Shown piece after piece: positions 1 to 64,000 of a stretch of DNA of 64,000 nt. Position 1 is the first letter of the stretch; the number at the start of each line of letters is the position of its first letter. Source of the DNA: Eubacterium sp. (GTDB lineage: Bacteria > Bacillota > Clostridia > Lachnospirales > Lachnospiraceae); contig JAGBNF010000027.1 in assembly GCA_017634555.1 (NCBI GenBank), forward strand, positions 1-64,000. Reading direction: 5' to 3'. The translations under genes and the position numbers were made by a program. The notes beneath the pieces are model-generated. The model did not search any database. It was not told the origin of the DNA and saw only the letters and a program-made list of their open reading frames with translations.

Positions 1-1743
1 TGCACACATACCACAGCCTACGCACTTATCAGGATAGATCTTGTACTGCATAAGGCTCTTACATACGTGAGCCGGACATTTCTTATCAACGATGTGAGCG
101 ATGTACTCATCGCGGAAATGCTTAAGTGTTGAATTAACCGGGTTAGCTGCTGTCTGTCCAAGAGCACAAAGTGAGTTCTTCTGGATTGTCTTTGAAAGCT
201 CTTCAAGAGTATCAAGATCTTCCATAGTTCCCTTACCCTCTGTGATCTTTGTAAGAACTTCGAGGATTCTCTTTGTACCGATACGACATGGTGAACACTT
301 ACCACATGACTCATCACAGATGAACTCCATGTAGAACTTAGCAACGTCAACCATACAGTTATCTTCATCCATAACGATAGCTCCACCGGAACCCATCATA
401 GATCCCTTCTGAACGAGGTTATCGAAATCGATAGGCTCATCAAGGAACTCCTCTGTCAGACATCCGCCTGAAGGACCACCTGTCTGGATAGCCTTGAACG
501 TCTTACCGTTAGGGATACCGCCACCGAGATCATATATAAGCTCGCGGAGTGTTGTTCCCATAGGAACCTCAACGAGACCAACGTTATTTACCTTACCACC
601 GAGAGCGAATACCTTAGTACCCTTTGACTTCTCAGTACCAACTGCTGCGAACTCTGCAGCGCCTTCACGTAAAATGTATGGCACACAAGCAAGTGTCTCT
701 ACGTTGTTTACGCAGGTTGGCTTGCCCCAAAGTCCCTTAACTGCCGGGAAAGGAGGTCTTGGTCTAGGCATACCACGCTTACCTTCGATAGAGTTAAGGA
801 GAGCTGTCTCCTCACCACAAACGAAAGCACCGGCACCAAGTCTGATATGACAATCAAAACTGAAGCCTGAACCCATGATATTCTCACCAAGGAGACCCAT
901 CTCTCTAGCCTGCTTGATAGCAATCTTAAGACGATTAACAGCGATAGGATACTCAGCACGTACATAGAAGTAACCTTCTGAAGCGCCGAAAGCGTAACCG
1001 GCGATCATCATACCCTCGATAACTCCGAGTGGGTTACCCTCAAGTATAGAACGGTCCATGAATGCACCCGGATCACCCTCATCACCATTACATACAACAT
1101 ACTTCTGATCAGCTTCAACGTTGTATGCGAACTGCCACTTTCTTCCTGTTGGGAAGCCGCCGCCTCCACGTCCACGAAGTCCTGATGCAAGTACTTCATC
1201 AAGAACCTCCTGCTGAGTCATTGAAAGAGCCTTCTTGAGACCCTGGAATGCTCCCATACCGAGAGCTTCGTTAATATCTTCAGGATTGATAACTCCACAA
1301 CCATGAAGAGCAACACGACGCTGCTTCTTGTAGAAGTTGATATCCTCCTGCTTTGTCTTCTTCTCGCCTGATGACGGATCAACATAGAGAAGTCTCTCTA
1401 CAATCTGACCACCAGCGATATCTGTATCAACGATCTCTTCAACATCGTCGATAGAAACCATACGGTAAAGTGTATCTTCAGGATAAATCTTTACGAAAGG
1501 TCCCTGTGAACAGAAACCGAAGCATCCTACCTGGTTTACTGTAGCCTTGTCTGAAAGACCCTTAGCTTCAAGAACCTCTACGAATTTTTCCATGATTTCC
1601 TTAGAATTACTTGAGAGACATCCTGTACCACCACAGAGAACGATATGACGCTTGTCGTCTGCTCCCTTAAGCTTGTCATCAAGACACTTTGTACATGTTG
1701 ATGCGCACTGATCAAGCTCTGCTACTGAAGTAATTTTACTCAT
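1..1743 (-). CDS. nuoF: NuoF-like NADH-binding flavoprotein subunit (HydB/HndC type), 3' end cut by window edge
   Basis: Flavoprotein subunit that carries FMN and Fe-S clusters and binds NAD(P)H, in a bifurcating [FeFe]-hydrogenase or an NADH dehydrogenase. I read 581 codons without a stop. An N-terminal thioredoxin-like 2Fe-2S domain (residues about 1-125, Cys in CGGTGC and GCFGFC) is followed by the NuoF core. The core has the glycine-rich GLRGRGGGGFP loop, then NGDEGDPGAF, then the 4Fe-4S motif ESCGKCSPCR. A C-terminal ferredoxin domain has begun (KCVGCGMC) when the window ends. The extra N- and C-terminal domains match HydB/HndC rather than respiratory NuoF. The ATG overlaps the nuoE stop as TAATG, so translation is probably coupled. 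The catalytic hydrogenase subunit would be expected just beyond position 1, but that is inference. Confidence 0.93.
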   Translation of the reverse strand, partial: MSKITSVAELDQCASTCTKCLDDKLKGADDKRHIVLCGGTGCLSSNSKEIMEKFVEVLEAKGLSDKATVNQVGCFGFCSQGPFVKIYPEDTLYRMVSIDDVEEIVDTDIAGGQIVERLLYVDPSSGEKKTKQEDINFYKKQRRVALHGCGVINPEDINEALGMGAFQGLKKALSMTQQEVLDEVLASGLRGRGGGGFPTGRKWQFAYNVEADQKYVVCNGDEGDPGAFMDRSILEGNPLGVIEGMMIAGYAFGASEGYFYVRAEYPIAVNRLKIAIKQAREMGLLGENIMGSGFSFDCHIRLGAGAFVCGEETALLNSIEGKRGMPRPRPPFPAVKGLWGKPTCVNNVETLACVPYILREGAAEFAAVGTEKSKGTKVFALGGKVNNVGLVEVPMGTTLRELIYDLGGGIPNGKTFKAIQTGGPSGGCLTEEFLDEPIDFDNLVQKGSMMGSGGAIVMDEDNCMVDVAKFYMEFICDESCGKCSPCRIGTKRILEVLTKITEGKGTMEDLDTLEELSKTIQKNSLCALGQTAANPVNSTLKHFRDEYIAHIVDKKCPAHVCKSLMQYKIYPDKCVGCGMCA

Positions 1744-2228
1744 TATGCTGATGCCTCCTTTCTGTAAGACTCAATAATTTCTGCAACCTGGCCAACGGCT
1801 ACCTTAGGGTAAACCTTACCATTAATACTTACAGCCGGCGCAATACCACATGCACCGATACATCTTAAGGCATCAAGTGTGAAGAGGCCGTCTTCACTAG
1901 TCTCACCCGGTTTAATGTTGAGAAGTTCTGAGAACTTATCAATAACCTGCTGAGCCCCCTTAACATAGCATGCTGTTCCAAGACAGCATCCTATTACATA
2001 TTTTCCCTTCGGCGTTAAAGAGAAAAATGAGTAAAATGTTACAACTCCGTAAATCTCAGCAACCGAAATTCCGGTCTTCTTTGATACCAGCTCCTGAACC
2101 TCAAGCGGAATGTATCCGTACTCGTTCTGGATGTCGCTGAGTATCATCATGAGAGGAGTCTTTTCATCTGTGTATCTGTCACAGATTTCCTCGATCTTTG
2201 CTGCAGCTGCAGCATTCAGCTTCGCCAT
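1743..2228 (-). CDS. nuoE: NuoE-like 2Fe-2S thioredoxin-fold subunit
   Basis: Electron-carrying partner of the NuoF-like subunit (HydC/HndA type), 161 aa, the usual family length. An N-terminal helical part (AAAAAKIEEICDRY) precedes the thioredoxin-like 2Fe-2S domain, whose four cysteines are visible: CCLGTACYV (second and third thirds) and CIGACGIAP near the C-terminus. AGGAGGT lies just upstream of the ATG. The stop shares one base with the next gene's ATG, so the two are cotranscribed. Soluble cytoplasmic electron transfer to or from NAD(P)H is inferred from the family. Confidence 0.95.
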   Translation of the reverse strand: MAKLNAAAAAKIEEICDRYTDEKTPLMMILSDIQNEYGYIPLEVQELVSKKTGISVAEIYGVVTFYSFFSLTPKGKYVIGCCLGTACYVKGAQQVIDKFSELLNIKPGETSEDGLFTLDALRCIGACGIAPAVSINGKVYPKVAVGQVAEIIESYRKEASA

Positions 2229-2537
2229 ATCTGACCTCCTATTAGATTATATATTTTTATATATGCATTTAATATAAAAACTGACATACCACAGACAATT
2301 ATACTTGATAAGTCAGCTATTTTGTATTTATATTTTGTTCATATAAATTAAACTTTGTTAGTCTTATTTAACATGGCGCATTTTCCCATAATTTTTCTTG
2401 ATTACGCACTATTTTCCCGTATTTTTTTCGGATACCATGGTTACGCAAATCACCAGTGCAAAAATGTAGAGCAAAGTTGCTACAAGGAAAATGTATGAGT
2501 AGTTGGAATTTGAGTTCGAAAGTATGATTTGCCGGGA
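2229..2537. other. AT-rich intergenic region with candidate nuoE promoter
   Basis: 309 bases without a convincing gene. On the minus strand a TATAAT stands at 2303-2298, about 70 bases before the nuoE start, with no good -35 box. A TGTTA/TAACA pair near 2355-2374 resembles a Rex operator, but the half-site spacing is two bases too long. The part next to the HD-GYP stop holds no clear terminator. Confidence 0.4.
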
Positions 2538-4268
2538 TTATTCCTCGTCGTCATCCAGACTGCTATAGTATTCCTCCAGCTTCGGTCTTGCCGCCAGAAA
2601 ATACTTATTGAGGCTCTCATCGAACTGAGTCCCCATACCCTCTTCGATGATCTCAAATGCTTTCTCAAAGCTGTATTTGTCCTTGTAGCATCTCTTTGAT
2701 ACTAACGCATCATATACGTCCGCGATGGCCATGATGCGGGCCTCGAAAGGAATCTCCTCGCCCTTCAGATGATCCGGATAACCCGAACCGTCCATTCGTT
2801 CATGGTGGTAATGGGCTACATTTTCCGCAAGGAGCTCAAACTCCGGATCCTCAACACCGGTAAGGACCTTCTTCACCATCTCGGCACCCTTTGCAGCGTG
2901 GGTCTTCATGATTTCATACTCCCATGGCTCAAATCTGCCTTCCTTTCGAAGGATCTTGTCATCAACGGCAATCTTGCCCAGGTCATGCATAGGAGCCGCC
3001 TTTACCATAAGGGATTTGAAATGCTTGTCCACCATGCAGTCCGGGTCCTTCAGCATTTCCTCTATGAGGAACTTCACGCCCTGGCTGGTTCGCTTGATAT
3101 GGCCGCCGGTACTGAAGTCTCGGCCTTCAACCATTTCTGCAAGTCCGAGGACCATCTTGTCCTGGATTTCCTGAATGTGCTCGGTCTTCTTCTCAACCTC
3201 TTCCTCAAGGTCGCTGTTATATTTTTCAAGCAGATTTGTGTATCGACGCTCTTCTGTCTCGTCGATGATTACTATCTGATAACCCTTTATTCTTCTGTCG
3301 TCTCGGAGATAATTGATGATGAATTTATAGAATCTGTCGTGATGCTCTACCGAATGCTCGATTTCCAGTGTTTTCCTGTCGCCCTTACTGTTTTTTGCGA
3401 GCCTGTCGAACTCGTCGAGCCAGGCGTCCACATTTGACAGCGGTTCCTTATCAATGTTGAACCATTCGTCAACTTCCTGGTTTGCCAGGGTAAGGAAAAA
3501 CTTTCTGGCTGTAATATTTGCGCCTATAAATCTTCTGTGGATATCGAGTGCGATGAAGCCGTTCTCTGCCTTGTCGATCATGGCAGATGCTTCGGTAATG
3601 CTGATGTTGTACATTCCGGTTCTTTCCATGATGATCAGGAAAATGGCCTGGAACACGATGAACGCTGCAGGAAGCAGCTCTAACCTTTTTGAAACGGAAT
3701 GCCCGAAGAAGAACGATATGACAGAAATGATTTCTGTCAGGATCATAAGAAGTGTTGTCCTGTAAGAAACGACGCCCTTCTTCTTCGTCATGCTGTAAAC
3801 GAGAAGTGCAACGCCGATGGCTGTATAGACCGCAACCATGACATAGAAAACCGTGTGAAGCGGGCCGTACTCCTTTGTGAGCACAACCTCTCCGTCGATG
3901 ATGTCGAATTTAACGGATTTGTAGAAGACTCCGTTGATTCCGATCATAAGAATGACGCCGTACATGAGAACGGACGACGCCGTCATAATAAGTCCAACTA
4001 TTCTTGGGATCTTCAGCTGGAAAAGATTCATGATGCTGAAGGTAATGAACATGGCAAGGAAACACCCTCCGAGGTATATGATCTTGTTGGCAAGAAGCGC
4101 CTCCTCGAGATTGGATGAAATCGCACGCATGAGATAGCCTATTTCCGCAATAGGTATAAACAGGAAAATGAAGGTGATGTTGATATCCGTATCCCTGTTC
4201 CATCTCCATTTGAAAATTAAGAGTCCGATAACTGAAAGAGCCAAACAGACGGCATAATATACCTGCAT
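2538..4268 (-). CDS. Membrane-bound HD-GYP domain protein (putative c-di-GMP phosphodiesterase)
   Basis: 576 aa. Likely hydrolyses cyclic di-GMP. About seven transmembrane segments occupy residues 1-215 (histidine-kinase-like 7TM sensor), followed by a PAS-like region (about 225-350), a short coiled coil, and an HD-GYP domain. The signature residues are present: HDLGKIAVDD near residue 428 and HHERMDGSGYP near 484, so catalysis is expected. The start was chosen at the ATG with AAAAGGAGG six bases upstream; a longer in-frame reading from 4304 has no such site. The C-terminus is acidic (SSLDDDEE). A long AT-rich 12-bp repeat tract lies directly upstream and may affect its expression. Confidence 0.9.
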   Translation of the reverse strand: MQVYYAVCLALSVIGLLIFKWRWNRDTDINITFIFLFIPIAEIGYLMRAISSNLEEALLANKIIYLGGCFLAMFITFSIMNLFQLKIPRIVGLIMTASSVLMYGVILMIGINGVFYKSVKFDIIDGEVVLTKEYGPLHTVFYVMVAVYTAIGVALLVYSMTKKKGVVSYRTTLLMILTEIISVISFFFGHSVSKRLELLPAAFIVFQAIFLIIMERTGMYNISITEASAMIDKAENGFIALDIHRRFIGANITARKFFLTLANQEVDEWFNIDKEPLSNVDAWLDEFDRLAKNSKGDRKTLEIEHSVEHHDRFYKFIINYLRDDRRIKGYQIVIIDETEERRYTNLLEKYNSDLEEEVEKKTEHIQEIQDKMVLGLAEMVEGRDFSTGGHIKRTSQGVKFLIEEMLKDPDCMVDKHFKSLMVKAAPMHDLGKIAVDDKILRKEGRFEPWEYEIMKTHAAKGAEMVKKVLTGVEDPEFELLAENVAHYHHERMDGSGYPDHLKGEEIPFEARIMAIADVYDALVSKRCYKDKYSFEKAFEIIEEGMGTQFDESLNKYFLAARPKLEEYYSSLDDDEE

Positions 4269-4327
4269 ATTACGTCCTCCTTTTCGATAATCACTTATCT
4301 TCAAGCCCCTACGTGATGTGTTCCTTG

Positions 4328-4518
4328 TGTATTTGTTTTATTGTTTGTATTTATTATTTGTACTTGTTGTTTGTATTTGTTGTTTGTATTTGTTGTTTGT
4401 ATTTATTATTTGTATTTGTTGTTTGTATTTATTATTTGTACTTGTTGTTTGTATTTGTTGTTTATATTTGTTGTTTATATTTGTTTTATGTTTTTATTTT
4501 ATGTATTTGCTTTATATA
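4328..4518. repeat. 12-bp tandem repeat tract upstream of HD-GYP gene
   Basis: About 190 bases built of degenerate 12-mers of the type TTGTTTGTATTT (variants TTATTTGTATTT, TTGTTTATATTT). It lies in the promoter/leader region of the minus-strand HD-GYP gene. Plus-strand frames through it read as Cys/Leu/Phe/Tyr-rich peptides and are artefacts of the repeat. Confidence 0.85.
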
Positions 4519-4570
4519 TTTGGCTTACGGGTGGCCGCTTGACCTCTTGCTTTCCTTAGCTTCCGGTGAG

Positions 4571-4890
4571 AAATACTACCCGAGACGCCATTTGACACCG
4601 ATTGTGTTAGTACTCCTCTGTGACAATACTACCAAGCTTGCTGTTTTTGACGTTTTTGTTAGTAATTTCCACTCCGACAAAATTTCTGATTTTGTCGCAC
4701 TACTAACAACCCACTTGCTACTCGGTCATTTGGTAGTATTTTTCGGTCTTTTCAGCCCTCCATAAAAAATGTGCTACTACCACAGCTCCTGTTTTTCAGC
4801 CCTCGTGGTAGTATTTTCCGGTTTTTAGGCCTTTAAAACTGCCTATCATACTAATAAATCAACTATATAAGCTTAATTTATTAGTACAAC
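4571..4890. repeat. Cluster of nested inverted repeats with TACTA ends
   Basis: Non-coding stretch holding at least three perfect palindrome pairs. AATACTACCAA (4625-4635) pairs with TTGGTAGTATT (4730-4740) and encloses GTTAGTA (4658-4664) with TACTAAC (4701-4707), which itself encloses CGACAAAAT/ATTTTGTCG (4675-4683/4689-4697). Then come TACTACCAC (4775-4783) with GTGGTAGTA (4805-4813), and TACTAATAAAT (4849-4859) with ATTTATTAGTA (4876-4886). It lies downstream of the glycan operon and upstream of the HD-GYP leader. No T-run follows any of the stems, so simple terminators are unlikely. Confidence 0.8.
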
Positions 4891-4968
4891 GCAGAAATAC
4901 GCTTATTTTATTGTATTCCAACAGCCATCCGCGCTCACCCACAGATCAATTTATGATTGTATCCGACT

Positions 4969-5838
4969 CTACTCCTCACCCGGGAACTTCAATATTTCCG
5001 GCATGTGGCAGTGGCGGCTTCCTTCAGGCGGAAGCTTCATGTAGTCTCTGTATGCTGTTGTCAGATAGCCGTCATAATCCTTCGGGACCGGCACTTGGTC
5101 GTTCTCGAAGTCATGATAAAGCTGTGTGAAAAGGTCCTCGTCCTTATACTGCAGGCCGAACATGTGCTTGTTTCTGATCCAACACCAACACATATCGGTA
5201 ACGTAGCCGCCTGCTTCCTCGCGTGAGGTGGACGTCGCTTTCTTCAGATATTTCTTGTAAAGCTTCCTCGTTGAAATGCGGAACAGCTTCAAAAATCCGC
5301 TGATCATACCACATCCGATGATTGAGAAAAGCTTTTTTATTCCCTTCAGGCCCTTCGGAAACTTCGGACGCAGATAGGTTGCGAGAACCATTAACTTCAG
5401 AAGCACGTAGCACCTCAGCGCCACCTTGTCTCTCTTCTTTATATCCTGCGGCCAGTAATCCATCGGAAAGATGTCGATATAGATTCCGCAATGATATGTG
5501 AAATGTTTGTCTACCGCTTCAACAAAGGTTGAGTCGTCACGCTCCAGCTTCGCAAAGCCCATGACATATCCATCCGTAAGTCTCGGCTCCAGAAGTTTGT
5601 ATGGATGTGAGAGTTCCTTCTCGGCAACCTCGATCAGCTTCTCATAATCCTTTCTCGGCATGAGAAAATCCATATCATCATCCCACGGAATAAAACCGCT
5701 ATGCCTTATTGCACCGAGGGTTGTTCCGAAGCCTGTTACAAATCTAAGATTATATTTTTCGCAGATACGGGCAAGTTCGTGATACAGTCCAAGCTCAATT
5801 TCCCTAATCTTCTTCAATTGTTCCTGAGTGTATTCCAT
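4969..5838 (-). CDS. licD: LicD family phosphotransferase
   Basis: LicD proteins transfer a phospho-alcohol (phosphocholine, phosphoribitol or similar) from a CDP-activated donor to surface glycans. 289 aa with the family core near residues 40-60: TGFGTTLGAIRH followed by FIPWDDDMDFLMP, a nucleotidyltransferase-like DxD metal site. The start at MEYTQEQ was chosen because GGGGAACAG precedes it; a longer reading from 5883 overlaps no good ribosome site. Last gene of the minus-strand glycan cluster, 57 bases after the large fusion gene that supplies a cytidylyltransferase and a kinase-like domain. That makes a complete activation-transfer route plausible; the substrate is unknown. Confidence 0.88.
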   Translation of the reverse strand: MEYTQEQLKKIREIELGLYHELARICEKYNLRFVTGFGTTLGAIRHSGFIPWDDDMDFLMPRKDYEKLIEVAEKELSHPYKLLEPRLTDGYVMGFAKLERDDSTFVEAVDKHFTYHCGIYIDIFPMDYWPQDIKKRDKVALRCYVLLKLMVLATYLRPKFPKGLKGIKKLFSIIGCGMISGFLKLFRISTRKLYKKYLKKATSTSREEAGGYVTDMCWCWIRNKHMFGLQYKDEDLFTQLYHDFENDQVPVPKDYDGYLTTAYRDYMKLPPEGSRHCHMPEILKFPGEE

Positions 5839-5895
5839 CTCTGTTCCCCATACCGCCGACGCACATGTATCATCCCTGTGCATCTGATTTTTCTA

Positions 5896-8800
5896 CTATT
5901 TCTCAGCCTCTCCCGACTGCATTTCTTCCCTGATCTCCGTTGTGCTCACGCCCTTGGTATACGAGAAGAATTCCATATTCGAACCGCGCTTATGCAGCTC
6001 CATGATTATGTCATTCCAGTGGCCCACATGATCATCACCTGAGAAATGGCAGTCATAATGTAGCTGATCCCACGCATCGAGCTTATCGGTATTGCTGAAG
6101 TCAACCGGAATAACCCGGTCAACCGCACGCAGTCCCCTGATCACTTCCATTCTGTCTTCGCAGGAAATGACCGGCTTGCGTCCCTTGTAATACTCAACCA
6201 GCTCGTCTGTCAGAACACCGACGATCAGAATGTCGCAACGCTCCTTGCAGCGCTCGATAAGTCTCAGATGTCCCTTGTGGAAGAGGTCGAAAACGCCCGG
6301 CACATAACCGATATGATAAGGCTTCTTCTCCTGCTCCTCAACACCGTCCGTAATGTTCGGCGCAGACGCACGTGTCACCCACTCAAACTGGTCAGTATTT
6401 CTGACGCTCGCGATGAACTCTCTCTCCTTCTCCGCAAAGGCCTTCCTGTCCTCTTCGGAAATGCGGTAGCGCTGGTACATTTCAGACGCATGCATCGCAT
6501 CTCTTGCAACAGCCGAAGACTCGAAGAAATAGCGGATTGCCCTGTACATCGCAAATTCCGGAGTCGCATCATCGGACACGAATTCCTGATCGTAGAACAG
6601 GATGCTTTCCTCGGCACGCTTCTTGCCCGGCACATAAAATGCGTTGCACGGCGCAAGGTCGAGGAACACGTGACCCTTCAGCGAACTGCGTCTGATGTAC
6701 ATGTAGATTGCATCGAAAATCTCCAGGAACTGCTCCCTGTCTGTGTTTATCAGTCTCTCAAGCACGCTGGTCATTCCCTCATAGGAAATGTACGGCATAT
6801 CGAGATACGTTCCTCTGGCATCCATCTTGAGTGAGGTTTCAACCACCGGAACGCCGCAGGCCTTCAGTTCCTCTGTGTAGGAGTTGAGCAGCTTCAGCTG
6901 ATCCTCTCCATCGTAATAAAGCGGTCTCTTCACGACACTGCCGCCCCTTATGGTGGTAGCCATTCCGAACTCAGTGCCTCTGTCAGTCGTAACGACCGCA
7001 TAATCTATATCGGACAGCTGTCCGTCTATTGTAATCTCAACAATGTATGAATCCGACATGAAAGGAAGTGCACCGCCGTCGATCACATCGCCGAAAAGCC
7101 TGTGCTCCATAACACGCATCGGATGATCATGATAGTTATAATCATTAAGGCGCTCTCTGGTATTTATTCCGTTCATATATTCGTCGGTAAATATCATCTG
7201 CGGCATTCTCATATCCGGTACAGGATAGAAGAATTTGTAGTTTGGAAGGTCAGCATCCTTGATCATCTTCTCAAGCTCAAGCTTGCTGAAACGGCCTTCG
7301 CGATTCATAGAATCATCGCGGCTGTCCATTCCCGTTTCATCACCACAGAAGTTGCGGAGTCCGTATCTGTTATCCGCTCCGATGATAATTGTTCCACCCG
7401 GATAGAGTCGTTTGCTCCACTCCTCGAGCAGAGCCGGTCCTTCTTCACCCAGCTTCTTGCCGTCCATGCAGATAATGTAATCATAAACCTTAGGTGCAGA
7501 GCTGTCCTCGCTCACAAGCACCTGTGTAATGCCGTCCGGATCGTATGCATCCTTCGGACGTGTGCTGGCTTCGGTACATTCAACATGCTTGCATCTTCTT
7601 CTGAGAAGCCTTGCAAGAACGTCATCCTCAGAACCAACGTAAAGAGCATAGCTGCCCTTTCTGAATTCGTACCAGTTAAGCACCGACTCGCGAAGCGGAC
7701 TGGACTTCATTTCGGTATCCCACTCAGGACAGTTATCGGATGAGCTTTCCGCGTCACCGTCTGCGCTGAATGCTGAGCCTGCGCCCATGCCACTTACAGT
7801 TCCGTTTGCTGCACTTGCCAATCCTGCGCCCGCACCGTTCGCAGTACCGGCACTTACTACACCTGTAGTGCCTGCTCCTATGGTGCCAACAAATGTACCG
7901 CCTGCCGAAACTGTATTTGCTCCGCCTTCCTGACGAAGCAGCAGTGCCGCATCCGCACGCTCTTCGCTGCTCATTGCATACTCAGGAAGCTTGCTTCTTC
8001 TTGCCTCGATCAGATATTTGAGATCTATATCGCGGCGTCCGCCCCAGAGCTCATCATCTATAAGCACCTTATCGTAAATGCTGAGGTCCTTTCCTCTGCA
8101 ATAACGGATGAATGCCTCGAATGGCATTGCAGCATCATGGCATCTGAAGGAAATCTCTGACTCATAGTCGCGGAAATATCCCAGATAATCCTCCACGAAA
8201 TCCATGGCACCCTTCTGCATCTGAAGAGCTGCCTTATAATATCCCTCTGCAGGACCCGCATCATATATTTCTTCCAGATCTTCTGTATATCCGATACATG
8301 ACGCAGTCGCCTCAAGATATGAATACTCTCTGAGGGATGCCTCCATGTATGGATTGAAATCGAAGAAGCTTCTGATCTTCATGCCCGAACGCTTCTCGTA
8401 TCTGAAATGGTTCCTTCCGTCAGCATGGAAATAGTAAACCGAAGGATGTGTTCCGGTAACGTCCATAACGGCCGCGGGAATACGTCCGCTGTAGCCCATG
8501 TCGAAAAGAGCTGCGGATTCCTTCAGTGCATTTCCTGTCTTACTCTTTATATATTTTGAGATCTTCATCTTGGCAGCCACGTGCTTGTTGCTGTCGTATC
8601 TTGTCTTGATGAAGTTACTTATGAACATTCTAAAGCTGTCCGGTGTGAATGACTCTTCATCCTCACCGTCATCTTTCTTTGCATCCTTTTTCTTGGTACG
8701 TGATTTCTTCTTTGAACTGCCGTCCTCACCATCCAGGAAAACTCCGCCGGCGCTGAGGGATGCTGCTATGGCGCTGTCTGCATCAGACACCTCGCTGGCT

Positions 8801-10038
8801 GCTGCTTCTACCGCCTTTGCTGCCTCATTTGCCTTTGCTTCCATCAGAGCATACTTAACGTCCGCATTTTCATCTGCCTGTCCGTCGCAGAATGCCAGAA
8901 GTCTGAGAAGCTTTGAAGGAGTCTGATATGTGATATCAACCGGAAGATCATAGAGATCCTCAGGCTCCCTGATTATCGCAGGAAGCAGTGACCTTCTTGA
9001 AACATGAAGGTACATCGACTCCGGAAGCTCCGGATGAATGCGTCTATAAACATCATAGGCCTTCTTTGGAAGATATCCGTCACGGGCCATGAAAATAAGC
9101 TGATTAATACCGTCTCGCTGCACATTTTCCGCAAGCCACTTAACCAGGGAAAGTAAATGCATGCCGAGAGCACCGTATCCGACGAAATACGGATCGGCGT
9201 TGTAGTCAGAGCTGTCATCAAACTCTCTGAATGGATTATCGAAATATTTGTTGGCAGCCATCTGTCTCATGGCACCGATACCGGCCGAACGCTTTGCAGC
9301 TTCCCAGTCGGTAAGGTCTGCGCACAGCTTCTCAACCTGATGTCCGCAGCCATGGCTGTCATATGCCTTTATTGTAGACGGAAGCAGAGCCGCCTTATAT
9401 CCAACCTCCATAGGAATTCTGTAATCGAATTCCTCGTTATCACCTATATGGAAAATCCTCTCCGGCGGAAGGCGCAGAATATTTGACACAGTGCGGTACA
9501 GGTTGCCTGTGATCTTGCGCTTGCCCATTTCCGAAGAAACATAAACATCATGAAATCCGTTATAACCGTTCTCCTTGAGAATGCCTAAAATGCATTCCTT
9601 ATCGAGATACATATCTGAAATTACGACCACCTGCTTGCCTGAATCCAGGGCCTGGTCCCACAGCCACTTGCCGCTCTCTCTGGTACGGCAGAGACTGATC
9701 TCGAGAGCCTGCTCCTCCTCCATCAGTTCGCGTGCGGTCTCCTCATCTATTCCGAAATCCGCAACAAGCAGATCGTAAATGTCGGAAAGCTTTATATCCT
9801 CCTGCTCTATCTCACCGCTGATGATCCTGCGGCGCAGCGCAGCCTCCGCATCCATTCGCAGCTTCTTGAAGCTGAGCGATGCGTTGTTCATCTTTCCGAA
9901 ATCGCGGTCAAGCATCTCAAAAATATCCACCTCCGACTCAAGCGGTCTCGTAACCAGCGTGTCGAAGAGGTCAAAGCTCACCACGTCAATATTCTTATCT
10001 AAAAAGCCTTCAGCTATTTTTTCCAGACTGCTGTACAT
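5896..10038 (-). CDS. Giant fusion: HAD hydrolase, methyltransferase-like, kinase-like and CTP-transferase domains
   Basis: 1380 aa. Domains in order: a HAD fold (about 10-235; SFDLFDTLV near 20, ISDMYLD, HIGDNEEFD near 203); a COG5610-like region (about 270-660; FMARDGY near 316, DMGYSGR); an Ala/Gly/Ser linker (about 706-753); a Rossmann segment like a class I methyltransferase (about 785-930); a region with protein-kinase/choline-kinase-like signatures (VVKRPLY near 1036, HVFLDLAPCN near 1119, FYDQEF near 1145); and a TagD-type cytidylyltransferase (about 1240-1375; GVFDLFHKGH near 1248). AGGTGG supports the start at MYSSLEK. Followed by licD. Probably makes a CDP-activated alcohol for glycan decoration (inference). 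The first and last domains are certain; the methyltransferase and kinase assignments are weaker. Confidence 0.82.
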   Translation of the reverse strand: MYSSLEKIAEGFLDKNIDVVSFDLFDTLVTRPLESEVDIFEMLDRDFGKMNNASLSFKKLRMDAEAALRRRIISGEIEQEDIKLSDIYDLLVADFGIDEETARELMEEEQALEISLCRTRESGKWLWDQALDSGKQVVVISDMYLDKECILGILKENGYNGFHDVYVSSEMGKRKITGNLYRTVSNILRLPPERIFHIGDNEEFDYRIPMEVGYKAALLPSTIKAYDSHGCGHQVEKLCADLTDWEAAKRSAGIGAMRQMAANKYFDNPFREFDDSSDYNADPYFVGYGALGMHLLSLVKWLAENVQRDGINQLIFMARDGYLPKKAYDVYRRIHPELPESMYLHVSRRSLLPAIIREPEDLYDLPVDITYQTPSKLLRLLAFCDGQADENADVKYALMEAKANEAAKAVEAAASEVSDADSAIAASLSAGGVFLDGEDGSSKKKSRTKKKDAKKDDGEDEESFTPDSFRMFISNFIKTRYDSNKHVAAKMKISKYIKSKTGNALKESAALFDMGYSGRIPAAVMDVTGTHPSVYYFHADGRNHFRYEKRSGMKIRSFFDFNPYMEASLREYSYLEATASCIGYTEDLEEIYDAGPAEGYYKAALQMQKGAMDFVEDYLGYFRDYESEISFRCHDAAMPFEAFIRYCRGKDLSIYDKVLIDDELWGGRRDIDLKYLIEARRSKLPEYAMSSEERADAALLLRQEGGANTVSAGGTFVGTIGAGTTGVVSAGTANGAGAGLASAANGTVSGMGAGSAFSADGDAESSSDNCPEWDTEMKSSPLRESVLNWYEFRKGSYALYVGSEDDVLARLLRRRCKHVECTEASTRPKDAYDPDGITQVLVSEDSSAPKVYDYIICMDGKKLGEEGPALLEEWSKRLYPGGTIIIGADNRYGLRNFCGDETGMDSRDDSMNREGRFSKLELEKMIKDADLPNYKFFYPVPDMRMPQMIFTDEYMNGINTRERLNDYNYHDHPMRVMEHRLFGDVIDGGALPFMSDSYIVEITIDGQLSDIDYAVVTTDRGTEFGMATTIRGGSVVKRPLYYDGEDQLKLLNSYTEELKACGVPVVETSLKMDARGTYLDMPYISYEGMTSVLERLINTDREQFLEIFDAIYMYIRRSSLKGHVFLDLAPCNAFYVPGKKRAEESILFYDQEFVSDDATPEFAMYRAIRYFFESSAVARDAMHASEMYQRYRISEEDRKAFAEKEREFIASVRNTDQFEWVTRASAPNITDGVEEQEKKPYHIGYVPGVFDLFHKGHLRLIERCKERCDILIVGVLTDELVEYYKGRKPVISCEDRMEVIRGLRAVDRVIPVDFSNTDKLDAWDQLHYDCHFSGDDHVGHWNDIIMELHKRGSNMEFFSYTKGVSTTEIREEMQSGEAEK

Positions 10039-10146
10039 TTTTCCACCTATCAAATAAGTATTCAGGGTCAAAGGATTCTTTTTTATTTTATTACATTAGT
10101 GCCTTAAGAAATAGTACTTTTTTGTGAATTTTTCAAATAATCTATT

Positions 10147-11382
10147 CTATGGCTTAGGAACGATCTGTCCGTTTCCTACCACCTCCGGATGAAGGCGTCG
10201 TTCGTTCTCGTCGTCCATTATCCGCTGGCGTTCCTCGAAGGCTGCCAGCTGCTCCTCTGTGAGAAGGGATTCCCGAAGCACCTTCACACCCTTATGAAGT
10301 GCTGTCGTCATATCTCTACGTATTTCTTCAAGCTTTGTTTCCGGGCAGAACCTGCTTCTCAGGTGATAGGACGCACCCTCGATCGGCAGCTCATCCATAT
10401 GCATCACGGACTCCAGTGATTCAAGAGCTCTGCAGCCCTTCTCGGAAAATGCGAGCGCCATCGAAAGTCCTTTTCTGTCGTTTCTTTCCACATCGAAGAA
10501 ATCACATCTCCAAAAATCCGAAAGGCAGACATCCGACTTATGTGCATCTGCGAAATGGCATCCATGGCAAGAAAGTCTCTGCATGGATGAACGTAGGAAT
10601 GAGAAGAAGTAAGGATCCGACATCGCTGTCTTCCTGTAAATGCTTCCGTCCTCAAATTCAGCGAGGAAGCAGTACTGTCCCCATCCGTAATGCTTGTCAC
10701 GGAAGCTGATACGCCTAATCTTCGAACCGCGTTCCCCTTCCAGTGACGCTATATAATCCGATAGATACGGCTGTGCCGCAACTCCTCCGCATGCAAAATC
10801 AGCAATGATGAGATTCTCATAATCTCTGCCGAGGAAGCTTCTGAGACCCGCTGCCTGACAAGGCGTTCCGCAGAAGAGAACCCGTCTTCCCTTCTCTGCC
10901 TCTCTCTTGACACGGTTCAGTCCATCTTCACCGATGTAACTCTCCACGTACTTGCTTGTGAGAAGCGCATCCAGCGGAAGACTGTCCGTATCTGCCAGAT
11001 ATGCGGACCTGGTGTTGATGTCGTAGTAACATCCGAAGACGATGCCCCGCTTTTCCAGCACCATCTCAGCCAGCGCATAAAATGCACCGCCCGACGAACT
11101 CTTCTTCACAACCTCCGCATCCTTATGGAACATGGACCATGCCCGAAGGGGCTTCGGTTCGCTCTTCCATGCCCCCGTCCTTATCGCTTCTTCCTTCGCA
11201 CTTCCCTCAGGAAGCTTCTCGATAGGGCAGACCCCTTCGCACCGTCCGCAAGCGATACATTTCTCAGCATCCGCATAGGGCATCACGAATCCGTATTCAT
11301 CCTGTTTTATTTCTATCGCACCGATCGGACAGCTGTTTACACATGCCATGCATCCGGTGCATTCATTCTTTATATTCAGCAT
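10147..11382 (-). CDS. Fe-S protein of the coenzyme F420 hydrogenase/dehydrogenase beta-subunit family
   Basis: 411 aa. Starts with two 4Fe-4S ferredoxin motifs (CTGCMACVNSCP and CIACGRCEGVCP, residues 8-60), followed by the FrhB-like domain, with FCGTPCQAAGL and further Cys residues (LSCHGCHFADAHKSDVCLSDFW). Members of this subgroup are frequent in exopolysaccharide loci of clostridia, often with pyruvyl transferases, and act as unidentified redox enzymes. The start at MLNIKNEC is backed by GGGAG; a longer reading from 11472 adds an atypical hydrophobic tail. It is transcribed toward the fusion gene and probably belongs to the glycan cluster. Substrate unknown. Confidence 0.85.
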   Translation of the reverse strand: MLNIKNECTGCMACVNSCPIGAIEIKQDEYGFVMPYADAEKCIACGRCEGVCPIEKLPEGSAKEEAIRTGAWKSEPKPLRAWSMFHKDAEVVKKSSSGGAFYALAEMVLEKRGIVFGCYYDINTRSAYLADTDSLPLDALLTSKYVESYIGEDGLNRVKREAEKGRRVLFCGTPCQAAGLRSFLGRDYENLIIADFACGGVAAQPYLSDYIASLEGERGSKIRRISFRDKHYGWGQYCFLAEFEDGSIYRKTAMSDPYFFSFLRSSMQRLSCHGCHFADAHKSDVCLSDFWRCDFFDVERNDRKGLSMALAFSEKGCRALESLESVMHMDELPIEGASYHLRSRFCPETKLEEIRRDMTTALHKGVKVLRESLLTEEQLAAFEERQRIMDDENERRLHPEVVGNGQIVPKP

Positions 11383-11533
11383 TGCCCGCTCCCAACAAAC
11401 GTCATGACATAACACGCCAAAATGTAATTTTGACATTAACATCATACTTTGACTTGGCGGTACATCTCTCAAAACTGCCTAAACCGCCGACTGTTTAATA
11501 TTTTACCATATCCTATGCGCTCTTTCACCATAC

Positions 11534-11571
11534 AAAAAGCCCGGTCCCGTAAAAAATGGACCGAGCTTTTT
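11534..11571 (-). terminator. Intrinsic terminator (works in both orientations)
   Basis: Stem AAAAAGC-C-CGGTCC (11534-11547) with GGACCG-A-GCTTTTT (11558-11571) and a 10-base loop. Lies downstream of the DUF4097 lipoprotein gene and upstream of the Fe-S protein gene. Confidence 0.88.
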
Positions 11572-11635
11572 ATGAAACTTTTCTTATTTATTCGGACAGA
11601 TAGTATATCTGATAGTCTGTATCCTCTAATCTGTA

Positions 11636-12520
11636 TTAGTTCTTCTTGATCTTAACATCACCTGAAGCTGTATCAACCTTCATCTTGTTGCTTCCCTTGC
11701 CGCAAATGTAATCGTCACCCTTCTTCTCGAATGCGAAGTCATATGATATATCGCCGCTTGCTGTGTCGATAAATGCTGCCACATCTGCATCCTCAGGAAG
11801 GAATACCTTTACATCACCTGATGCTGAAGAAATATTCGACTTCTCCGGTACATTTTCAAAATGGTACTCATTTGTTCCGCTTGCTGTATTTGCCTTAAAA
11901 TCATTTACCTTATCTGCATTTACGAGAATGTCTCCCGATGCTGCCGAAACATCAACCTTGTCAGCCTCTTCCATAGTAACTGCAATTCCGCCCGATGCTG
12001 TATCGATCTTGATCTCATCACTCTTGCCGCTCTGCTTAAGAACGATATCGCCTGATGCTGCGCTGAGGTCATAATCCTTAGCATCACAGTCTGCGTCCAC
12101 ATTTCCTGAAGCCATATCTACGATAAGCTTCTCATACTGTACATCCTCAGGAATTGTGATCTCGAGCTTCTTATCAAGATTTGTAAGATTAATCTTCCTT
12201 GATGAATCACAATATCTTACATGAAGGGTTGAACCCTCAACCCAGGTATGAACCTTTAAGTCATCCTTGATGGACTTGTTTGCTTTCTCCTTGATTGAAA
12301 TGCTGTCTGTATCAGCCTGCACAATCTTTACATCGCCTGAAAGGTAATCAACCTCGATGGTTTCAATCTTATCTGAAATCTCACGGTCGCCCGCTACATA
12401 CTTATCTGCTGACTTATAGCTGTAATTTGTTTTTGCTCCGAAACTGATGGTACATCCGTTCATGCAGCACATAGTTGCTGCAATAGCTGCCACACATACA
12501 AGACCTCTAAACTTTTTCAT
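11636..12520 (-). CDS. DUF4097-family beta-strand repeat lipoprotein
   Basis: 294 aa. A lipoprotein signal with the Cys of MNGC as the acylation site is followed by repeated strands containing TASGDV/SASGDI/DMASGNV-type units, spaced about 20 residues apart and predicted to stack as a beta solenoid (DUF4097/adhesin-like). The start at MKKFRG was chosen for GGAGGG eight bases upstream. Function unknown; it should sit on the outside of the membrane. It has its own terminator and probably forms a single-gene unit inside the glycan region. Confidence 0.87.
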   Translation of the reverse strand: MKKFRGLVCVAAIAATMCCMNGCTISFGAKTNYSYKSADKYVAGDREISDKIETIEVDYLSGDVKIVQADTDSISIKEKANKSIKDDLKVHTWVEGSTLHVRYCDSSRKINLTNLDKKLEITIPEDVQYEKLIVDMASGNVDADCDAKDYDLSAASGDIVLKQSGKSDEIKIDTASGGIAVTMEEADKVDVSAASGDILVNADKVNDFKANTASGTNEYHFENVPEKSNISSASGDVKVFLPEDADVAAFIDTASGDISYDFAFEKKGDDYICGKGSNKMKVDTASGDVKIKKN

Positions 12521-12627
12521 ATTCAATCCCTCCATAAATGTAAATTTTCATTTGATGGTGTAAATTTAACATTGCAAGCTTAAATGGTCTTTTAAAGAAG
12601 ATTAAAATTGCATTAATAAATGTGCAA

Positions 12628-13929
12628 CTACATAAAAATTTCTATTATCCTGTTTCCGTTGGCGCCGACTGCTTCCTTATACTCATCCTTCGAGTACTTA
12701 GAAACGCTGAGCACCACAGGAATGCTCTTGTCTGCTTCCTGAACGGATATAACAGGGAAGCCTCTGAAGGCAGGCGCTGTTTTATCCAGCACTATAATTC
12801 CGCGGATGATTATATTCTGTGCTCCCAGTGCCTCAATGGCGCGTTCGGTATACTGTCCGACGCCGCAGAGATAGCACTCGGTAATATCCAGCTTCTCGGT
12901 TCTCCAATGCATGAGCTTTACAGTTTCAAGGGCACGCTTAATTTCCTCACTGAAAAATGACGCTCCGCCTGATGAACTCGCACCGTCATTCTGACTCTTC
13001 GTCTGCGACTGTGTATTCTGTGTCTCTGTCTTCGTCTGACCGCTCTTTGATTCTGACTGTGTCTTATTGCTCTCCACCGGCTGGTCTGTGCCTGCCACCA
13101 TCCTCATTATCTGGTTCAGGCGTCCGAAAATATCTCTCTGCCATTTTCCGAAGGCCGCCTTGAATCTCTCATCGTCAAAGAAATTCTTCAGAGAATCCTC
13201 GATCTCAAAGGACTTATAAAAGCTCTTCAGATAGCCTTCGATATTTTTCTCTGTGAAGCCCTTCGTCATGGTGGAGTTGCTGCGGATTCTTCTCTCAAAG
13301 TAAATCTTATGGACAAATCGCACCTTGTCCGCTCTTACGATAAGCTCCAGGATATAGCCCACATCCTCATGCAGGATTCCCTCAACAAATCGGATATTCT
13401 TCTCATTCAGATATGCGCGGCGCATCATGAAGGTCGGCGTGCTGAGAGAGAATGACTCATTCTCCATGCAGTAAACCAGTGCCGCCCTGCCGTTCATCAC
13501 ATCCGTATCCTGATATGAGATAGTCTTGATCCGCACATTTTTCTCGAAGGACGGATCATCCGAAAAATTCCTGGTCTCAAAACCCACAACATCCAGCTTG
13601 TCGCGGCTGCAAAGGGCATAAAGCTCCTCAAACATTTCCGGCACGATTCGGTCATCCGCATCAAGCATATAGACATATTCGCCCGTCGCATGGGAGAGCG
13701 CATCGTTCCTGCCCGATGACTGCCCCTGATTCTTCTCGTGGCAGTAAACCTTTATTCTGTTATCCTTCTTCTGATACTCCTGTAAAATGTACCGCGTATT
13801 ATCAGTCGACGCATCATCGATACATATGATTTCGAAGTCCTGCATGGTCTGATGCAGAACGCTGTCGATGCATTCTCTGATGTACGGCTCCACATTGTAA
13901 GCAGGGATCAGTACTGAAATCTTCGGCAT
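12628..13929 (-). CDS. Family 2 glycosyltransferase with C-terminal Rossmann-like segment
   Basis: 433 aa. The N-terminal GT-A fold has ISVLIPAYNVE, IICIDDASTDNT and the DxD-type metal motif MLDADDR, so it transfers a sugar from a nucleotide donor. A Gln/Ser/Thr-rich hydrophilic linker (about residues 285-325) separates it from a C-terminal part with YLCGVGQYTERAIEAL and IIVLDKT, like the small Rossmann domains attached to some capsule enzymes. GGAGGG supports the start at MPKISVL. Part of the minus-strand surface-glycan cluster, downstream of kdsB. Confidence 0.88.
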   Translation of the reverse strand: MPKISVLIPAYNVEPYIRECIDSVLHQTMQDFEIICIDDASTDNTRYILQEYQKKDNRIKVYCHEKNQGQSSGRNDALSHATGEYVYMLDADDRIVPEMFEELYALCSRDKLDVVGFETRNFSDDPSFEKNVRIKTISYQDTDVMNGRAALVYCMENESFSLSTPTFMMRRAYLNEKNIRFVEGILHEDVGYILELIVRADKVRFVHKIYFERRIRSNSTMTKGFTEKNIEGYLKSFYKSFEIEDSLKNFFDDERFKAAFGKWQRDIFGRLNQIMRMVAGTDQPVESNKTQSESKSGQTKTETQNTQSQTKSQNDGASSSGGASFFSEEIKRALETVKLMHWRTEKLDITECYLCGVGQYTERAIEALGAQNIIIRGIIVLDKTAPAFRGFPVISVQEADKSIPVVLSVSKYSKDEYKEAVGANGNRIIEIFM

Positions 13930-14012
13930 ATACCCTCCTGTTTCTATAAGTCGCAGCTTCTGCGACACCCCCATATTTATCTTATTTTCTATTTCTTTAT
14001 TTCGTCAGTTTG

Positions 14013-14738
14013 TTAGTTCGTTGCAAGGATTGCCTCTACCTTATCTATATCCTCAGGATTATCAACTCCGATGCTGTCGGATACAACCTCAAGGATCTTA
14101 ATGCGGTAGCCGTTCTCCATGAAGCGGAGCATTTCAACATCCTCAATACTTTCGAGATATCCACGGTCTGTGTGTGCATAGAAAAGCAGTGCTTCTCTTG
14201 ATAATCCGTAAAGTCCCAGATGTCTCTTGTAATCAACCTTGTCACCCTTCTTCGATCTTGGGATCGGTGAACGTGACAGATAGAGAAGGTCATCGTTCTT
14301 TGCTGCAGCTGCCTTTACGATGGAGAGCTCCTCCACATCCTGCTCAGGCTTAAGTGCAGCCATGGTATTGATAACCTCAACCTCAGGATGAGCCTTCTTA
14401 TAATCGATAATGCTCTGAATAACACGAGGCTCGATGAGCGGCTCGTCACCCTGAATGTTTACGAAGAAATCTGCATCACTCTTCTCCGCAATCTCACCGA
14501 GACGGTCTGTTCCCGTCGGATGCTTGTCACTGGTCATAGCAACATTTATTCCGAGCTTCTGACATTCCTCATATATCTTGTCGCTGTCGGTTGCAACCAT
14601 CAGCTCTGCGAAATCCGTAACCTTTGATGCCTGCTGATAAACCCACCAGATCATCGGCTTGCCCTGGATCAGTGCCAGCGGCTTACCCGGAAATCTTGAT
14701 GACTGATATCTGGCCGGAATAACTCCCACAATCTTCAT
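14013..14738 (-). CDS. kdsB: CMP-ulosonic acid synthetase (KdsB type)
   Basis: 241 aa, full length. Couples CTP to a 3-deoxy-ulosonic acid to give a CMP-sugar. Clear family motifs: IPARYQSSRFPGKPL at the N-terminus, HPTGTDR, VNIQGDEPLI and YLSRSPIP. GAGGT precedes the ATG. A Gram-positive organism has no KDO-lipid A, so the product more likely feeds a capsule or wall polymer (inference). The adjacent glycosyltransferase carries a sialyltransferase-like second domain that would use a CMP-sugar donor, and a DRE-TIM aldolase lies two genes upstream. KdsA and a KDO-8-phosphate phosphatase are not in the window. Confidence 0.92.
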   Translation of the reverse strand: MKIVGVIPARYQSSRFPGKPLALIQGKPMIWWVYQQASKVTDFAELMVATDSDKIYEECQKLGINVAMTSDKHPTGTDRLGEIAEKSDADFFVNIQGDEPLIEPRVIQSIIDYKKAHPEVEVINTMAALKPEQDVEELSIVKAAAAKNDDLLYLSRSPIPRSKKGDKVDYKRHLGLYGLSREALLFYAHTDRGYLESIEDVEMLRFMENGYRIKILEVVSDSIGVDNPEDIDKVEAILATN

Positions 14739-14860
14739 ATCTGTACCTCACACTCTCATTTATTTAATCACTCTATTATCTGATCACTTTGTTATTGTTC
14801 TTTATTATTTATCCTGACTCTACGCTGACTCATTTTCCATGAGCCTCGCCGCCCTGATTT

Positions 14861-16894
14861 TTAGTCTCTCCGATAGTTATCCAGGATCTCCGATCCGAGA
14901 TAAATCTTCTCGTCCACCTGCTCCAGTCCGTAAATCGCAGACGATGAAACAGTGATTGCTTTATCCGCATGGAAATTTTTATCGAAGTTCATGACCTCCA
15001 TTGGGATTGTCTTCTCTATCACGGTAGCCTCCGGGAAGACGGACTTATAATCGACTGAATCACGCGGATGCGCCTTGATGAATACGCCGGTGCCGATTGC
15101 CGCACCGTCACCGCTCGCAGCCTTTTCCGTACCATCACTATCTGTACCACTCACCACATTAGATGTTTGTCCGTACTTCTCTATGATATCCCTATACAGC
15201 CTTATCTGCGTCTCTTCATCCGGCAGACGTCCCGTTACCGCAAGCGGATCCGTAAGTATCAGCAGTGATACTCTCTCCGCCTTAAAATCCTTCGGCAGGA
15301 ATACATCGAAAATGTGCTTCTTATCCTCATCAGTAAGTGCCTTCATCAGCTCAGCTCTCGGATTTACCACCAGCTTTTCGCCAAGTTCAACCTGAATGCC
15401 CTCTGCTTCATTTACCTCAACCTCTTCGGCAAACTCCGAATAGCCAAACGGCACAACGCCCTTATGAGCCTTCAGTTCTTCCTCATTAAAGATGTATGCA
15501 TAGTTCGGGCGGTTCTCCCTTATATGCTGATAGGAGTTGAGACTGTCCTCATGCAGCCTGTACTTTATACCCTTTATATTGAGATAGGTTCCGAAGTAAC
15601 CCAGATCCCAGAACACATTTATCTTATCGTAAAAGAATTTCTTCTGTCTTATCACTCTATCCACATGGTGAACCAACAGTGCCGACAGATTCTCATCAGC
15701 CGCAGTCTCCCTTTGTATATAAGGATCCACGAGCGGACTGTCAGGCATAACATATGCATATCCAACCACATCCGGAAGACATTCCATGAGACGCTCCGCA
15801 AGCACCTCAGCTGTCTCAAGTCCATGCTTCTCAAGAACTATATCAACCCTAAGTCCCTTCGTCATTGCGATCATGAGTGTCACAAGAACCTGATAATAGG
15901 ATGAGCACGCGAACATTTCATATTTCTTATCTGCAGCGGCGGCGATTTTCTCGAGCCAGTCTTCCTTCGAACGCACACCGGCATCATCGCCAACATTCTC
16001 GCATACAGCATCTCCAACCGCTTCCGCTGTAAGCTCCACACTCTGCCCGCTGTCTCTGACCGCCTTATATTTCCTCGTCACGTCCGAGAAAATCTTATAT
16101 TTGTAAAACTCTATCGCCTTCTTCAGTTCATCATCGTCCGTCTTAAAACCGTCGACGTGAGAAAGGATCGTAATGCAGCCGTCCACATTTCTCATAGTCG
16201 GGACGCTGCTCATTATCGATGATGCACGGAATCTTCTGATGAAGTATTCTTCCTTCAGAACCCTGATTCTCTCCGCATTCATCAAAACATCAAATGCGAA
16301 GGTCTCATCCTCATGAAGCATTCCGTCGATGTATCTGATCCTGTTATCTATGAGGAACTCACGCCTATAGAAATATCTCGGCTGCGAAGGCATCCAGTCC
16401 CAGAGCTTCATCCATTTCTTATAAAGCTCCTGTCCCTTTATCACATCCGGATAATCACCCTTATAGGCCGCAGGGTTTGTGCCGAATTTCGGGCGCATCG
16501 ACTCATCCTCATATATAAATCTGGCCGCAAAAACAGCCGCATCAAGACTATCTCTTTCAGCGGCAGTGTAAAGCTCCTGCAGTGCTGTGGCCTCTATCAT
16601 GTCGTCCGAATCAAGGAAGTAGACATACTTTCCCTGTGCCAGCTCAAGTCCGCGATTACGCGTCGTCGCAAGCCCGCGGTTCACCTCATTATCATAGAGA
16701 CTGATCCGCACATCCTTCCCGAGATACGACTCCACCACGGAACGCGAACCATCTGTACTGCAGTCATTTATGCATATTATTTCGATGTCGGTGAGCGTCT
16801 GGGCAATTACACTGTCCAGACAGTCAGCCACGTATCTTTCAACGTTATAAACCGGTATAACAACCGAAACCAAAACGTCCATACCCTCATCCAT
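14861..16894 (-). CDS. GT2 glycosyltransferase fused to a sialyltransferase-like (GT52/GT38-type) domain
   Basis: 677 aa. The N-terminal GT2 domain (about 1-250) has VSVVIPVYNVERY, IICINDCSTDGS and FLDSDD. The C-terminal half (about 310-670) carries three signatures of bacterial sialyl/polysialyltransferases: HEDSLNSY near residue 446 (D/E-D/E-G-like), KAHPRD near 606 (HP motif) and VSSSAIYGL near 650 (SS motif). A low-complexity insertion lies near 575-595. With KdsB downstream it may add a CMP-activated ulosonic acid (inference). The start is ambiguous: the first ATG has no good ribosome site and an alternative ATG at 16882 has GAGG only two bases away. It begins 11 bases past the aldolase gene. 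Confidence 0.8.
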   Translation of the reverse strand: MDEGMDVLVSVVIPVYNVERYVADCLDSVIAQTLTDIEIICINDCSTDGSRSVVESYLGKDVRISLYDNEVNRGLATTRNRGLELAQGKYVYFLDSDDMIEATALQELYTAAERDSLDAAVFAARFIYEDESMRPKFGTNPAAYKGDYPDVIKGQELYKKWMKLWDWMPSQPRYFYRREFLIDNRIRYIDGMLHEDETFAFDVLMNAERIRVLKEEYFIRRFRASSIMSSVPTMRNVDGCITILSHVDGFKTDDDELKKAIEFYKYKIFSDVTRKYKAVRDSGQSVELTAEAVGDAVCENVGDDAGVRSKEDWLEKIAAAADKKYEMFACSSYYQVLVTLMIAMTKGLRVDIVLEKHGLETAEVLAERLMECLPDVVGYAYVMPDSPLVDPYIQRETAADENLSALLVHHVDRVIRQKKFFYDKINVFWDLGYFGTYLNIKGIKYRLHEDSLNSYQHIRENRPNYAYIFNEEELKAHKGVVPFGYSEFAEEVEVNEAEGIQVELGEKLVVNPRAELMKALTDEDKKHIFDVFLPKDFKAERVSLLILTDPLAVTGRLPDEETQIRLYRDIIEKYGQTSNVVSGTDSDGTEKAASGDGAAIGTGVFIKAHPRDSVDYKSVFPEATVIEKTIPMEVMNFDKNFHADKAITVSSSAIYGLEQVDEKIYLGSEILDNYRRD

Positions 16895-16904
16895 TCGTAT
16901 AGTG

Positions 16905-17969
16905 TTAAATGTACTCCCCTCGCATTTCCTTCACATATGCCTCAGCAAAAGCTCTGTCGAAGGAATCCTTCTTATCCTCAGGCATGTTCATCAGAAACTC
17001 CTTCAGTTCATCCAGCGTGAGACCCATTTCCCTGTAAAGCGTCTTAGCATAAGACGGGGTCGCACGGTATACCGAGGTAAGAACATACTCCTCGCTGAAT
17101 CCCCATACGAAGCGCTCTCTGAAAGGTGCGATGAACTTCTCATAGAGATTCACGATCATGCTCTCATTGTAGCCCTTGTAGAACTTCTTGTTCAGATATT
17201 CAACCAGCTTCTCCGTCTCCAGATTGCCTGCGCCCTTTCCCATACCGCCGAGAGTGCTGTCGATATAAAGCTCTCTGCCGGATTGGAAATGTTCTGTGCT
17301 TTTCTCTCTCGTAAGCCTGCAGGCAGCTTCCGCATTTATCATGGAGAGATCACGGTTATTGTGGATATGTGTTCCCACGGAAATCGCCTCATCCATGAAG
17401 CCGTCAACCAGCATCAGTCTGTGAGTCGTTTCCTCCGGATCCATAACTCCGAAGCTGTCAACTATATAAAATGCCTTCGCCGCCGGAACCTCCTGCATTA
17501 CAAGCTCCATAAGGCTTTTCAGGTCGTCGTCGCTGTAGCGTGAAACAACCATCGGCTGAACAATGAGCTTGTAACCCTTATCGAGGATTTTCTTACCCAT
17601 CATTATCGCATCACTATAATCCTTCTTGTGGAAGCAGAGTCTGATACCGTCAACGTAACGTCCGTACTCGCTTGATGCATCCGGCACCTTCTCGATCGGG
17701 AACTTTCCGTAATCGATCATCACATATTTCTCAATATCCGAAAGGCCCGGCATATCTGCAAAGTTCCTCTCTAGCATTGAAAAATCGGAATACATGGAGT
17801 ACCCCTCCTCAGCCTTCGCATCCTTATCGACATAACCCAGCTCGATATGCTCAATGCCGGCTCTGGCAATACCTGACAGTATCTCCCGCATTTCATTTCG
17901 GCCGAATTCAAATCCGTTGACCCATCCTCCGTCGCGGAGGGTACAGTCCAAAACATTAATCCTGTTCAT
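16905..17969 (-). CDS. DRE-TIM metallolyase-like aldolase (HMGL/4-hydroxy-2-oxovalerate aldolase family)
   Basis: 354 aa. TIM-barrel aldolase with the family signature at the N-terminus, VLDCTLRDGG, and the metal-binding HxH as THIHNN near residue 200. The C-terminal GLTLDELKEF resembles the aldolase-catalytic-domain proteins found in polysaccharide loci. Its start overlaps the flippase stop by 14 bases, so it is translationally coupled to a glycan export gene. It probably condenses or cleaves a pyruvate-type substrate for a dedicated sugar acid, but no substrate can be read from the sequence. Family assignment is firm; pathway is inference. Confidence 0.82.
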   Translation of the reverse strand: MNRINVLDCTLRDGGWVNGFEFGRNEMREILSGIARAGIEHIELGYVDKDAKAEEGYSMYSDFSMLERNFADMPGLSDIEKYVMIDYGKFPIEKVPDASSEYGRYVDGIRLCFHKKDYSDAIMMGKKILDKGYKLIVQPMVVSRYSDDDLKSLMELVMQEVPAAKAFYIVDSFGVMDPEETTHRLMLVDGFMDEAISVGTHIHNNRDLSMINAEAACRLTREKSTEHFQSGRELYIDSTLGGMGKGAGNLETEKLVEYLNKKFYKGYNESMIVNLYEKFIAPFRERFVWGFSEEYVLTSVYRATPSYAKTLYREMGLTLDELKEFLMNMPEDKKDSFDRAFAEAYVKEMRGEYI

Positions 17970-19503
17970 TAACTTTCTTCTTTCTTTTGATTACTTTTTT
18001 TATTAAAGGCTCAGCTTGTTTCATATCCTTTGTCCTGATATACACTGCCGCATAAAGGGCCGCAGGTATAACAGTGCTCATTATAGCCTTTACAATGAGT
18101 CCTGGGATTCCGTCGATTTCGATTAGTGATACTATGAAAAATGTAGCCGTTCCGATCACTGCTGTTATCACGAAGTATACTCCGTGCTTTATAAAATATA
18201 ACGCTATCTTTTCCTCTGTGAAGTAGCATCTGTAGAGCATTACCGCTCCGCAGATGAAGTTGAAGATGAAGTAGGAGATCATGGATGCCAGTATTACGCC
18301 CATGAGTCCGAGCCATTTAATGAGGCACCAGTTGAGCACCAGATTTGCCAGCGCTTCCAGAACTGATATATACCGCATCTCCCACCAGATTCCTGCCGAT
18401 TCAGAGTAAAGCGAACGTATATCACTCATTTTTAAAATGTAAAAATATACCGCAAATACTACCGCAAATTCCAGCGGAAGCACCAGCTTCTTTCCTGCCC
18501 ATAACAGCATAAACGGCTGATACAGACACAGCATGATTATAGCACACCAGCCGCTTATAAGCATGAAAAGAAAATTGATGGTATTCATATCCTTCAGGTT
18601 CTTCTTCTCCGATTCCATAGCGATGCTGTTGCCGACGCCGCCGGCCATGGAGCTTCTCATAACCGCAAGGATCATTACTACTGCATCCATTATGTAATAG
18701 TAGTTGCCGTAAATGGCATTCATGCCAAGTCCCAGAAATGCCGTAATGAACATGGAGTCGAAGGCATTTCTCGAAAGCATGGCAACACGTCTTATCATAA
18801 GACCCGTAACCTGTTTTTTGATCTCGCTGTCTCTCTCCGGGTCGAGTTCACCCTCTTCCTTATACTGTGGGAAGATCTTGTCTGCACGGTACTTTGAGAG
18901 CAGACTGAAAAGTATGGATGTTATCGGCACGGTTATGGCGTAGAGATAGAAATCCTTTGCAAGGACTATGCTCACCGCCTGGAGAACATACATGATGGTC
19001 TGCGTGATCATATGCGTTCTTCCGATCATGTCATCTCGCTGGAATGCCGAAAGAAGTGCTCTTCTGTTCGGATAGAGGAAACAGTTCGTTACCGTTCCGA
19101 AAAGATAGATAAAGTACAGGATATATGCATTTACATCCTTTGGTACTTCATCCTTTATGAGATAAGGCAAAAAAAACATTACTGCGAGTCCCGCAACAAG
19201 AATAACGGCGCCGACACGTCTGTAAACCTTTGCGTAGTATCTCAGTAATGAATTTATGGCTTTGGTGTCTCCATCCGCGATCGGCTTGTACATGCTGTAA
19301 ACGATAGCTGTACCGAAGCCGAGCTCCGCGAGATTGAGCATCTGTAATATTGAATAAAAGAGTCCTGTAAGTCCGAGATATTTCTCTCCCATTATATGGA
19401 TAATGAGAGTCCTTACAATGAAGGGAAGGAGAATGCCTGTGATCTTATCCAATTCGCCGATTATTATATTTCTTTTTGTGTTGGCAGATCTCTCTAAACG
19501 CAT
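17956..19503 (-). CDS. Polysaccharide flippase (Wzx/MATE-like, MviN superfamily)
   Basis: 515 aa with about 14 hydrophobic segments. Typical Wzx start ERSANTKRNIIIGELDKI, followed by alternating membrane helices and a lysine-rich tail (KKVIKRKKKVNEQD). Flips lipid-linked glycan units across the membrane. AAGGGG upstream of the ATG supports the start. The stop overlaps the aldolase start (ATGAACAGGATTAA). It is the transport component of the glycan cluster, which implies the products are exported. Confidence 0.92.
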   Translation of the reverse strand: MRLERSANTKRNIIIGELDKITGILLPFIVRTLIIHIMGEKYLGLTGLFYSILQMLNLAELGFGTAIVYSMYKPIADGDTKAINSLLRYYAKVYRRVGAVILVAGLAVMFFLPYLIKDEVPKDVNAYILYFIYLFGTVTNCFLYPNRRALLSAFQRDDMIGRTHMITQTIMYVLQAVSIVLAKDFYLYAITVPITSILFSLLSKYRADKIFPQYKEEGELDPERDSEIKKQVTGLMIRRVAMLSRNAFDSMFITAFLGLGMNAIYGNYYYIMDAVVMILAVMRSSMAGGVGNSIAMESEKKNLKDMNTINFLFMLISGWCAIIMLCLYQPFMLLWAGKKLVLPLEFAVVFAVYFYILKMSDIRSLYSESAGIWWEMRYISVLEALANLVLNWCLIKWLGLMGVILASMISYFIFNFICGAVMLYRCYFTEEKIALYFIKHGVYFVITAVIGTATFFIVSLIEIDGIPGLIVKAIMSTVIPAALYAAVYIRTKDMKQAEPLIKKVIKRKKKVNEQD

Positions 19504-19586
19504 ATACGTTTTGCCCCTTCTAATAAAATCTCGAGCTGATTATATAGCATCTCTGATTAAAATTATAAGTTATATAATATCGCAAG

Positions 19587-20339
19587 CTATAATGTTGCGA
19601 ATTCTATAATTCCCTCTGCTGTCTTCGCTATGTATGTCGTACCTGCGGTTCTCAGCTCCTCCTCAGAGCCGTAACCGAAGAGAACTCCTATAGAATCAAT
19701 GCCGCATTTAACTGCTGCATCTATATCGTAATGTCTGTCACCGATCATGACTGCTGATGATCTGATGCTGTCCGGTATTTCTACATTCTCTGTCACTGCA
19801 GAATCTCCCACTGCATCTCTATTTGCTGTCGCTATGGTACTTCCTGAAGTTTCTACACTTCCCTTCGCAGCGATCCTGAGTGCTTCCTCGATAAGAAATG
19901 TCTTATCGGAGTGCTTCTCTGCCAGCGTCGGTCCCACAACCGCATCAAAATATTCCCTGATACCGTTGCTCGTTACAACAACCTCGGCAAGCTCTGCCGG
20001 CTTTGAAGTAACCACCATATGTCTGAAGCCCTGCTTTGTAAGCTCCTCCAGAGTCTCCTTGATCCCATCGTAAAGCGGCGCTCTGTAAATGCCTTCCTGC
20101 CTATAGAACTCACGGTAAAGTCTTACCGCTTCCTCTGCATCCTCAGATGTCATGTTGTAGAAATTCTTGAAGGATTCGTAAAGCGGAGGCCCGATAAACT
20201 TCTTGAGCTGCTCTCTCGGATCCGGTTCTATATTCATCTTTTCCAGTGCGTAGATAACGGAATCGATTATTCCGAATTCCGACTGTGTCAGTGTTCCGTC
20301 AAGGTCCCAGAAAAGGTATTTGTATTTGTTGGCAGACAT
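19587..20339 (-). CDS. HAD-IA phosphatase (phosphoglycolate phosphatase-like)
   Basis: 250 aa. HAD motif I FWDLDGTLTQSE, motif II VVTSKP and motif IV-type MIGDRHYDIDAA with GVLFGYG. About 25 extra hydrophilic residues (Ser/Thr/Ala/Val-rich, about 163-190) are inserted before motif IV, which is unusual for the family. GGAG precedes the ATG. It stands upstream of the flippase and may dephosphorylate a sugar-phosphate precursor, although general housekeeping phosphatase activity is equally possible. Confidence 0.88.
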   Translation of the reverse strand: MSANKYKYLFWDLDGTLTQSEFGIIDSVIYALEKMNIEPDPREQLKKFIGPPLYESFKNFYNMTSEDAEEAVRLYREFYRQEGIYRAPLYDGIKETLEELTKQGFRHMVVTSKPAELAEVVVTSNGIREYFDAVVGPTLAEKHSDKTFLIEEALRIAAKGSVETSGSTIATANRDAVGDSAVTENVEIPDSIRSSAVMIGDRHYDIDAAVKCGIDSIGVLFGYGSEEELRTAGTTYIAKTAEGIIEFATL

Positions 20340-20378
20340 GTTGCTTCTCCTATTAGTGTTTTCTGTCTATCTTAATAA

Positions 20379-21062
20379 TTATTCCTGTAGTGTCAAGCCC
20401 CAATTTTCCCAAACCCATATAGCTTCCTTACCTTCAGGGATTGTAATATGCAGTTTTTCCTCGTTATCAAGGGAAATGTACCGCGCCTCGATGCCCATCT
20501 TAGAGGACATCCACAGCGGAAAAATTCTTGTATCTTCTCTTACATCATAGTCATATATGAAAATGTGCTCCGACCATTTCTTTTCATCTTCCTCGACCCA
20601 GATAGGTTTATATTCGCCGTAGCTTCCAACCTTCCAGACAAGCAGGGTCAGCTCATCCTCATCGTCATGATCTATGTCTCCGATAAGATAATCCGAAACC
20701 AGCCAGCCCTCATCGCTTTCCCAGAGAAGTTCGCCGTCCGGTCTTGTCACAGTAAGCTTTTTGTTATCAAGCTCCACCGCTACTGTCTCGGTAATCTTTT
20801 CTGCTTCTTCACCTTCCTTAGGTGCCGGAAGCGTCATTGACGCAGACCTGCTCCTGACCGGCATTCTCGGATCACTGCTTACCGTGAAAGAATGCTCTTC
20901 GGATTTTTCTTCCCATTTGATCCAGCCCGGAAGGAAGTATCCTCTCTTCCACATGACACGAAACGCAGCAAAGCATACTAAAGAGGCTGCCGCAGCAAGC
21001 AGCAGCCATCTTATGATCTTTATAACTTTCTTCTGTTTTGTGTCATCCGTACTTTTTGCCAT
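20379..21062 (-). CDS. Single-pass membrane-anchored protein of unknown function
   Basis: 227 aa. A lysine-rich cytoplasmic start, one transmembrane helix (about residues 15-37, WLLLAAAASLVCFAAF) and an acidic extracellular part with GDIDHDDEDELTLLVW, which resembles FG-GAP/VCBS-like beta-propeller repeats. No strong ribosome site is visible before the ATG, so the start is uncertain. A 12-bp palindrome TTCATGCATGAA (21125-21136) lies just upstream, between this gene and the DUF3160 gene. I do not recognise a function. Confidence 0.7.
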   Translation of the reverse strand: MAKSTDDTKQKKVIKIIRWLLLAAAASLVCFAAFRVMWKRGYFLPGWIKWEEKSEEHSFTVSSDPRMPVRSRSASMTLPAPKEGEEAEKITETVAVELDNKKLTVTRPDGELLWESDEGWLVSDYLIGDIDHDDEDELTLLVWKVGSYGEYKPIWVEEDEKKWSEHIFIYDYDVREDTRIFPLWMSSKMGIEARYISLDNEEKLHITIPEGKEAIWVWENWGLTLQE

Positions 21063-21141
21063 GTGTTATAAACATTCTGTACTACATATATATCAATACT
21101 TCATTATACTTTCATGTCAATGTTTTCATGCATGAATATCA

Positions 21142-23865
21142 TTAATCGTTGTCGTGTCTGTAGCTCTTTGCCCACTCGACTTCCTTAGGTCTATCCTTAT
21201 AATCACGATAGGTGTTATCACTCTGAAGCTCCATGCCCAGCATCTGCTTCCATTCGCTGTCCGTAAGTCTGTCACTTAACGGCTGTTCGAATTCATAGTA
21301 GGAATAAACCTTTCCGTAAGCCAGCTTCTTTACACCGTCTACTGTTACAACAACTATGATGTCGTTTATACGTCCTGTTCCGAGTTCAAGGCATGAACCG
21401 TTCGGATCTGTTGCAACATCTACAACAACCGCTGCCGGAAATTCCTTCGTTGTAAGGCTTCCGTATGGTGACTCACTTGCCTTATCTTTATTTACTTCCT
21501 GCCAGAAATGCTCGAGCTGTCCGCCGTAGGAACGGATGAATTCGAATTCAGCTTCCGTAGGCAGCTCATTTCTCAGCTCCTTCTCAGCTATAACCTGAAG
21601 CTGCGTTGTGATTTCTGCGAGAAGTCTCAGGTTTTCCTTATCCTCTGCGGAAAGGACTCCGTATCCTTCAAGTCCCGATGATGTCGCATTTACAAGTCCC
21701 GTAAGTCTTGCATAAACCAGCGGTTCGGCTTCAACATAACCTCTGTCGTCCTTTACAGGGATCTCGCCGCCGCCCATTTCAGCCATCATCTGCTTTGAGT
21801 AAAGTATGGTGTCATGCTTAAGCTCTGTGTAGCTTCCTAGGAATGTAACAAGATTCTTCTTCTGCCACTCCTCAGACTGCATGTAGGTCGGATATCCTTC
21901 GCCCTTCTTATCGAGAAGCGGACGAAGTGTGTTCAGCCACTGTGAATAAAGACTTGCTTCCCATGTGGAATCCGGTGCAGTGCTGACCATATCTCTCATC
22001 TTTGCCATGTTTTCGTTGTAGTTCGCATAGCTTGTCTCACCCATTGAATCAAGGATCGTGAGTGCCTCATCCGAACCCATGGCTGCCGGTACATCGAGCG
22101 CATTCGGAAGCATTCTCTTTTCGCCGGCCGGATTTTCACGTGTATTTCTATAGCAGAGGTTCTGGAAGATCGTTGCATCTATCGAGAATCTCTGACCCAT
22201 AAATCTGTAACCGAGGATCTTGCTATCTCTTTCCTCATCGCTGTCGCTCTGGAAAACAACCACCGAGTTGATCTGTGGTGGTTCAAGTTCTCCTGTGAGC
22301 CTATGAAATGTATCCCATGCTGCTGTATTTCCGGGAAGATCTGCTATAGTTACGTTGGCACCGTATGCAGATTCAATTATCGGTTTATACTCATAGTAGC
22401 CGCTGTCGTCAGATGCTCCTGCGAAGAAGGAGGTTACTGTATAGATTTCATCCCAGAGCGGAAGCGTCTCATTATCGAGAGCCAGCGTCATGAGAAGCGC
22501 CGATCTGTCGAGAAGTTCTTCATTCTGAGTGAAGTTTCTTCTTCCGTACCACATCATTGCTCTGAAGTACTTCTCAAGTCTTTCATCGCCTTCATAGTAG
22601 CCGCGTGGCTTGTACTGGCTGTAATCCTCCATTGAACCCGGCATGAGCGGTGAGTTTACAACCTGTGTTGCTTCGTTTATAAGTGCCAGCTCAGAATTAA
22701 CCACATCGCTTACTGCAGGATTAACCTTAGCTGATGGGTTCATAAGCATATTACCTACTGTGAAGTATGCCAGATTAAGCTTTGCTGACTCCTCCCACTC
22801 TGTACCCTGAAGCTGCTGGTACTGTTCCTCTGACTTCTTCTGCATCTTGTCGCCGAGCTCAGCGAGATCATATGAAAGATAATTAATCTCGGTGTTCTTC
22901 AGCACGTGTGCGAAGTAGAGATGGTAGGTATGCATTATCGAGTCTACCGTTACGAAGCTCGGTGTGTAGTCGTATCTGTTATATTCGTAGGACTCGAAGA
23001 ACTCATAATCATAACCCTGAGTTACGATGAACTGATTCTTCATCAGCATGTCCTTCATGTCCTGATCCCAGTAATCTATATACTCATGATTATCAAGCTC
23101 ACTGATATCTCCAAGCGTCTGTGCCGGAACCGACGGCTGAACCTCTGTATAGTCAAGGTTCATGTTATCTCCGATGATCGAAGGACGCTTCATGTATGAG
23201 ATTGTAGTAACATCTGTTACTCCTACGCTGTCCTTGCCGTCTGCGTCTTTATTCTTATCGCTGTCTTTATCCTTGTCAGCGTCTTTGTCGGTTGTATCGC
23301 CGTCTTTATCTGACTTGCCGTCTTTATCGGTTTTATCTCCGTCTTTATTCTTATCAGCATCATCAGACTTTGCTGTTTCCGTTCCCGGTGTATTTGATGC
23401 CGTTCCCTCGTCTTTACCACCCAGAACAAGGACAAAGAGAATCACTGCCGCTACTAGGATTGCAGCGATTATTGAACCGAGAATTATCTTGCTCTTCTTA
23501 TCGGCTGACGCCTGCGGAGGAGTCGGTGAATTGCCAGCCGGCTGTGCGTACTGCGGTACCTGCTGTTGTGCAAACTGCGGAGTCGGCTGTGGTGCAGGAG
23601 TCGGCTGCTGCATCTGCGGAGCCTGTGCTTGAGTTGGCTGTGACTGTCCAGGCTGTCCTTGTACTGGACCAGCTTGTACTGCCTGCACATTCGGCTGTGC
23701 TGCCATTCCTGTCTGCTGAGCCTGTGGCTGTGTTGCAGGGCCCGGCTGTGGCTGAGCGGTTGGCGGTACATTTGCCTGCTGACTATACTGCATCAGGTTG
23801 TTTCCGCAAATAGGACATGTTGGTGCATTTTCTGTATTGGCATATCCGCATACATTACATACCAT
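21142..23865 (-). CDS. Zinc-ribbon, membrane-anchored DUF3160 protein
   Basis: 907 aa. N-terminal zinc ribbon with CNVCGYAN...CPICGNN (residues 3-22), a Pro/Gln-rich stretch to about 120, a transmembrane helix (about 127-148, IILGSIIAAILVAAVILFVL), a Lys/Asp repeat linker (about 160-215) and a large C-terminal DUF3160-like domain (about 230-907). The layout puts the ribbon inside and the large domain outside the cell. GGAGG eight bases before the ATG lies inside the end of the preceding gene, only three bases from its stop, so the two are coupled. Function unknown. Confidence 0.83.
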   Translation of the reverse strand: MVCNVCGYANTENAPTCPICGNNLMQYSQQANVPPTAQPQPGPATQPQAQQTGMAAQPNVQAVQAGPVQGQPGQSQPTQAQAPQMQQPTPAPQPTPQFAQQQVPQYAQPAGNSPTPPQASADKKSKIILGSIIAAILVAAVILFVLVLGGKDEGTASNTPGTETAKSDDADKNKDGDKTDKDGKSDKDGDTTDKDADKDKDSDKNKDADGKDSVGVTDVTTISYMKRPSIIGDNMNLDYTEVQPSVPAQTLGDISELDNHEYIDYWDQDMKDMLMKNQFIVTQGYDYEFFESYEYNRYDYTPSFVTVDSIMHTYHLYFAHVLKNTEINYLSYDLAELGDKMQKKSEEQYQQLQGTEWEESAKLNLAYFTVGNMLMNPSAKVNPAVSDVVNSELALINEATQVVNSPLMPGSMEDYSQYKPRGYYEGDERLEKYFRAMMWYGRRNFTQNEELLDRSALLMTLALDNETLPLWDEIYTVTSFFAGASDDSGYYEYKPIIESAYGANVTIADLPGNTAAWDTFHRLTGELEPPQINSVVVFQSDSDEERDSKILGYRFMGQRFSIDATIFQNLCYRNTRENPAGEKRMLPNALDVPAAMGSDEALTILDSMGETSYANYNENMAKMRDMVSTAPDSTWEASLYSQWLNTLRPLLDKKGEGYPTYMQSEEWQKKNLVTFLGSYTELKHDTILYSKQMMAEMGGGEIPVKDDRGYVEAEPLVYARLTGLVNATSSGLEGYGVLSAEDKENLRLLAEITTQLQVIAEKELRNELPTEAEFEFIRSYGGQLEHFWQEVNKDKASESPYGSLTTKEFPAAVVVDVATDPNGSCLELGTGRINDIIVVVTVDGVKKLAYGKVYSYYEFEQPLSDRLTDSEWKQMLGMELQSDNTYRDYKDRPKEVEWAKSYRHDND

Positions 23866-23868
23866 GTA

Positions 23869-24930
23869 TTAATCCTCCCCGAATACTCTCTTCAGAACTT
23901 CATCCTCTCTCAATACTTTCTTTGCAAGCTCCCTGTACTGTTCCTCATGCAGATAAGTGTGTCTGTGAGGCTTGATAGTCGGAGCCATATCTATCGCTTT
24001 TTCATAGTCTTCTCTATTAAGACCTAGGGTGCTGACGAAGTCCCAGAAGCCTGTTCTCTCGAAGACTTTATTAACTCTTACATATCTGTGATCCTGAACA
24101 CGGGCCATGATGTAGGTTGCGATACCCACCTGAACGCCGTGCAGCTGTGGCTGCTCAAGCATTTTGTCGAGTGCATGTGAGATAAGATGCTCACTTCCGC
24201 TGGTCGGTGTGCTGCCGCCTGCGATCTCATTTGCGATTCCGCTCATTGCCAGTGAATCAACAAGCTCTCTAAGGAAGAGGTCGTCCTTGATGGTCTCGAA
24301 CGGCGTTCTGACGAAGCTGTTTACTGCCTTCTTTGCAATCATAACGGAGAAGTCGTTCAGCTCGGAATAGCCCTTCTCTGCTTCGAAAACCCAGTCATAT
24401 AATGCTGTGATCTTAGCTACCATGTCGCCGATTCCCGAATAAATGAATCGCTCCGGAGCACTCTTCAGAATATCTGTATCTACAACTATTCCGTAAGCCA
24501 TCTTGGCCGGAACAGATGTTCTTCTTCCGTTAACGATGAGCGATGCGGTTGCCGAAGAGAAACCGTCGCTGGACGCCGATGTCGGAATGCTGATGAAAGG
24601 AAGCTTTCTCAGATAAGCCGCATATTTTGCTGTATCAATAACCTTTCCTCCGCCGATTCCCAGGATTACCTGTGCCTTGGAATCTATGTCGAAGGCGAGA
24701 TTTATGATATCCGAAATATCAACCGTATCAAGCTCCTTATACTCGAGTATGTTTATGCCCGACTTTTCTATATTTTCTATGATGCCTCTTCCAAACAGGT
24801 CGATGAGGCCGTTTCCAAAGTAAATTACCGCATTATCGAACCCATTATCCTTAAGATACATCCCGAGATTATCCATTGCTCCCTTACCGACTTTCAGTAT
24901 CGTAGGTATAGCTATATGACTTCCTGACAT
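23869..24930 (-). CDS. egsA: sn-glycerol-1-phosphate dehydrogenase (EgsA/AraM family)
   Basis: 353 aa. Reduces dihydroxyacetone phosphate to sn-glycerol-1-phosphate, the stereoisomer typical of archaeal lipids, also made by AraM in Bacillus. Motifs: GIGGGKVIDTAKYAA (nucleotide site), SIPTSASSDGFSSATAS, GIGDMVAKITALYDW, and metal-ligand histidines in SEHLISHALD and PHRHTYLHEEQY. The start at ATG 24930 has AGGAGG seven bases upstream; a GTG three bases earlier is too close. It may supply a glycerophosphate for the CTP-transferase/LicD route in the same region, which is inference. Cotranscribed with the DUF3160 gene. Confidence 0.85.
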   Translation of the reverse strand: MSGSHIAIPTILKVGKGAMDNLGMYLKDNGFDNAVIYFGNGLIDLFGRGIIENIEKSGINILEYKELDTVDISDIINLAFDIDSKAQVILGIGGGKVIDTAKYAAYLRKLPFISIPTSASSDGFSSATASLIVNGRRTSVPAKMAYGIVVDTDILKSAPERFIYSGIGDMVAKITALYDWVFEAEKGYSELNDFSVMIAKKAVNSFVRTPFETIKDDLFLRELVDSLAMSGIANEIAGGSTPTSGSEHLISHALDKMLEQPQLHGVQVGIATYIMARVQDHRYVRVNKVFERTGFWDFVSTLGLNREDYEKAIDMAPTIKPHRHTYLHEEQYRELAKKVLREDEVLKRVFGED

Positions 24931-25033
24931 CACTAATCCTCCTACTGTAAAAATACCCTTTAATTATACTCTCCATAAGAAGTGTTAACAACAAAAAAGG
25001 GAAAGGTATTTTGCAGCGGATGTACGTCTTTAC

Positions 25034-25120
25034 AGAAATAGTAAAGAGTAGTAAAATGTTTTAAAAGTAGTAAAGAACAGTAAAGCATTTTAAAAGTAGT
25101 AAAGAACAGTAAAACATTTT
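25034..25120. repeat. Three tandem 29-bp direct repeats
   Basis: Copies at 25034-25062, 25063-25091 and 25092-25120. The last two differ by one base (AAAGTAGTAAAGAACAGTAA core); the first is diverged. No spacers, so this is not a CRISPR. It ends directly before the ribosome site of the ATPase gene and contains no obvious promoter hexamers. Confidence 0.9.
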
Positions 25121-25134
25121 GAATGGAGGACGCC

Positions 25135-26190
25135 ATGAAATCAAATAAAAATCCTTATACATTGATGTTTGGAAAATTACCGAAACAAGCTATTCCAAGA
25201 CTTGGCGATAAAATGAAGATAGTCCAGCAGTTTACTGATACAGAATATTCCGAGCAGCTATATATCATCACCGGTGTAAGAGGCTCCGGAAAAACTGTAT
25301 TTATGACAGATGTTTCGAAAGAGATTAGCCAAGAGAAAAACTGGATAGTTATAGAGTTAAATCCGGAAGCAAATCTTATGGAAGATCTGGCTTCAAAACT
25401 ATCAAGCGAGAATGAGTTGGCAGAGCTTTTCAGAAAATCAAAAATAAACCTTTCATTCTTCGGATTCGGTCTTGAAATCAACGGCACTGCACCTATTACA
25501 AACATCGAAACAGCTATCACAAAAATGCTTGAGACTCTAAAGAAACACAACAAGCGATTGTTAGTTACAATCGATGAAGTTACGGGCAATAAAAATATGC
25601 GAGAGTTCGCCAGTGCATTTCAAATTCTTATCAGAAAAGAGCTTCCAATATTCCTTTTAATGACCGGTTTGTTTGAGAACGTTGAAGAATTACAGAATAA
25701 AAAAAATATGACATTTCTTCTCAGAGCGCCAAAAATCATTCTTGCCCCGCTTAATATCAGCAGAATGGCTGATAGCTATGAGAAAAGCTTGGGTATTGAA
25801 AGAGAACGCGCTCTTGAGATGGCACGAATCACCAAAGGATACTCCTTTGCATTCCAAGTTCTGGGATATTTTTGCTGGGAAGACGATGCCGATAACAATT
25901 CTGCATTAAAAATGTTCAAGCAATATCTTGAAGAGAATTCATATGAGAAAATCTGGTCTGAATTATCACCTAAGGATAAGGAAATCGCGATCGGAATTGC
26001 CAGATCATCATCAAAAAAAGTTTCAGATATACGAGAGAATCTCGGAATCACTAATAACCAGTTCAACCCATATAAAAACAGACTTATAAAGAAAGGTCTT
26101 ATTGGCGACGATTTCGGCATAGCTGAGTTTACACTTCCATTGTTTCAGGATTTTATTCTTGAGAAAGTCGGATATCAAATCCGGATATAG
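25135..26190 (+). CDS. AAA-type ATPase with winged-helix C-terminus (archaeal ATPase-like family)
   Basis: 351 aa. Walker A is GVRGSGKT near residue 50 and Walker B is RLLVTIDEV near 150. Sensor-like segments follow (FLLMTGLFENV, then PKIILAPLNISRM), and the C-terminal 60 residues look like a winged helix (DIRENLGITNNQFNPYKNRL). This matches the PF01637/COG1672 group of single-chain ATPases. GGAGG five bases before ATG 25135 sets the start. One of few plus-strand genes here; it has lower GC than its neighbours and lies behind tandem repeats, hinting at acquisition. Its 3' end overlaps a small convergent gene. Biological role unknown. Confidence 0.85.
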   Translation: MKSNKNPYTLMFGKLPKQAIPRLGDKMKIVQQFTDTEYSEQLYIITGVRGSGKTVFMTDVSKEISQEKNWIVIELNPEANLMEDLASKLSSENELAELFRKSKINLSFFGFGLEINGTAPITNIETAITKMLETLKKHNKRLLVTIDEVTGNKNMREFASAFQILIRKELPIFLLMTGLFENVEELQNKKNMTFLLRAPKIILAPLNISRMADSYEKSLGIERERALEMARITKGYSFAFQVLGYFCWEDDADNNSALKMFKQYLEENSYEKIWSELSPKDKEIAIGIARSSSKKVSDIRENLGITNNQFNPYKNRLIKKGLIGDDFGIAEFTLPLFQDFILEKVGYQIRI

Positions 26191-26305
26191 GAAGCCCTTT
26201 GATTTTCCTTATTTCATTGTCTATCCTGATAGATTCCTTAAAGAGCTCTGTCAACTCATCGTCAGACACACCACAGGTATAATCCAGTTCATTTTTCTCT
26301 GACAT
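26153..26305 (-). CDS. Small acidic protein, convergent with the ATPase gene
   Basis: 50 aa, starting MSEKNELDYTCGV and ending GFDIRLSQE, with a Lys/Ile-rich helix before KGLPISG. AAGGAG seven bases before the ATG is strong. It overlaps the last 38 bases of the ATPase gene on the opposite strand. No family recognised. A partner or antitoxin-like role beside the ATPase is possible but unsupported. Confidence 0.6.
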   Translation of the reverse strand: MSEKNELDYTCGVSDDELTELFKESIRIDNEIRKIKGLPISGFDIRLSQE

Positions 26306-26388
26306 ATTAACGCTCCTTTCAACATAACCTAACACACTCTATTATCTCAATTATATAGCATATATGATATCATTTCACATACCTACAT

Positions 26389-26802
26389 TTAACGAAGATT
26401 CTCCAGCATTTTGTTGGCTTTTCTGATCTGTCTGAAGAAACTGATGTAATATACTGCTGCACCGGCAAAGAAAGGAACCGTGACCGACACAAACATGTCG
26501 CGGTAGGCTGTCGGTGCCAGCTCCACGAACTGTCCACCTATCTTTACAAACAGGAAAGTAATGCCCATCGTAAAGAAGTATTGTCCGAAGAATACCGGTA
26601 CGAAAGGATATTTCTGCAGATAAAAATGTATCGCGAGTATTGCTGTTATGATCACCGAAAACAGCAGGTTAAGAAAAATGTTCATCGTATAGTTCGGATC
26701 CTTGAATCCGACGATCCATTCATATATCAGTTTATAGCATACGAGCAGCGTAAAGCTGATGCATACGATCTGAAAAAAATTCTTTCTGTTTATCAGCTTC
26801 AT
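26389..26802 (-). CDS. DUF3021 membrane protein
   Basis: 137 aa with four transmembrane segments (CISFTLLVCYKLIYEW, FLNLLFSVIITAILA, FFTMGITFLFV, VPFFAGAAVYYISFF), the standard shape of DUF3021. AGGAGG lies eight bases before the ATG, inside the end of the LytTR gene; stop and start overlap as TGATG. DUF3021 proteins are classically paired with a LytTR regulator and are thought to control its activity at the membrane, as in streptococcal LytTR regulatory systems. That role here is inferred from pairing. Confidence 0.88.
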   Translation of the reverse strand: MKLINRKNFFQIVCISFTLLVCYKLIYEWIVGFKDPNYTMNIFLNLLFSVIITAILAIHFYLQKYPFVPVFFGQYFFTMGITFLFVKIGGQFVELAPTAYRDMFVSVTVPFFAGAAVYYISFFRQIRKANKMLENLR

Positions 26803-27257
26803 CACTTTTTCCTCCTTTGAAGTTTATTGAGTTTGTCATAAAAATCATTTCTGTAGCTTCGGTTCATTATGAGCTGCTCTCCATTTTTCAGGTAGATGAT
26901 CACTCTCATATTTAAATCGCCCTGAAGCTTCTGTATCTTATAAATGTTTACGACTGAAGATTTACTGATCCTGACAAATCCGATATTTTCAAACTCTTCT
27001 ATGAAGTCTCTGAGTGCTTCCTTTATCTCAACGCAGGAATCCTTTGTGTATGCGAAGGTCTTCCTGTCCACAGTTTCAATATAGAAAATATCGGTAAGTG
27101 CGATGGTTACCTTTCCCTGCTCTGTGGATCCCTCTATATATCTCAGAGTATCTCTGAGTCTGTCCAGCACTGCATTTGTTTCCTCATCTATCTTGTCGTA
27201 GTGAAGTTCCAGATAATTTTCTTCTATATTCTCTTCTCTTGTTTTAATAAGCTTCAT
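26802..27257 (-). CDS. LytTR-domain DNA-binding regulator
   Basis: 151 aa. The C-terminal LytTR domain (about residues 50-150) shows IFYIETVDRKTFAYT, FVRISKSSVVNIYKI and NGEQLIMNRSYRNDF; the N-terminal 45 residues replace a receiver domain. No phosphorylation site is present, as usual for DUF3021-linked members. Translationally coupled to the DUF3021 gene. Its promoter carries a 45-bp element also present before the LexA-like repressor gene at 42.4 kb, so it may belong to that repressor's regulon. Confidence 0.92.
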   Translation of the reverse strand: MKLIKTREENIEENYLELHYDKIDEETNAVLDRLRDTLRYIEGSTEQGKVTIALTDIFYIETVDRKTFAYTKDSCVEIKEALRDFIEEFENIGFVRISKSSVVNIYKIQKLQGDLNMRVIIYLKNGEQLIMNRSYRNDFYDKLNKLQRRKK

Positions 27258-27300
27258 AACATTTCCCAGAATAATAATGACATATAGTCAGTAAGTCAAA

Positions 27301-27376
27301 ATGTTTTCTCTCAAGTGAGATCGCATTTTGACTTTTGACACTTTTGTCATTATATTACAGGATAAACATTATGCAA
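27301..27376 (-). promoter_or_regulatory. LytTR operon promoter with dual-dyad operator (element A)
   Basis: TTGCAT (27376-27371), 16 bases, TATAAT (27354-27349). The -10 box runs straight into TGACA-AAAG-TGTCA (27349-27336), and a second dyad TCTCA-CT-TGAGA follows downstream. From 27350 downward 45 bases match element B before the S24 repressor gene at 40 of 45 positions, in the same orientation relative to the gene. The promoter lies across the stop codon of the upstream CPBP-like gene. Confidence 0.8.
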
Positions 27377-28065
27377 AGGAGCAAATATGAAAGCTTCACA
27401 TTTCTGTTTGTAAGCACGTAAGCTGCTCCGAATACAAATCCACCTGCTGCACCGTAAAGTCCTGCTCCGAGAGAACCCTTTGATACCCAGTGTGCAAGGC
27501 CCCATGTAACACCTACGAGGATTCCGCCGAAAGGAATCTTTGAGTTATTGAACCATTTCTCAAATGCCATCTGTCCGAAGATGATTATAAGAAGTACAAG
27601 GCTTACTTCGAATAAATAATAAATGTACTGAAATGGGAAAAGAAGAGGTCCGCGGCTCTTAAACTCAGCTGCAACCTTGCTTCCGTTCCAGTCGATCCAA
27701 GTGGATACAAGGCAGATAACAACGCCGATTGCGATACATATCCACTGCCATACCTTGATGTCCTTTGTGATAAACTTCTTGCTCTTTATATCTTCAAAAA
27801 GATCTACACCCATGCTCTTCTTGCAGTCCTTCATTACGAGAAATGCACCGATGCCCCATACTGTACAGGTGATGATCCAGTGTAATATCGACTGCCATGC
27901 TGTAAACTTGTTCATTTCAACGCCATATAATTTCGGCTCTATCACATTTCCGATCAGAAGTTCCAGTCCCACAACTCCGAATGCCTCGAGAGCATATAAC
28001 AGGAAACTGAGTCCTTCCTTGAATCTGTTTGACTTTGTTGTTTTTGCTTCCATTACCATATCCAT
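27355..28065 (-). CDS. CPBP-like integral membrane protein lacking the catalytic glutamate pair
   Basis: 236 aa, about six to seven transmembrane helices. The C-terminal part (GGILVGVTWGLAHW, then GGFVFGAAYVLTNRN) follows the CPBP/Abi metalloprotease layout with the His of motif 2 and the Asn of motif 3. The expected EExxxR of motif 1 is replaced by AFEKWF, so protease activity is doubtful. AAGGAG eight bases before the ATG. It lies just upstream of the LytTR-DUF3021 pair and may be functionally linked. Such proteins are often immunity or membrane-stress factors. Confidence 0.72.
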   Translation of the reverse strand: MDMVMEAKTTKSNRFKEGLSFLLYALEAFGVVGLELLIGNVIEPKLYGVEMNKFTAWQSILHWIITCTVWGIGAFLVMKDCKKSMGVDLFEDIKSKKFITKDIKVWQWICIAIGVVICLVSTWIDWNGSKVAAEFKSRGPLLFPFQYIYYLFEVSLVLLIIIFGQMAFEKWFNNSKIPFGGILVGVTWGLAHWVSKGSLGAGLYGAAGGFVFGAAYVLTNRNVKLSYLLLCIMFIL

Positions 28066-28232
28066 TGTTTAAGCTCCTTTAAGTAATAATACTATGTGTG
28101 TTTCGCTTGATGGACATACCTTACACCAAGAAAATCCGCCATTCAACAATTCCTGTAGTAAGTTGCAACACAGCATGTCTAAGTTACAATCGCCATAGAT
28201 TCCCGGTATCAATAGCCATAAAAAATGGCATT

Positions 28233-28264
28233 AAAAAAGGGAATTCTCTTTCGAGAACTCCCTT
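28233..28264 (-). terminator. Intrinsic terminator after tRNA-Arg
   Basis: On the minus strand AAGGGAG-TTCTC, a GAAA loop, GAGAA-TTCCCTT and a run of six T. It follows the tRNA gene by six bases. Confidence 0.88.
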
Positions 28265-28269
28265 AGTTT

Positions 28270-28343
28270 TGCGTGCTAGAGGATTCGAACCCCCGACCTT
28301 CTGGTCCGTAGCCAGACGCTCTATCCAGCTGAGCTAAGCACGC
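28270..28343 (-). tRNA. tRNA-Arg (anticodon ACG)
   Basis: Complete cloverleaf in normal order: acceptor GCGTGCT/AGCACGC, D-arm GCTC...GAGC with a GG in the loop, anticodon stem TCTGG/CCAGA with loop CTACGGA (anticodon ACG), and T-loop TTCGAAT. Discriminator base A; CCA is not encoded. Useful contrast to the permuted tRNA-like RNA at 40.9 kb. Confidence 0.97.
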
Positions 28344-28379
28344 ATATTTTTTTATGTGGTTTGTTCCACAGCTTGAACA

Positions 28380-29090
28380 TTATAATTCACTTACTATCAT
28401 AATGTCAAGAGCTAACTTTTCATCTTTGCAAACTGATATGCTGAAATCCTTGTTTCGAGCCTCCGGAATTGATATGAAATATCCCGTCGGAAGATATTCT
28501 GCAGGCTCGGAATTCCTTACTGCATCGGCCTTCCCGCTGTTTTCGACCTTGTTCATCCTCAGCACTTCACGACTTTCCGGATCTGTAAAAAAACTCTTCA
28601 TCGGAATTGAAATTCCTTCGCCGGTACATTTCAAATATGCTTCTTTTTCGGTCCATATCTGTCTGAATTCCGTGTCAGGGTCCTCTGATGAGAAGACTCT
28701 CTCCTTATCCGGCTCGGAAAACATTCGCTTCGTAACTCTGAATTCGGTGTCGTGTTTTTCCTCGATATCGATGCCCACAGGACTGTCAGCCACCACCACC
28801 GCCGCATAATTTGCGGAATGGGAAATGCTTATGTGTATTGCATTATCCGTTACATATATCTCGGGCTTACCGCTCTCGCTTTCCCTTATCTCGTACTGAT
28901 CTGCATCGTACCCGGTCTCCGCCTTTACGGCATAGCCGAGCAGCAGGCCCGCCGCGATCGACACCGCACGTACAGACGGATTGTTATATTTCTCCGCCTT
29001 AGCCCTGCGGCTCTCAGGCAAACGCAGCATCAGGCTTTCTTCGTTTTCTATTATCTTTTCTTTATCAAACTTATACAGATAAATATTCAT
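28380..29090 (-). CDS. Sfp-type 4'-phosphopantetheinyl transferase
   Basis: 236 aa. Transfers phosphopantetheine from CoA to a carrier-protein serine. Signature residues: ISISHSANYAAVVV, the metal site PVGIDIEEK and the helix IWTEKEAYLKCTGEG. The region after residue 165 contains a hydrophilic insertion (NSGKADAVRNSEPAE). Weak ribosome site. It is the last gene of a probable fruK-fruR-pptase unit, 31 bases after the regulator. No polyketide or NRPS genes are in the window, so it may serve ACP. Confidence 0.92.
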   Translation of the reverse strand: MNIYLYKFDKEKIIENEESLMLRLPESRRAKAEKYNNPSVRAVSIAAGLLLGYAVKAETGYDADQYEIRESESGKPEIYVTDNAIHISISHSANYAAVVVADSPVGIDIEEKHDTEFRVTKRMFSEPDKERVFSSEDPDTEFRQIWTEKEAYLKCTGEGISIPMKSFFTDPESREVLRMNKVENSGKADAVRNSEPAEYLPTGYFISIPEARNKDFSISVCKDEKLALDIMIVSEL

Positions 29091-29121
29091 CAGACAACCT
29101 TTATATCAGACACTCTTTATG

Positions 29122-29880
29122 TCACACAACCTTAATTTCCATCTTGGTTCTGTAGCTTTCCTCAGGATATTTGTCGGTTATTGTAACCGTGCCCGAGAAA
29201 TCGGAGAAGGCAACTGCACTTGTCTCGCCAAATTTATCATGGTCGGCAAGTATGTATCTTTCTCCGGCTTTTGTATTCTGGATTGCAACTCTTTTGATCA
29301 GTGCTTCTCTCACATCCGGTGTCGTGAAGCCCTGCTTCAGGTCGATTCCGTTTGTTCCGAAAAAGCCCTTTGAAAAATGGTATTTCTGTATGTGCAGTAT
29401 GGCATCGGCTCCGACTATCGCTTCGGTATTCTCCTTCAGCTCTCCGCCGATCAGCAGCACCTTCATTCCTTTTCTGACAAGGTCTCTCGCATGCGCGAAA
29501 GCATTTGTCACATAGGTTGCTCTCTTCTCGTTTATAAATCCTATCATGTATTCCGTAGTTGTTCCGGAATCTATATAAATGTAGTCGCCCGGCTGGATAA
29601 GTGATGCAGCGTACTTTGCAATTTCAAGCTTCGCATCTCTGTTGATGGATTCTCTCATGATAACCGAAAGCTCGGTCTGAGTAACCGGATCCTCAAGTGC
29701 GACCGCGCCGCCGAAAACCTTCACAAGTCTTCCCTCCTTGCTGAGCGCCGTTATATCTCTTCTGGCTGTGGCTTCCGATACACCGAATGCATCCACCAGC
29801 TCCTTAACGGTAACACTCTTCTTCTCATTTACCAGATTTAAAATCTCTGTCTTACGTTCCTCTGTAAGCATCTGTCTCAA
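29122..29880 (-). CDS. fruR: DeoR-family transcriptional regulator (FruR-like)
   Basis: 252 aa. An N-terminal helix-turn-helix (VTVKELVDAFGVSEATARRDITALSKEG is its span, residues 18-47) is followed by the sugar-phosphate-binding DeoRC domain with IDSGTTTEYM. The predicted start is TTG at 29880 with AAGGGGTG upstream; an ATG three codons later is possible but poorly spaced. Directly downstream of fruK, so it probably senses fructose-1-phosphate and controls this operon. Confidence 0.88.
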   Translation of the reverse strand: MRQMLTEERKTEILNLVNEKKSVTVKELVDAFGVSEATARRDITALSKEGRLVKVFGGAVALEDPVTQTELSVIMRESINRDAKLEIAKYAASLIQPGDYIYIDSGTTTEYMIGFINEKRATYVTNAFAHARDLVRKGMKVLLIGGELKENTEAIVGADAILHIQKYHFSKGFFGTNGIDLKQGFTTPDVREALIKRVAIQNTKAGERYILADHDKFGETSAVAFSDFSGTVTITDKYPEESYRTKMEIKVV

Positions 29881-29901
29881 AGTAACACCCCTTTCAAAAT
29901 C

Positions 29902-30807
29902 TCACTCCACTCTCGCAAGCAGCTGATAGATTTCTTCCTTCGTTGCAAGGTATTCGGAATAAGCACTCGCCGAACCGGCTGAAATCCCCATCTTGAATGC
30001 ATGCTGCAGGTCACCATTCTCCAGATATCCGGCCAGGAAGCCTGCAACCATCGAGTCACCTGCGCCAACCCCATTGACCAGGTGCCCCTCCGGCACATCC
30101 ATTGTAAATACGTCTCCCGTAGAGGAGGCGAAAACCGCACCGTCGCCGGCCATGGATACGATAACATTTTCCGCTCCAAGTTCTACCAGCTTCTTTGCAT
30201 ACGGTATTATCCTCTCTTTTGTCGTAAGCGGCACATCGAAAATCTCGCTCAGCTCATGCCTGTTCGGTTTAATTAGAAACGGTTTGAATCGCAGCACATT
30301 TGTAAGCCTCTCTCTCGTAGAATCCACGATGATCTTGACACCCCGTCCGTCAAGTCTCTCCATGATATCGCTGTAGATCGAGTCGGGCATGGTGGTCGGA
30401 ATGCTTCCCGCCAGCACTATAACGTCGCCGCTCTTGATCGAATCCAGTTTATCGTAAAGCTTATCTATATCAGCCTTGGAAATGTCCGGCCCCATACCGT
30501 TTATTTCCGTACCTTCAACAGACTTAAGCTTCAGGTTTATCCTCGAACACCCTTCGGAAATGCGAATCTCCTCAGCATTTATCCCGAGCTCGCTGATATG
30601 TCTTGTTATCTCATCTCCCACGAAACCGGCAGAATAGTAGATTGCCGTATTCTCAACCCCGAGATTTGAAAGAACTATTGATACATTTATACCCTTGCCT
30701 CCCGGCAGCAGCTGCTCCGAGGTGGTCCTGTTGGTCTTCCCGAACCTGAAATCATCAACAGTGACTATATAGTCAAGGGATGGATTGAAAGTAACCGTGT
30801 ATACCAT
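29902..30807 (-). CDS. fruK: 1-phosphofructokinase
   Basis: 301 aa PfkB-family kinase converting fructose-1-phosphate to fructose-1,6-bisphosphate. Visible: N-terminal TFNPSLDYIV, sugar-binding GGKGINVS, and the catalytic base region NGVGAGDSMVAGF. GGGAG precedes the ATG by nine bases. The usual fructose PTS gene fruA is not adjacent; the next genes downstream are the DeoR regulator and a PPTase. Confidence 0.93.
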   Translation of the reverse strand: MVYTVTFNPSLDYIVTVDDFRFGKTNRTTSEQLLPGGKGINVSIVLSNLGVENTAIYYSAGFVGDEITRHISELGINAEEIRISEGCSRINLKLKSVEGTEINGMGPDISKADIDKLYDKLDSIKSGDVIVLAGSIPTTMPDSIYSDIMERLDGRGVKIIVDSTRERLTNVLRFKPFLIKPNRHELSEIFDVPLTTKERIIPYAKKLVELGAENVIVSMAGDGAVFASSTGDVFTMDVPEGHLVNGVGAGDSMVAGFLAGYLENGDLQHAFKMGISAGSASAYSEYLATKEEIYQLLARVE

Positions 30808-30845
30808 CTCATCTCACTCCCGCATTTGTATAGATAAACTCCAAA

Positions 30846-33680
30846 CTACCCTTTCAGGTATTTCTTCAGGTATTTGCCTGTATATGAAGCCTTACATTTC
30901 GCAACCTCCTCAGGCGTACCCTGGGTTACGACGGTACCGCCGCCGTTTCCGCCTTCAGGTCCCATGTCGATAATGTAATCAGCCTGCTTGATGACGTCCA
31001 TGTTATGTTCGATAACGATGACTGTGTTTCCTCCATCCGCAAATCTCTGCAGGATCTGGAGCAGTTTCTTTACGTCATCAAAATGCAGTCCCGTTGTCGG
31101 CTCGTCCAGGATGTAGATAGTATTTCCCGTGCTCCTCTTGGAAAGCTCGGTGGCAAGCTTGATACGCTGTGCCTCACCTCCGGAAAGAGTCGTGGAAGGC
31201 TGTCCCAGCTTGATGTAGCCAAGTCCCACGTCACGGAGTGTCTCTATCTTTCTCCTTATGGACGGAACGCTCTCGAAGAAATCACAGGCCTCTTCGACCG
31301 TCATATCGAGTACCTCGAAAATGTTCTTGCCCTTATATCTTACATCCAGTGTTTCACGGTTATATCTCTTACCACCGCACACTTCACACGGAACATAAAT
31401 GTCCGGAAGGAAATGCATTTCAATCTTTATTATACCATCACCCTTGCAGGCTTCGCATCGTCCGCCCGCAACATTGAAGGAAAATCTTCCCTTCGTGTAA
31501 CCCATGGTCTTTGCATCCTTGGTCTCGGCAAAGAGCGTTCTGATCGGATCGAATACTCCCGTATAGGTTGCCGGATTCGATCTCGGCGTACGGCCTATCG
31601 GTGACTGGTCGATATCGATGACCTTATCCAGATCACGATAATTCTCTATATCATCATGCTTGCCCGGCTTGATACGTGCACGGTTCAGGTCTCTGAGAAG
31701 TCTCTTCTTCAGAATCTCGTTGATGAGCGAGCTCTTGCCCGAACCCGATACGCCGGTTACAACTGTGAAGACTCCGCGTGGAATCTCAACATCTATATTC
31801 TTCAGATTATTCTCTCTTGCGCCCTTGATCTTGATCCAGCCCGTCGGTGTTCTTCTCTCCTCCGGAACAGGAATGATGAGCTTGTGTGCAAGATACTGAC
31901 CGGTGATTGAGCGCTCATTTTTCATAAGCTCCTTCGCGGTTCCCTGAGCAACAACCTCGCCGCCCTGACGTCCCGCTCCCGGTCCGATGTCGATAATCTC
32001 ATCCGCCGCAAGCATTGTATCCTCGTCATGCTCAACGACGATGAGTGTATTTCCTAGACTCTGCAGACGCTTCAGTGAAGCGATCAGCTTGTCGTTATCT
32101 CTCTGATGAAGTCCGATGGAAGGCTCATCTAAAATGTAGGTCACACCCACAAGTCCCGAACCGATCTGGGTTGCAAGTCTTATACGCTGTGCCTCTCCGC
32201 CCGAAAGTGATGCTGTGGCACGGCTGAGTGTCAGATAGTTAAGTCCCACATCCACCATAAAGCTGAGTCGTGCACGGATTTCCTTCAGGATATCACGGCC
32301 GATCATCTGCTGTCTTTCCGTCAGCTCAAGTCCGCTCACGAAATCGCACATTTCATCTATAGGCATTTCAGTCACATCGAAAATGTTCTTGTCACCGACA
32401 GTTACCGCCAGTGATGAAGGCTTAAGCCTCTTGCCTCCGCAGGCCTCACACGGAGTGAAGGTCATGTAGGATTCATACTCACTCTTCATATCCTCGGAGC
32501 CCGAATATTTATAACGTTCCGCAACATTATTGATCAGGCCTTCGAAAGGATGACGGAACACATTTCTTCTGGAACGGGTACTCTGATAATGTATTGTTAT
32601 GCTCTTTCCTCCGGTTCCGTTGATGATAACATCCTTCGCCTTATCCGAAAGGTCTTTGAACGGTGTGTCCAGGGAGAAGCCGTATTCATCGGCAAGTGCC
32701 TGAAGCACCGCATGACCGAAGCTCTTTGAGTCACCGCTGTTCATCCAGCCCATTACCGCGATGGCACCGTCATTAAGTGAGCGGTTCTTATCCGGGATCA
32801 TCAGATCCACGTCCAGCTCACGCTTATAGCCGATACCCATACATACAGGGCACGCACCGAACGGGTTATTGAAGGAAAAGCTTCTTGGCTCGATCTCATC
32901 TATCGAAATGTCGCAGTCCGAACATGAGAAGCTGTCGGAGTAAGTCTTTGTTTCTCCGTCGATCACCTCAACCTTGACCGTACCCTCCGCCTGATGGAGC
33001 GCAGTCTCAAGGGACTCGGCAAGTCGGGATTCGATTCCTTCCTTGATCACAAGTCTGTCTACAACGATATCTATGTTATGCTTTATGTTCTTATCCAGTG
33101 TTATCTCTTCGTCGAGAGTGTACATGGCACCGTCTACGATAACTCTTACGAAGCCGCTCTTCTTTGCTCTTTCAAGGAGCTTCTCATGACGTCCCTTCTT
33201 GCCCTTTACTACAGGTGCAAGAATCTGGAACTTTGTTCTCTCGGGAAGCTCCAGTACCGAATCAACTATCTGGTCGATGGTCTGTCTCTCGATCGGCTTA
33301 CCGCAGTTCGGACAATGTGGGATACCTATCCTCGCATAGAGAAGTCTGAGGTAATCATATATTTCCGTTACTGTACCGACTGTGGATCTCGGATTTCTGT
33401 TGGTCGACTTCTGATCGATGGAAATGGCCGGCGAAAGGCCCTCTATCTTATCCACGTCAGGCTTATCTGCCTGTCCGAGGAACATTCTAGCATACGAAGA
33501 AAGCGACTCGATGTATCGTCTCTGACCCTCCGCATAAATTGTATCGAAGGCAAGGGATGACTTGCCCGATCCCGAAAGTCCCGTAAATACCAGGAACTTG
33601 TTGCGTGGAAGCTTAAGATTTACATTTTTCAGGTTATGCTCACGTGCTCCCTGAATTGTTATATATTTCAACTCTGACAT
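30846..33680 (-). CDS. uvrA: Excinuclease ABC subunit A
   Basis: 944 aa, standard length. Damage-recognition ATPase of nucleotide excision repair. Two ABC modules: Walker [15 protein letters not shown] near residue 35 and [14 protein letters not shown] near 640, two ABC signatures [12 protein letters not shown] and [12 protein letters not shown], and the zinc-finger cysteines [25 protein letters not shown] and CEVCGGKR. Located 19 bases after uvrB, same operon. Confidence 0.98.
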
Positions 33681-33699
33681 TTATACTATTCCTTTGTTC

Positions 33700-35697
33700 T
33701 TACTTATCATAATCCCTCAGCTTCACCTTCAGCTCAAACAGCTCGTCTCTGAGCATTGCCGCAAGCTCGAAGTTCAGCTCTGTGGCAGCCTGATTCATCT
33801 TCTTCGTGAGTCGGTCTATTTCCTTGCCCAGCTCCTTCTTGTTCATGAGATCCGGGTTCTTACCGATACGGTCACGTGATGAAGCCTTCTGCTTCTCTTC
33901 TTCTATACTTGTTGAAATGAGCTCTCTTACAGCCTTCTTTATGGTCTGTGGCGTGATGCCGTGCTCATCGTTATATCTCTGCTGTATCTCACGGCGGCGA
34001 TTGGTCTCATCCAAAGCCGCACGCATGGAATCTGTTATGGTGTCCGCATACATGATAACGTGGCCGTCCACATTTCTTGCGGCACGTCCTATGGTCTGAA
34101 CCAGCGATGTCTCGGATCTGAGGAAGCCCTCCTTATCCGCATCAAGGATCGCAACCAGCGTGATTTCCGGAATATCAAGTCCTTCACGGAGAAGGTTGAT
34201 TCCTACGAGTACGTCAAATACTCCCAGTCTCAGGTCACGCACGATCTCCATACGTTCCATGGTATCTATATCCGAGTGCAGATATTTGACCTTAACATCA
34301 AGCCCTCTCAGATAATCTGTAAGCTCCTCAGCCATACGCTTTGTAAGTGTTGTGACAAGAACCTTGTTGCCCTTCGATGTTTCCTTCTGTATCTCGCTGA
34401 AGAGGTCTTCGATCTGACCTGCAACAGGACGCACATCAACCTCAGGATCAAGAAGTCCCGTAGGTCTGATAACCTGCTCGGTCCTGCCCTCCTCATGCTC
34501 CTTCTCATATTCCGCAGGTGTCGCAGATACGTAGAGGATCTTATCAACTCTCGACTCAAATTCCTCGAAATTTAGAGGTCTGTTATCCATTGCCGAAGGA
34601 AGTCTGAAACCGAAGTTGATCAGTGTTTCCTTACGCGCCTTATTGCCGCCGAACATTCCCCTGACCTGTGGAAGTGTCATATGTGACTCATCGACTATTA
34701 TCAGGAAATCGTCTCCGAAGAAGTCGATCAGTGTATCCGGAGGATCTCCCGGCTTTCCGCCCGCAAGTATCCTTGTATAATTTTCAATTCCGGAACAGAA
34801 GCCTGTTTCGCGGAGCATTTCTATATCATATTCCGTACGCTCCTGAATACGCTGTGCTTCAAGGAGCTTATCATGTGCCTTAAAGTAAGCAACTCTCTCC
34901 ACCATTTCAGCCTCGATCTCTTCAAGTGCCTTATTCATCTTTTCAGGTGCAAGTACGTAGTAGGATGCAGGGAAAATGCTGAAGAAACTGACGTCTCTTT
35001 TTATCTCTCCGGTCAGGGGATCGAACTCTGATAATCTATCGATCTCGTCTCCGAAGAACTCGACTCTGACTGCTTCATCCGCCTTATTTGCCGGAATGAT
35101 ATCCACCACATCACCCTTTACGCGAAATGTGTTTCTTTTGAAATCCATTTCATTTCTGCTGTACTGCATATCCACGAGACGTCTTATCAGGTCGTCTCTA
35201 TCCATAGTCATTCCCGGACGAAGTGCAAGCATCATGCCCTTATAATCCTCAGGATTTCCTATTCCGTAGATACATGAAACGGATGACACAACAATAACAT
35301 CCTTTCTCTCGATAAGAGCGGATGTCGCACTGTGTCTCAGCTTATCTATCTCATCGTTTATGGATGAGTCCTTAGCTATATATGTATCAGTCGAAGGCAC
35401 ATATGCCTCCGGCTGATAGTAATCATAATATGACACAAAATATTCAACTGCATTCTCAGGGAAGAAAGCCTTCATCTCACCGTAAAGCTGAGCTGCAAGT
35501 GTCTTGTTGTGTGAAATGATGAGCGTCGGTTTTCCGAGCTTCTGTATGATATTTGCCATGGTGAAGGTCTTACCAGAACCGGTTACACCGAGCAGTGTCT
35601 GCTTCTTCCTGCCGTTCTTAAAGCCTTCTGCCAGATATTCTATCGCCTCCGGCTGATCACCGGTGGGCTGATAATCGCTATGTAATTTGAATTCCAT
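33700..35697 (-). CDS. uvrB: Excinuclease ABC subunit B
   Basis: 665 aa. Helicase-like damage-verification subunit. Walker [14 protein letters not shown] near residue 40, the beta-hairpin region [17 protein letters not shown], the helicase motif IGRAARN and a C-terminal UVR motif ([20 protein letters not shown] region). Begins nine bases after the GH13 gene stop with TAGGAAAG as ribosome site. No LexA-type box was seen near it. Confidence 0.98.
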
Positions 35698-35706
35698 TTT
35701 TCTTTC

Positions 35707-37800
35707 CTACACAAGCTTACAAACATATACCGCTGCCGAAAGCTTCGGTAAGGTTACATTTATAACGCTGTTCATTACCGTACAGGTCTGATCATCCTGG
35801 ATGAATTCCTCCTCTGTTGTGAGGATGACTCTCTTCATGCTTCTATTATTGCGGACGCCGATCTGACGCACATTTATCTTAACCTCTTTATCCGCATAGT
35901 CGTTGTTGAGTATAACCACAACCGCTTCCTCGAAATTAAATCTGCCGTAAGCGATACATTTATATCCTGCATGAAGGAACTTCAGGCTTCCTGTGATGAG
36001 TGACTTATACTTCTTATGTATCTGTATCATTTTCTTATGGAACTTGAGCAGCTCCATATCCTCGTTGCCCCAAGGATAGGTTCTTCTCGAGTCAGGGTCT
36101 GTCCATCCGCATACGCCGACCTCATCTCCATAATAAATGGTTGGCGCACCCGGCCATGTCATCTGGAATACAACCGCCTCACGGAAGATTCCCTTATTGA
36201 TATTTTCGTTGGCCGCATAAGGTCCCAATGTGTTGATTCGACCTACTCTGTGGTTCGTTCTCGTGAGGAATCTCGAATGGTCATGATTCGAGAGTTCGTT
36301 CATGGAAACATAGAGTGAGTTGTAAAGCATGCAGGCCATGTAGCTCTTCATGGAGCCCTGGAATACGTCCGCATTTCCGAAGAAATCTCCGCAGAACTCG
36401 TCGCTGTGCTTTTCAACACCGGTCAGGAACCAGGTGATAGGCTCCATAAATGCACCGTAGTTCATTATGGTATCCCACTCATCGCCCTGAAGCCATGATC
36501 TCGGATTTCCGTAATGCTCGGCAAGTATTATGGCATCCGGGTTTGCGGACTTGACTGCCTTTCTGAAATCTCTCCAGAATCTGTGATTATACTCCTCCGA
36601 GTAACCCAGATCTGCAGCAACGTCAAGTCTCCAGCCATCTACGTTGTATGGCGGAGAAACCCATTTCTTACCTATCTCAAGTATATAGTCATGGAGAAGC
36701 TCGGACTCCTCATAATTCAGCTTCGGAAGTGTGTCATGTCCCCACCAGCCGTTATAGCTGTTGTTGTACGGCCATGCATACTCGTCATTGAATCTGAAGA
36801 AGCTTCTGTAAGGGCTGTCGCCTGCGATATAGGCGCCCTTCTCATACTCCTCCGGATTCTGCTCATATATCTTTTCCTTATCCAGCCACTTGTTGAAGGA
36901 ACCGCAATGATTGAAAACTCCATCCAGCACGACTCTGATGCCGCGCTTATGGGCTTCCTCAACAAGATGAATGAAAAACTGATTTGATGCTTCCAGATTC
37001 TCCGGATTTGTAACTCTGTTTATATACTTGCTTGCTCTCGTGTTATCGTTTGTATCCCACGGGAGCAGCTCGCCTTCATCGTTTACGATCTTTCCGTAAT
37101 GCGGATCTATGTAATCATAGTCCTGAATATCGTACTTATGATTGGATGGTGAAACAAAGATCGGGTTGAAATATATAACATCAACGCCGAGACTCTTCAG
37201 GTAATCCAGCTTATCCAGAACACCCTGCAGGTCACCACCGTAGAAGTTGCCTACATCCATGCTGTCAGGCAGCTTGTTCCAGTCATCTATCTTTCTTACA
37301 TGCTGACCGAGGTAGCTGTACTCATCGGTCTCAACATCGTTGGTCTTATCACCGTTGCAGAAACGATCCACATAGATCTGATAGAATACCGCACCCTTTG
37401 CCCAGTCCGGAGTCTTGAAGCCCGGAACGATGACAAATTCGAAATCCATGTTCGGTTCCTTGCAGCAGCCGGCTCTGTTATAGCATACGACAAGCCTTCC
37501 GCAATGTACCTCGAAGTGATAGCTGATCCTGTTGGTAGCCTTCTTTACCTCAACCGAATAATAATCGAATATCTTGTCACATTCGGTATGACTCATCAGA
37601 GTCTTCTCATTGTCAGACACGAAAAATACTGCATCGATATTATTTCGTGCAGCACGGAACTTTATAGTCACATCATCGCCTATAGCCGGTTCCGACGGCG
37701 TAACGAACTGCGGAGTTACATCACTGAAGAGTGCCCCGAAGTCCATTATCGTTGTTGAATTATATATTTTTGTCAGTAAATTCAGAGAATTCCCTTCCAT
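35707..37800 (-). CDS. GH13 alpha-glucosidase, neopullulanase/cyclomaltodextrinase type
   Basis: 697 aa, no signal peptide, so intracellular maltodextrin breakdown is expected. An N-terminal beta-sandwich (about 30-130, CBM34-like) precedes the TIM barrel. Catalytic sites: VDGWRLDVA (nucleophile Asp), AIILAEHYG (acid/base Glu), LSNHDHSR (transition-state Asp), and the conserved GVFNHCG. GGAGG eight bases before the ATG. First gene of a tight run into uvrB-uvrA; the functional link is not obvious. Confidence 0.9.
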   Translation of the reverse strand: MEGNSLNLLTKIYNSTTIMDFGALFSDVTPQFVTPSEPAIGDDVTIKFRAARNNIDAVFFVSDNEKTLMSHTECDKIFDYYSVEVKKATNRISYHFEVHCGRLVVCYNRAGCCKEPNMDFEFVIVPGFKTPDWAKGAVFYQIYVDRFCNGDKTNDVETDEYSYLGQHVRKIDDWNKLPDSMDVGNFYGGDLQGVLDKLDYLKSLGVDVIYFNPIFVSPSNHKYDIQDYDYIDPHYGKIVNDEGELLPWDTNDNTRASKYINRVTNPENLEASNQFFIHLVEEAHKRGIRVVLDGVFNHCGSFNKWLDKEKIYEQNPEEYEKGAYIAGDSPYRSFFRFNDEYAWPYNNSYNGWWGHDTLPKLNYEESELLHDYILEIGKKWVSPPYNVDGWRLDVAADLGYSEEYNHRFWRDFRKAVKSANPDAIILAEHYGNPRSWLQGDEWDTIMNYGAFMEPITWFLTGVEKHSDEFCGDFFGNADVFQGSMKSYMACMLYNSLYVSMNELSNHDHSRFLTRTNHRVGRINTLGPYAANENINKGIFREAVVFQMTWPGAPTIYYGDEVGVCGWTDPDSRRTYPWGNEDMELLKFHKKMIQIHKKYKSLITGSLKFLHAGYKCIAYGRFNFEEAVVVILNNDYADKEVKINVRQIGVRNNRSMKRVILTTEEEFIQDDQTCTVMNSVINVTLPKLSAAVYVCKLV

Positions 37801-37904
37801 CTACTGTTCCTCCAAACCGATACAAAGTATCGCTGATTGTACGTTATTTGCTGATTGCGTATCACTGATTGATTGTTCGTCATTCACCAATCATTCATTG
37901 TTTA

Positions 37905-38657
37905 TCAGTCGTTCGTCACATCGCCGTTGCCGTGAATGTCGATCTTCTCGCCCAGTAATTCTGCTTTAGGCTTAAATATACATTTTATCCAATCCTTATC
38001 TCTGGCAAGGATTTCTCTGAAGCTTCTGTATTTAGAACCAACATAAAAGTCAGCGGGCCCGCATCCGTAGGCATCTATTCCAAGTGATTTAGCTATATAT
38101 ACTGCTCTGTAAAGATGATATTCCTGAGAAATGATCAGCATCCTCTTACATCCGAAAATCTCAGCCGCTCTGTACATACTGTCATATGTTGAAAAGCCTG
38201 CATGATCCATAAAAATATCAGAAGATGGAACTCCGCTATCCATCAGCCACTGCTTCATACAGTTCACTTCATCATATCCCTTCGTTCCGTGATCTCCCGT
38301 AACGAGAATCTTGGTAGTCTCACCCAGAGTATCCTTTCTGATCTTATATATGTCGCTTGCTCTCTTAAGCCTGTCTCTCAGCATATATGACGGAGTTCCG
38401 TCATCGTTTACTCCGCAGCCCAGAACCATGATGCAATCTATGTTTTCTATCTGTCCCGGTTCAGCTCCTGTAAAGATTCTGTCTGCAACAGCAAGCTTTA
38501 CATATGCATTTATTCCGAATACGGCTATGATACATACCAGAAATACCGCACCCAATATCAGCAGTTCTTTTCGGTATTTAATTATCAGTTTTTTTAACGT
38601 TTCTCTAATATCTTTTCTTATATCTTTTTTTATATTTTTTTCAGTCTTTTCTTTCAT
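37905..38657 (-). CDS. YdcF/SanA-like DUF218 membrane protein, predicted leaderless
   Basis: 250 aa. A Lys/Arg-rich cytoplasmic start, one transmembrane helix (about 32-52, ELLILGAVFLVCIIAVFG), then the DUF218 domain with IDCIMVLGCGVNDDGTPS, ILVTGDHG and ISQEYHLYRAVYIA. The family (SanA, ElyC, YdcF) affects envelope integrity. The ATG has no ribosome site, but a strong promoter ends seven bases before it, so the mRNA should begin at the start codon. Confidence 0.85.
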   Translation of the reverse strand: MKEKTEKNIKKDIRKDIRETLKKLIIKYRKELLILGAVFLVCIIAVFGINAYVKLAVADRIFTGAEPGQIENIDCIMVLGCGVNDDGTPSYMLRDRLKRASDIYKIRKDTLGETTKILVTGDHGTKGYDEVNCMKQWLMDSGVPSSDIFMDHAGFSTYDSMYRAAEIFGCKRMLIISQEYHLYRAVYIAKSLGIDAYGCGPADFYVGSKYRSFREILARDKDWIKCIFKPKAELLGEKIDIHGNGDVTND

Positions 38658-38664
38658 GCAGTAT

Positions 38665-38693
38665 ATTATAAAACAATGCTAAAAATAACGCAA
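38665..38693 (-). promoter_or_regulatory. Promoter of the YdcF-like gene
   Basis: TTGCGT (38693-38688), 17-base spacer, TATAAT (38670-38665). The ATG begins at 38657, eight bases after the -10 box, at the expected transcription start. Confidence 0.75.
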
Positions 38694-38731
38694 TTATTCG
38701 CACTGCCCAACCTTTTTCGTGCAATTTAAAT

Positions 38732-38755
38732 AAGGGGCCGATATTATTCGGCCCC
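38732..38755 (-). terminator. Terminator after the TerD-like gene
   Basis: Stem GGGGCCGA (38734-38741) with TCGGCCCC (38748-38755), 6-base loop, followed on the minus strand by TTATTT. Eleven bases beyond the gene's stop. Confidence 0.85.
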
Positions 38756-38765
38756 AGGGGTAGAA

Positions 38766-40805
38766 TTACTTGTTCATAAGCGCGATCATCTTATCAACAT
38801 CATATTCCCTGATAACCTCCACACCTTCAGCACATTCTACAGTCTTATTTGTAACGACGATCTCAGCCTCGGATATATCCGAAACCACTTCTGATGCCAT
38901 CATTTCAAAGAATGTATATACGTTTATGATGTCGGTCACATGGAAATAGTCCGTAATAAAGCTCATATCTGTTGTGCCTGCCACTGTCATAGAGCCGTTA
39001 CGTGCCATGTTGAGCCAGATGAACTCATTTGTCTGAAGATCAACTCCGAAGAGATATGCAAATGTACTGTCGCAGTTTATCATGAATGAAGACTTAACTG
39101 TCTTAGGCTCGTATATCTCACCTGAGTCAATAACATCTCTCGTCATGTAACCTGCCTTACAGAAGCACTTTTCAAAATTTATACCTGAATATACATTATC
39201 GCAGAATATGAGGTAATGCATATCCGGATACATCTTTCTGAATTCTTCAAAATTGATATCGAAATACTCCGAACCACCGTTGTATCCGCTGGTCTCATCG
39301 CCTGAGTAAACTATAGCATCGGAATTTTTATCAGCCATAGTTCTCCACGAAAACTCTCTTCTGGTTCCGTTATCGCCTATTCCGAAAACCGAAAGATCGA
39401 TATCATTTACCTTCTCCCAGTAGGTGAATGCACGTATCTTCTTAGTCTCCGGCATCTTCAGCTTCGAACCTCTTGTGAGTACACCGAAGCCGCCCTGAGA
39501 AGTAGTTTCCTGGATTGGAAGTGCATAGTTCTTCATGTCCGGATCGATGTATACCTTACCGAGACGGCCCTTCAGAATCTTCTGCAGATTCTCAGAAATA
39601 TACTTCGACAGCATAGCCACCTGACCCTCTGAGATTACAGACTTTCTTCTCTGCTGCTCCTCCGGAGTCTCTGTATGAATCTTCAGCATATTATGCTTTG
39701 TAAATACAAAGTTTCTCGCAGCGCTGCCCTTTCTCTGTGAGTACTGGATCAGCAGCTGGATCAATACGATAACATTCTTTGTATCGATGCAGTCGCAAAG
39801 ATGCTGCATATCCTCGAAGGACTCACATCTGCTTATGATGTAGTTCATATTTCTGAGGACTGCCGCTGAGCCCTTGCCTGTCTTCAGAGCTTCGATTGCA
39901 GCCTTAATATTCTTCTCTGTCATGTGTCTCTCGAACTCAGAGTACACTGACTTATTCTCACTGCCTCGCATAGCATCAACAAACTGCTGTGCCTCTTCAG
40001 ACACTGCCTTGTAATGGATATGGTGAAGCAGACCGTTCCAGAGCTTCTTCTTCTCGAAACAGTTTATGATATCAACCCTGCCGTTAGCAAAGATACGGTT
40101 TATCACACCTGTAATAAACTTTCTTGTCTGATTCTTCAGGTTGAGCTTCTTTATATTATTGTTATGATATTCTATGTAATTGATCTCATCAACGAGACGT
40201 ATTACATCAGACATACTGAGCTGGTCAGCCAGTTCTAAATTCTTGGTATCAACCATAAGACGGACTATGGTATTCTTCGATGCAATCTCCATACCGTTCA
40301 GTCCGAAATCTATAACATACTCCTTTACCAGCCTATACTGTATATCACTCAGAGGTCTCGTACCTGCAAGCAGGTTTGCGACGATCTCGCCGATAAGGAC
40401 TATTGCTTCCTCTTCCGTAACAACCGAGAATTCCTTGATCTCGGCATTTTCCTTAAATGCAGCTCTTTCAAACTGCTCCTCAAACAGCGAGTGTCCTGCT
40501 TCAGAGAAATGTCCGAATCCGTAGGTCACTGCATAGTGAACCAGCTGATCGAACAGAAGCTGATCCGGAAGGAGCTGTCTTACTGATTCCGGAAACCCTC
40601 TGTAGAAAGGCTCCGGTACTCTTTCACCCAGCTGACTTGACGCAAATCTGATCATCTCCGTACGTACAAGCTTCTCGCCCTTGATTATTCTTATGTTAAA
40701 AAGGTTCGCAAGTGCAAACAGAACCTCAAGCTGATGCTCAGGCTGTTCACCCTCAGAAACCAGGTAATGCTTATCAAAAAGATGCATTTCGTAAATTGGC
40801 TTCAT
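38766..40805 (-). CDS. TerD-like C-terminal domain protein, candidate partner of tandem Y-RNA-like RNAs
   Basis: 679 aa, cytoplasmic. Residues about 1-420 are helical with HEAT-like spacing and no family I can name. Residues about 440-640 resemble TerD: RAFTYWEKVNDIDLSVFGI, DAIVYSGDETSGYNGG (cf. the metal-binding GDNRTGEGDGDDE of TerD) and a beta-rich end FAYLFGVDL...FIWLNM. Two tRNA-mimic-like RNA elements lie 24-213 bases upstream on the same strand. Ro60/Rsr, the known Y-RNA partner, also has a helical-repeat ring (TROVE), but with a vWA domain instead. I see no DxSxS vWA motif here. A divergent Ro-like RNA-binding role is therefore a hypothesis. Weak ribosome site (AGAGG, 8 bases from ATG). 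Confidence 0.72.
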   Translation of the reverse strand: MKPIYEMHLFDKHYLVSEGEQPEHQLEVLFALANLFNIRIIKGEKLVRTEMIRFASSQLGERVPEPFYRGFPESVRQLLPDQLLFDQLVHYAVTYGFGHFSEAGHSLFEEQFERAAFKENAEIKEFSVVTEEEAIVLIGEIVANLLAGTRPLSDIQYRLVKEYVIDFGLNGMEIASKNTIVRLMVDTKNLELADQLSMSDVIRLVDEINYIEYHNNNIKKLNLKNQTRKFITGVINRIFANGRVDIINCFEKKKLWNGLLHHIHYKAVSEEAQQFVDAMRGSENKSVYSEFERHMTEKNIKAAIEALKTGKGSAAVLRNMNYIISRCESFEDMQHLCDCIDTKNVIVLIQLLIQYSQRKGSAARNFVFTKHNMLKIHTETPEEQQRRKSVISEGQVAMLSKYISENLQKILKGRLGKVYIDPDMKNYALPIQETTSQGGFGVLTRGSKLKMPETKKIRAFTYWEKVNDIDLSVFGIGDNGTRREFSWRTMADKNSDAIVYSGDETSGYNGGSEYFDINFEEFRKMYPDMHYLIFCDNVYSGINFEKCFCKAGYMTRDVIDSGEIYEPKTVKSSFMINCDSTFAYLFGVDLQTNEFIWLNMARNGSMTVAGTTDMSFITDYFHVTDIINVYTFFEMMASEVVSDISEAEIVVTNKTVECAEGVEVIREYDVDKMIALMNK

Positions 40806-40828
40806 ATTTTTTTACCTCTATATAATTT

Positions 40829-40890
40829 GATGATATCATCGGATTAAATTTGATTAACTGTTAAGGAGAAGTAAATCCGACTAGCTATCG
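40829..40890 (-). ncRNA. Second, short Y-RNA-like stem-loop (no tRNA module)
   Basis: Read on the minus strand. Outer GAT/ATC pairs, internal loop AGCTA/TGATATC, then TCGGATT (40880-40874) with AATCCGA, enclosing TACTTCTC and a small TTAA-CAG-TTAA loop. It repeats the closing stem of the upstream element with paired substitutions, but has no tRNA-like insert. It ends 23 bases before the TerD-like gene's ATG, so it could alternatively be a leader structure on that mRNA. The separate-RNA interpretation is inference. Confidence 0.6.
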
Positions 40891-40895
40891 TTTTC

Positions 40896-41018
40896 TCGGC
40901 GATATCAACGGATTAAAATTTGGTGCTCTACCAATTGAGCTACGACTGCCGAAGCAGTCGACGGGACTCGAACCCGCAACATCCAACCCCTAGAGAAGTA
41001 AATCCGTTTAGCTGCCGA
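40896..41018 (-). ncRNA. Circularly permuted tRNA-like RNA (YrlA-type Y RNA candidate)
   Basis: Order on the minus strand: closing stem TCGGC-AGCTA-AACGGATT; then TTGG (40986-40983), variable ATGTT and T-arm GCGGG-TTCGAGT-CCCGT; then acceptor 3' strand CGACTGC (40960-40954), loop TTCG, acceptor 5' strand GCAGTCG (40949-40943) and TA; then D-arm GCTC-AATTGGTA-GAGC, A, CCAA (40923-40920); then ATTTT and AATCCGTT-GATATC-GCCGA. All tertiary-fold residues (U8, A14, G18G19, T54T55C56, A58) are canonical, but the halves are swapped. The acceptor is sealed by C(UUCG)G, and no anticodon exists. TATAAT stands at 41023-41018. This matches the published YrlA topology (Ro-binding stem at the anticodon position). 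Confidence 0.85.
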
Positions 41019-41062
41019 TTATATACGATGTAATTATTTGTATATTTTTGTTTTTTGCTGAC

Positions 41063-41317
41063 TTAGGCAGTCAGGCCGGCCGCATTCGTCTGACCGACTA
41101 CGATTATATCATCCATAGTCACCCCAAATGCAGCAGCGAGAACTACCAGATTGTCGATGGTCGGAAGTGCCGCTCCGCGCTGCCACTTGTAAATAGCCTG
41201 CGGTGTGGTAAATCCGAAAATGTCTTGCAGATCTGCAACTGTGAGACCCGCTCTCTTGCGTAGAATAATGATATTTCTACCAGTACCTACAGTGTCAATC
41301 ATCGGTATCATTTCCAT
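41063..41317 (-). CDS. Small XRE-family helix-turn-helix regulator (copy 1)
   Basis: 84 aa, a single Cro/CI-type HTH: LRKRAGLTVADLQDIFGF then TTPQAIYKWQRG, followed by LPTIDNLVVLAAAFGVTMDDIIVV. A close paralogue lies at 51.9 kb with the same TPQAI(Y/F)KW and TMDDI(I/V)VV ends. AGGAGG with five-base spacing fixes the start. It is transcribed toward the permuted tRNA-like RNA and the TerD-like gene, 45 bases away, and is a candidate local regulator. Confidence 0.9.
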   Translation of the reverse strand: MEMIPMIDTVGTGRNIIILRKRAGLTVADLQDIFGFTTPQAIYKWQRGAALPTIDNLVVLAAAFGVTMDDIIVVGQTNAAGLTA

Positions 41318-41438
41318 CTTGTCCTCCTGTTCTGACTTCTTGGAGGAGTCTTAATCTGAGTAGCACCATTTGCTTATCATATTCAGATCAGACTGCTCTT
41401 TCGTGAGTAAGACGCAGCCTGTCCGGTGGTGTCTCACA

Positions 41439-41513
41439 CTACTCTGAAGCCATAAATTTGTAAGTATAACGTGTATTTTTAACCTGCTCTTTGATCTTTA
41501 ATCTAATAATCAT
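41439..41513 (-). CDS. Possible 24-residue upstream peptide
   Basis: Reads MIIRLKIKEQ...KFMASE, 24 aa, with GAGGT seven bases before the ATG. It lies between a terminator and the XRE gene. Peptides of similar size precede the second XRE gene and the rtcB operon. No homology is claimed; the case rests on the ribosome site and position. Confidence 0.35.
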   Translation of the reverse strand: MIIRLKIKEQVKNTRYTYKFMASE

Positions 41514-41532
41514 TCCATAAACCTCTAATAAC

Positions 41533-41566
41533 AAAAAAACCGCTTACCTCACATAAAGATAAGCGA
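41533..41566 (-). terminator. Terminator/attenuator before XRE copy 1
   Basis: On the minus strand CGCTTA, 13-base loop, TAAGCG followed by GTTTTTTT. It may end the 41.9-42.1 kb transcript or attenuate a longer leader into the XRE gene. The core CGCTTAT...TAAGCGGT is also used in the leader of the second XRE gene. Confidence 0.7.
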
Positions 41567-41871
41567 TTAATAATCAAATGTATTTTGTACAGTAACTCCA
41601 ATATTTACAGTCTACTGTTTACCAGCATTGCTGCCGGCCAATACACCTAAATTTGCTTATCTTATATGTGCACGTAAAATTCACGCACTTCCCCGCTGAT
41701 CTGAGGAGCGCCGCTTTAATGTCATTATTCAGATTATTCTTTAATCTAATATACGTGAACATAATTTTATCCTTTCCGGGGTATGGTTACCCCTTTTTTT
41801 AACAACCTTGTTGATAATAACATATATGATAGGATTTGTCATTATACCTGTGGTATAATTTTCGAATTTGT
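41567..41871. promoter_or_regulatory. Intergenic region with two palindromes and a candidate promoter
   Basis: No gene seen. ATTATACC-TGT-GGTATAAT (41841-41859) overlaps a minus-strand TATAAT (41846-41841), as expected for a repressor operator. GGGGTA-TGGT-TACCCC (41778-41793) is followed by seven T on the plus strand and could be a plus-strand terminator or an operator. The rest (41570-41770) shows nothing I can support. Confidence 0.45.
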
Positions 41872-42135
41872 TCACATTTTTTTCTTCTTCGCTTCTACAA
41901 ACCATCGGTGATCATCACCGTAGTACAGATGGCTCTCATAACCTTCAACATAAATGGTATATCTTACCCCCACCGCTCCCGCAACGAGACTGGCCGCTCG
42001 CCTTATATCTGTGATCTTCTGTATCTCATAAGTCTTATCGTCACTCCAGTGAATGACCTTCGGTATCAATTCTCCATCCTTCGTGAACTCCACGTTCACA
42101 TCGACGTAAATCTTATACGGACTTTCTTCAAACAT
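41872..42135 (-). CDS. Small conserved-looking protein divergent from the S24 repressor
   Basis: 87 aa, starting MFEESPYKIYVDVNV and ending EAKKKKM. Alternating strands (IYVDVNVEF, RYTIYVEGYESHLYY) suggest a small beta-rich fold. A TTG-initiated longer form from 42150 is possible, but GGAG sits better for ATG 42135. It shares a 257-base divergent promoter region with the LexA-like gene, so co-regulation is likely. Function not recognised. Confidence 0.65.
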   Translation of the reverse strand: MFEESPYKIYVDVNVEFTKDGELIPKVIHWSDDKTYEIQKITDIRRAASLVAGAVGVRYTIYVEGYESHLYYGDDHRWFVEAKKKKM

Positions 42136-42289
42136 TTTCCTCAACTCCAAATCTATATATCATATATTCATTCACACTCTCCCCCACACAGTAATCGATA
42201 CTTTTTCACTATAGTCACAGTATAAATCTATTTATTTTAGATTTCAAGTGTATTTTTTAATTTCTTTTGCATTTATTTGTGGATTTTTC

Positions 42290-42370
42290 TTGCATTTATC
42301 TATATATTAATGTATATTGGGTATATGACATAAGTGTCAAAAGTCAAATCACGATCTCACTTGTGAGAAT
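42290..42370 (+). promoter_or_regulatory. Promoter and dual-dyad operator of the S24 repressor gene (element B)
   Basis: TTGCAT (42290-42295), 17 bases, TATATT (42313-42318). Around the expected start lies TGACA-TAAG-TGTCA (42326-42339), then AAAGTCAAA and TCTCAC-TT-GTGAGA (42355-42368). From 42325, 45 bases match element A of the LytTR operon at 40 positions. A dyad across the start site suits autorepression. Confidence 0.8.
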
Positions 42371-42392
42371 ATTCAAATCATGGAGATTTAAT

Positions 42393-43109
42393 ATGAAGAA
42401 TATAGGAGAAACCTTAGCCGAATACAGGAAGAAGGCCGGCTATACACAGATTGATGTTGCAGCCGAGCTTACCAAAGCCGGATATCCGATACAGAATAAA
42501 AGCATCTATGCATGGGAGAAGAACAAGTCTACTCCTAATCCGACGCAGTTTCTGTTTCTCTGCAAACTGTATGGAATAACCGATATCTACTCTGCTTTCA
42601 TAGAGCCGAATCCGGATAATCCGCTTGCTTCACTTAATGACGCGGGAAAGGATAAAGTCCTGGACTATATCAGGATCCTTGGACTTACAGATGAATACAG
42701 TATTGATAAGAAGGAAAAGGATAATGTCACTGTCCTTCCTGTCAGAACCAGAGAGCTTCCGCTCTTCCTGCTTGCAGCATCCGCAGGTACCGGTGAATTT
42801 CTGGACAGCGAAGCTCATGAGATGGTTATCGTAGGAAGTGAGGTTCCCGAGAAGGCCAGCTTCGGCATAAGGCTTAACGGTAACAGTATGGAGCCTAGAT
42901 ATATGGACGGCCAGATAGTATGGGTATACAGAACTACCGAGCTCTTCGACGGAGATATCGGTATCTTCTACCTCGACGGACAGGCCTACTGCAAGAAGCT
43001 TCATAAGGGAAAAGGCTTCCTCGAGCTTCTGTCCTTCAATCCCGATTACAAGCCTATACGTATCAAGGAATCCAGCGACTTCAAGATATTCGGACGAGTT
43101 GTTTCTTAA
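42393..43109 (+). CDS. LexA/CI-like repressor: XRE HTH plus S24 self-cleavage domain
   Basis: 238 aa. N-terminal HTH (GETLAEYRKKAGYTQIDVAAELTK span, residues 4-27, then IYAWEKNKSTPNP). The C-terminal S24 domain has the catalytic Ser in GNSMEPRY near 170 and the Lys in AYCKKLHKG near 206; the cleavage region is probably ASAGTGEF near 127. Such repressors inactivate themselves when RecA is activated or on a comparable stress signal. The start was chosen at ATG 42393 with GGAGA upstream; the upstream frame extension crosses the promoter. Likely binds element B, and perhaps element A. Confidence 0.92.
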   Translation: MKNIGETLAEYRKKAGYTQIDVAAELTKAGYPIQNKSIYAWEKNKSTPNPTQFLFLCKLYGITDIYSAFIEPNPDNPLASLNDAGKDKVLDYIRILGLTDEYSIDKKEKDNVTVLPVRTRELPLFLLAASAGTGEFLDSEAHEMVIVGSEVPEKASFGIRLNGNSMEPRYMDGQIVWVYRTTELFDGDIGIFYLDGQAYCKKLHKGKGFLELLSFNPDYKPIRIKESSDFKIFGRVVS

Positions 43110-43149
43110 ACTATGCACATCAGGGTTGCGCGAGACAACCTGCCAACAA

Positions 43150-43187
43150 AAGAAGCCGGAAGCGATATCACATCGCTTCCGGCTTTT
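43150..43187. terminator. Bidirectional terminator
   Basis: Stem AGCCGGAAGCGAT (43154-43166) with ATCGCTTCCGGCT (43172-43184), 5-base loop, flanked by AAA and TTTT. It separates the convergent S24 repressor and GGDEF-EAL genes. Confidence 0.92.
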
Positions 43188-43217
43188 CTCGTACTTATTT
43201 AAATATTAATATCAGAC

Positions 43218-44903
43218 CTAATCACCTGACTCCGGATAATACTGTCTGTCCAGACGCTCCTCGTAATCAGTAAGCGGAAGCGGTCTGTCAAAGAAGTATC
43301 CCTGTACTATATTGCAGCCGTTCTGTCTCAGAACATCAAGCTGATCTACACTCTCAACTCCCTCGATAACGCATTCAAGACCGATATCCTGAGCAAGCAT
43401 GATAACGTGTTTGAACATTTTATTGGATATGTCGTCCTGATCTTCATTGTTCTTAGGAACAAAACTCTTATCGACCTTGAGTACATTCCAGGGAATCTCA
43501 CTGATGAGATTCAGTGATGAATATCCTACACCGAAATCATCTACTGCGGTCCAGATACCCTGCTCCTGAAGTCCGCATACAACACGCTTCAGATCCTTGA
43601 ATGTTACATCTGTAGTCGTCTCGGTAAGCTCTATCTCGATATATTCATGAGGAACATTGTACTTATCGACCACATTTATTATCTTATTCAGAAGATCTAT
43701 ATCAACCAGATGCTTTCTGGAGAAGTTGACCGATACGCGAACAACCTCGCGCCCCTCATCAATCCATCTTCTGATATCGCGGCACACATGCTCCAGCATA
43801 TAGAAATCCAGATCACAGATGTCCGTATTCATTTCAAGTATAGGAATAAAGTTAAGCGGCGGAACTATCTCCTTACCCTTTATCCATCTGCAAAGTGCCT
43901 CCGCACCTGCAAGCTTACGCGACTCTATATCAACCTTCGGCTGATAATATACTGCAAACTCCTCATTCACAAGTGCAGCTCTGAATTCGTTCTGAACCTG
44001 CTTGATCTGAGCCTTTGCCACCTTCATCTTATCATCATAGATGATAACTCCGCCCGAAGCCTGACGCTTCGCTGTCTCACCTGCGATCATGATCTTATCC
44101 ATGATATCCCCGTATGACTTCATCATAAAAGGATCCGGCAGCATATAAACACCAGCCGACGCGGTTATTACAATCTTCTTATCTCCCGTTTCATCATAAG
44201 CTATCGGGTATCCGGAAAATATTTCAAATACCTTTCTCTTAACACTTCTGTCTAAGACACCGACAAACTTGTCACCGCCAAGGCGTACGATAATACCTTC
44301 ATCACCTATGGATTCCCCGAGCATTTCATAATAATTACGCAGAGCTATATCTCCGTTAGCTCTTCCTATCTCACGATTTACCATGGTAAAGTTGCGAAGA
44401 TCTATATGAAATGCGATCTTTCCGCCCAGCTTGTTTTCCATATTTATTATATCCAGATACCTGGCAAATGCACGGAAATTCCTATACCCGTCAAGATCAT
44501 AGAATCCGAACTTTTCGATCATATCAAGCAGTCTGCGACGGCTTACAAATCCCAGAATGATCCTGAATAAAGTATCAAGCTGAGCTATCTCCTCTTCATC
44601 GCGATCACATTCATCCGTCTCAGCATACAGCGTACCGATTATGATAGCTTTTGTCTTTGTCAGTATTCTGATATTCAACAAAATCTTATCAGCTTTGCCG
44701 TTATCAAAATCGCAATAACTCTCGCCTATACCTCTGGACTCCATCATAGGCGTCTGATAAAAGTGCGTAACTCCCTTAGCCAGTCGGAATTCCTCACACA
44801 TTTCCTTAATGAGCTCCACATAACTCTCCCGATTATATGGCTCAACATGGGTAACCCGAATCAGGCGTTCGAGAAAAGACTTATATCTCTCACTATCCAC
44901 CAT
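43218..44903 (-). CDS. GGDEF-EAL protein, probable c-di-GMP phosphodiesterase
   Basis: 561 aa. GAF-like N-terminus (about 1-130), a degenerate GGDEF domain with RLGGDKF near residue 206 (cyclase unlikely), and a complete EAL domain. The EAL domain has GAEALCRW near 335, VSVNFSRKHL, IEIELTETT, DDFGVGYSS near 452, LKVDKSFV, IEGVES and QGYFFDRPLP. All known metal and catalytic positions appear intact. AGAGGGG precedes the ATG. No transmembrane segments. A 12-bp inverted repeat brackets its promoter and ribosome site. Confidence 0.92.
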   Translation of the reverse strand: MVDSERYKSFLERLIRVTHVEPYNRESYVELIKEMCEEFRLAKGVTHFYQTPMMESRGIGESYCDFDNGKADKILLNIRILTKTKAIIIGTLYAETDECDRDEEEIAQLDTLFRIILGFVSRRRLLDMIEKFGFYDLDGYRNFRAFARYLDIINMENKLGGKIAFHIDLRNFTMVNREIGRANGDIALRNYYEMLGESIGDEGIIVRLGGDKFVGVLDRSVKRKVFEIFSGYPIAYDETGDKKIVITASAGVYMLPDPFMMKSYGDIMDKIMIAGETAKRQASGGVIIYDDKMKVAKAQIKQVQNEFRAALVNEEFAVYYQPKVDIESRKLAGAEALCRWIKGKEIVPPLNFIPILEMNTDICDLDFYMLEHVCRDIRRWIDEGREVVRVSVNFSRKHLVDIDLLNKIINVVDKYNVPHEYIEIELTETTTDVTFKDLKRVVCGLQEQGIWTAVDDFGVGYSSLNLISEIPWNVLKVDKSFVPKNNEDQDDISNKMFKHVIMLAQDIGLECVIEGVESVDQLDVLRQNGCNIVQGYFFDRPLPLTDYEERLDRQYYPESGD

Positions 44904-44913
44904 ACTACTACCC

Positions 44914-44991
44914 CTCTGAAAATTTTATTGTAACACCTTAAACAACAAAAAATATTTACATATATAAAATCATTATACCAAATTTTCAGAG
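44914..44991. repeat. 12-bp inverted repeat bracketing the GGDEF-EAL promoter
   Basis: CTCTGAAAATTT (44914-44925) and AAATTTTCAGAG (44980-44991), perfect, 54 bases apart. A minus-strand TATAAT lies at 44978-44973, so one arm falls just upstream of the -10 box and the other next to the ribosome site. Confidence 0.7.
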
Positions 44992-45006
44992 TTTATTGTG
45001 AATTTT

Positions 45007-45933
45007 TTATGGTAAAAATTTACCTGACGCAAGATAGAGCTTATACCAGTCATTATGTGAAATCTTTACCTTCGCAGCATCACACGCATCCTTTACGTGT
45101 TCAGGATTCATAGATCCGATTATAGCCTGCATTTTAGCCGGATGACGAAGTATCCACGCGATAGCGATTGCAGCCTTGGATACGCCCTCCCTGTCGGCCA
45201 GCTCACCCAGTGCCTTGTTAAGCTCAGGGAAATCCGGATTATCGATGAAGGATCCGCCGAACATTCCGAACTGAAGCGGCGACCATGCCTGGATCGTTAT
45301 ATCCTTAAGTCTGCAGTAGTCCAGTGCGTTTCCGTCTCTGTTTACTGAGAAATCCGTTGTCTTGTTATTCATATAAAGAGCCTGATCTATCAGCTGAGAC
45401 TGCTCTAGGGAGAGCTGAACCTGATTGATCACAAGCTCCTGCTTAACATATTTCTTCAGAAGCTCTATCTGCATCGGAACAAGATTGCTTACTCCGAACC
45501 ATCTTACCTTTCCTGCCTTCTCAAGAATATCAAAGGCTTCCGCAACCTCCTCAGGATCAAATAGCACATCAGGTCTGTGAAGCAGCAGAGTATCCAGATA
45601 ATCTGTCTGCAGACGGCTGAGTATTCCGTCAACGCTGTCCAGTATATTTTCCTTTGTCCAGTCAAACTCGTTACGGTCAAAACAGAGGCCACATTTACTC
45701 TGAATATAGATATCCTCTCTCTTGATTCCTGTCAGCGGAAATGCCTCCGCAAATCTTATCTCCGCATCACCGTTACCGTAGCAGGTAGCATGGTCATAGA
45801 AATTCACGCCGCAGTCGTATGCGGTTCTTATAACCTTCGCAGCATCCTCCTTGCTAAGTCCCGGCATTCTCATGCACCCCTGAATAATCGCAGAAACACT
45901 CTGCGGTCCCCCAACAATATTGATCATCTTCAT
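45007..45933 (-). CDS. Aldo/keto reductase
   Basis: 308 aa TIM-barrel oxidoreductase. Catalytic Asp/Tyr region VNFYDHATCYGNGDAE, then IYIQSKCG (Lys), LLLHRPD (His) and IAIAWILRHPAKMQAIIGSMN (NADPH phosphate-binding end). AGGAGG before the ATG. It starts 68 bases after rtcB on the same strand, so it could share the transcript. Substrate unknown. Confidence 0.93.
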   Translation of the reverse strand: MKMINIVGGPQSVSAIIQGCMRMPGLSKEDAAKVIRTAYDCGVNFYDHATCYGNGDAEIRFAEAFPLTGIKREDIYIQSKCGLCFDRNEFDWTKENILDSVDGILSRLQTDYLDTLLLHRPDVLFDPEEVAEAFDILEKAGKVRWFGVSNLVPMQIELLKKYVKQELVINQVQLSLEQSQLIDQALYMNNKTTDFSVNRDGNALDYCRLKDITIQAWSPLQFGMFGGSFIDNPDFPELNKALGELADREGVSKAAIAIAWILRHPAKMQAIIGSMNPEHVKDACDAAKVKISHNDWYKLYLASGKFLP

Positions 45934-46000
45934 AACAATACCTCCTGATGAGTTGATAAGTCCGATCGATACGTACTATCTTGAAGTATAACATATACCT

Positions 46001-47155
46001 CTAGTTCTGTCCCTCTGCTTTGTAGTTATAAATAGGCTTTATTATCTTATCTATATGAACCGTTTCTCCGATAACAGCTGCGATATCTTCTATTCCTCTA
46101 TATGCGAAAGGACTCTCATCAAGTGTATCCTTGTTAATGCATATGGAGTAGATTCCATCCATAGCTTTCTTGAAGTCCGATACAGTATGATGCTCAGCAA
46201 CCTCCGAGCGTCTGTAAATTCTTCCCGCTCCGTGTGGTGCAGAACAGTTCCAGTCCACATTTCCAAGGCCTGTTCCCAGGATTATTCCGTCTCGCATGTT
46301 GATCGGGATGATAACTTTCTCGCCTTCCTTGGCACTTATCGCACCCTTTCTGAGTATCGGCTTTGCATCATTGCCCGGCTTCACATCCGAGAAATCCACG
46401 TAGTTATGAATGCAGGTAAAGCTTTCCTCTATCTTCCACTTCATTCCTCCTACTATGGAATCGATGATCGCATCTCTGTTGAGACGCGCAAACTCCTGAA
46501 TTATCTCGATATCATGAAGGTAATCCTCCATCAGCTGTCCGGTGAGGCAGGTCATTTCATATGAAGCATATCCCTGCTTCTTCATCTGCATTTCCTTCTG
46601 GCCCGTTCTCAGATAGTAATCTGCAACCTCCATTCCCAGATGTCGGCTTCCCGAATGAACGACCAGGTACACATTTCCTTCCTCATCCTTATCAACCTCT
46701 ATGAAATGGTTTCCTCCGCCAAGGGTTCCGACGCTTCGACTTGCCTTTCTAGCATTGATGTTCCTTGCACATCTCAACTCCGAAAGGTCGATCCTGTCTG
46801 CATACTTATGCTCCTTCTCACGGATTCTCGGGCCAACCGGTACCGCTTCTCTTATCACAGAATCAAGTTGCTGGAAATGTATCCCCTTCGTCTTAACCTT
46901 GGCCATCGTCATTCCACAGCCGATATCGACACCCACCAGACTCGGAAGAATTGAATCTCCTACTGTCATTGTAAGCCCGATAGTTCCCACCTTACCCGGA
47001 TGAACATCCGGCATAACCTTTACCGAACTGCCTTCAGCACTCGGATGATTGCAGATCATCTGAAGCTGTTTTCTGGCATAATCTTCAAGAGCATATAGCT
47101 CATTTTCTACCGTATACACAGTAGCATTTGTATATTTTCCGTATATTGTTAACAT
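46001..47155 (-). CDS. rtcB: RNA ligase RtcB
   Basis: 384 aa. GTP- and Mn-dependent ligase that joins 2',3'-cyclic phosphate (or 3'-P) and 5'-OH RNA ends, repairing cleaved tRNAs and other RNAs. Visible: MPDVHPGKVGTIGLTM, GVDIGCGM (metal Asp/Cys), GGGNHFIEV (guanylate/metal), HSGSRHLG, and APHGAGR near residue 310 preceding the guanylated His. GAGGG supports the start. Preceded by a small Cys-rich gene with a 15-base gap. No rtcA or rtcR is in the window. A tRNA-like RNA locus lies 5 kb downstream. Confidence 0.95.
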   Translation of the reverse strand: MLTIYGKYTNATVYTVENELYALEDYARKQLQMICNHPSAEGSSVKVMPDVHPGKVGTIGLTMTVGDSILPSLVGVDIGCGMTMAKVKTKGIHFQQLDSVIREAVPVGPRIREKEHKYADRIDLSELRCARNINARKASRSVGTLGGGNHFIEVDKDEEGNVYLVVHSGSRHLGMEVADYYLRTGQKEMQMKKQGYASYEMTCLTGQLMEDYLHDIEIIQEFARLNRDAIIDSIVGGMKWKIEESFTCIHNYVDFSDVKPGNDAKPILRKGAISAKEGEKVIIPINMRDGIILGTGLGNVDWNCSAPHGAGRIYRRSEVAEHHTVSDFKKAMDGIYSICINKDTLDESPFAYRGIEDIAAVIGETVHIDKIIKPIYNYKAEGQN

Positions 47156-47170
47156 ATAAATCCCTCATTT

Positions 47171-47362
47171 CTAATTCCATCTGTCGTGCCTGTCCTTATC
47201 CTTCTGACGTTTTGTCTTTACCGACTCTTGTTTCTTAGAAGTCTTTCGCGGCTGATATTTCGGACAGTTCTTGCACTTCTTTAAATCAACTTTTACATAT
47301 CCCTTTTTACAATCCACATCCTTACAAACGTAATAGATGCATGGTTCTAATCTATCTTTCAT
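47171..47362 (-). CDS. Small Cys/Lys-rich protein coupled to rtcB
   Basis: 63 aa: MKDRLEPCIYYVCKDVDC followed by CKNCPKY and a highly basic tail rich in Lys/Arg/Gln. Five cysteines suggest a small zinc-binding module, and the tail suggests RNA or ribosome contact (inference). GGAG eight bases before ATG 47362; a longer frame to 47398 runs through a hairpin. It sits 15 bases before rtcB, so it is a likely functional partner. Confidence 0.7.
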   Translation of the reverse strand: MKDRLEPCIYYVCKDVDCKKGYVKVDLKKCKNCPKYQPRKTSKKQESVKTKRQKDKDRHDRWN

Positions 47363-47385
47363 TTTGTAATCTCCTAATTTTTTGC

Positions 47386-47435
47386 ATAATAAGAGCACCT
47401 CTCAGCGTAGCGTAATGCCACACTAAAAGAGGTGC
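47386..47435 (-). terminator. Terminator-like hairpin in the rtcB leader
   Basis: GCACCTCT (47435-47428) with AGAGGTGC (47402-47395), enclosing a further AGTGT/ACGCT pairing, followed by TCTTATTAT. The U-tract is weak. It lies between the upstream peptide and the Cys-rich gene, so it may attenuate rather than fully terminate. Confidence 0.55.
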
Positions 47436-47474
47436 CGGTTATCCTAATAATATGAAATTAATAAGTCTCTAAAA

Positions 47475-47549
47475 CTATCTCAATGACACATCAAGGACAA
47501 CTGCTGCCTCTGCTGTTACTATTCTGTTATTCATTCTAAGTGTTCGCAT
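47475..47549 (-). CDS. 24-residue upstream peptide of the rtcB operon
   Basis: MRTLRMNNRIV...LDVSLR, 24 aa, preceded by a perfect AGGAGG with five-base spacing (AGGAGGACAAAATG). It lies downstream of a strong promoter and upstream of the terminator-like hairpin. Either a regulatory leader peptide or a small functional protein. Confidence 0.55.
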   Translation of the reverse strand: MRTLRMNNRIVTAEAAVVLDVSLR

Positions 47550-47615
47550 TTTGTCCTCCTTTTCGTCTTGGGTCGATAGTTACATAGAGACTCGTGCATG
47601 TCTCAACAATTATGG

Positions 47616-47644
47616 AATATAACGCAACGAACGTTATATGTCAA
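47616..47644 (-). promoter_or_regulatory. rtcB operon promoter with embedded palindromic operator
   Basis: TTGACA (47644-47639), 17 bases, TATATT (47621-47616). ATATAACG (47617-47624) and CGTTATAT (47632-47639) form a perfect 8-bp inverted repeat filling the spacer, so a bound repressor would block RNA polymerase. A small GAGAC/GTCTC hairpin follows in the leader. Confidence 0.82.
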
Positions 47645-47670
47645 CTCTTTCACAGATAATTCACTTGCCC

Positions 47671-49167
47671 TTAATAATAATCATCAAACTCTTTCATGTA
47701 GTTGTTATAATCTTCAGTGAATTTGTCCCAGCCATCAGGAAGCCATGCGCTGAATCTCTCAAACACGTCCTCTGAAGTTCCTTCCTTGATAGCTCTTATT
47801 GTCTGATCAACATCATCATACTCCAGGTTGTTCTTTTTAGCTGCCATACTGATATCTCTTATGACACCATCACCATATTCCTCTATAAGAAAATAAACAA
47901 ACCTGATTCCGTACTGGTATTCCTTCTGATATATATCACGCTCTGAATTCTCAATATCTCTGAACGCCTGCTCTGCATCCGCAAAAATTACAGATTCGTC
48001 GAAAGGATACAACCATGAATCATCTCTGGTATATATGTAAACGGGCCACATCGGCAGATGCTTCTCCATAGCATATTTATACTGTGTATACGTAGCCACG
48101 CCTTCTTCAAATATATCTCCCATCGAATTACTTTGTCTCAAACGCAGAACATGCGTCAGTTCATGGTAAGCAATATCAATATTGCCATTTTCCGGATCCA
48201 TGTCCTCATCAAAAAGCACCGTCATATTAGAAGACGCACATTCCACTTCCCCATTTTGAGGGTCAACCCTGAGTAAAATATTCACCTTACTGCAATCTGT
48301 ATTTATCCCCTGAAATGCACCGTCATAATAAAACTCTCTCCAATCAGAGTCCCCTTGGAATGTATAATCAGCATATTTCAAACCATACCAGTTTTCAATT
48401 TCATCCATAATAGTTGCAAACTGAATTGCAATATCGCCATGAACCTTACAGCCCTCTCCCAAATACAGTACAAACTTCTCACCCTCATAATATGATTTTA
48501 CATCAATGACTACAACATCATCCGGATCACCGCTGAATTCAATCCTCTGCTCTGTGAGCTTTGGTTCTTCTGTAGTCGGCTCTTCTGTCTTTGGCTCTTC
48601 TGTCTTTGGTTCCTCTGTCTTTGGTTCCTCCGTCTTTGGCTCTTCAGTCTTTGGCTCCTCTGTCTTCGGCTCCTCCTGCTTTGGTTCTTCAACCTTCGGC
48701 TGTTCCTGCTTTGGTTTCTCAACCTTTGGCTGCTCCTGCTTTGGTTCCTCAGTCTTCGGCTGTTCCTGTTTTGGTTGCTCTACATACACAACTGTGCTTC
48801 CGCCGTTGTCGGAATATGAACCACCGCCGTTGCCGCCTGTATTGTTATTCCCTTCACTCTTTCCTGACTTATCATCAGCCTTTACTGTATTCTTCTTATC
48901 ATTTTTCTTGTCGGCATTCTTATCGGCACTATCATTTTTTTTATCGTCTTTTTTATTCGACTTATCATCCTTCTTATCTGCCGATGCTTTATCAGTCTTT
49001 TCCTTCTTTGTTTCCTCTGCCTGATCAACCGTAACCTCTACGGCAGTTTCTTCCTCCTGTTTATCATTCGACTTTCCCAATGAACATGCAGTCATTTCCA
49101 GTGTCAAAAGGAAACAAACCACTAAAACTCCTACCCTTGCTAAAGATTTCCTAACCACATTAAACAT
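47671..49167 (-). CDS. Surface lipoprotein with HELTH metallopeptidase-like domain and PKTEE repeats
   Basis: 498 aa. Signal with lipobox MTAC, a Lys/Asp-rich stretch (about 45-105), a Gly/Asn segment, then about 14 Pro-Lys-Xaa-Glu pentamers (PKQEQ, PKTEE; about 135-205) that could span the wall. The C-terminal domain (about 210-498) contains HELTH in IAYHELTHVLRLR and, about 16 residues on, FEEGVATY, the layout of gluzincin-type zinc proteases. AGGG precedes the ATG. It is transcribed toward the rtcB promoter, 27 bases away. Protease activity is inferred. Confidence 0.82.
   Translation of the reverse strand: MFNVVRKSLARVGVLVVCFLLTLEMTACSLGKSNDKQEEETAVEVTVDQAEETKKEKTDKASADKKDDKSNKKDDKKNDSADKNADKKNDKKNTVKADDKSGKSEGNNNTGGNGGGSYSDNGGSTVVYVEQPKQEQPKTEEPKQEQPKVEKPKQEQPKVEEPKQEEPKTEEPKTEEPKTEEPKTEEPKTEEPKTEEPTTEEPKLTEQRIEFSGDPDDVVVIDVKSYYEGEKFVLYLGEGCKVHGDIAIQFATIMDEIENWYGLKYADYTFQGDSDWREFYYDGAFQGINTDCSKVNILLRVDPQNGEVECASSNMTVLFDEDMDPENGNIDIAYHELTHVLRLRQSNSMGDIFEEGVATYTQYKYAMEKHLPMWPVYIYTRDDSWLYPFDESVIFADAEQAFRDIENSERDIYQKEYQYGIRFVYFLIEEYGDGVIRDISMAAKKNNLEYDDVDQTIRAIKEGTSEDVFERFSAWLPDGWDKFTEDYNNYMKEFDDYY
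48567..48777. repeat. 15-bp tandem repeats coding for PKxEE pentamers
   Basis: Repeated TCTTTGGCTCTTCTG-type units (plus-strand view) inside the lipoprotein gene. The central copies are near identical and prone to length change. Confidence 0.85.
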
Positions 49168-49256
49168 TTTACCCTATCCTCACTTATCTATGGTAAGGCA
49201 CACATTTCTGCCCTTCACTCATATATTCTCACGAAAAAAAGAAAGGTTCATTTTTT

Positions 49257-49290
49257 ATAAAAAAACTGCATCACAACGGATGCAGTTTTA
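49257..49290 (-). terminator. Terminator after the four-helix membrane protein gene
   Basis: ACTGCATC (49265-49272), 6-base loop, GATGCAGT (49279-49286), with a T run on the minus strand. It separates the membrane protein gene from the lipoprotein gene. Confidence 0.88.
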
Positions 49291-49300
49291 TATCTTATAC

Positions 49301-49867
49301 TCAACTTACAGAAGCAATTTTCACATATATGTATATAATCACAATGAACATTAATGCCACTGCCGCTCTACATATATAAGTTTTTTTCTCTTGACGATCT
49401 CTTGTCATTATATACGGAATAAGGGATATCACATGGCAAAGAAACATCTTCACTGCAATACTCAACCACAGTCCGTCCAGACACATTGTAGCACCAATGA
49501 CTGATACAATTTCCAGTATTATATTCAGTGCCACAAATTTTAAATACAGCGTACAATCATTCGGCTTATATTCGCTCGGATCATTTTCGTTTGAATCATT
49601 TCTCCTTACTTCTGCAACTCCTGGTTTAATCAGGAGTACTACAGGAATTATCGAAAAGGCTATACTTACAACTGTCCATAACAACAATCCCATAAATGAC
49701 CAAAACGAAGATTCAATAAATTCAATTAATACTCTATATCGAATCAATCCGTACTGATACATGGCTATATTTATATAGTATATAATCTTAAATATTACTA
49801 TTGTAATCAGTATTCCAAATTCTATTACCAGAGAAACTAATAACGTTTTATGTCTTTTACTATTCAT
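49301..49867 (-). CDS. Four-helix integral membrane protein, unknown
   Basis: 188 aa. Hydrophobic segments near residues 12-32, 55-78, 115-135 and 168-186, with a hydrophilic Asn/Glu/Asp loop (NDSNENDPSEYKP) in the middle. GAGGA nine bases before the ATG. No family recognised. Gene lower in GC than most neighbours. It lies between the repeat SGNH protein and the lipoprotein gene. Confidence 0.72.
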   Translation of the reverse strand: MNSKRHKTLLVSLVIEFGILITIVIFKIIYYINIAMYQYGLIRYRVLIEFIESSFWSFMGLLLWTVVSIAFSIIPVVLLIKPGVAEVRRNDSNENDPSEYKPNDCTLYLKFVALNIILEIVSVIGATMCLDGLWLSIAVKMFLCHVISLIPYIMTRDRQEKKTYICRAAVALMFIVIIYIYVKIASVS

Positions 49868-49904
49868 GTGTATCGTTCCTCAGTACTATTACTTAAGCGC
49901 ACAT

Positions 49905-51773
49905 TTATTTAGTAACACGCTTTTCTTTATATCCCCATTTGATGTAATGCTCATAATACTTTCTGAAGTCATTTCCGTATGCTGCTCTCAGATCCTTGTT
50001 TGCTTTTCTGTATACCTTTACATTAAACGATGCTATAGCCTGACGGCCTTCCTTCATACCATATTCTACAAAATGTTTCAGTACTGCAACATCGTTATTT
50101 CCATAAGCTTCTCTCAGATCAGGATAACGCTTTATATAGTAATTATAATCATATACTTTACTATAATCGACACCATTCCATATTGTGGCCGGATTTTTAA
50201 CATAATAACTGCCGCAATAACTACGGTGCTCATTAAAGCCCCATTTCATAAAGTGCTCATAATACTTCTGAAGGTCATCACCATAAGCTGTTCTTAAATC
50301 CGAATTATTGCTCCTGTATATTTTCGCATTAAATAATTGATTAGCCTGTCTTCCCTCTTTCATTCCGTATTTTACAAAATGCTCTAACGCTGCAGCTTCA
50401 TTATCCCCAAACGCTGCCTGTAAATCCGGATTATGATCCATATAATACCAGTAGTCATATACCAGGTAGTAATTCACGTTATTATATGTAGTTAACATTC
50501 TTTCACAATTTTCATTGCTATTTCTTTGTAAATCCGAAGCATTATACTTTGCCCAGTTATAAAGCTTCTTCATTGTATCATCAGTATAATGAAGTCCGTC
50601 ATAAGTAGAAAATCCATATTTTTTCAAATAATTATAGGAATCAAGATACAGGATATCACTTCTGATCTCATTTTTTACCTTATGATTGAACTTTTCAATA
50701 TTCTTATTCAATCTGGTCATATGGCATTTTTTTGCCAGTTCTTCATCTACCGGACCGACAGTCAAAAATATGATCTTATTATTCTTTACAAAACTATTCG
50801 GCAGACTATTATAAAACTTCGTATACTCAGCTGCGTTGTAAAGATCATTTACACCCATATTGATGAAGATATTCTTACCCTTCAGATCATAGAGCTTCGG
50901 TAACTGTTCCTTCAGCCAATCCAGTCTTGCTCCGCCCCTTGCCAGAAACGAACCTCCTAAACCATAGCATGCTCTAAACATTCCAAAGGTTCTTGAATCT
51001 CCTACAAAAACTATATCGGAGCTGTCATCCACATAGAAGGTATCATCTAAAATCATCGCATTTCTGACCAGATTATATCCTTCATTTATATAATTCAAAT
51101 AATATGCCTCATTGCTGCTTTTCCCGTTACCGAGCTTTTCTACAAGATCCTTATTATTCTTCTTATATATCTTAAGGTCGAATTTAGGAGACGCCTTACG
51201 TCCTTCCTTCATTCCATATTTTACAAAATGTTTTAAGGTTGCTATATCATCATCGCCAAATGCTTTCTTTATATCCGCATTTTTCTTCTGATAATAATGA
51301 AAATCGTAGACCTTACTGTAATCTACGCCATCAAGCTTCGTTATAGGATCCTTAACAGTCTTAACGCCTGTTGTCACACGATTCTCTTTATATCCCCATC
51401 TGATGTAATGCTCGTAATACTTTCTAAGATCATTTCCGAAAGCCAGTCTAAGATCACTGTATGCGTTTTTATATGATTTTACGTCAAATGTAGCCTTTGC
51501 CTGGCGTCCTTCTCTCATTCCGTAATTCACAAAATGCCACAGTACCGCTGCATTATTGTCACCAAATTGAAGCTTTACATCTGCATTATTACTTATATAG
51601 TAGTAATAATCATAAACTCTGCTGTAGTCTACTCCCTGATACACCGTAGCATATCCCGATCCCGTCTCAGCAGCATTAACCTTTGCTGCATTAACCTGAA
51701 AGGCTCCGATAATAATCGCAACGGCCATCAGCAAGCAAACAAGTCTTCTTTTGTTTACCATCGTCATACTCAT
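49905..51773 (-). CDS. Secreted SGNH-like hydrolase flanked by tandem surface repeats
   Basis: 622 aa. Signal peptide with AFQVNAAKVNAAE cleavage region. Repeats of about 40 residues with the core DLRxAFGxDxxxxLxHFVxYGMKEGRQ and the half-unit YxHYIxWGYKExR appear twice before and twice after a central SGNH domain. The central domain (about 255-440) has FVGDSRTFGM (Ser), NMGVNDLY (Gly/Asn) and YDGLHYT (Asp/His). It probably deacylates a glycan while the repeats bind the cell surface (inference). GGGGG upstream supports the start at MSMTMVN; the longer frame from 51854 lacks a signal. Confidence 0.83.
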   Translation of the reverse strand: MSMTMVNKRRLVCLLMAVAIIIGAFQVNAAKVNAAETGSGYATVYQGVDYSRVYDYYYYISNNADVKLQFGDNNAAVLWHFVNYGMREGRQAKATFDVKSYKNAYSDLRLAFGNDLRKYYEHYIRWGYKENRVTTGVKTVKDPITKLDGVDYSKVYDFHYYQKKNADIKKAFGDDDIATLKHFVKYGMKEGRKASPKFDLKIYKKNNKDLVEKLGNGKSSNEAYYLNYINEGYNLVRNAMILDDTFYVDDSSDIVFVGDSRTFGMFRACYGLGGSFLARGGARLDWLKEQLPKLYDLKGKNIFINMGVNDLYNAAEYTKFYNSLPNSFVKNNKIIFLTVGPVDEELAKKCHMTRLNKNIEKFNHKVKNEIRSDILYLDSYNYLKKYGFSTYDGLHYTDDTMKKLYNWAKYNASDLQRNSNENCERMLTTYNNVNYYLVYDYWYYMDHNPDLQAAFGDNEAAALEHFVKYGMKEGRQANQLFNAKIYRSNNSDLRTAYGDDLQKYYEHFMKWGFNEHRSYCGSYYVKNPATIWNGVDYSKVYDYNYYIKRYPDLREAYGNNDVAVLKHFVEYGMKEGRQAIASFNVKVYRKANKDLRAAYGNDFRKYYEHYIKWGYKEKRVTK

Positions 51774-51873
51774 CTTTCCATCCCCCTGAAATAAATGAAT
51801 ATTTATAAATATTTTAACGATCGTAATTATAACAGAAGATTTTTTTATTATCATCTTATAAAATTATTAATTA

Positions 51874-52095
51874 TTACTTATTTACAACAACTATATCATC
51901 CATAGTACATCCAAACATATCAGCTATGATGATCATGTTGTCAATTGTTGGCATACAGTCGCCGCGCATCCACTTGAATATAGCCTGTGGTGTACCGAAT
52001 CCGCATACTGCCTGTACGTCTTTCACCTTGATATTACGTGCTCTCATCATGTTCTTAATGTTTGCTCCGGTTGCAGTCATGTCGATAGTTATCAT
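51874..52095 (-). CDS. Small XRE-family regulator (copy 2)
   Basis: 73 aa. HTH MRARNIKVKDVQAVCGFG then TPQAIFKWMRG, ending MDDIVVVNK; paralogue of the regulator at 41.1 kb. The ATG at 52095 has AAGGA ten bases upstream; the GTG at 52104 is too close to it. Two intrinsic terminators stand directly upstream with no room for another promoter, so expression should depend on readthrough. Confidence 0.87.
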   Translation of the reverse strand: MITIDMTATGANIKNMMRARNIKVKDVQAVCGFGTPQAIFKWMRGDCMPTIDNMIIIADMFGCTMDDIVVVNK

Positions 52096-52124
52096 AACAG
52101 ACACTTCCTTTCTGAATTATTATC

Positions 52125-52160
52125 AAAAAAAATGGAGATACTACTTATCGCAGTATCTCC
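52125..52160 (-). terminator. Terminator T2 in the leader of XRE copy 2
   Basis: GGAGATACT (52160-52152), 9-base loop, AGTATCTCC (52142-52134), then eight T with one A on the minus strand. Only about 30 bases before the XRE start. Confidence 0.88.
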
Positions 52161-52178
52161 ATAGAACTAATACACCTA

Positions 52179-52213
52179 TAAAAAATACCGCTTATGCATT
52201 CAACATAAGCGGT
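52179..52213 (-). terminator. Terminator T1 in the leader of XRE copy 2
   Basis: Perfect 10-bp stem ACCGCTTATG/CATAAGCGGT with a 7-base loop, then ATTTTTT. It follows the small upstream frame by about 38 bases. Confidence 0.88.
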
Positions 52214-52250
52214 TTATATGTAAGATCAACTGTTCATTCTTCCACTTATA

Positions 52251-52343
52251 TCAATGCATAACAATTATTCCTAAACTATGGGATGATTCATAGCTGAGGA
52301 GTGAATAGCTGTTATGCAGATATAAATTTCTGAATGTATTCAT
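52251..52343 (-). CDS. Possible 30-residue leader peptide of XRE copy 2
   Basis: MNTFRNLYLHNSYSLLSYES...VMH, 30 aa, with AAAGGA seven to eight bases before the ATG. It is the first frame after the promoter at 52.40 kb and precedes T1 and T2. Ser/Leu/Tyr-rich; no homology recognised. Confidence 0.4.
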   Translation of the reverse strand: MNTFRNLYLHNSYSLLSYESSHSLGIIVMH

Positions 52344-52403
52344 CGTATTTTCCTTTCATAATTTCTTCGGCTTAATGCCTTATCTTTTAAAATAGATACC
52401 TGC

Positions 52404-52447
52404 ATTATAGCACGATATTCCGATTTGTAAAGTATACCCAGGGTATA
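52404..52447 (-). promoter_or_regulatory. Promoter with palindromic operator for the XRE copy 2 leader
   Basis: TTTACA (52431-52426), 16 bases, TATAAT (52409-52404). TATACCC-A-GGGTATA (52433-52447) is a perfect palindrome touching the -35 box, a likely operator. Confidence 0.7.
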
Positions 52448-52473
52448 TCTTTTTGCTTTTTTTAGAATTATTT

Positions 52474-53235
52474 TTAAATGTACTTATCTATAGTTCCCTG
52501 AACCACAACCTTTTTACCGATCAGCGTGATAGCCTGCTTCGGGCACCGGTTGATGCATCTGTAGCACATGGTACATTTATCATGCTGTACAGCGATTCCG
52601 TTCTCGATAGATATATTTTTCATCGGACATACACTCGCACACTTGCCGCAGCCTACACATTTATCGGCATTGATCTTAAGCTTACTTGAATAATCCCCGG
52701 TATGGTGGCCAAAATAAAGTCTCTGACCGAAGAAGCCTGCCATGCGGCTAAATGTCCCGAGTCCATCCTTCGTTGGTTTTCCCGTCTTCAGGAGTCTGGC
52801 TGAGATTCTTGCCTTATGCTTTGCCTTAAGCACTGTTGCCCTGTTCTTCTCCAGAGAATGCTTGAGCAGCGGAACATCACATATGCAGTCCGGCATCGTG
52901 ACATGCAGACCGCCGACTACATAAGCCCCGTACTTCTTTAATTTACGGCCCAGCATTCCGGCGCCGTCACCGCTGAACAGTCCCATTGTTGCGATGATGA
53001 AGACCTTCTTGCCCTTCCACAGGCTGCTGTTATTCTCAACGAAATCCCTCAATATCTTTGGAACGGTGCTGTAATATACAGGGTATGAAAAGACGAGCAT
53101 ATCGTTGTTCTTTATGGCATCGACTGCCTGCTTATCCTCTATAGAAAAAACCTTCACATTTTTATCGTATTCCCCGCAAAACACCTCTAAGATCAGCTTG
53201 GAATTTCCGGTTCCGCTAAAATAAACTCCTACCAT
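52474..53235 (-). CDS. EFR1-family flavodoxin-ferredoxin protein
   Basis: 253 aa. N-terminal flavodoxin-like FMN fold (VYFSGTGNSKLI, SYPVYYSTVP, TMGLFSGDG) and a C-terminal pair of 4Fe-4S motifs CVGCGKCASVCP and CTMCYRCINRCP. The two cofactors on one chain suggest internal electron transfer. Frequent in gut clostridia; partner unknown. AAAGGA upstream of the ATG. Confidence 0.93.
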   Translation of the reverse strand: MVGVYFSGTGNSKLILEVFCGEYDKNVKVFSIEDKQAVDAIKNNDMLVFSYPVYYSTVPKILRDFVENNSSLWKGKKVFIIATMGLFSGDGAGMLGRKLKKYGAYVVGGLHVTMPDCICDVPLLKHSLEKNRATVLKAKHKARISARLLKTGKPTKDGLGTFSRMAGFFGQRLYFGHHTGDYSSKLKINADKCVGCGKCASVCPMKNISIENGIAVQHDKCTMCYRCINRCPKQAITLIGKKVVVQGTIDKYI

Positions 53236-53446
53236 ACCGATTTCCTTTCATAGATACATTTTCACGCGCGCGGCGTATCCGGTACATTTTCCGAATATCA
53301 CATATGAAATGATAACATAGCGGGAGTTTATTTTCATTAAAGTGAAATTAGTCATGTATTAATTCTTTATTAAAGATCCGACTTCGGGTTTTCGAATTAA
53401 TGTAGAATTAAGCTTCCCGTAAAGCACCTTAATGTTCGTGCTGTTA
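53236..53446. other. Intergenic region with 8-bp inverted repeat after thiC
   Basis: ATTAATTC (53358-53365) pairs with GAATTAAT (53394-53401) around a small CCGA/TCGG stem. It may act as a weak terminator for the thi operon, although no T run follows on the minus strand. Nothing else seen. Confidence 0.4.
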
Positions 53447-54802
53447 TTACAGTATATCTACATGCTCGCCGTTTAATGCCTTGTTCATACTTCTTACGGC
53501 ACAGAACTTTCCGCACATAGAACATGTATCGTCATGCTCAGGGGATCTGTCATCACGGATCTTCTTTGCTGTCTCCGGATCCAGTGCACATTCCCACTGC
53601 TTCTCCCAGTCAAGGGCTCTTCTTGCATCACCCATGGCGTTATCCATATCCATGGCATGAGGAATCTTCTTTGCAATATCCGCAGCGTGTGCGGCAATCT
53701 TTGATGCAATGATTCCCTGTTTAACATCATCGACATTAGGAAGTGCCAGGTGCTCTGCAGGTGTCACATAGCAAAGGAATGCTGCACCTGAAGCTGCTGC
53801 TATAGCTCCGCCGATTGCCGAAGTGATATGATCATATCCCGGTGCGATATCTGTAACAATAGGTCCGAGTACGTAGAAAGGTGCACCCATACAGATAGTC
53901 TGCTGAATCTTCATATTTGCTGCAATCTGATCCATAGGCATATGTCCCGGTCCCTCAACCATTACCTGAACATCCTTTTCCCATGCACGCTTTGTAAGCT
54001 CACCGAGTCTTACAAGCTCTTCAATCTGACATACATCGCTTCCGTCAGCGAGACATCCCGGACGGCATGCATCACCCAGTGATATAGTTACGTCATATTC
54101 ACGGCATATATCAAGTATCTCGTCATAGTATTCGTAGAAAGGATTCTCCTCACCTGTCATGCACATCCATGCAAACACAAGTGAACCACCTCTGGATACG
54201 ATGTTCATTTTTCTCTTATGCTTCTTGATCTGCTCTATAGTCTTACGTGTAATACCGCAGTGAAGTGTTACGAAATCAACACCGTCTTCAGCATGAAGTC
54301 TTACTACATCAAGGAAATCCTTTGCTGTAAGTGTCTCAAGGTCTCTCTGATAATGAATAACGCTGTCGTATACAGGAACTGTTCCGATCATCGCAGGACA
54401 CTCACTTGTAAGCTTTCTTCTGAAAGGCTGTGTGTCACCGTGAGATGAAAGATCCATGATAGCCTCGGCTCCCATATTTACAGCCTCCATAACCTTCTTC
54501 ATCTCAATGTCATAATCCTTGCAGTCACGGGAAACACCAAGGTTAACATTGATCTTGGTCTTCAGCATGGAGCCTACACCGTTAGGATCAAGCCCCTTAT
54601 GATTCTTGTTGGCACAGATTGCCACCTGTCCCCTGGCAACAAGGTCACGGATTTCCTCCTCTGTTCTGTACTCCTTAGCTGCTACTACCTTCATCTCCGG
54701 TGTGATGATGCCCTTTCTTGCGGCATCCATCTGAGTTGTATAATTTCTTTCACCGGCGCCTTCACTGATCTTCTTCTCTGTGATGTTTAATGCTTCTGTC
54801 AT
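53447..54802 (-). CDS. thiC: Phosphomethylpyrimidine synthase ThiC
   Basis: 451 aa. Radical-SAM enzyme converting aminoimidazole ribotide to the hydroxymethylpyrimidine of thiamine. Conserved GADAIMDLS-type segment ([13 protein letters not shown]), [26 protein letters not shown] and the C-terminal cluster motif [13 protein letters not shown] before ATG 54802; the longer reading to 54937 is the leader between genes. Last gene of the operon. Confidence 0.97.
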
Positions 54803-54884
54803 GATAATCTCCTTTTCTTCTTGCATTAATTTTCTTCTGCGATACAAGGTGGTGCCCCCGATGTACCGCAATTTATGTATAAGG

Positions 54885-55544
54885 TCACTGTCTGAATCTA
54901 TCCAGCAGTTCCTCAACATTCTCACTTTCCATGGCACTGCTCATGATACATGCTCCCGCAGCGCTGTATTTTCTTATTTCATTTATATTTTCCGGCGTAA
55001 TACCGCCTATGGCATATACAGGAAATGTGCTCCTACTCGTTACGCTTTTCAGGAATTCAAGTCCTCTTCCCGGCAGTCCCTTCTTACAGTCCGTATCGAA
55101 AATGTGCCCGGCCACAATATAGCTGCAGCCAAGCGCCTCGGCGCGAATTACATCCTCAACACTGTGACATGAAACGCCGAACTGCATAGTTCCGAGCTTC
55201 ACATTTTCAAGCTGCGTAGTTCCTTCACGCTGTTCGGAAGCATCCTGATATTCAGTATTGTCACCAACTAACTCTTCGAGCCTGTTGAGCGGCATATGGA
55301 GTCCATCCGGCTTTAATTCCTTTGCCACCTCGTAGAAATAATGCAGATAAAGCTTTGTTCCTTCTTCTCTGCAGATATCGAGATACCAGGCTGCCAGCTC
55401 TCTATATTCATCCTCACTCATATCCTTCTCACGAAGGATTACAGCATGTGGATGTGCCTTTGCTATTCTCACCAGAGTATCTCTATAATCGCCACGGCAA
55501 AGGTGTCTGTTCGTTACGCAGATGATATCGCTTTTGCTGTTCAT
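54885..55544 (-). CDS. thiE: Thiamine phosphate synthase-like (ThiE/TenI family)
   Basis: 219 aa TIM barrel, joining thiazole and pyrimidine phosphates in ThiE or aiding aromatisation in Ten[21 protein letters not shown] and [12 protein letters not shown] are visible. A 20-residue hydrophilic insertion ([18 protein letters not shown]) follows the strand-4 region. GGAGG close to the ATG. The lysine- and phosphate-binding pattern leaves ThiE versus TenI open. No thiD or thiM in the window. Confidence 0.85.
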
Positions 55545-55614
55545 TCCGCCTCCATACATTTCTCAAAGTATCTTACATATATCTGATCTGTAGCTGCGAC
55601 CTATGTTCATTATG

Positions 55615-56868
55615 TCATACATATAAATAATCGTTGAGTACCGGCTGAAGACCTTCCTCAGATATATCGCTGTACATTTTATCAAGGCTTCTTCCGTCGC
55701 TTATCTCAAACTGCTCATCGCCCTGATCTGCATCATCTTCCTTACCGGTATACTTGGTTTCGTGATCGCCGATTCCTGTCGATACTCCGGCAGAAACCTT
55801 AGTTGCCGCGATCTTCACTATACCGTTTCTGAACTCAGCTGTTTCTCTTGATGATACGGTGATTCCGATAAACGGAAGGAAAATCCTGTAGGCACAAAGT
55901 ACCTGACACAGCTGCTTCTCATGAACATCCAGCGGATCTATCTTTTCGTTGTTGATGATAGGTCTGAGACGCGGACATGAGAGTGACATCTCGGCATGAG
56001 GATATTTCTTCTGCAGATAGTACGCATGAAGTGCGGTTGCCAGTGCGTCCTTTCTGAAATCCGAAAGTCCGAGAAGTGCGGAAAATGCAACGCCTCTCAT
56101 TCCTGCCATAAGTGCACGCTCCTGGGAATCAAATCTGTACGGCCATACTCTCGTATGTCCCATAAGATGAAGCTGCTCATATCTGTCAGAGTCATAGGTC
56201 TCCTGGAATACTGTCACATAATCCACGCCGCATTCATGGAGATATCTGTATTCGTCTGTGTTGACCGGATAAATCTCAACGCCCACAAGACGGAAATACT
56301 TTCGTGCCAGCTTGCATGCTTCTCCGATGTAGCTGACATCACTCATGGCACGGCTCTCACCTGTAAGAATGAGAATTTCCTCCATACCGCTGTCAGCGAT
56401 GATCTTCATTTCCTGTTCTATCTGTTCCATCGAAAGCTTCATTCTGCGGATCTTGTTGTAGCAGTTGAAGCCGCAGTAAACACAGTAGTTTTCACAGTAG
56501 TTCGCTATATAAAGTGGTGTAAAAATGTAGACCGTATTTCCGAAATGCTTTCCTGTTTCAAGTCTCGCTCTCTCGGCCATTTTCTCAAGAAGCGGTTCTG
56601 CCGCAGGTGAAAGAAGCGCCTTAAAATCTTCGATGGTACAAGTCTCATGCTGAAGGGCGGCCATTACATCCTTCACCGTATACTTGGAATAATCATAGGC
56701 TTCCATCTCTCCGATTACCTTATCGCAGATATCGGATTCGATAACTTCCATCCCCGGCATATATGCCATATGGTCTGTTCTTACGGACGGATCAGTCTCT
56801 AGCTTATGTTTCTTTGAAAGTGCTTCCGGAGAGAGATCATCCGAGTCGATCAAATAATTGTTTTCCAT
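55615..56868 (-). CDS. thiH: 2-iminoacetate synthase ThiH
   Basis: 417 aa radical-SAM tyrosine lyase that gives dehydroglycine for the thiazole ring. Cluster motif CENYCVYCGF near residue 125, then LILTGESRAMSDVSYI, and the C-terminal ISLSCPRLRP-type segment (MSLSCPRLRPI). A Thr/Gly/Asp-rich insertion sits near the C-terminus (about 365-395). AAGG before the ATG. Confidence 0.96.
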   Translation of the reverse strand: MENNYLIDSDDLSPEALSKKHKLETDPSVRTDHMAYMPGMEVIESDICDKVIGEMEAYDYSKYTVKDVMAALQHETCTIEDFKALLSPAAEPLLEKMAERARLETGKHFGNTVYIFTPLYIANYCENYCVYCGFNCYNKIRRMKLSMEQIEQEMKIIADSGMEEILILTGESRAMSDVSYIGEACKLARKYFRLVGVEIYPVNTDEYRYLHECGVDYVTVFQETYDSDRYEQLHLMGHTRVWPYRFDSQERALMAGMRGVAFSALLGLSDFRKDALATALHAYYLQKKYPHAEMSLSCPRLRPIINNEKIDPLDVHEKQLCQVLCAYRIFLPFIGITVSSRETAEFRNGIVKIAATKVSAGVSTGIGDHETKYTGKEDDADQGDEQFEISDGRSLDKMYSDISEEGLQPVLNDYLYV

Positions 56869-56888
56869 GTCATTACCTTCTTTATTTC

Positions 56889-57656
56889 CTAATCACGTAA
56901 AAATCCTGTAAGCGGGTCGGATGCAGCCGCACCTCTTGAAAGTACTCTTCCGAGCCCTGCAAGATATGCCTTACGTCCCGAGTTAATAGCATCCTTAAAT
57001 GCGGACGCCATAAGCGGCAGGTCTCCTGCTGTTGCAAGTGCTGTATTTGCCATGATCGCTGCAGCACCCATTTCCATTGCTTCACAAGCCTGTGAAGGAC
57101 GACCGATTCCTGCATCAACGATTATAGGAACATCAAGCTCATCGATCAGAATCTGTATGAATTCCTTGGTTGCAAGTCCCTTGTTTGATCCGATAGGTGA
57201 GGCAAGAGGCATGATGGTAGCCGCTCCCGCATTTACCATATCTCTTGCTGCATTAAGATCAGGATACATATAAGGCATTACCACAAACCCTTCCTTTGCA
57301 AGGATTTCGGTTGCCTTGATGGTCTCCTGATTATCCGGAAGCAGATACTTGGAATCACGCATAATCTCTACCTTCACGAAATTTCCGCAGCCAAGCTCTC
57401 TTGCGAGGCGGGCTATCCTGACAGCCTCCTCCGCATTTCTTGCTCCGCTTGTGTTTGGAAGAAGTGTTACTCCCTCAGGAATGTAGTCGAGGATATTCTC
57501 CTGATCCTTTGTATTTGTTCTTCTTACTGCAAGTGTTATTATCTCAGCGCCGGCATCCCTTACTGCTGCCTCGATGAGTTTCATTGAATATTTTCCTGAG
57601 CCCAGTATGAAACGTGAACTGAACTCCTTTCCGCCTATAACTAATTTGTCGTCCAT
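56889..57656 (-). CDS. thiG: Thiazole synthase ThiG
   Basis: 255 aa TIM barrel forming the thiazole from DXP, ThiS-thiocarboxylate and dehydroglycine. [15 protein letters not shown] (with a Lys-equivalent region), [28 protein letters not shown] and [11 protein letters not shown] are all standard. AGGAG upstream. Between thiF and thiH. Confidence 0.97.
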
Positions 57657-57692
57657 TGTATTACTCCTGTTTATATTTATTATACGTTTGTT

Positions 57693-58331
57693 TTATATGT
57701 TTCCCTTCTCTTCTGCGAGGATCCTCAGTACCGCATGCGCTTCATGTGCCGCACACACCATAACTCTTGATGCAACAAGACCTATTCCGTCATTCACATC
57801 ACTTTCAGTATCTCCGCATAGATAAAGCCTCTTCATGATCTTACGTGTCTGTATCGTATTTGCGCTCGAGAAGCCTGCCATCCCCGAACCGGATACGATG
57901 ATCTTATCTTCGAATTTCTCGAGTACAGTATTTACGAGCATCGCCTTGTTGTCTGCCTTATCAAATGCTTCGCATACTATATCCGCATCCTTCAGAAGCT
58001 CGGGAATATTCTCTTCCGTAAGCTTCACCGTATGATATTCAAGTTCTACATACGGAGTGATCTCTCTGAGATTTTCAGCCAGCGCTTCAGTCTTAAACCT
58101 TCCGAGCTGGCACATTTTATATTGCTGCCTGTTGAGGTTAGTCGGATCCACCCTATCAAAATCTATAAGTATCAGCTTTCCGATTCCGGCACGAGTAAGG
58201 CATATCGCAATGTTTGACCCCAGTCCTCCGAGACCGCATACCGCAACAGTCGCATTCAGGAACTTCTCTTGTCTCTCCTTACCGTGTCTGTCGGTAAGGG
58301 CCTTGAGCCATTCATCTCTCGTTAATTCCAT
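57693..58331 (-). CDS. thiF: ThiF-type sulfur carrier adenylyltransferase
   Basis: 212 aa. E1-like enzyme that adenylates the ThiS C-terminus. VAVCGLGGLGSNIA (ATP site), DFDRVDPTNLNRQQ (the Arg/Gln pair) and CEAFDKADNKAML. The zinc cysteines found in longer ThiF proteins are absent, as in the short clostridial form. GGAGGT, inside the end of thiS, is spaced seven bases from ATG 58331; stop and start are one base apart. Confidence 0.94.
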   Translation of the reverse strand: MELTRDEWLKALTDRHGKERQEKFLNATVAVCGLGGLGSNIAICLTRAGIGKLILIDFDRVDPTNLNRQQYKMCQLGRFKTEALAENLREITPYVELEYHTVKLTEENIPELLKDADIVCEAFDKADNKAMLVNTVLEKFEDKIIVSGSGMAGFSSANTIQTRKIMKRLYLCGDTESDVNDGIGLVASRVMVCAAHEAHAVLRILAEEKGNI

Positions 58332-58332
58332 A

Positions 58333-58527
58333 TCAGCCACCTCCGACAAAACTGACTACCTCCACAGTATCTCCGTCCGCAAGCACTGTACTTTCATATG
58401 CCGCCTTCGGAACTATCTCCTCATTTCTTTCAACGGCTATACGAGTCTTCTCATATCCGAGTTCGGTGATAACATCAAGAACCGTACGACCCGCAAAGTC
58501 GTATTCTGTACCGTTTATTTTGAGCAT
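58333..58527 (-). CDS. thiS: Sulfur carrier protein ThiS
   Basis: 64 aa ubiquitin-like carrier. Starts [11 protein letters not shown], contains [13 protein letters not shown], and ends FVGGG, the Gly tail to be thiocarboxylated. AGGAGGG five to six bases before the ATG. First gene of the thiSFGHEC operon behind a TPP riboswitch. Confidence 0.96.
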
Positions 58528-58541
58528 TGTATCCCTCCTTT

Positions 58542-58601
58542 ATGCTCTTGCACGTAAACGTGCGAGCATATGTATAACACATGCATATGCTGCGCATATG
58601 C
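58542..58601 (-). other. Two strong hairpins between riboswitch terminator and thiS
   Basis: ATGCTC-tt-GCACGT (58542-58555) pairs with ACGTGC-GAGCAT (58558-58569), and GCATATGC (58583-58590) with GCATATGC (58594-58601). The first ends next to the thiS ribosome site. Neither has a T run, so mRNA stabilisation or translation control is more likely than termination. Confidence 0.65.
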
Positions 58602-58620
58602 GACCTCGGCTCGATAACGC

Positions 58621-58655
58621 ACAAAAAAGCTGTTCCTGAATCAGAAACAGCTTTC
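58621..58655 (-). terminator. Expression-platform terminator of the TPP riboswitch
   Basis: AAGCTGTT (58655-side) and AACAGCTT with a CTG/CAG tip and six T on the minus strand, about 20 bases after the aptamer. Confidence 0.85.
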
Positions 58656-58671
58656 ATAAATAACACTTCTA

Positions 58672-58770
58672 TAAATCAGCATCCCTACGTTGGCATTATC
58701 CAAATCAGGTTAACAGGTCGAAGGTTACACCTTCCTCTCAGCCGGTCTACCGGCTCCCTCCTGTGCAATT
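58672..58770 (-). promoter_or_regulatory. TPP riboswitch (THI element)
   Basis: Conserved aptamer blocks on the minus strand in order: GGAGGGAGCC, CTGAGAGG, GACCTGTTAACCTGAT, GGATAATGCC and GTAGGGA. Binds thiamine pyrophosphate and, with the terminator downstream, shuts off thiSFGHEC. Confidence 0.97.
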
Positions 58771-58831
58771 GTCAGTGTGTATTCTATTCCAATTATGCTT
58801 TGACGTCAACTACATTTTTGATAGTTTTTGC

Positions 58832-61663
58832 TTAACCGAAGATATACTCTTCAAAATCATCCCAGTTTATCTCGTCATCAAGTTCCTTCTCAAAGGTGAA
58901 TCTCAGCTCCTTCAGATTCAGTCCGCCGTTCATGAAGCGAAGTCTCATTACTCCGTAACGTGAAGCAAAACGAATCTTTCTTCGAACGGTCAGTTCCTCT
59001 CCTCCGCCGTGGAAGGTAAAGGATCCACATGGTGTTCCCTGATAATATACTCCGACAGGGATCTGTGACAGCTCCGAGAGATCGGAATGACCGATCATAT
59101 CGATAAAGTAGCAGCCTCTGTCCTGAACATCAAAGCCCATAAAGCATACGGCACCCTTTGTCGTATCTACATTCGAAAGGTCGATGACCGTACCATCAGT
59201 GATCTCATAGTACTGAACATCCGAAGGATCAGCACCCTGCATCTCTTCTTTGAAGTTGACTACTTCAACCTTGTAGTCTTCACCGCAGAATCTCTTCATT
59301 GCATTGGTATGCATCAGAACCTCGCAGATATTTCGGGCTGCACGAACAAGCTGACCTCTGGTTATCTCTCCCTTCTCGAGAGCCTCAAGTGTATCGTCTC
59401 CCGACGAGTTTATACTTGCGTCAGGACATACAGCGAAGAAATCATTCTGTGCCAGAACCAGTCTTGAGAATGATGTCTTATCAACCTTTCCTCCCACATC
59501 TCCGATATTTGCCCACCAGTCGGTCATAACTATCCCCTTGAAGCCCCACTCATTTCTGAGGATGTTGGTACCGAGGTCATGACGTGAATTTGTCCATATT
59601 CCGTTTACCGGGCCATAGGTGGTCATTACAGAATCTGCGCCTGCTTCCTTGACCGCAATCTCAAAGCCCTTCAGGTATATTTCACGAAGTGCTCTTTCAG
59701 AGATTACATTTTCTTCGTTATGTCTGTTTGTCTCCTGGTTATTTCCGCAGAAATGCTTGAGCGTTCCCGATACTCCGCTCTGCTTCAGGCCTCTGATCTG
59801 TGCCGCAGCCATCTTACCTGTCAGCAGCGGATCTTCACTGAAGTATTCGAAGTTTCTTCCGTTCAAAGGATAACGGTGAATATTCATTCCAGGTCCCAGC
59901 AGGAAGTCAACGTCATTCTTATTCATCTCAAGTCCGAGCATAGCATAAAGCTCTGTGTTGAGTTCTGTATTCCATGTACATGTGAGCAGCGTTCCGCTTG
60001 GAAGACTGAAGGCTCTTGCACCGGAATCGAGTCTCATTCCGCTCGGTCCGTCCGAACAGCAGCCTACAGGAATTCCGAAAGCCTTAAGATTCGGGCTGAT
60101 ACCTCCGAAGGCTGCAGCCGTTCCCGGTGTAACCTTAGGGCTTCCCATTCCTTCTCCTCTGATGATTGCCGAAAGGTCATCATCTGAAAGCTGTGCCAGG
60201 AAGTCATCCATAGCAGCCTTGCCGTCTCTAACGTCCTTCAGCTTGATTCCTCTGTCTCCAGTATAGTCCTTAGCCTCAGGGCTGTCGGCCTTTGCCTCTT
60301 CCAAATCCTTAAGCGGTGCTGTAGGCACAGCCTCTTTTACGATCTTATATCCGTCCTCCGAACACTCTGCCTTGATTCTTTCGAATGCAGTATTCGGTAC
60401 CATCTGATGGCTCAGCTTCTCTATGCAGACTGTCTTTTCCTGTATGAATCTGCCTGCTTCCTGCAGCTCGCGCACATTTTTTCCAACATAAAATGTGTAC
60501 TCTCCCGATTCAAGTACATAGCTACTCTCAAATCCCGTGGCACCTGTCTCGTCATATGAGGCAAGCATGTAAGGTGTAACTTCTGCGCTGAGTGTTGTAG
60601 TCTCTCCCGGCTTCAGCTCCTCTGTCTTTGCAAAGCCTATAAGACTTAGGGCCGGTTTGCCCAGCTTACCCTGAGGCTTCGATACATAGAACTGTGCAAC
60701 CTCCTTGCCTGCTGTGCTGCCCGTATTCTGCACATTTGCCGAAAGGCTGAGACTGCCTTCCTTTCCTGTAAATCCTTCAGAACCGACACTCTCTGTTTCT
60801 GCCGCAAAGCTTATCTCGCCCGGCTTTATATCAAACTCGGTATATGAAAGGCCGAAGCCGAACGGATACATTACCGCATCCTTATTGAAGGTCTCATAAT
60901 AGCGATAACCAACATAAATATCCTCAGAATAGAAGTTTCTTTCGGTGTCACCGAAATATCCGTATGCCGATGCATCTTCAATCTTTCGAACTATGGTATC
61001 CGTAAGCCTTCCGCTCGGACATGCCTTTCCAAGCAGCACATCTACGCATCCCAGTCCGCCGATCTCGCCGCCCTGCCAAGCATAAAGTACCGCATCCGGA
61101 GCTATCTCCTCAATCTCCTGCATATCAAGAACCGCGCTTACATTCATTACAAGCACGACTCTGTCAAATGCTTTCCTTACCTTGCGGAGCATATCAGCTT
61201 CAAGCTCACCTAATCTGTAAGCCCCTCTCTCATCTACGTAGTCCTGCTCTTCACCTGCAGTACGTCCGATGATGACAAGTGCTGTATCGGATACTCCGGC
61301 CGCCTCCTGTACAAGCTCTTCGGAGACCTCCATTTCAACCTGGGACCATGGCTCGTTGCCGAAACCAACTCCCACATCGAAAGGATGTGTGCTTTCAAAC
61401 TCTTCGTATAACTTAAGCAGCTTTTCGTTAAGCTGAATCTTTTCTTCCTTTAATCCGTCAAGGATTCCCCAGACCTTCGGTACATTTACCATACCGCCTG
61501 ATCCTGTTCCGCTCTTATAATAATTGTTCTGCATACGGCCGAATACCGCTATCTTTACGTCCTTTGATAACGGCAGTATGTTGTTTTCATTTCTGAGAAG
61601 GACCATTCCTTCACATACCGCTTTTCTTGCCAGACCCTCATATTTCTTCCAGTCCAGTGTCAT
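58832..61663 (-). CDS. GH3 beta-glucosidase with swapped domain order
   Basis: 943 aa. The usual C-terminal alpha/beta and fibronectin-III domains come first (about 1-430; GTGSGG, DYVDERG, YPFGFGLSYT) and the TIM barrel comes after (about 490-830; DGPSGMR, LLGPGMNIHRYPLNGRNFEYFSEDP span, KHFCGNNQETNR, and nucleophile Asp in VMTDWWAN). This permuted layout is known from rumen Butyrivibrio and Ruminococcus enzymes. No signal peptide. GGAGGG before ATG 61663. Probably hydrolyses imported cello- or gluco-oligosaccharides. Confidence 0.94.
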   Translation of the reverse strand: MTLDWKKYEGLARKAVCEGMVLLRNENNILPLSKDVKIAVFGRMQNNYYKSGTGSGGMVNVPKVWGILDGLKEEKIQLNEKLLKLYEEFESTHPFDVGVGFGNEPWSQVEMEVSEELVQEAAGVSDTALVIIGRTAGEEQDYVDERGAYRLGELEADMLRKVRKAFDRVVLVMNVSAVLDMQEIEEIAPDAVLYAWQGGEIGGLGCVDVLLGKACPSGRLTDTIVRKIEDASAYGYFGDTERNFYSEDIYVGYRYYETFNKDAVMYPFGFGLSYTEFDIKPGEISFAAETESVGSEGFTGKEGSLSLSANVQNTGSTAGKEVAQFYVSKPQGKLGKPALSLIGFAKTEELKPGETTTLSAEVTPYMLASYDETGATGFESSYVLESGEYTFYVGKNVRELQEAGRFIQEKTVCIEKLSHQMVPNTAFERIKAECSEDGYKIVKEAVPTAPLKDLEEAKADSPEAKDYTGDRGIKLKDVRDGKAAMDDFLAQLSDDDLSAIIRGEGMGSPKVTPGTAAAFGGISPNLKAFGIPVGCCSDGPSGMRLDSGARAFSLPSGTLLTCTWNTELNTELYAMLGLEMNKNDVDFLLGPGMNIHRYPLNGRNFEYFSEDPLLTGKMAAAQIRGLKQSGVSGTLKHFCGNNQETNRHNEENVISERALREIYLKGFEIAVKEAGADSVMTTYGPVNGIWTNSRHDLGTNILRNEWGFKGIVMTDWWANIGDVGGKVDKTSFSRLVLAQNDFFAVCPDASINSSGDDTLEALEKGEITRGQLVRAARNICEVLMHTNAMKRFCGEDYKVEVVNFKEEMQGADPSDVQYYEITDGTVIDLSNVDTTKGAVCFMGFDVQDRGCYFIDMIGHSDLSELSQIPVGVYYQGTPCGSFTFHGGGEELTVRRKIRFASRYGVMRLRFMNGGLNLKELRFTFEKELDDEINWDDFEEYIFG

Positions 61664-61667
61664 GCAA

Positions 61668-62219
61668 TTACCCTCCAAAATCGTACTCTACCAATTCGCA
61701 ATTCTTGATTCCGAAATCCCCATAAGCTTCATTTGTCATATCGTTAAAGTAAGAGTTCACACATCTTACTATTCCGTTATGTGCCACAAGCAGATATATC
61801 TTATCATCCTTTGAAAGTTCATCCAGCAGATTATAAATTCTCTGCGCAAGTCTCAGCATGGATTCGCCGCCCTCATAGGAATTGACGAAGTTTCTCTTGT
61901 CCTGCTTGAACACTTCTCCGTTACGCGCCGAGCCCTCATATTTTCCGAAGTTCTGCTCTCTCAATCTTTCATCCGGTCTGAGGCTGAGCCCCGTTATATC
62001 CGCAATATGCTGAGCCGTATCGTAGGCTCTTGAAAGCGGTGATGCCACTATCTCATCGATATGAAGCTCACCTGCATCAATCATCTTCTTTATTCTTTCA
62101 CCAAGCTCTATGGCCTGTTCATGTCCTCTATCCGTAAGCCCGATATCCGTTGCTCCGCAGATCTTATTCTCAACATTCCAGAATGTCTCACCATGTCTGG
62201 TAAAATAAATCTTCTTCAT
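61668..62219 (-). CDS. Histidine phosphatase (phosphoglycerate mutase-like, branch 1)
   Basis: 183 aa. Catalytic RHGETFWN at the N-terminus, IVASPLSRAYDTA, and the second His in VAHNGIVRC. Small size fits broad-specificity phosphatases rather than glycolytic mutase. AAGGG before ATG 62219. Four bases from the GH3 start, so the two are cotranscribed. Confidence 0.93.
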   Translation of the reverse strand: MKKIYFTRHGETFWNVENKICGATDIGLTDRGHEQAIELGERIKKMIDAGELHIDEIVASPLSRAYDTAQHIADITGLSLRPDERLREQNFGKYEGSARNGEVFKQDKRNFVNSYEGGESMLRLAQRIYNLLDELSKDDKIYLLVAHNGIVRCVNSYFNDMTNEAYGDFGIKNCELVEYDFGG

Positions 62220-62418
62220 AACTGTCCCTTCTGTTCCGCAAATGATTAACACTGATATCGATTATAATATATTCCGCATATTTCATACAATCTATTTTCA
62301 ATACCGACTATCTTTATCCTGTTTATCGGTGTTATAATAAAATGTGCGTGTCGGGAGTTTTTGACACGCGATAATCTGCAAATCAGAAAATAATCCAATT
62401 ATGGAGGTATTTATAAAT

Positions 62419-62967
62419 ATGAAAAATGTAATTCTGCTCGGAGATTCTATAAGAATGCAGTACCAGGGACCTGTAGGCGAAAAGCTTGCTGACATTGCAA
62501 CTGTCAGCGGTCCTGAAGAGAACGGACGTTGGAGTGGATATACTCTTAATTCACTTCGTTTCTGGCTTCCGGATCTTCCTTCACCTGATCTGGTTCAGTG
62601 GAACTGTGGTCTTTGGGATATGGGCGATGATTATCAGGAAGGAAGACATTTCTATCCCCTGGATCTGTATGAGGAGACCTGTCACCGTATATGCAGGATA
62701 CTTCGTCAGTGGACAAAGAAGCCTGATCTCAAGATTGTTATAGCAACAACTACACCTACAATGCATGGTGATCACGGAGACATTCTTCTCTATAACGACA
62801 TCCTGAAGAAGGTTGCCGCTGAAGAAAATGCGGCCGTTAACGATCTCTATTCGGTGGTTTCTCCGATCAAGGAACAGGTTATCGGTGAAGATCAGCTTCA
62901 CCTGAACGAAAAGGGAATCGAAGCCGTTGCAGAGCAGACTGCAACAATCATCCGCGGACTTCTGTAA
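62419..62967 (+). CDS. Cytoplasmic SGNH/GDSL hydrolase
   Basis: 182 aa. LLGDSIRMQY (Ser block), CGLWDMG and the C-terminal DQLHLNEKG (Asp/His). No signal peptide. GGAGG 11 bases before ATG 62419. Stands alone on the plus strand with its own terminator; such enzymes often remove acetyl groups from sugars. Divergent from the histidine phosphatase/GH3 pair. Confidence 0.9.
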   Translation: MKNVILLGDSIRMQYQGPVGEKLADIATVSGPEENGRWSGYTLNSLRFWLPDLPSPDLVQWNCGLWDMGDDYQEGRHFYPLDLYEETCHRICRILRQWTKKPDLKIVIATTTPTMHGDHGDILLYNDILKKVAAEENAAVNDLYSVVSPIKEQVIGEDQLHLNEKGIEAVAEQTATIIRGLL

Positions 62968-62973
62968 ATGATA

Positions 62974-63012
62974 AGAAAGACGTTATAAACATCTTCGTTT
63001 ATAACGTCTTTT
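62974..63012. terminator. Bidirectional terminator
   Basis: Perfect 14-bp stem AAGACGTTATAAAC (62977-62990) and GTTTATAACGTCTT (62997-63010) with a 6-base loop and T run. Serves the SGNH gene and the convergent TelA gene. Confidence 0.93.
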
Positions 63013-63051
63013 GTATTTCATAGTTTTTATATTATCTTACTTTTCCGTTTA

Positions 63052-64000
63052 TTATTCGGTTGATGCAAGGTACAGTTTTCCCTTCATCTCCTCATCTATT
63101 CTCGCCAGCTCCTGTTCTGCTCTATAACGCTGCAGTTTTCCTTCCTGCTGGATCTTCGAAATATCATCAAGGCTTTCGATAAGGATTCTGTTAGCCTCTC
63201 CCAATGCCTTCGGATCTAAGTTATTTTCATTCCTTGCCTTCTGAGTTTCCACAGTAAGCATCTTGAGATTCTGCGCATTTTTGATAAGCAGCTGATTTGA
63301 CATGTCTGTCAGCTTTTTATCTGCTTTGATAGCTGCTCTTGTATGCTCTGTTCCGAATGCTATTACAATCTGATTCTTCCAAAGCGGAATGACCGTATAA
63401 AGCGTTGACTGAAGCTTATCCGCCATAGCAACCGCATTTGCCTGAAGCATTCTGATCTGCGGTGCCTGCTGAAGAGATATGGTTCTTGTGGTTTCAAGCT
63501 CAAGGATTTTTCTTTCCAGTCTATCTATGAGTTCCGGAACGATATCTGCACAATCTTCAGGATAATGTCCTGCCTGGATCTGTTCAAGCTTATCCTTCGC
63601 TGCCGCAATCTTCAGATTAACCTGTTTGAAGTATTCCTGATTCATCTTATATATCTGATCCAGCATCGCCGTATCCTTCATAAGACGAATCTGATGGCCC
63701 TCAAGGGAACTCTCAATCCTTTCCACATTTTGGGAGATTATATCGTATTTATTCTGAAGTGTAAGAGAATTGGATTTCTTTTTCTTCCACGGAAGGAAGC
63801 TCTTTTTCTGCTGGCCGTCCATCTCTTCCAGATATTCTACAGTCCTATCGATAGTGCCGCTGATCTCGTCAACATTTGTTGCTCCGATATTTTTGATCAT
63901 CATTTCCGAAAGCTCAGCCATTTTCTTCTGGATATCAGATCCGTAAATGGTAATGCTGTTTGCCTGGCTGAGATCTATAAGTTCCCTATTTTCCTGAAGC
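63052..64000 (-). CDS. TelA-family toxic anion resistance protein, 5' end outside window
   Basis: 316 in-frame codons to the window edge; the frame stays open upstream of the first internal Met (QENRELIDLSQANSITIYGS), so the true start lies beyond 64000. Long helices with coiled-coil character, a Lys-rich KKKKS patch, and family segments ISQNVERIESSLE and VIPLWKNQI. TelA/KlaA-like proteins (PF05816) confer tellurite or colicin tolerance in some hosts and are often beside TerD proteins; here a TerD-like protein is 23 kb away. Confidence 0.9.
   Translation of the reverse strand, partial: LQENRELIDLSQANSITIYGSDIQKKMAELSEMMIKNIGATNVDEISGTIDRTVEYLEEMDGQQKKSFLPWKKKKSNSLTLQNKYDIISQNVERIESSLEGHQIRLMKDTAMLDQIYKMNQEYFKQVNLKIAAAKDKLEQIQAGHYPEDCADIVPELIDRLERKILELETTRTISLQQAPQIRMLQANAVAMADKLQSTLYTVIPLWKNQIVIAFGTEHTRAAIKADKKLTDMSNQLLIKNAQNLKMLTVETQKARNENNLDPKALGEANRILIESLDDISKIQQEGKLQRYRAEQELARIDEEMKGKLYLASTE

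Follow-up and report, generated by a model that had tools for sequence, protein, structure and literature searches.

Two Y-RNA-like RNAs lie side by side on the minus strand (41018-40829) of the 64,000-nt stretch of Eubacterium sp. DNA analyzed here (the window), and they probably form RNPs with the protein encoded by the adjacent gene, with the head of the first RNA mimicking a tRNA and the whole acting around damaged tRNAs. The RNAs have a conserved fold, stand in arrays, and are linked across genomes to the gene of this protein; from sequence comparison we infer the binding and function of the RNA-protein pair, including the processing of the RNAs and the role in tRNA damage. The features to which we refer are the following.

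40896..41018, minus strand: RNA 1, a Y-like RNA with a permuted tRNA head, recognized by sequence, fold, YrlA match and covariation; 124.8 bits with covariance model R1, RNA 1 itself being among the sequences that built R1
41014..41018, minus strand: 5′ strand of the basal outer stem, UCGGC, pairing with 40896-40900 (GCCGA)
41009..41013, minus strand: conserved 5′ side of the internal loop, AGCUA, its columns invariant in alignments A2 and A3
40901..40906, minus strand: conserved 3′ side of the internal loop, GAUAUC; RATATC is matched at at least 5 of 6 positions in 95 of 116 copies
41001..41008, minus strand: 5′ strand of the 8-bp basal stem, pairing with 40907-40914 (AACGGAUU/AAUCCGUU)
40995..41000, minus strand: UACUUC behind the basal stem, invariant or at least 90% conserved, its TTACTY part having belonged to the motif used to collect copies
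40961..40977, minus strand: T-arm, GCGGG-UUCGAGU-CCCGU, with T-loop letters; stem 100% paired, two-sided changes at 2 of 5 pairs
40943..40960, minus strand: acceptor stem, CGACUGC-UUCG-GCAGUCG, a perfect 7-bp helix closed by UUCG; two-sided changes at 7 of 7 pairs
40925..40942, minus strand: U8 A9 linker and D-arm, GCUC-AAUUGGUA-GAGC, with the letters A14, G18, G19 and A21 and the R15-Y48 pair
40829..40889, minus strand: RNA 2, headless, with the same base (GUCGGAUU/AAUCCGAU stem, UACUUC); 54.5 bits with model R2 (E=2.7e-9) at 40827-40890, one shortened copy of RNA 2 being among the 52 rows of R2
38766..40805, minus strand: partner gene, encoding a 679-aa protein and proposed RNA partner; NF041916 match (E=2.9e-25) and SCO0854-like profile match
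41063..41317, minus strand: Cro/CI-type HTH gene just 5′ of the RNA pair, a recurrent neighbor (PF01381, E=3.3e-9)
46001..47155, minus strand: RtcB RNA ligase gene, 5.2 kb upstream of the partner gene (PF01139, E=2.5e-56)

An earlier sequence-only reading had placed a permuted tRNA-like RNA at 40896..41018 of the minus strand, and the element is present at precisely those coordinates. The parts which that reading described, namely a T-arm half ahead of the D-arm half, a perfect 7-bp acceptor stem, D- and T-arms, and the absence of an anticodon, can all be read in RNA 1. It erred in letting the RNA ends meet at the anticodon stem: the anticodon-like stem (UUGG/CCAA) runs on into the conserved basal stem. 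The UUCG closure of the acceptor, which it had also pointed out, holds for RNA 1 but not for the family, in which a TTCG tetraloop occurs in 4 of 30 copies and loop lengths range from 2 to 11. As that reading had anticipated for tRNA finders, ARAGORN makes no call at RNA 1, and an ordinary tRNA gene was therefore rejected. A structural scan for the permuted-tRNA module detected a single instance in the 64 kb of the window, and 2.1 Mb of block-shuffled sequence yielded none; in real sequence, the scan was fooled by tRNA clusters (S-CRM01 625-677, L168) and returned one unexplained signal (L110). The predicted minimum free energy of RNA 1 is -42.3 kcal/mol, a modest result (z -2.5), as 4 of 200 shuffled sequences fold equally well. 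Since folding by itself is only moderately convincing, the case for RNA 1 rests on comparison.

For this comparison, relatives of the partner gene were found at 155 genome-contig stretches, 80 of which were kept (L031-L110); they come mostly from Lachnospiraceae of rumen and gut. RNA copies were collected with the motif GCTA followed by TTACTY, searched within 800 nt upstream of the partner gene at the 80 loci, which yielded 116 copies in 62 loci. The copies share a base that consists of the outer stem, the AGCUA/RAUAUC loop, the 8-bp stem and UACUU, of which GCUA and UUACUY are common by construction of the search. Because GCTA belonged to the collecting motif, the conservation of AGCUA is only partly independent; likewise, for the 3′ strand of each copy the candidate with the best pairing was taken, GATATC earning a small bonus. 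A fully complementary (8/8) partner was found for 89% of the 8-nt stems of the 116 copies, compared to 4% in shuffled sequences, so that chance is no explanation for the basal pairing.

Covariation was analyzed in 30 tRNA-headed copies, comprising all 29 from the relative loci and RNA 1 of the window. Of their pair cells, 99.0% are paired, compared to 80.7% after shuffling, and two-sided changes occur at 23 of 31 pairs, compared to 13.7 after shuffling. The four pairs of the outer helix are 97.5% paired with two-sided changes at 4 of 4 pairs; the 8-bp basal stem is 98.8% paired with such changes at 7 of 8 pairs; and compensatory changes are seen at each of the seven acceptor pairs. When the 3′ partner is shifted by 1-3 columns, pairing falls to 35-47%. 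At the tertiary pair 15-48 (R15-Y48), 21 of the 30 copies have G-C and the other 9 have A-U, with zero exceptions (p=7e-8, relatedness ignored), and the letters expected at tRNA positions are found in 30/30 copies for A14, G18 and A21, and in 27/30 for G19. The T-loop letters and TAGC are invariant or nearly so, both having been used to class heads; in particular, GGTTCRA served for classing, and the conservation of the T-loop letters is thus not selection-free. By contrast, the acceptor pairs and the 15-48 pair played no part in any selection of copies. Among 52 headless copies (51 of the 71 from relative loci, plus RNA 2 of the window in shortened form), 93.7% of pair cells are paired.

The sequence-only reading had named beforehand the loss of the tRNA-like pairs in relatives as the finding that would speak against it; in this comparison the pairs are kept. 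A chance hairpin is ruled out by the covariation in headed and headless copies and by the 15-48 pair. Given the conserved tertiary features, and given that the acceptor and 15-48 pairs are free of selection, the head of RNA 1 most likely folds like a tRNA elbow. RNA 1 is a real Y-RNA-like tRNA mimic.

The copies form rows of one to four small RNAs at each partner-gene locus that has RNA (67 of 80), and RNA 2 sits between RNA 1 and the 679-aa open reading frame, which starts ~90 nt downstream of RNA 1 on the same strand. Classed by short motifs, 29 of the 116 copies carry a permuted tRNA head and one a Leu-like class II head, while 15 have just a T-arm and 71 lack a head. The order is regular: a tRNA-headed copy is the first in the array in all 27 loci that have one, and the last member, which adjoins the gene, is headless in 52 of 62 loci. 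There are 81 distinct stem pairs among the 116 copies. The Leu-like head (L074:6835-6974) resembles tRNA-Leu by eye in its long variable arm and D-arm, which suggests that heads are drawn from different tRNAs. At L003:1040-1197, an ordinary tRNA is called with 46 bits over the junction of two adjacent permuted RNAs, because the D half of the first RNA runs into the T half of the second; tRNA finders can be misled in this way.

By sequence, the partner is a divergent relative of MXAN_6230/SCO0854 with a TerD-like C-terminus, and not a Ro60. Its NF041916 (MXAN_6230/SCO0854) match extends over residues 275-606 with 88.6 bits, below the cutoff of 600, and a profile comparison with four SCO0854-like Bacillota proteins aligned 579 columns (E=3e-43). 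Pfam yielded no match in the 679-aa protein of the window and only scattered single-member matches over 30 family members; TerD (PF02342) was matched weakly, with E=0.045 in 1 of the 30 members and E=0.034 in L114. Some plasmid-borne relatives are annotated as TerD family (two) or RING finger proteins. An N-terminal RING was not seen: Pfam matches none in the protein of the window, and among 79 proteins of the family only C249, C536 and C550 reach 97% conservation as cysteines, with no cluster. Conserved E/K/K/W/H residues lie around 251-264 of the partner. PDB sequence searches with the partner returned nothing usable, and PADLOC gave no match for it. Of 99 related genomes, 34 have a relative of the reading frame; these genomes all belong to the genus of the window, and some of the relatives are contig-edge fragments. 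For SCO0854-like genes in other Bacillota (nine loci: L134-L137, L140-L144), neither Rfam nor R2 detected such an RNA; R2 also found none at three plasmid loci (L190-L192), nor did Rfam at L190. Among the papers listed by a literature search, none mentions SCO0854 or MXAN_6230, and no paper was found that combines TerD, Y RNA and phage; we do not claim absence from print.

Covariance models R1 and R2 detected the RNA at 67 of the 80 partner-gene loci, counting R1 matches of at least 53 bits and all R2 matches except those in L057 and L040 (E above 0.02). The RNA lies within 0.6 kb upstream of the gene at 64 of these loci, 2.5 kb upstream at L081, and just downstream at L099 and L104. Among the 13 loci lacking RNA, five have less than 250 nt of upstream DNA (L058, L064, L066, L078, L086), L094 and L101 each have a T-arm copy whose stem is longer, and two match genomes with RNA elsewhere (L044 = G032, L060 = G009). 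At the other four (L063, L071, L097, L105), no RNA was found and we have no explanation.

Protein and RNA also go together in genomes. With R1 counted at 60 bits or more, RNA was found in 33 of 34 genomes with the protein, compared to 2 of 65 without it (99 genomes, uncorrected for relatedness); a 53-bit match in G028 fell below this limit and belongs to a different RNA, located between rtcB and a slipin-like gene (see below). The sole miss among protein-positive genomes is G041, in which a T-arm copy can be recognized by eye. RNA was found and the protein was not in two genomes, namely G051 (88% complete), whose copy has a damaged 3′ basal strand, and G034 (80% complete), whose copy is intact. 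In an order-wide sample of 392 genomes, R2 found the RNA in precisely those three in which the partner gene is present at full length (uncorrected for relatedness). Weak R1 matches of ~30-46 bits occur in many genomes and were not counted: several span model positions 37-99, as neighboring tRNA genes would, the one in L168 is a tRNA cluster, and others are the rtcB-slipin RNA. Copies apart from the gene were found in G039, G001, G035, G009, G032 and G450. Those in G039 and the single-contig G001 lie between other genes, in G001 at 23 kb from the partner gene, while those in G035 and G009 lie behind an FHA-like gene. In two species (L155:4968-5020, L156:1479-1532), the stop codon of an FHA-like gene that adjoins an argH-like gene is immediately followed by a headless RNA, the arrangement being the same in both (gene names by eye).

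Promoter-like sites precede 39 of 59 first copies, compared to 14% in shuffled sequences, and 4 of 53 later copies, which is the shuffle level. Most of those before first copies are spaced to start the RNA near the basal stem. Since they precede first copies only, array and gene probably form one transcript, which would need processing. In the window, a separate promoter scan detected no such site ahead of RNA 1.

We also examined neighboring genes. An HTH gene similar to that of the window occurs at 8 of the 80 relative loci, upstream in 7 of the 8. The RNA ligase gene rtcB lies within 6 of the 80 loci (eight matches, all on the strand of the partner gene); in L034, it ends 281 nt before the partner gene and 50 nt before the first RNA, and in L036 and L037 it is found on both sides of the partner gene. 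In the genus, 36 of 61 genomes carry rtcB, with and without the partner protein, and compared to this rate rtcB near the partner gene looks enriched, the loci being non-independent. In Salmonella, according to an excerpt of PMC7790460, rsr, Y RNAs and rtcBA form one operon that is activated when tRNA fragments build up. Separately, a conserved non-coding region of ~400-450 nt between rtcB and a slipin/SPFH-like gene (named by eye) contains a permuted tRNA-like head on a different base (L152 5093-5580, L161, L162, L163, L164, and L167, in the last before the slipin gene alone). This head scores 38-48 bits with YrlA in L152, L162, L164 and L167, with R1 matches of 39.7-53 bits there. The window also carries a TPP riboswitch at 58665-58770 on the minus strand (65.2 bits).

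Relatives of the system are present in phages. In each of three IMG/VR contigs, the partner gene (41-53% identity) is preceded by four to six copies of the RNA. Remote relatives are carried by ten distinct INPHARED phages, nine of them represented by records of 115-485 kb and one by a fragment of 16 kb. By script, permuted heads were found in 4 of the 10 phages, beside relatives of 25-30% identity; they lie 0.2-0.6 kb from the gene and overlap no annotated tRNA (Weasels2, RcXuper, RpAliso with two, and S-CRM01). Rfam YrlA, run on RcXuper and Weasels2, gave 40.7 bits in the former and 26.4 bits (E=0.21) in the latter. Arrays are visible in 9 of the 10 phages, by eye only, SCTP-2 being the exception. 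With a strict script for the base, Weasels2 (four copies) and LpeD (two) stand out among nine of the ten phages (XacN1 left out), as do L181 (three) and L183 (four), and not L182, among the IMG/VR contigs; in WXIN and L182, no core of the scripted spelling was found. In the phage gaps, 26 of 35 (74%) pass a stem test at 7/8 pairs, compared to 63% of shuffled sequences, which is no clear excess, and 13 of 35 pass at 8/8 pairs, compared to 9%, which is an excess. As the 7/8 test hardly beats shuffled sequences, most phage arrays rest on reading by eye. The gene relatives in Weasels2, RcXuper, RpAliso and S-CRM01 lie among tRNA genes; in Weasels2 rtcB follows 3 kb on, and in RpAliso a tRNA nucleotidyltransferase gene is nearby.

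Three further observations were made in phage DNA. In RpAliso (L193:3273-3335), the acceptor loop of a permuted head opens with ACCA, as if it were the remnant of a tRNA 3′ end. In L182:4001-6063 and L183:4001-6147, the partner gene consists of two reading frames in different frames, split near residue 345, that is, between the N-terminal half and the TerD-like part, which fits either split genes or recoding. In RcXuper (L187:1732-2148), a permuted-type tmRNA (RF04321, 108 bits; RF01849, 106 bits) lies just upstream of the RNA array.

How closely does RNA 1 match the Y RNAs already known? Bacterial Y RNAs are described together with Ro60 in an excerpt of PMC8394870. The family shares with YrlA the permuted head (T-arm, closed acceptor, D-arm) and a basal stem formed from the two ends. 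The sequence-only reading had assigned RNA 1 to the YrlA type. This stands for the head, which is a permuted mimic of that type, but not for the rest, as the base differs from the Rfam YrlA consensus and the score stays below threshold: RF02553 aligned the head of RNA 1 with 43.3 bits (E=2e-8) at a gathering score of 69, and the full model in two relatives with 47.1 and 46.5 bits (E=4.5e-8 and 6.7e-8), again under the gathering score. That a Y RNA of the genuine Ro60/Rsr type is involved, with a Ro60 gene that was missed or has diverged past recognition, nevertheless draws on the YrlA-like head, on W-x-x-L-L and L-R-N-L stretches of the partner that recall TROVE by eye, though not significantly in hhalign, and on the 72% completeness of the assembly itself. 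We consider it very doubtful. The absence of a Ro60/Rsr gene, noted in the earlier reading, was borne out by searches for TROVE, which found none in the genome of the window and none in 34 genomes carrying the partner gene, 22 of which are at least 90% complete and at most 5% contaminated (34 of 36 such genomes were counted, G024 and G030 with gene fragments being left out), while the same search found TROVE in 6 of 299 genomes of the phylum; Ro60 as a neighbor gene was accordingly rejected. In addition, hhalign of the partner against four TROVE proteins gave E=0.014 and a probability of 3%, the alignments being shallow and a hidden TROVE fold being conceivable, and the letters of the base are unlike the Rfam consensus. 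At three of the six TROVE loci of the phylum (L147, L149, L150), a permuted-tRNA module lies nearby; these are probably ordinary Ro60-Y RNA pairs and a useful positive control. A permuted tRNA gene that is spliced and decodes, suggested by the arm order, is virtually inconceivable. The earlier reading was right to set it aside, since it is contradicted by the anatomy: there is no anticodon loop, the acceptor loops are closed at 2-11 nt, and headless paralogues have the same base.

Two other explanations were considered. The RNAs may be leader elements, that is, 5′-UTR structures through which the partner protein or another factor would control its own mRNA, with no separate RNA product. Their position within 0.6 kb upstream of the gene at 64 of 80 loci and promoter-like sites before the first copy only, hence probably one transcript of array and gene, would fit this. 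However, in L099, L104 and phage Weasels2 it is the gene that comes first and the RNAs that follow, copies occur away from the gene (in G032 and G009 with none adjoining it), and a plain leader needs no faithful tRNA tertiary features; we therefore regard a purely cis-acting leader as unlikely. A role in cis, be it the only one or a second one, is possible given that the majority of arrays stand 5′ of the gene. Alternatively, the RNAs might neutralize a toxin or defence protein in the manner of type III toxin-antitoxin systems, either restraining a toxic protein or serving as decoys for a tRNA-attacking enzyme. Tandem RNAs beside one protein gene and probably in one transcript, the occurrence in phages and the conserved E/K/K/W/H residues speak for such a pair, and its decoy part overlaps with our preferred explanation. 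Type III antitoxins are near-identical repeats, whereas the copies here vary in stem and head (81 distinct stem pairs among 116); PADLOC did not recognize the partner, which at 679 aa exceeds the usual size of type III toxins; and SCO0854-like relatives exist where no such RNA was found. Overall, a type III-like pair seems quite improbable.

We thus favor two members of a small Y-RNA-like family (41018-40829) that would form an RNP with the protein of 38766-40805. In this RNP, the basal stem with its AGCUA/RAUAUC loop and UACUUC would be a putative protein-binding handle, and the part beyond the base an exchangeable head. The head of RNA 1, which faithfully imitates the elbow and acceptor of a tRNA but does not decode, may recruit or decoy a tRNA-binding factor, be it a processing enzyme, a nuclease or a modification enzyme. 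The SCO0854/MXAN_6230 relative would take the place that Ro60/Rsr occupies in known bacterial Y RNPs. Damage to tRNAs, or their cleavage, is the probable setting in which the system acts, perhaps together with RtcB, phages apparently using it too. As RNA 1 stays below the Rfam threshold and no Ro60 was found, we advise against classifying it as a Y RNA of the Ro60 type; by analogy it probably works like one, with the base bound by protein and the head displayed to tRNA-binding factors.

More broadly, we lean slightly toward a second, Ro60-independent class of Y-RNA-like RNPs, in which tandem RNAs with a single type of protein-binding base and swappable heads (permuted class I tRNA, Leu-like class II tRNA, T-arm only, or none) would assemble on SCO0854/TerD-like proteins, both in Lachnospiraceae and in phages whose hosts differ widely, serving tRNA surveillance, repair or defence against tRNA cleavage. 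A TerD-like protein that may stand in for Ro60 suggests a second, unexplored way to build such an RNA-protein machine. If so, the role of Y RNA heads becomes testable by comparing heads on one base, SCO0854/TerD-like proteins gain a proposed partner RNA and a testable activity, and a phage-borne tRNA-mimic system is marked. If the same head also rides on RNAs tied to a different protein, the head would be selected for itself. An excerpt of PMC7765460, citing Sim and Wolin 2018, reports YrlA in several phages, so that the mere occurrence of a YrlA-like RNA in phage DNA is no novelty; what is new here is the partner gene, arrays whose heads can be exchanged, and, in phages, the association between such RNAs and this protein family.

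Among known systems, the Ro60/Rsr Y RNP has an RNA that is bound by the protein and tethers PNPase. The RNAs of its YrlA/Rsr form (RYPER, RF02553) resemble ours, as far as the excerpt of PMC8394870 goes, in that the ends pair as a basal stem and the permuted head has D-, T- and acceptor arms; ours differ in their sub-threshold score, another conserved base, tandem arrays with headless and T-arm-only members, and the absence of Ro60 in the 34 genomes searched. With the rsr-yrlBA-rtcBA operon, as excerpted from PMC7790460, they share the linkage of Y RNA genes to rtcB, whereas here a SCO0854/TerD-like protein fills the protein slot and the rtcB linkage is occasional (6/80 loci). Phage-borne Ro60/TROVE, in excerpts of PMC7824862 and PMC7765460, likewise places parts of a Y-RNA-type RNP in large phages, but the adjacent protein in our case is TerD/SCO0854-like. 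MXAN_6230/SCO0854 proteins (NF041916) match the partner over 275-606, yet with 88.6 of 600 bits and no RING seen, and such RNAs were not found at the nine loci of this family scanned in other Bacillota. Finally, type III toxin-antitoxin systems (ToxIN-like) also set tandem RNAs beside a protein gene, whereas the system described here has divergent RNAs with a tRNA mimic, a larger protein and orphan RNA copies.
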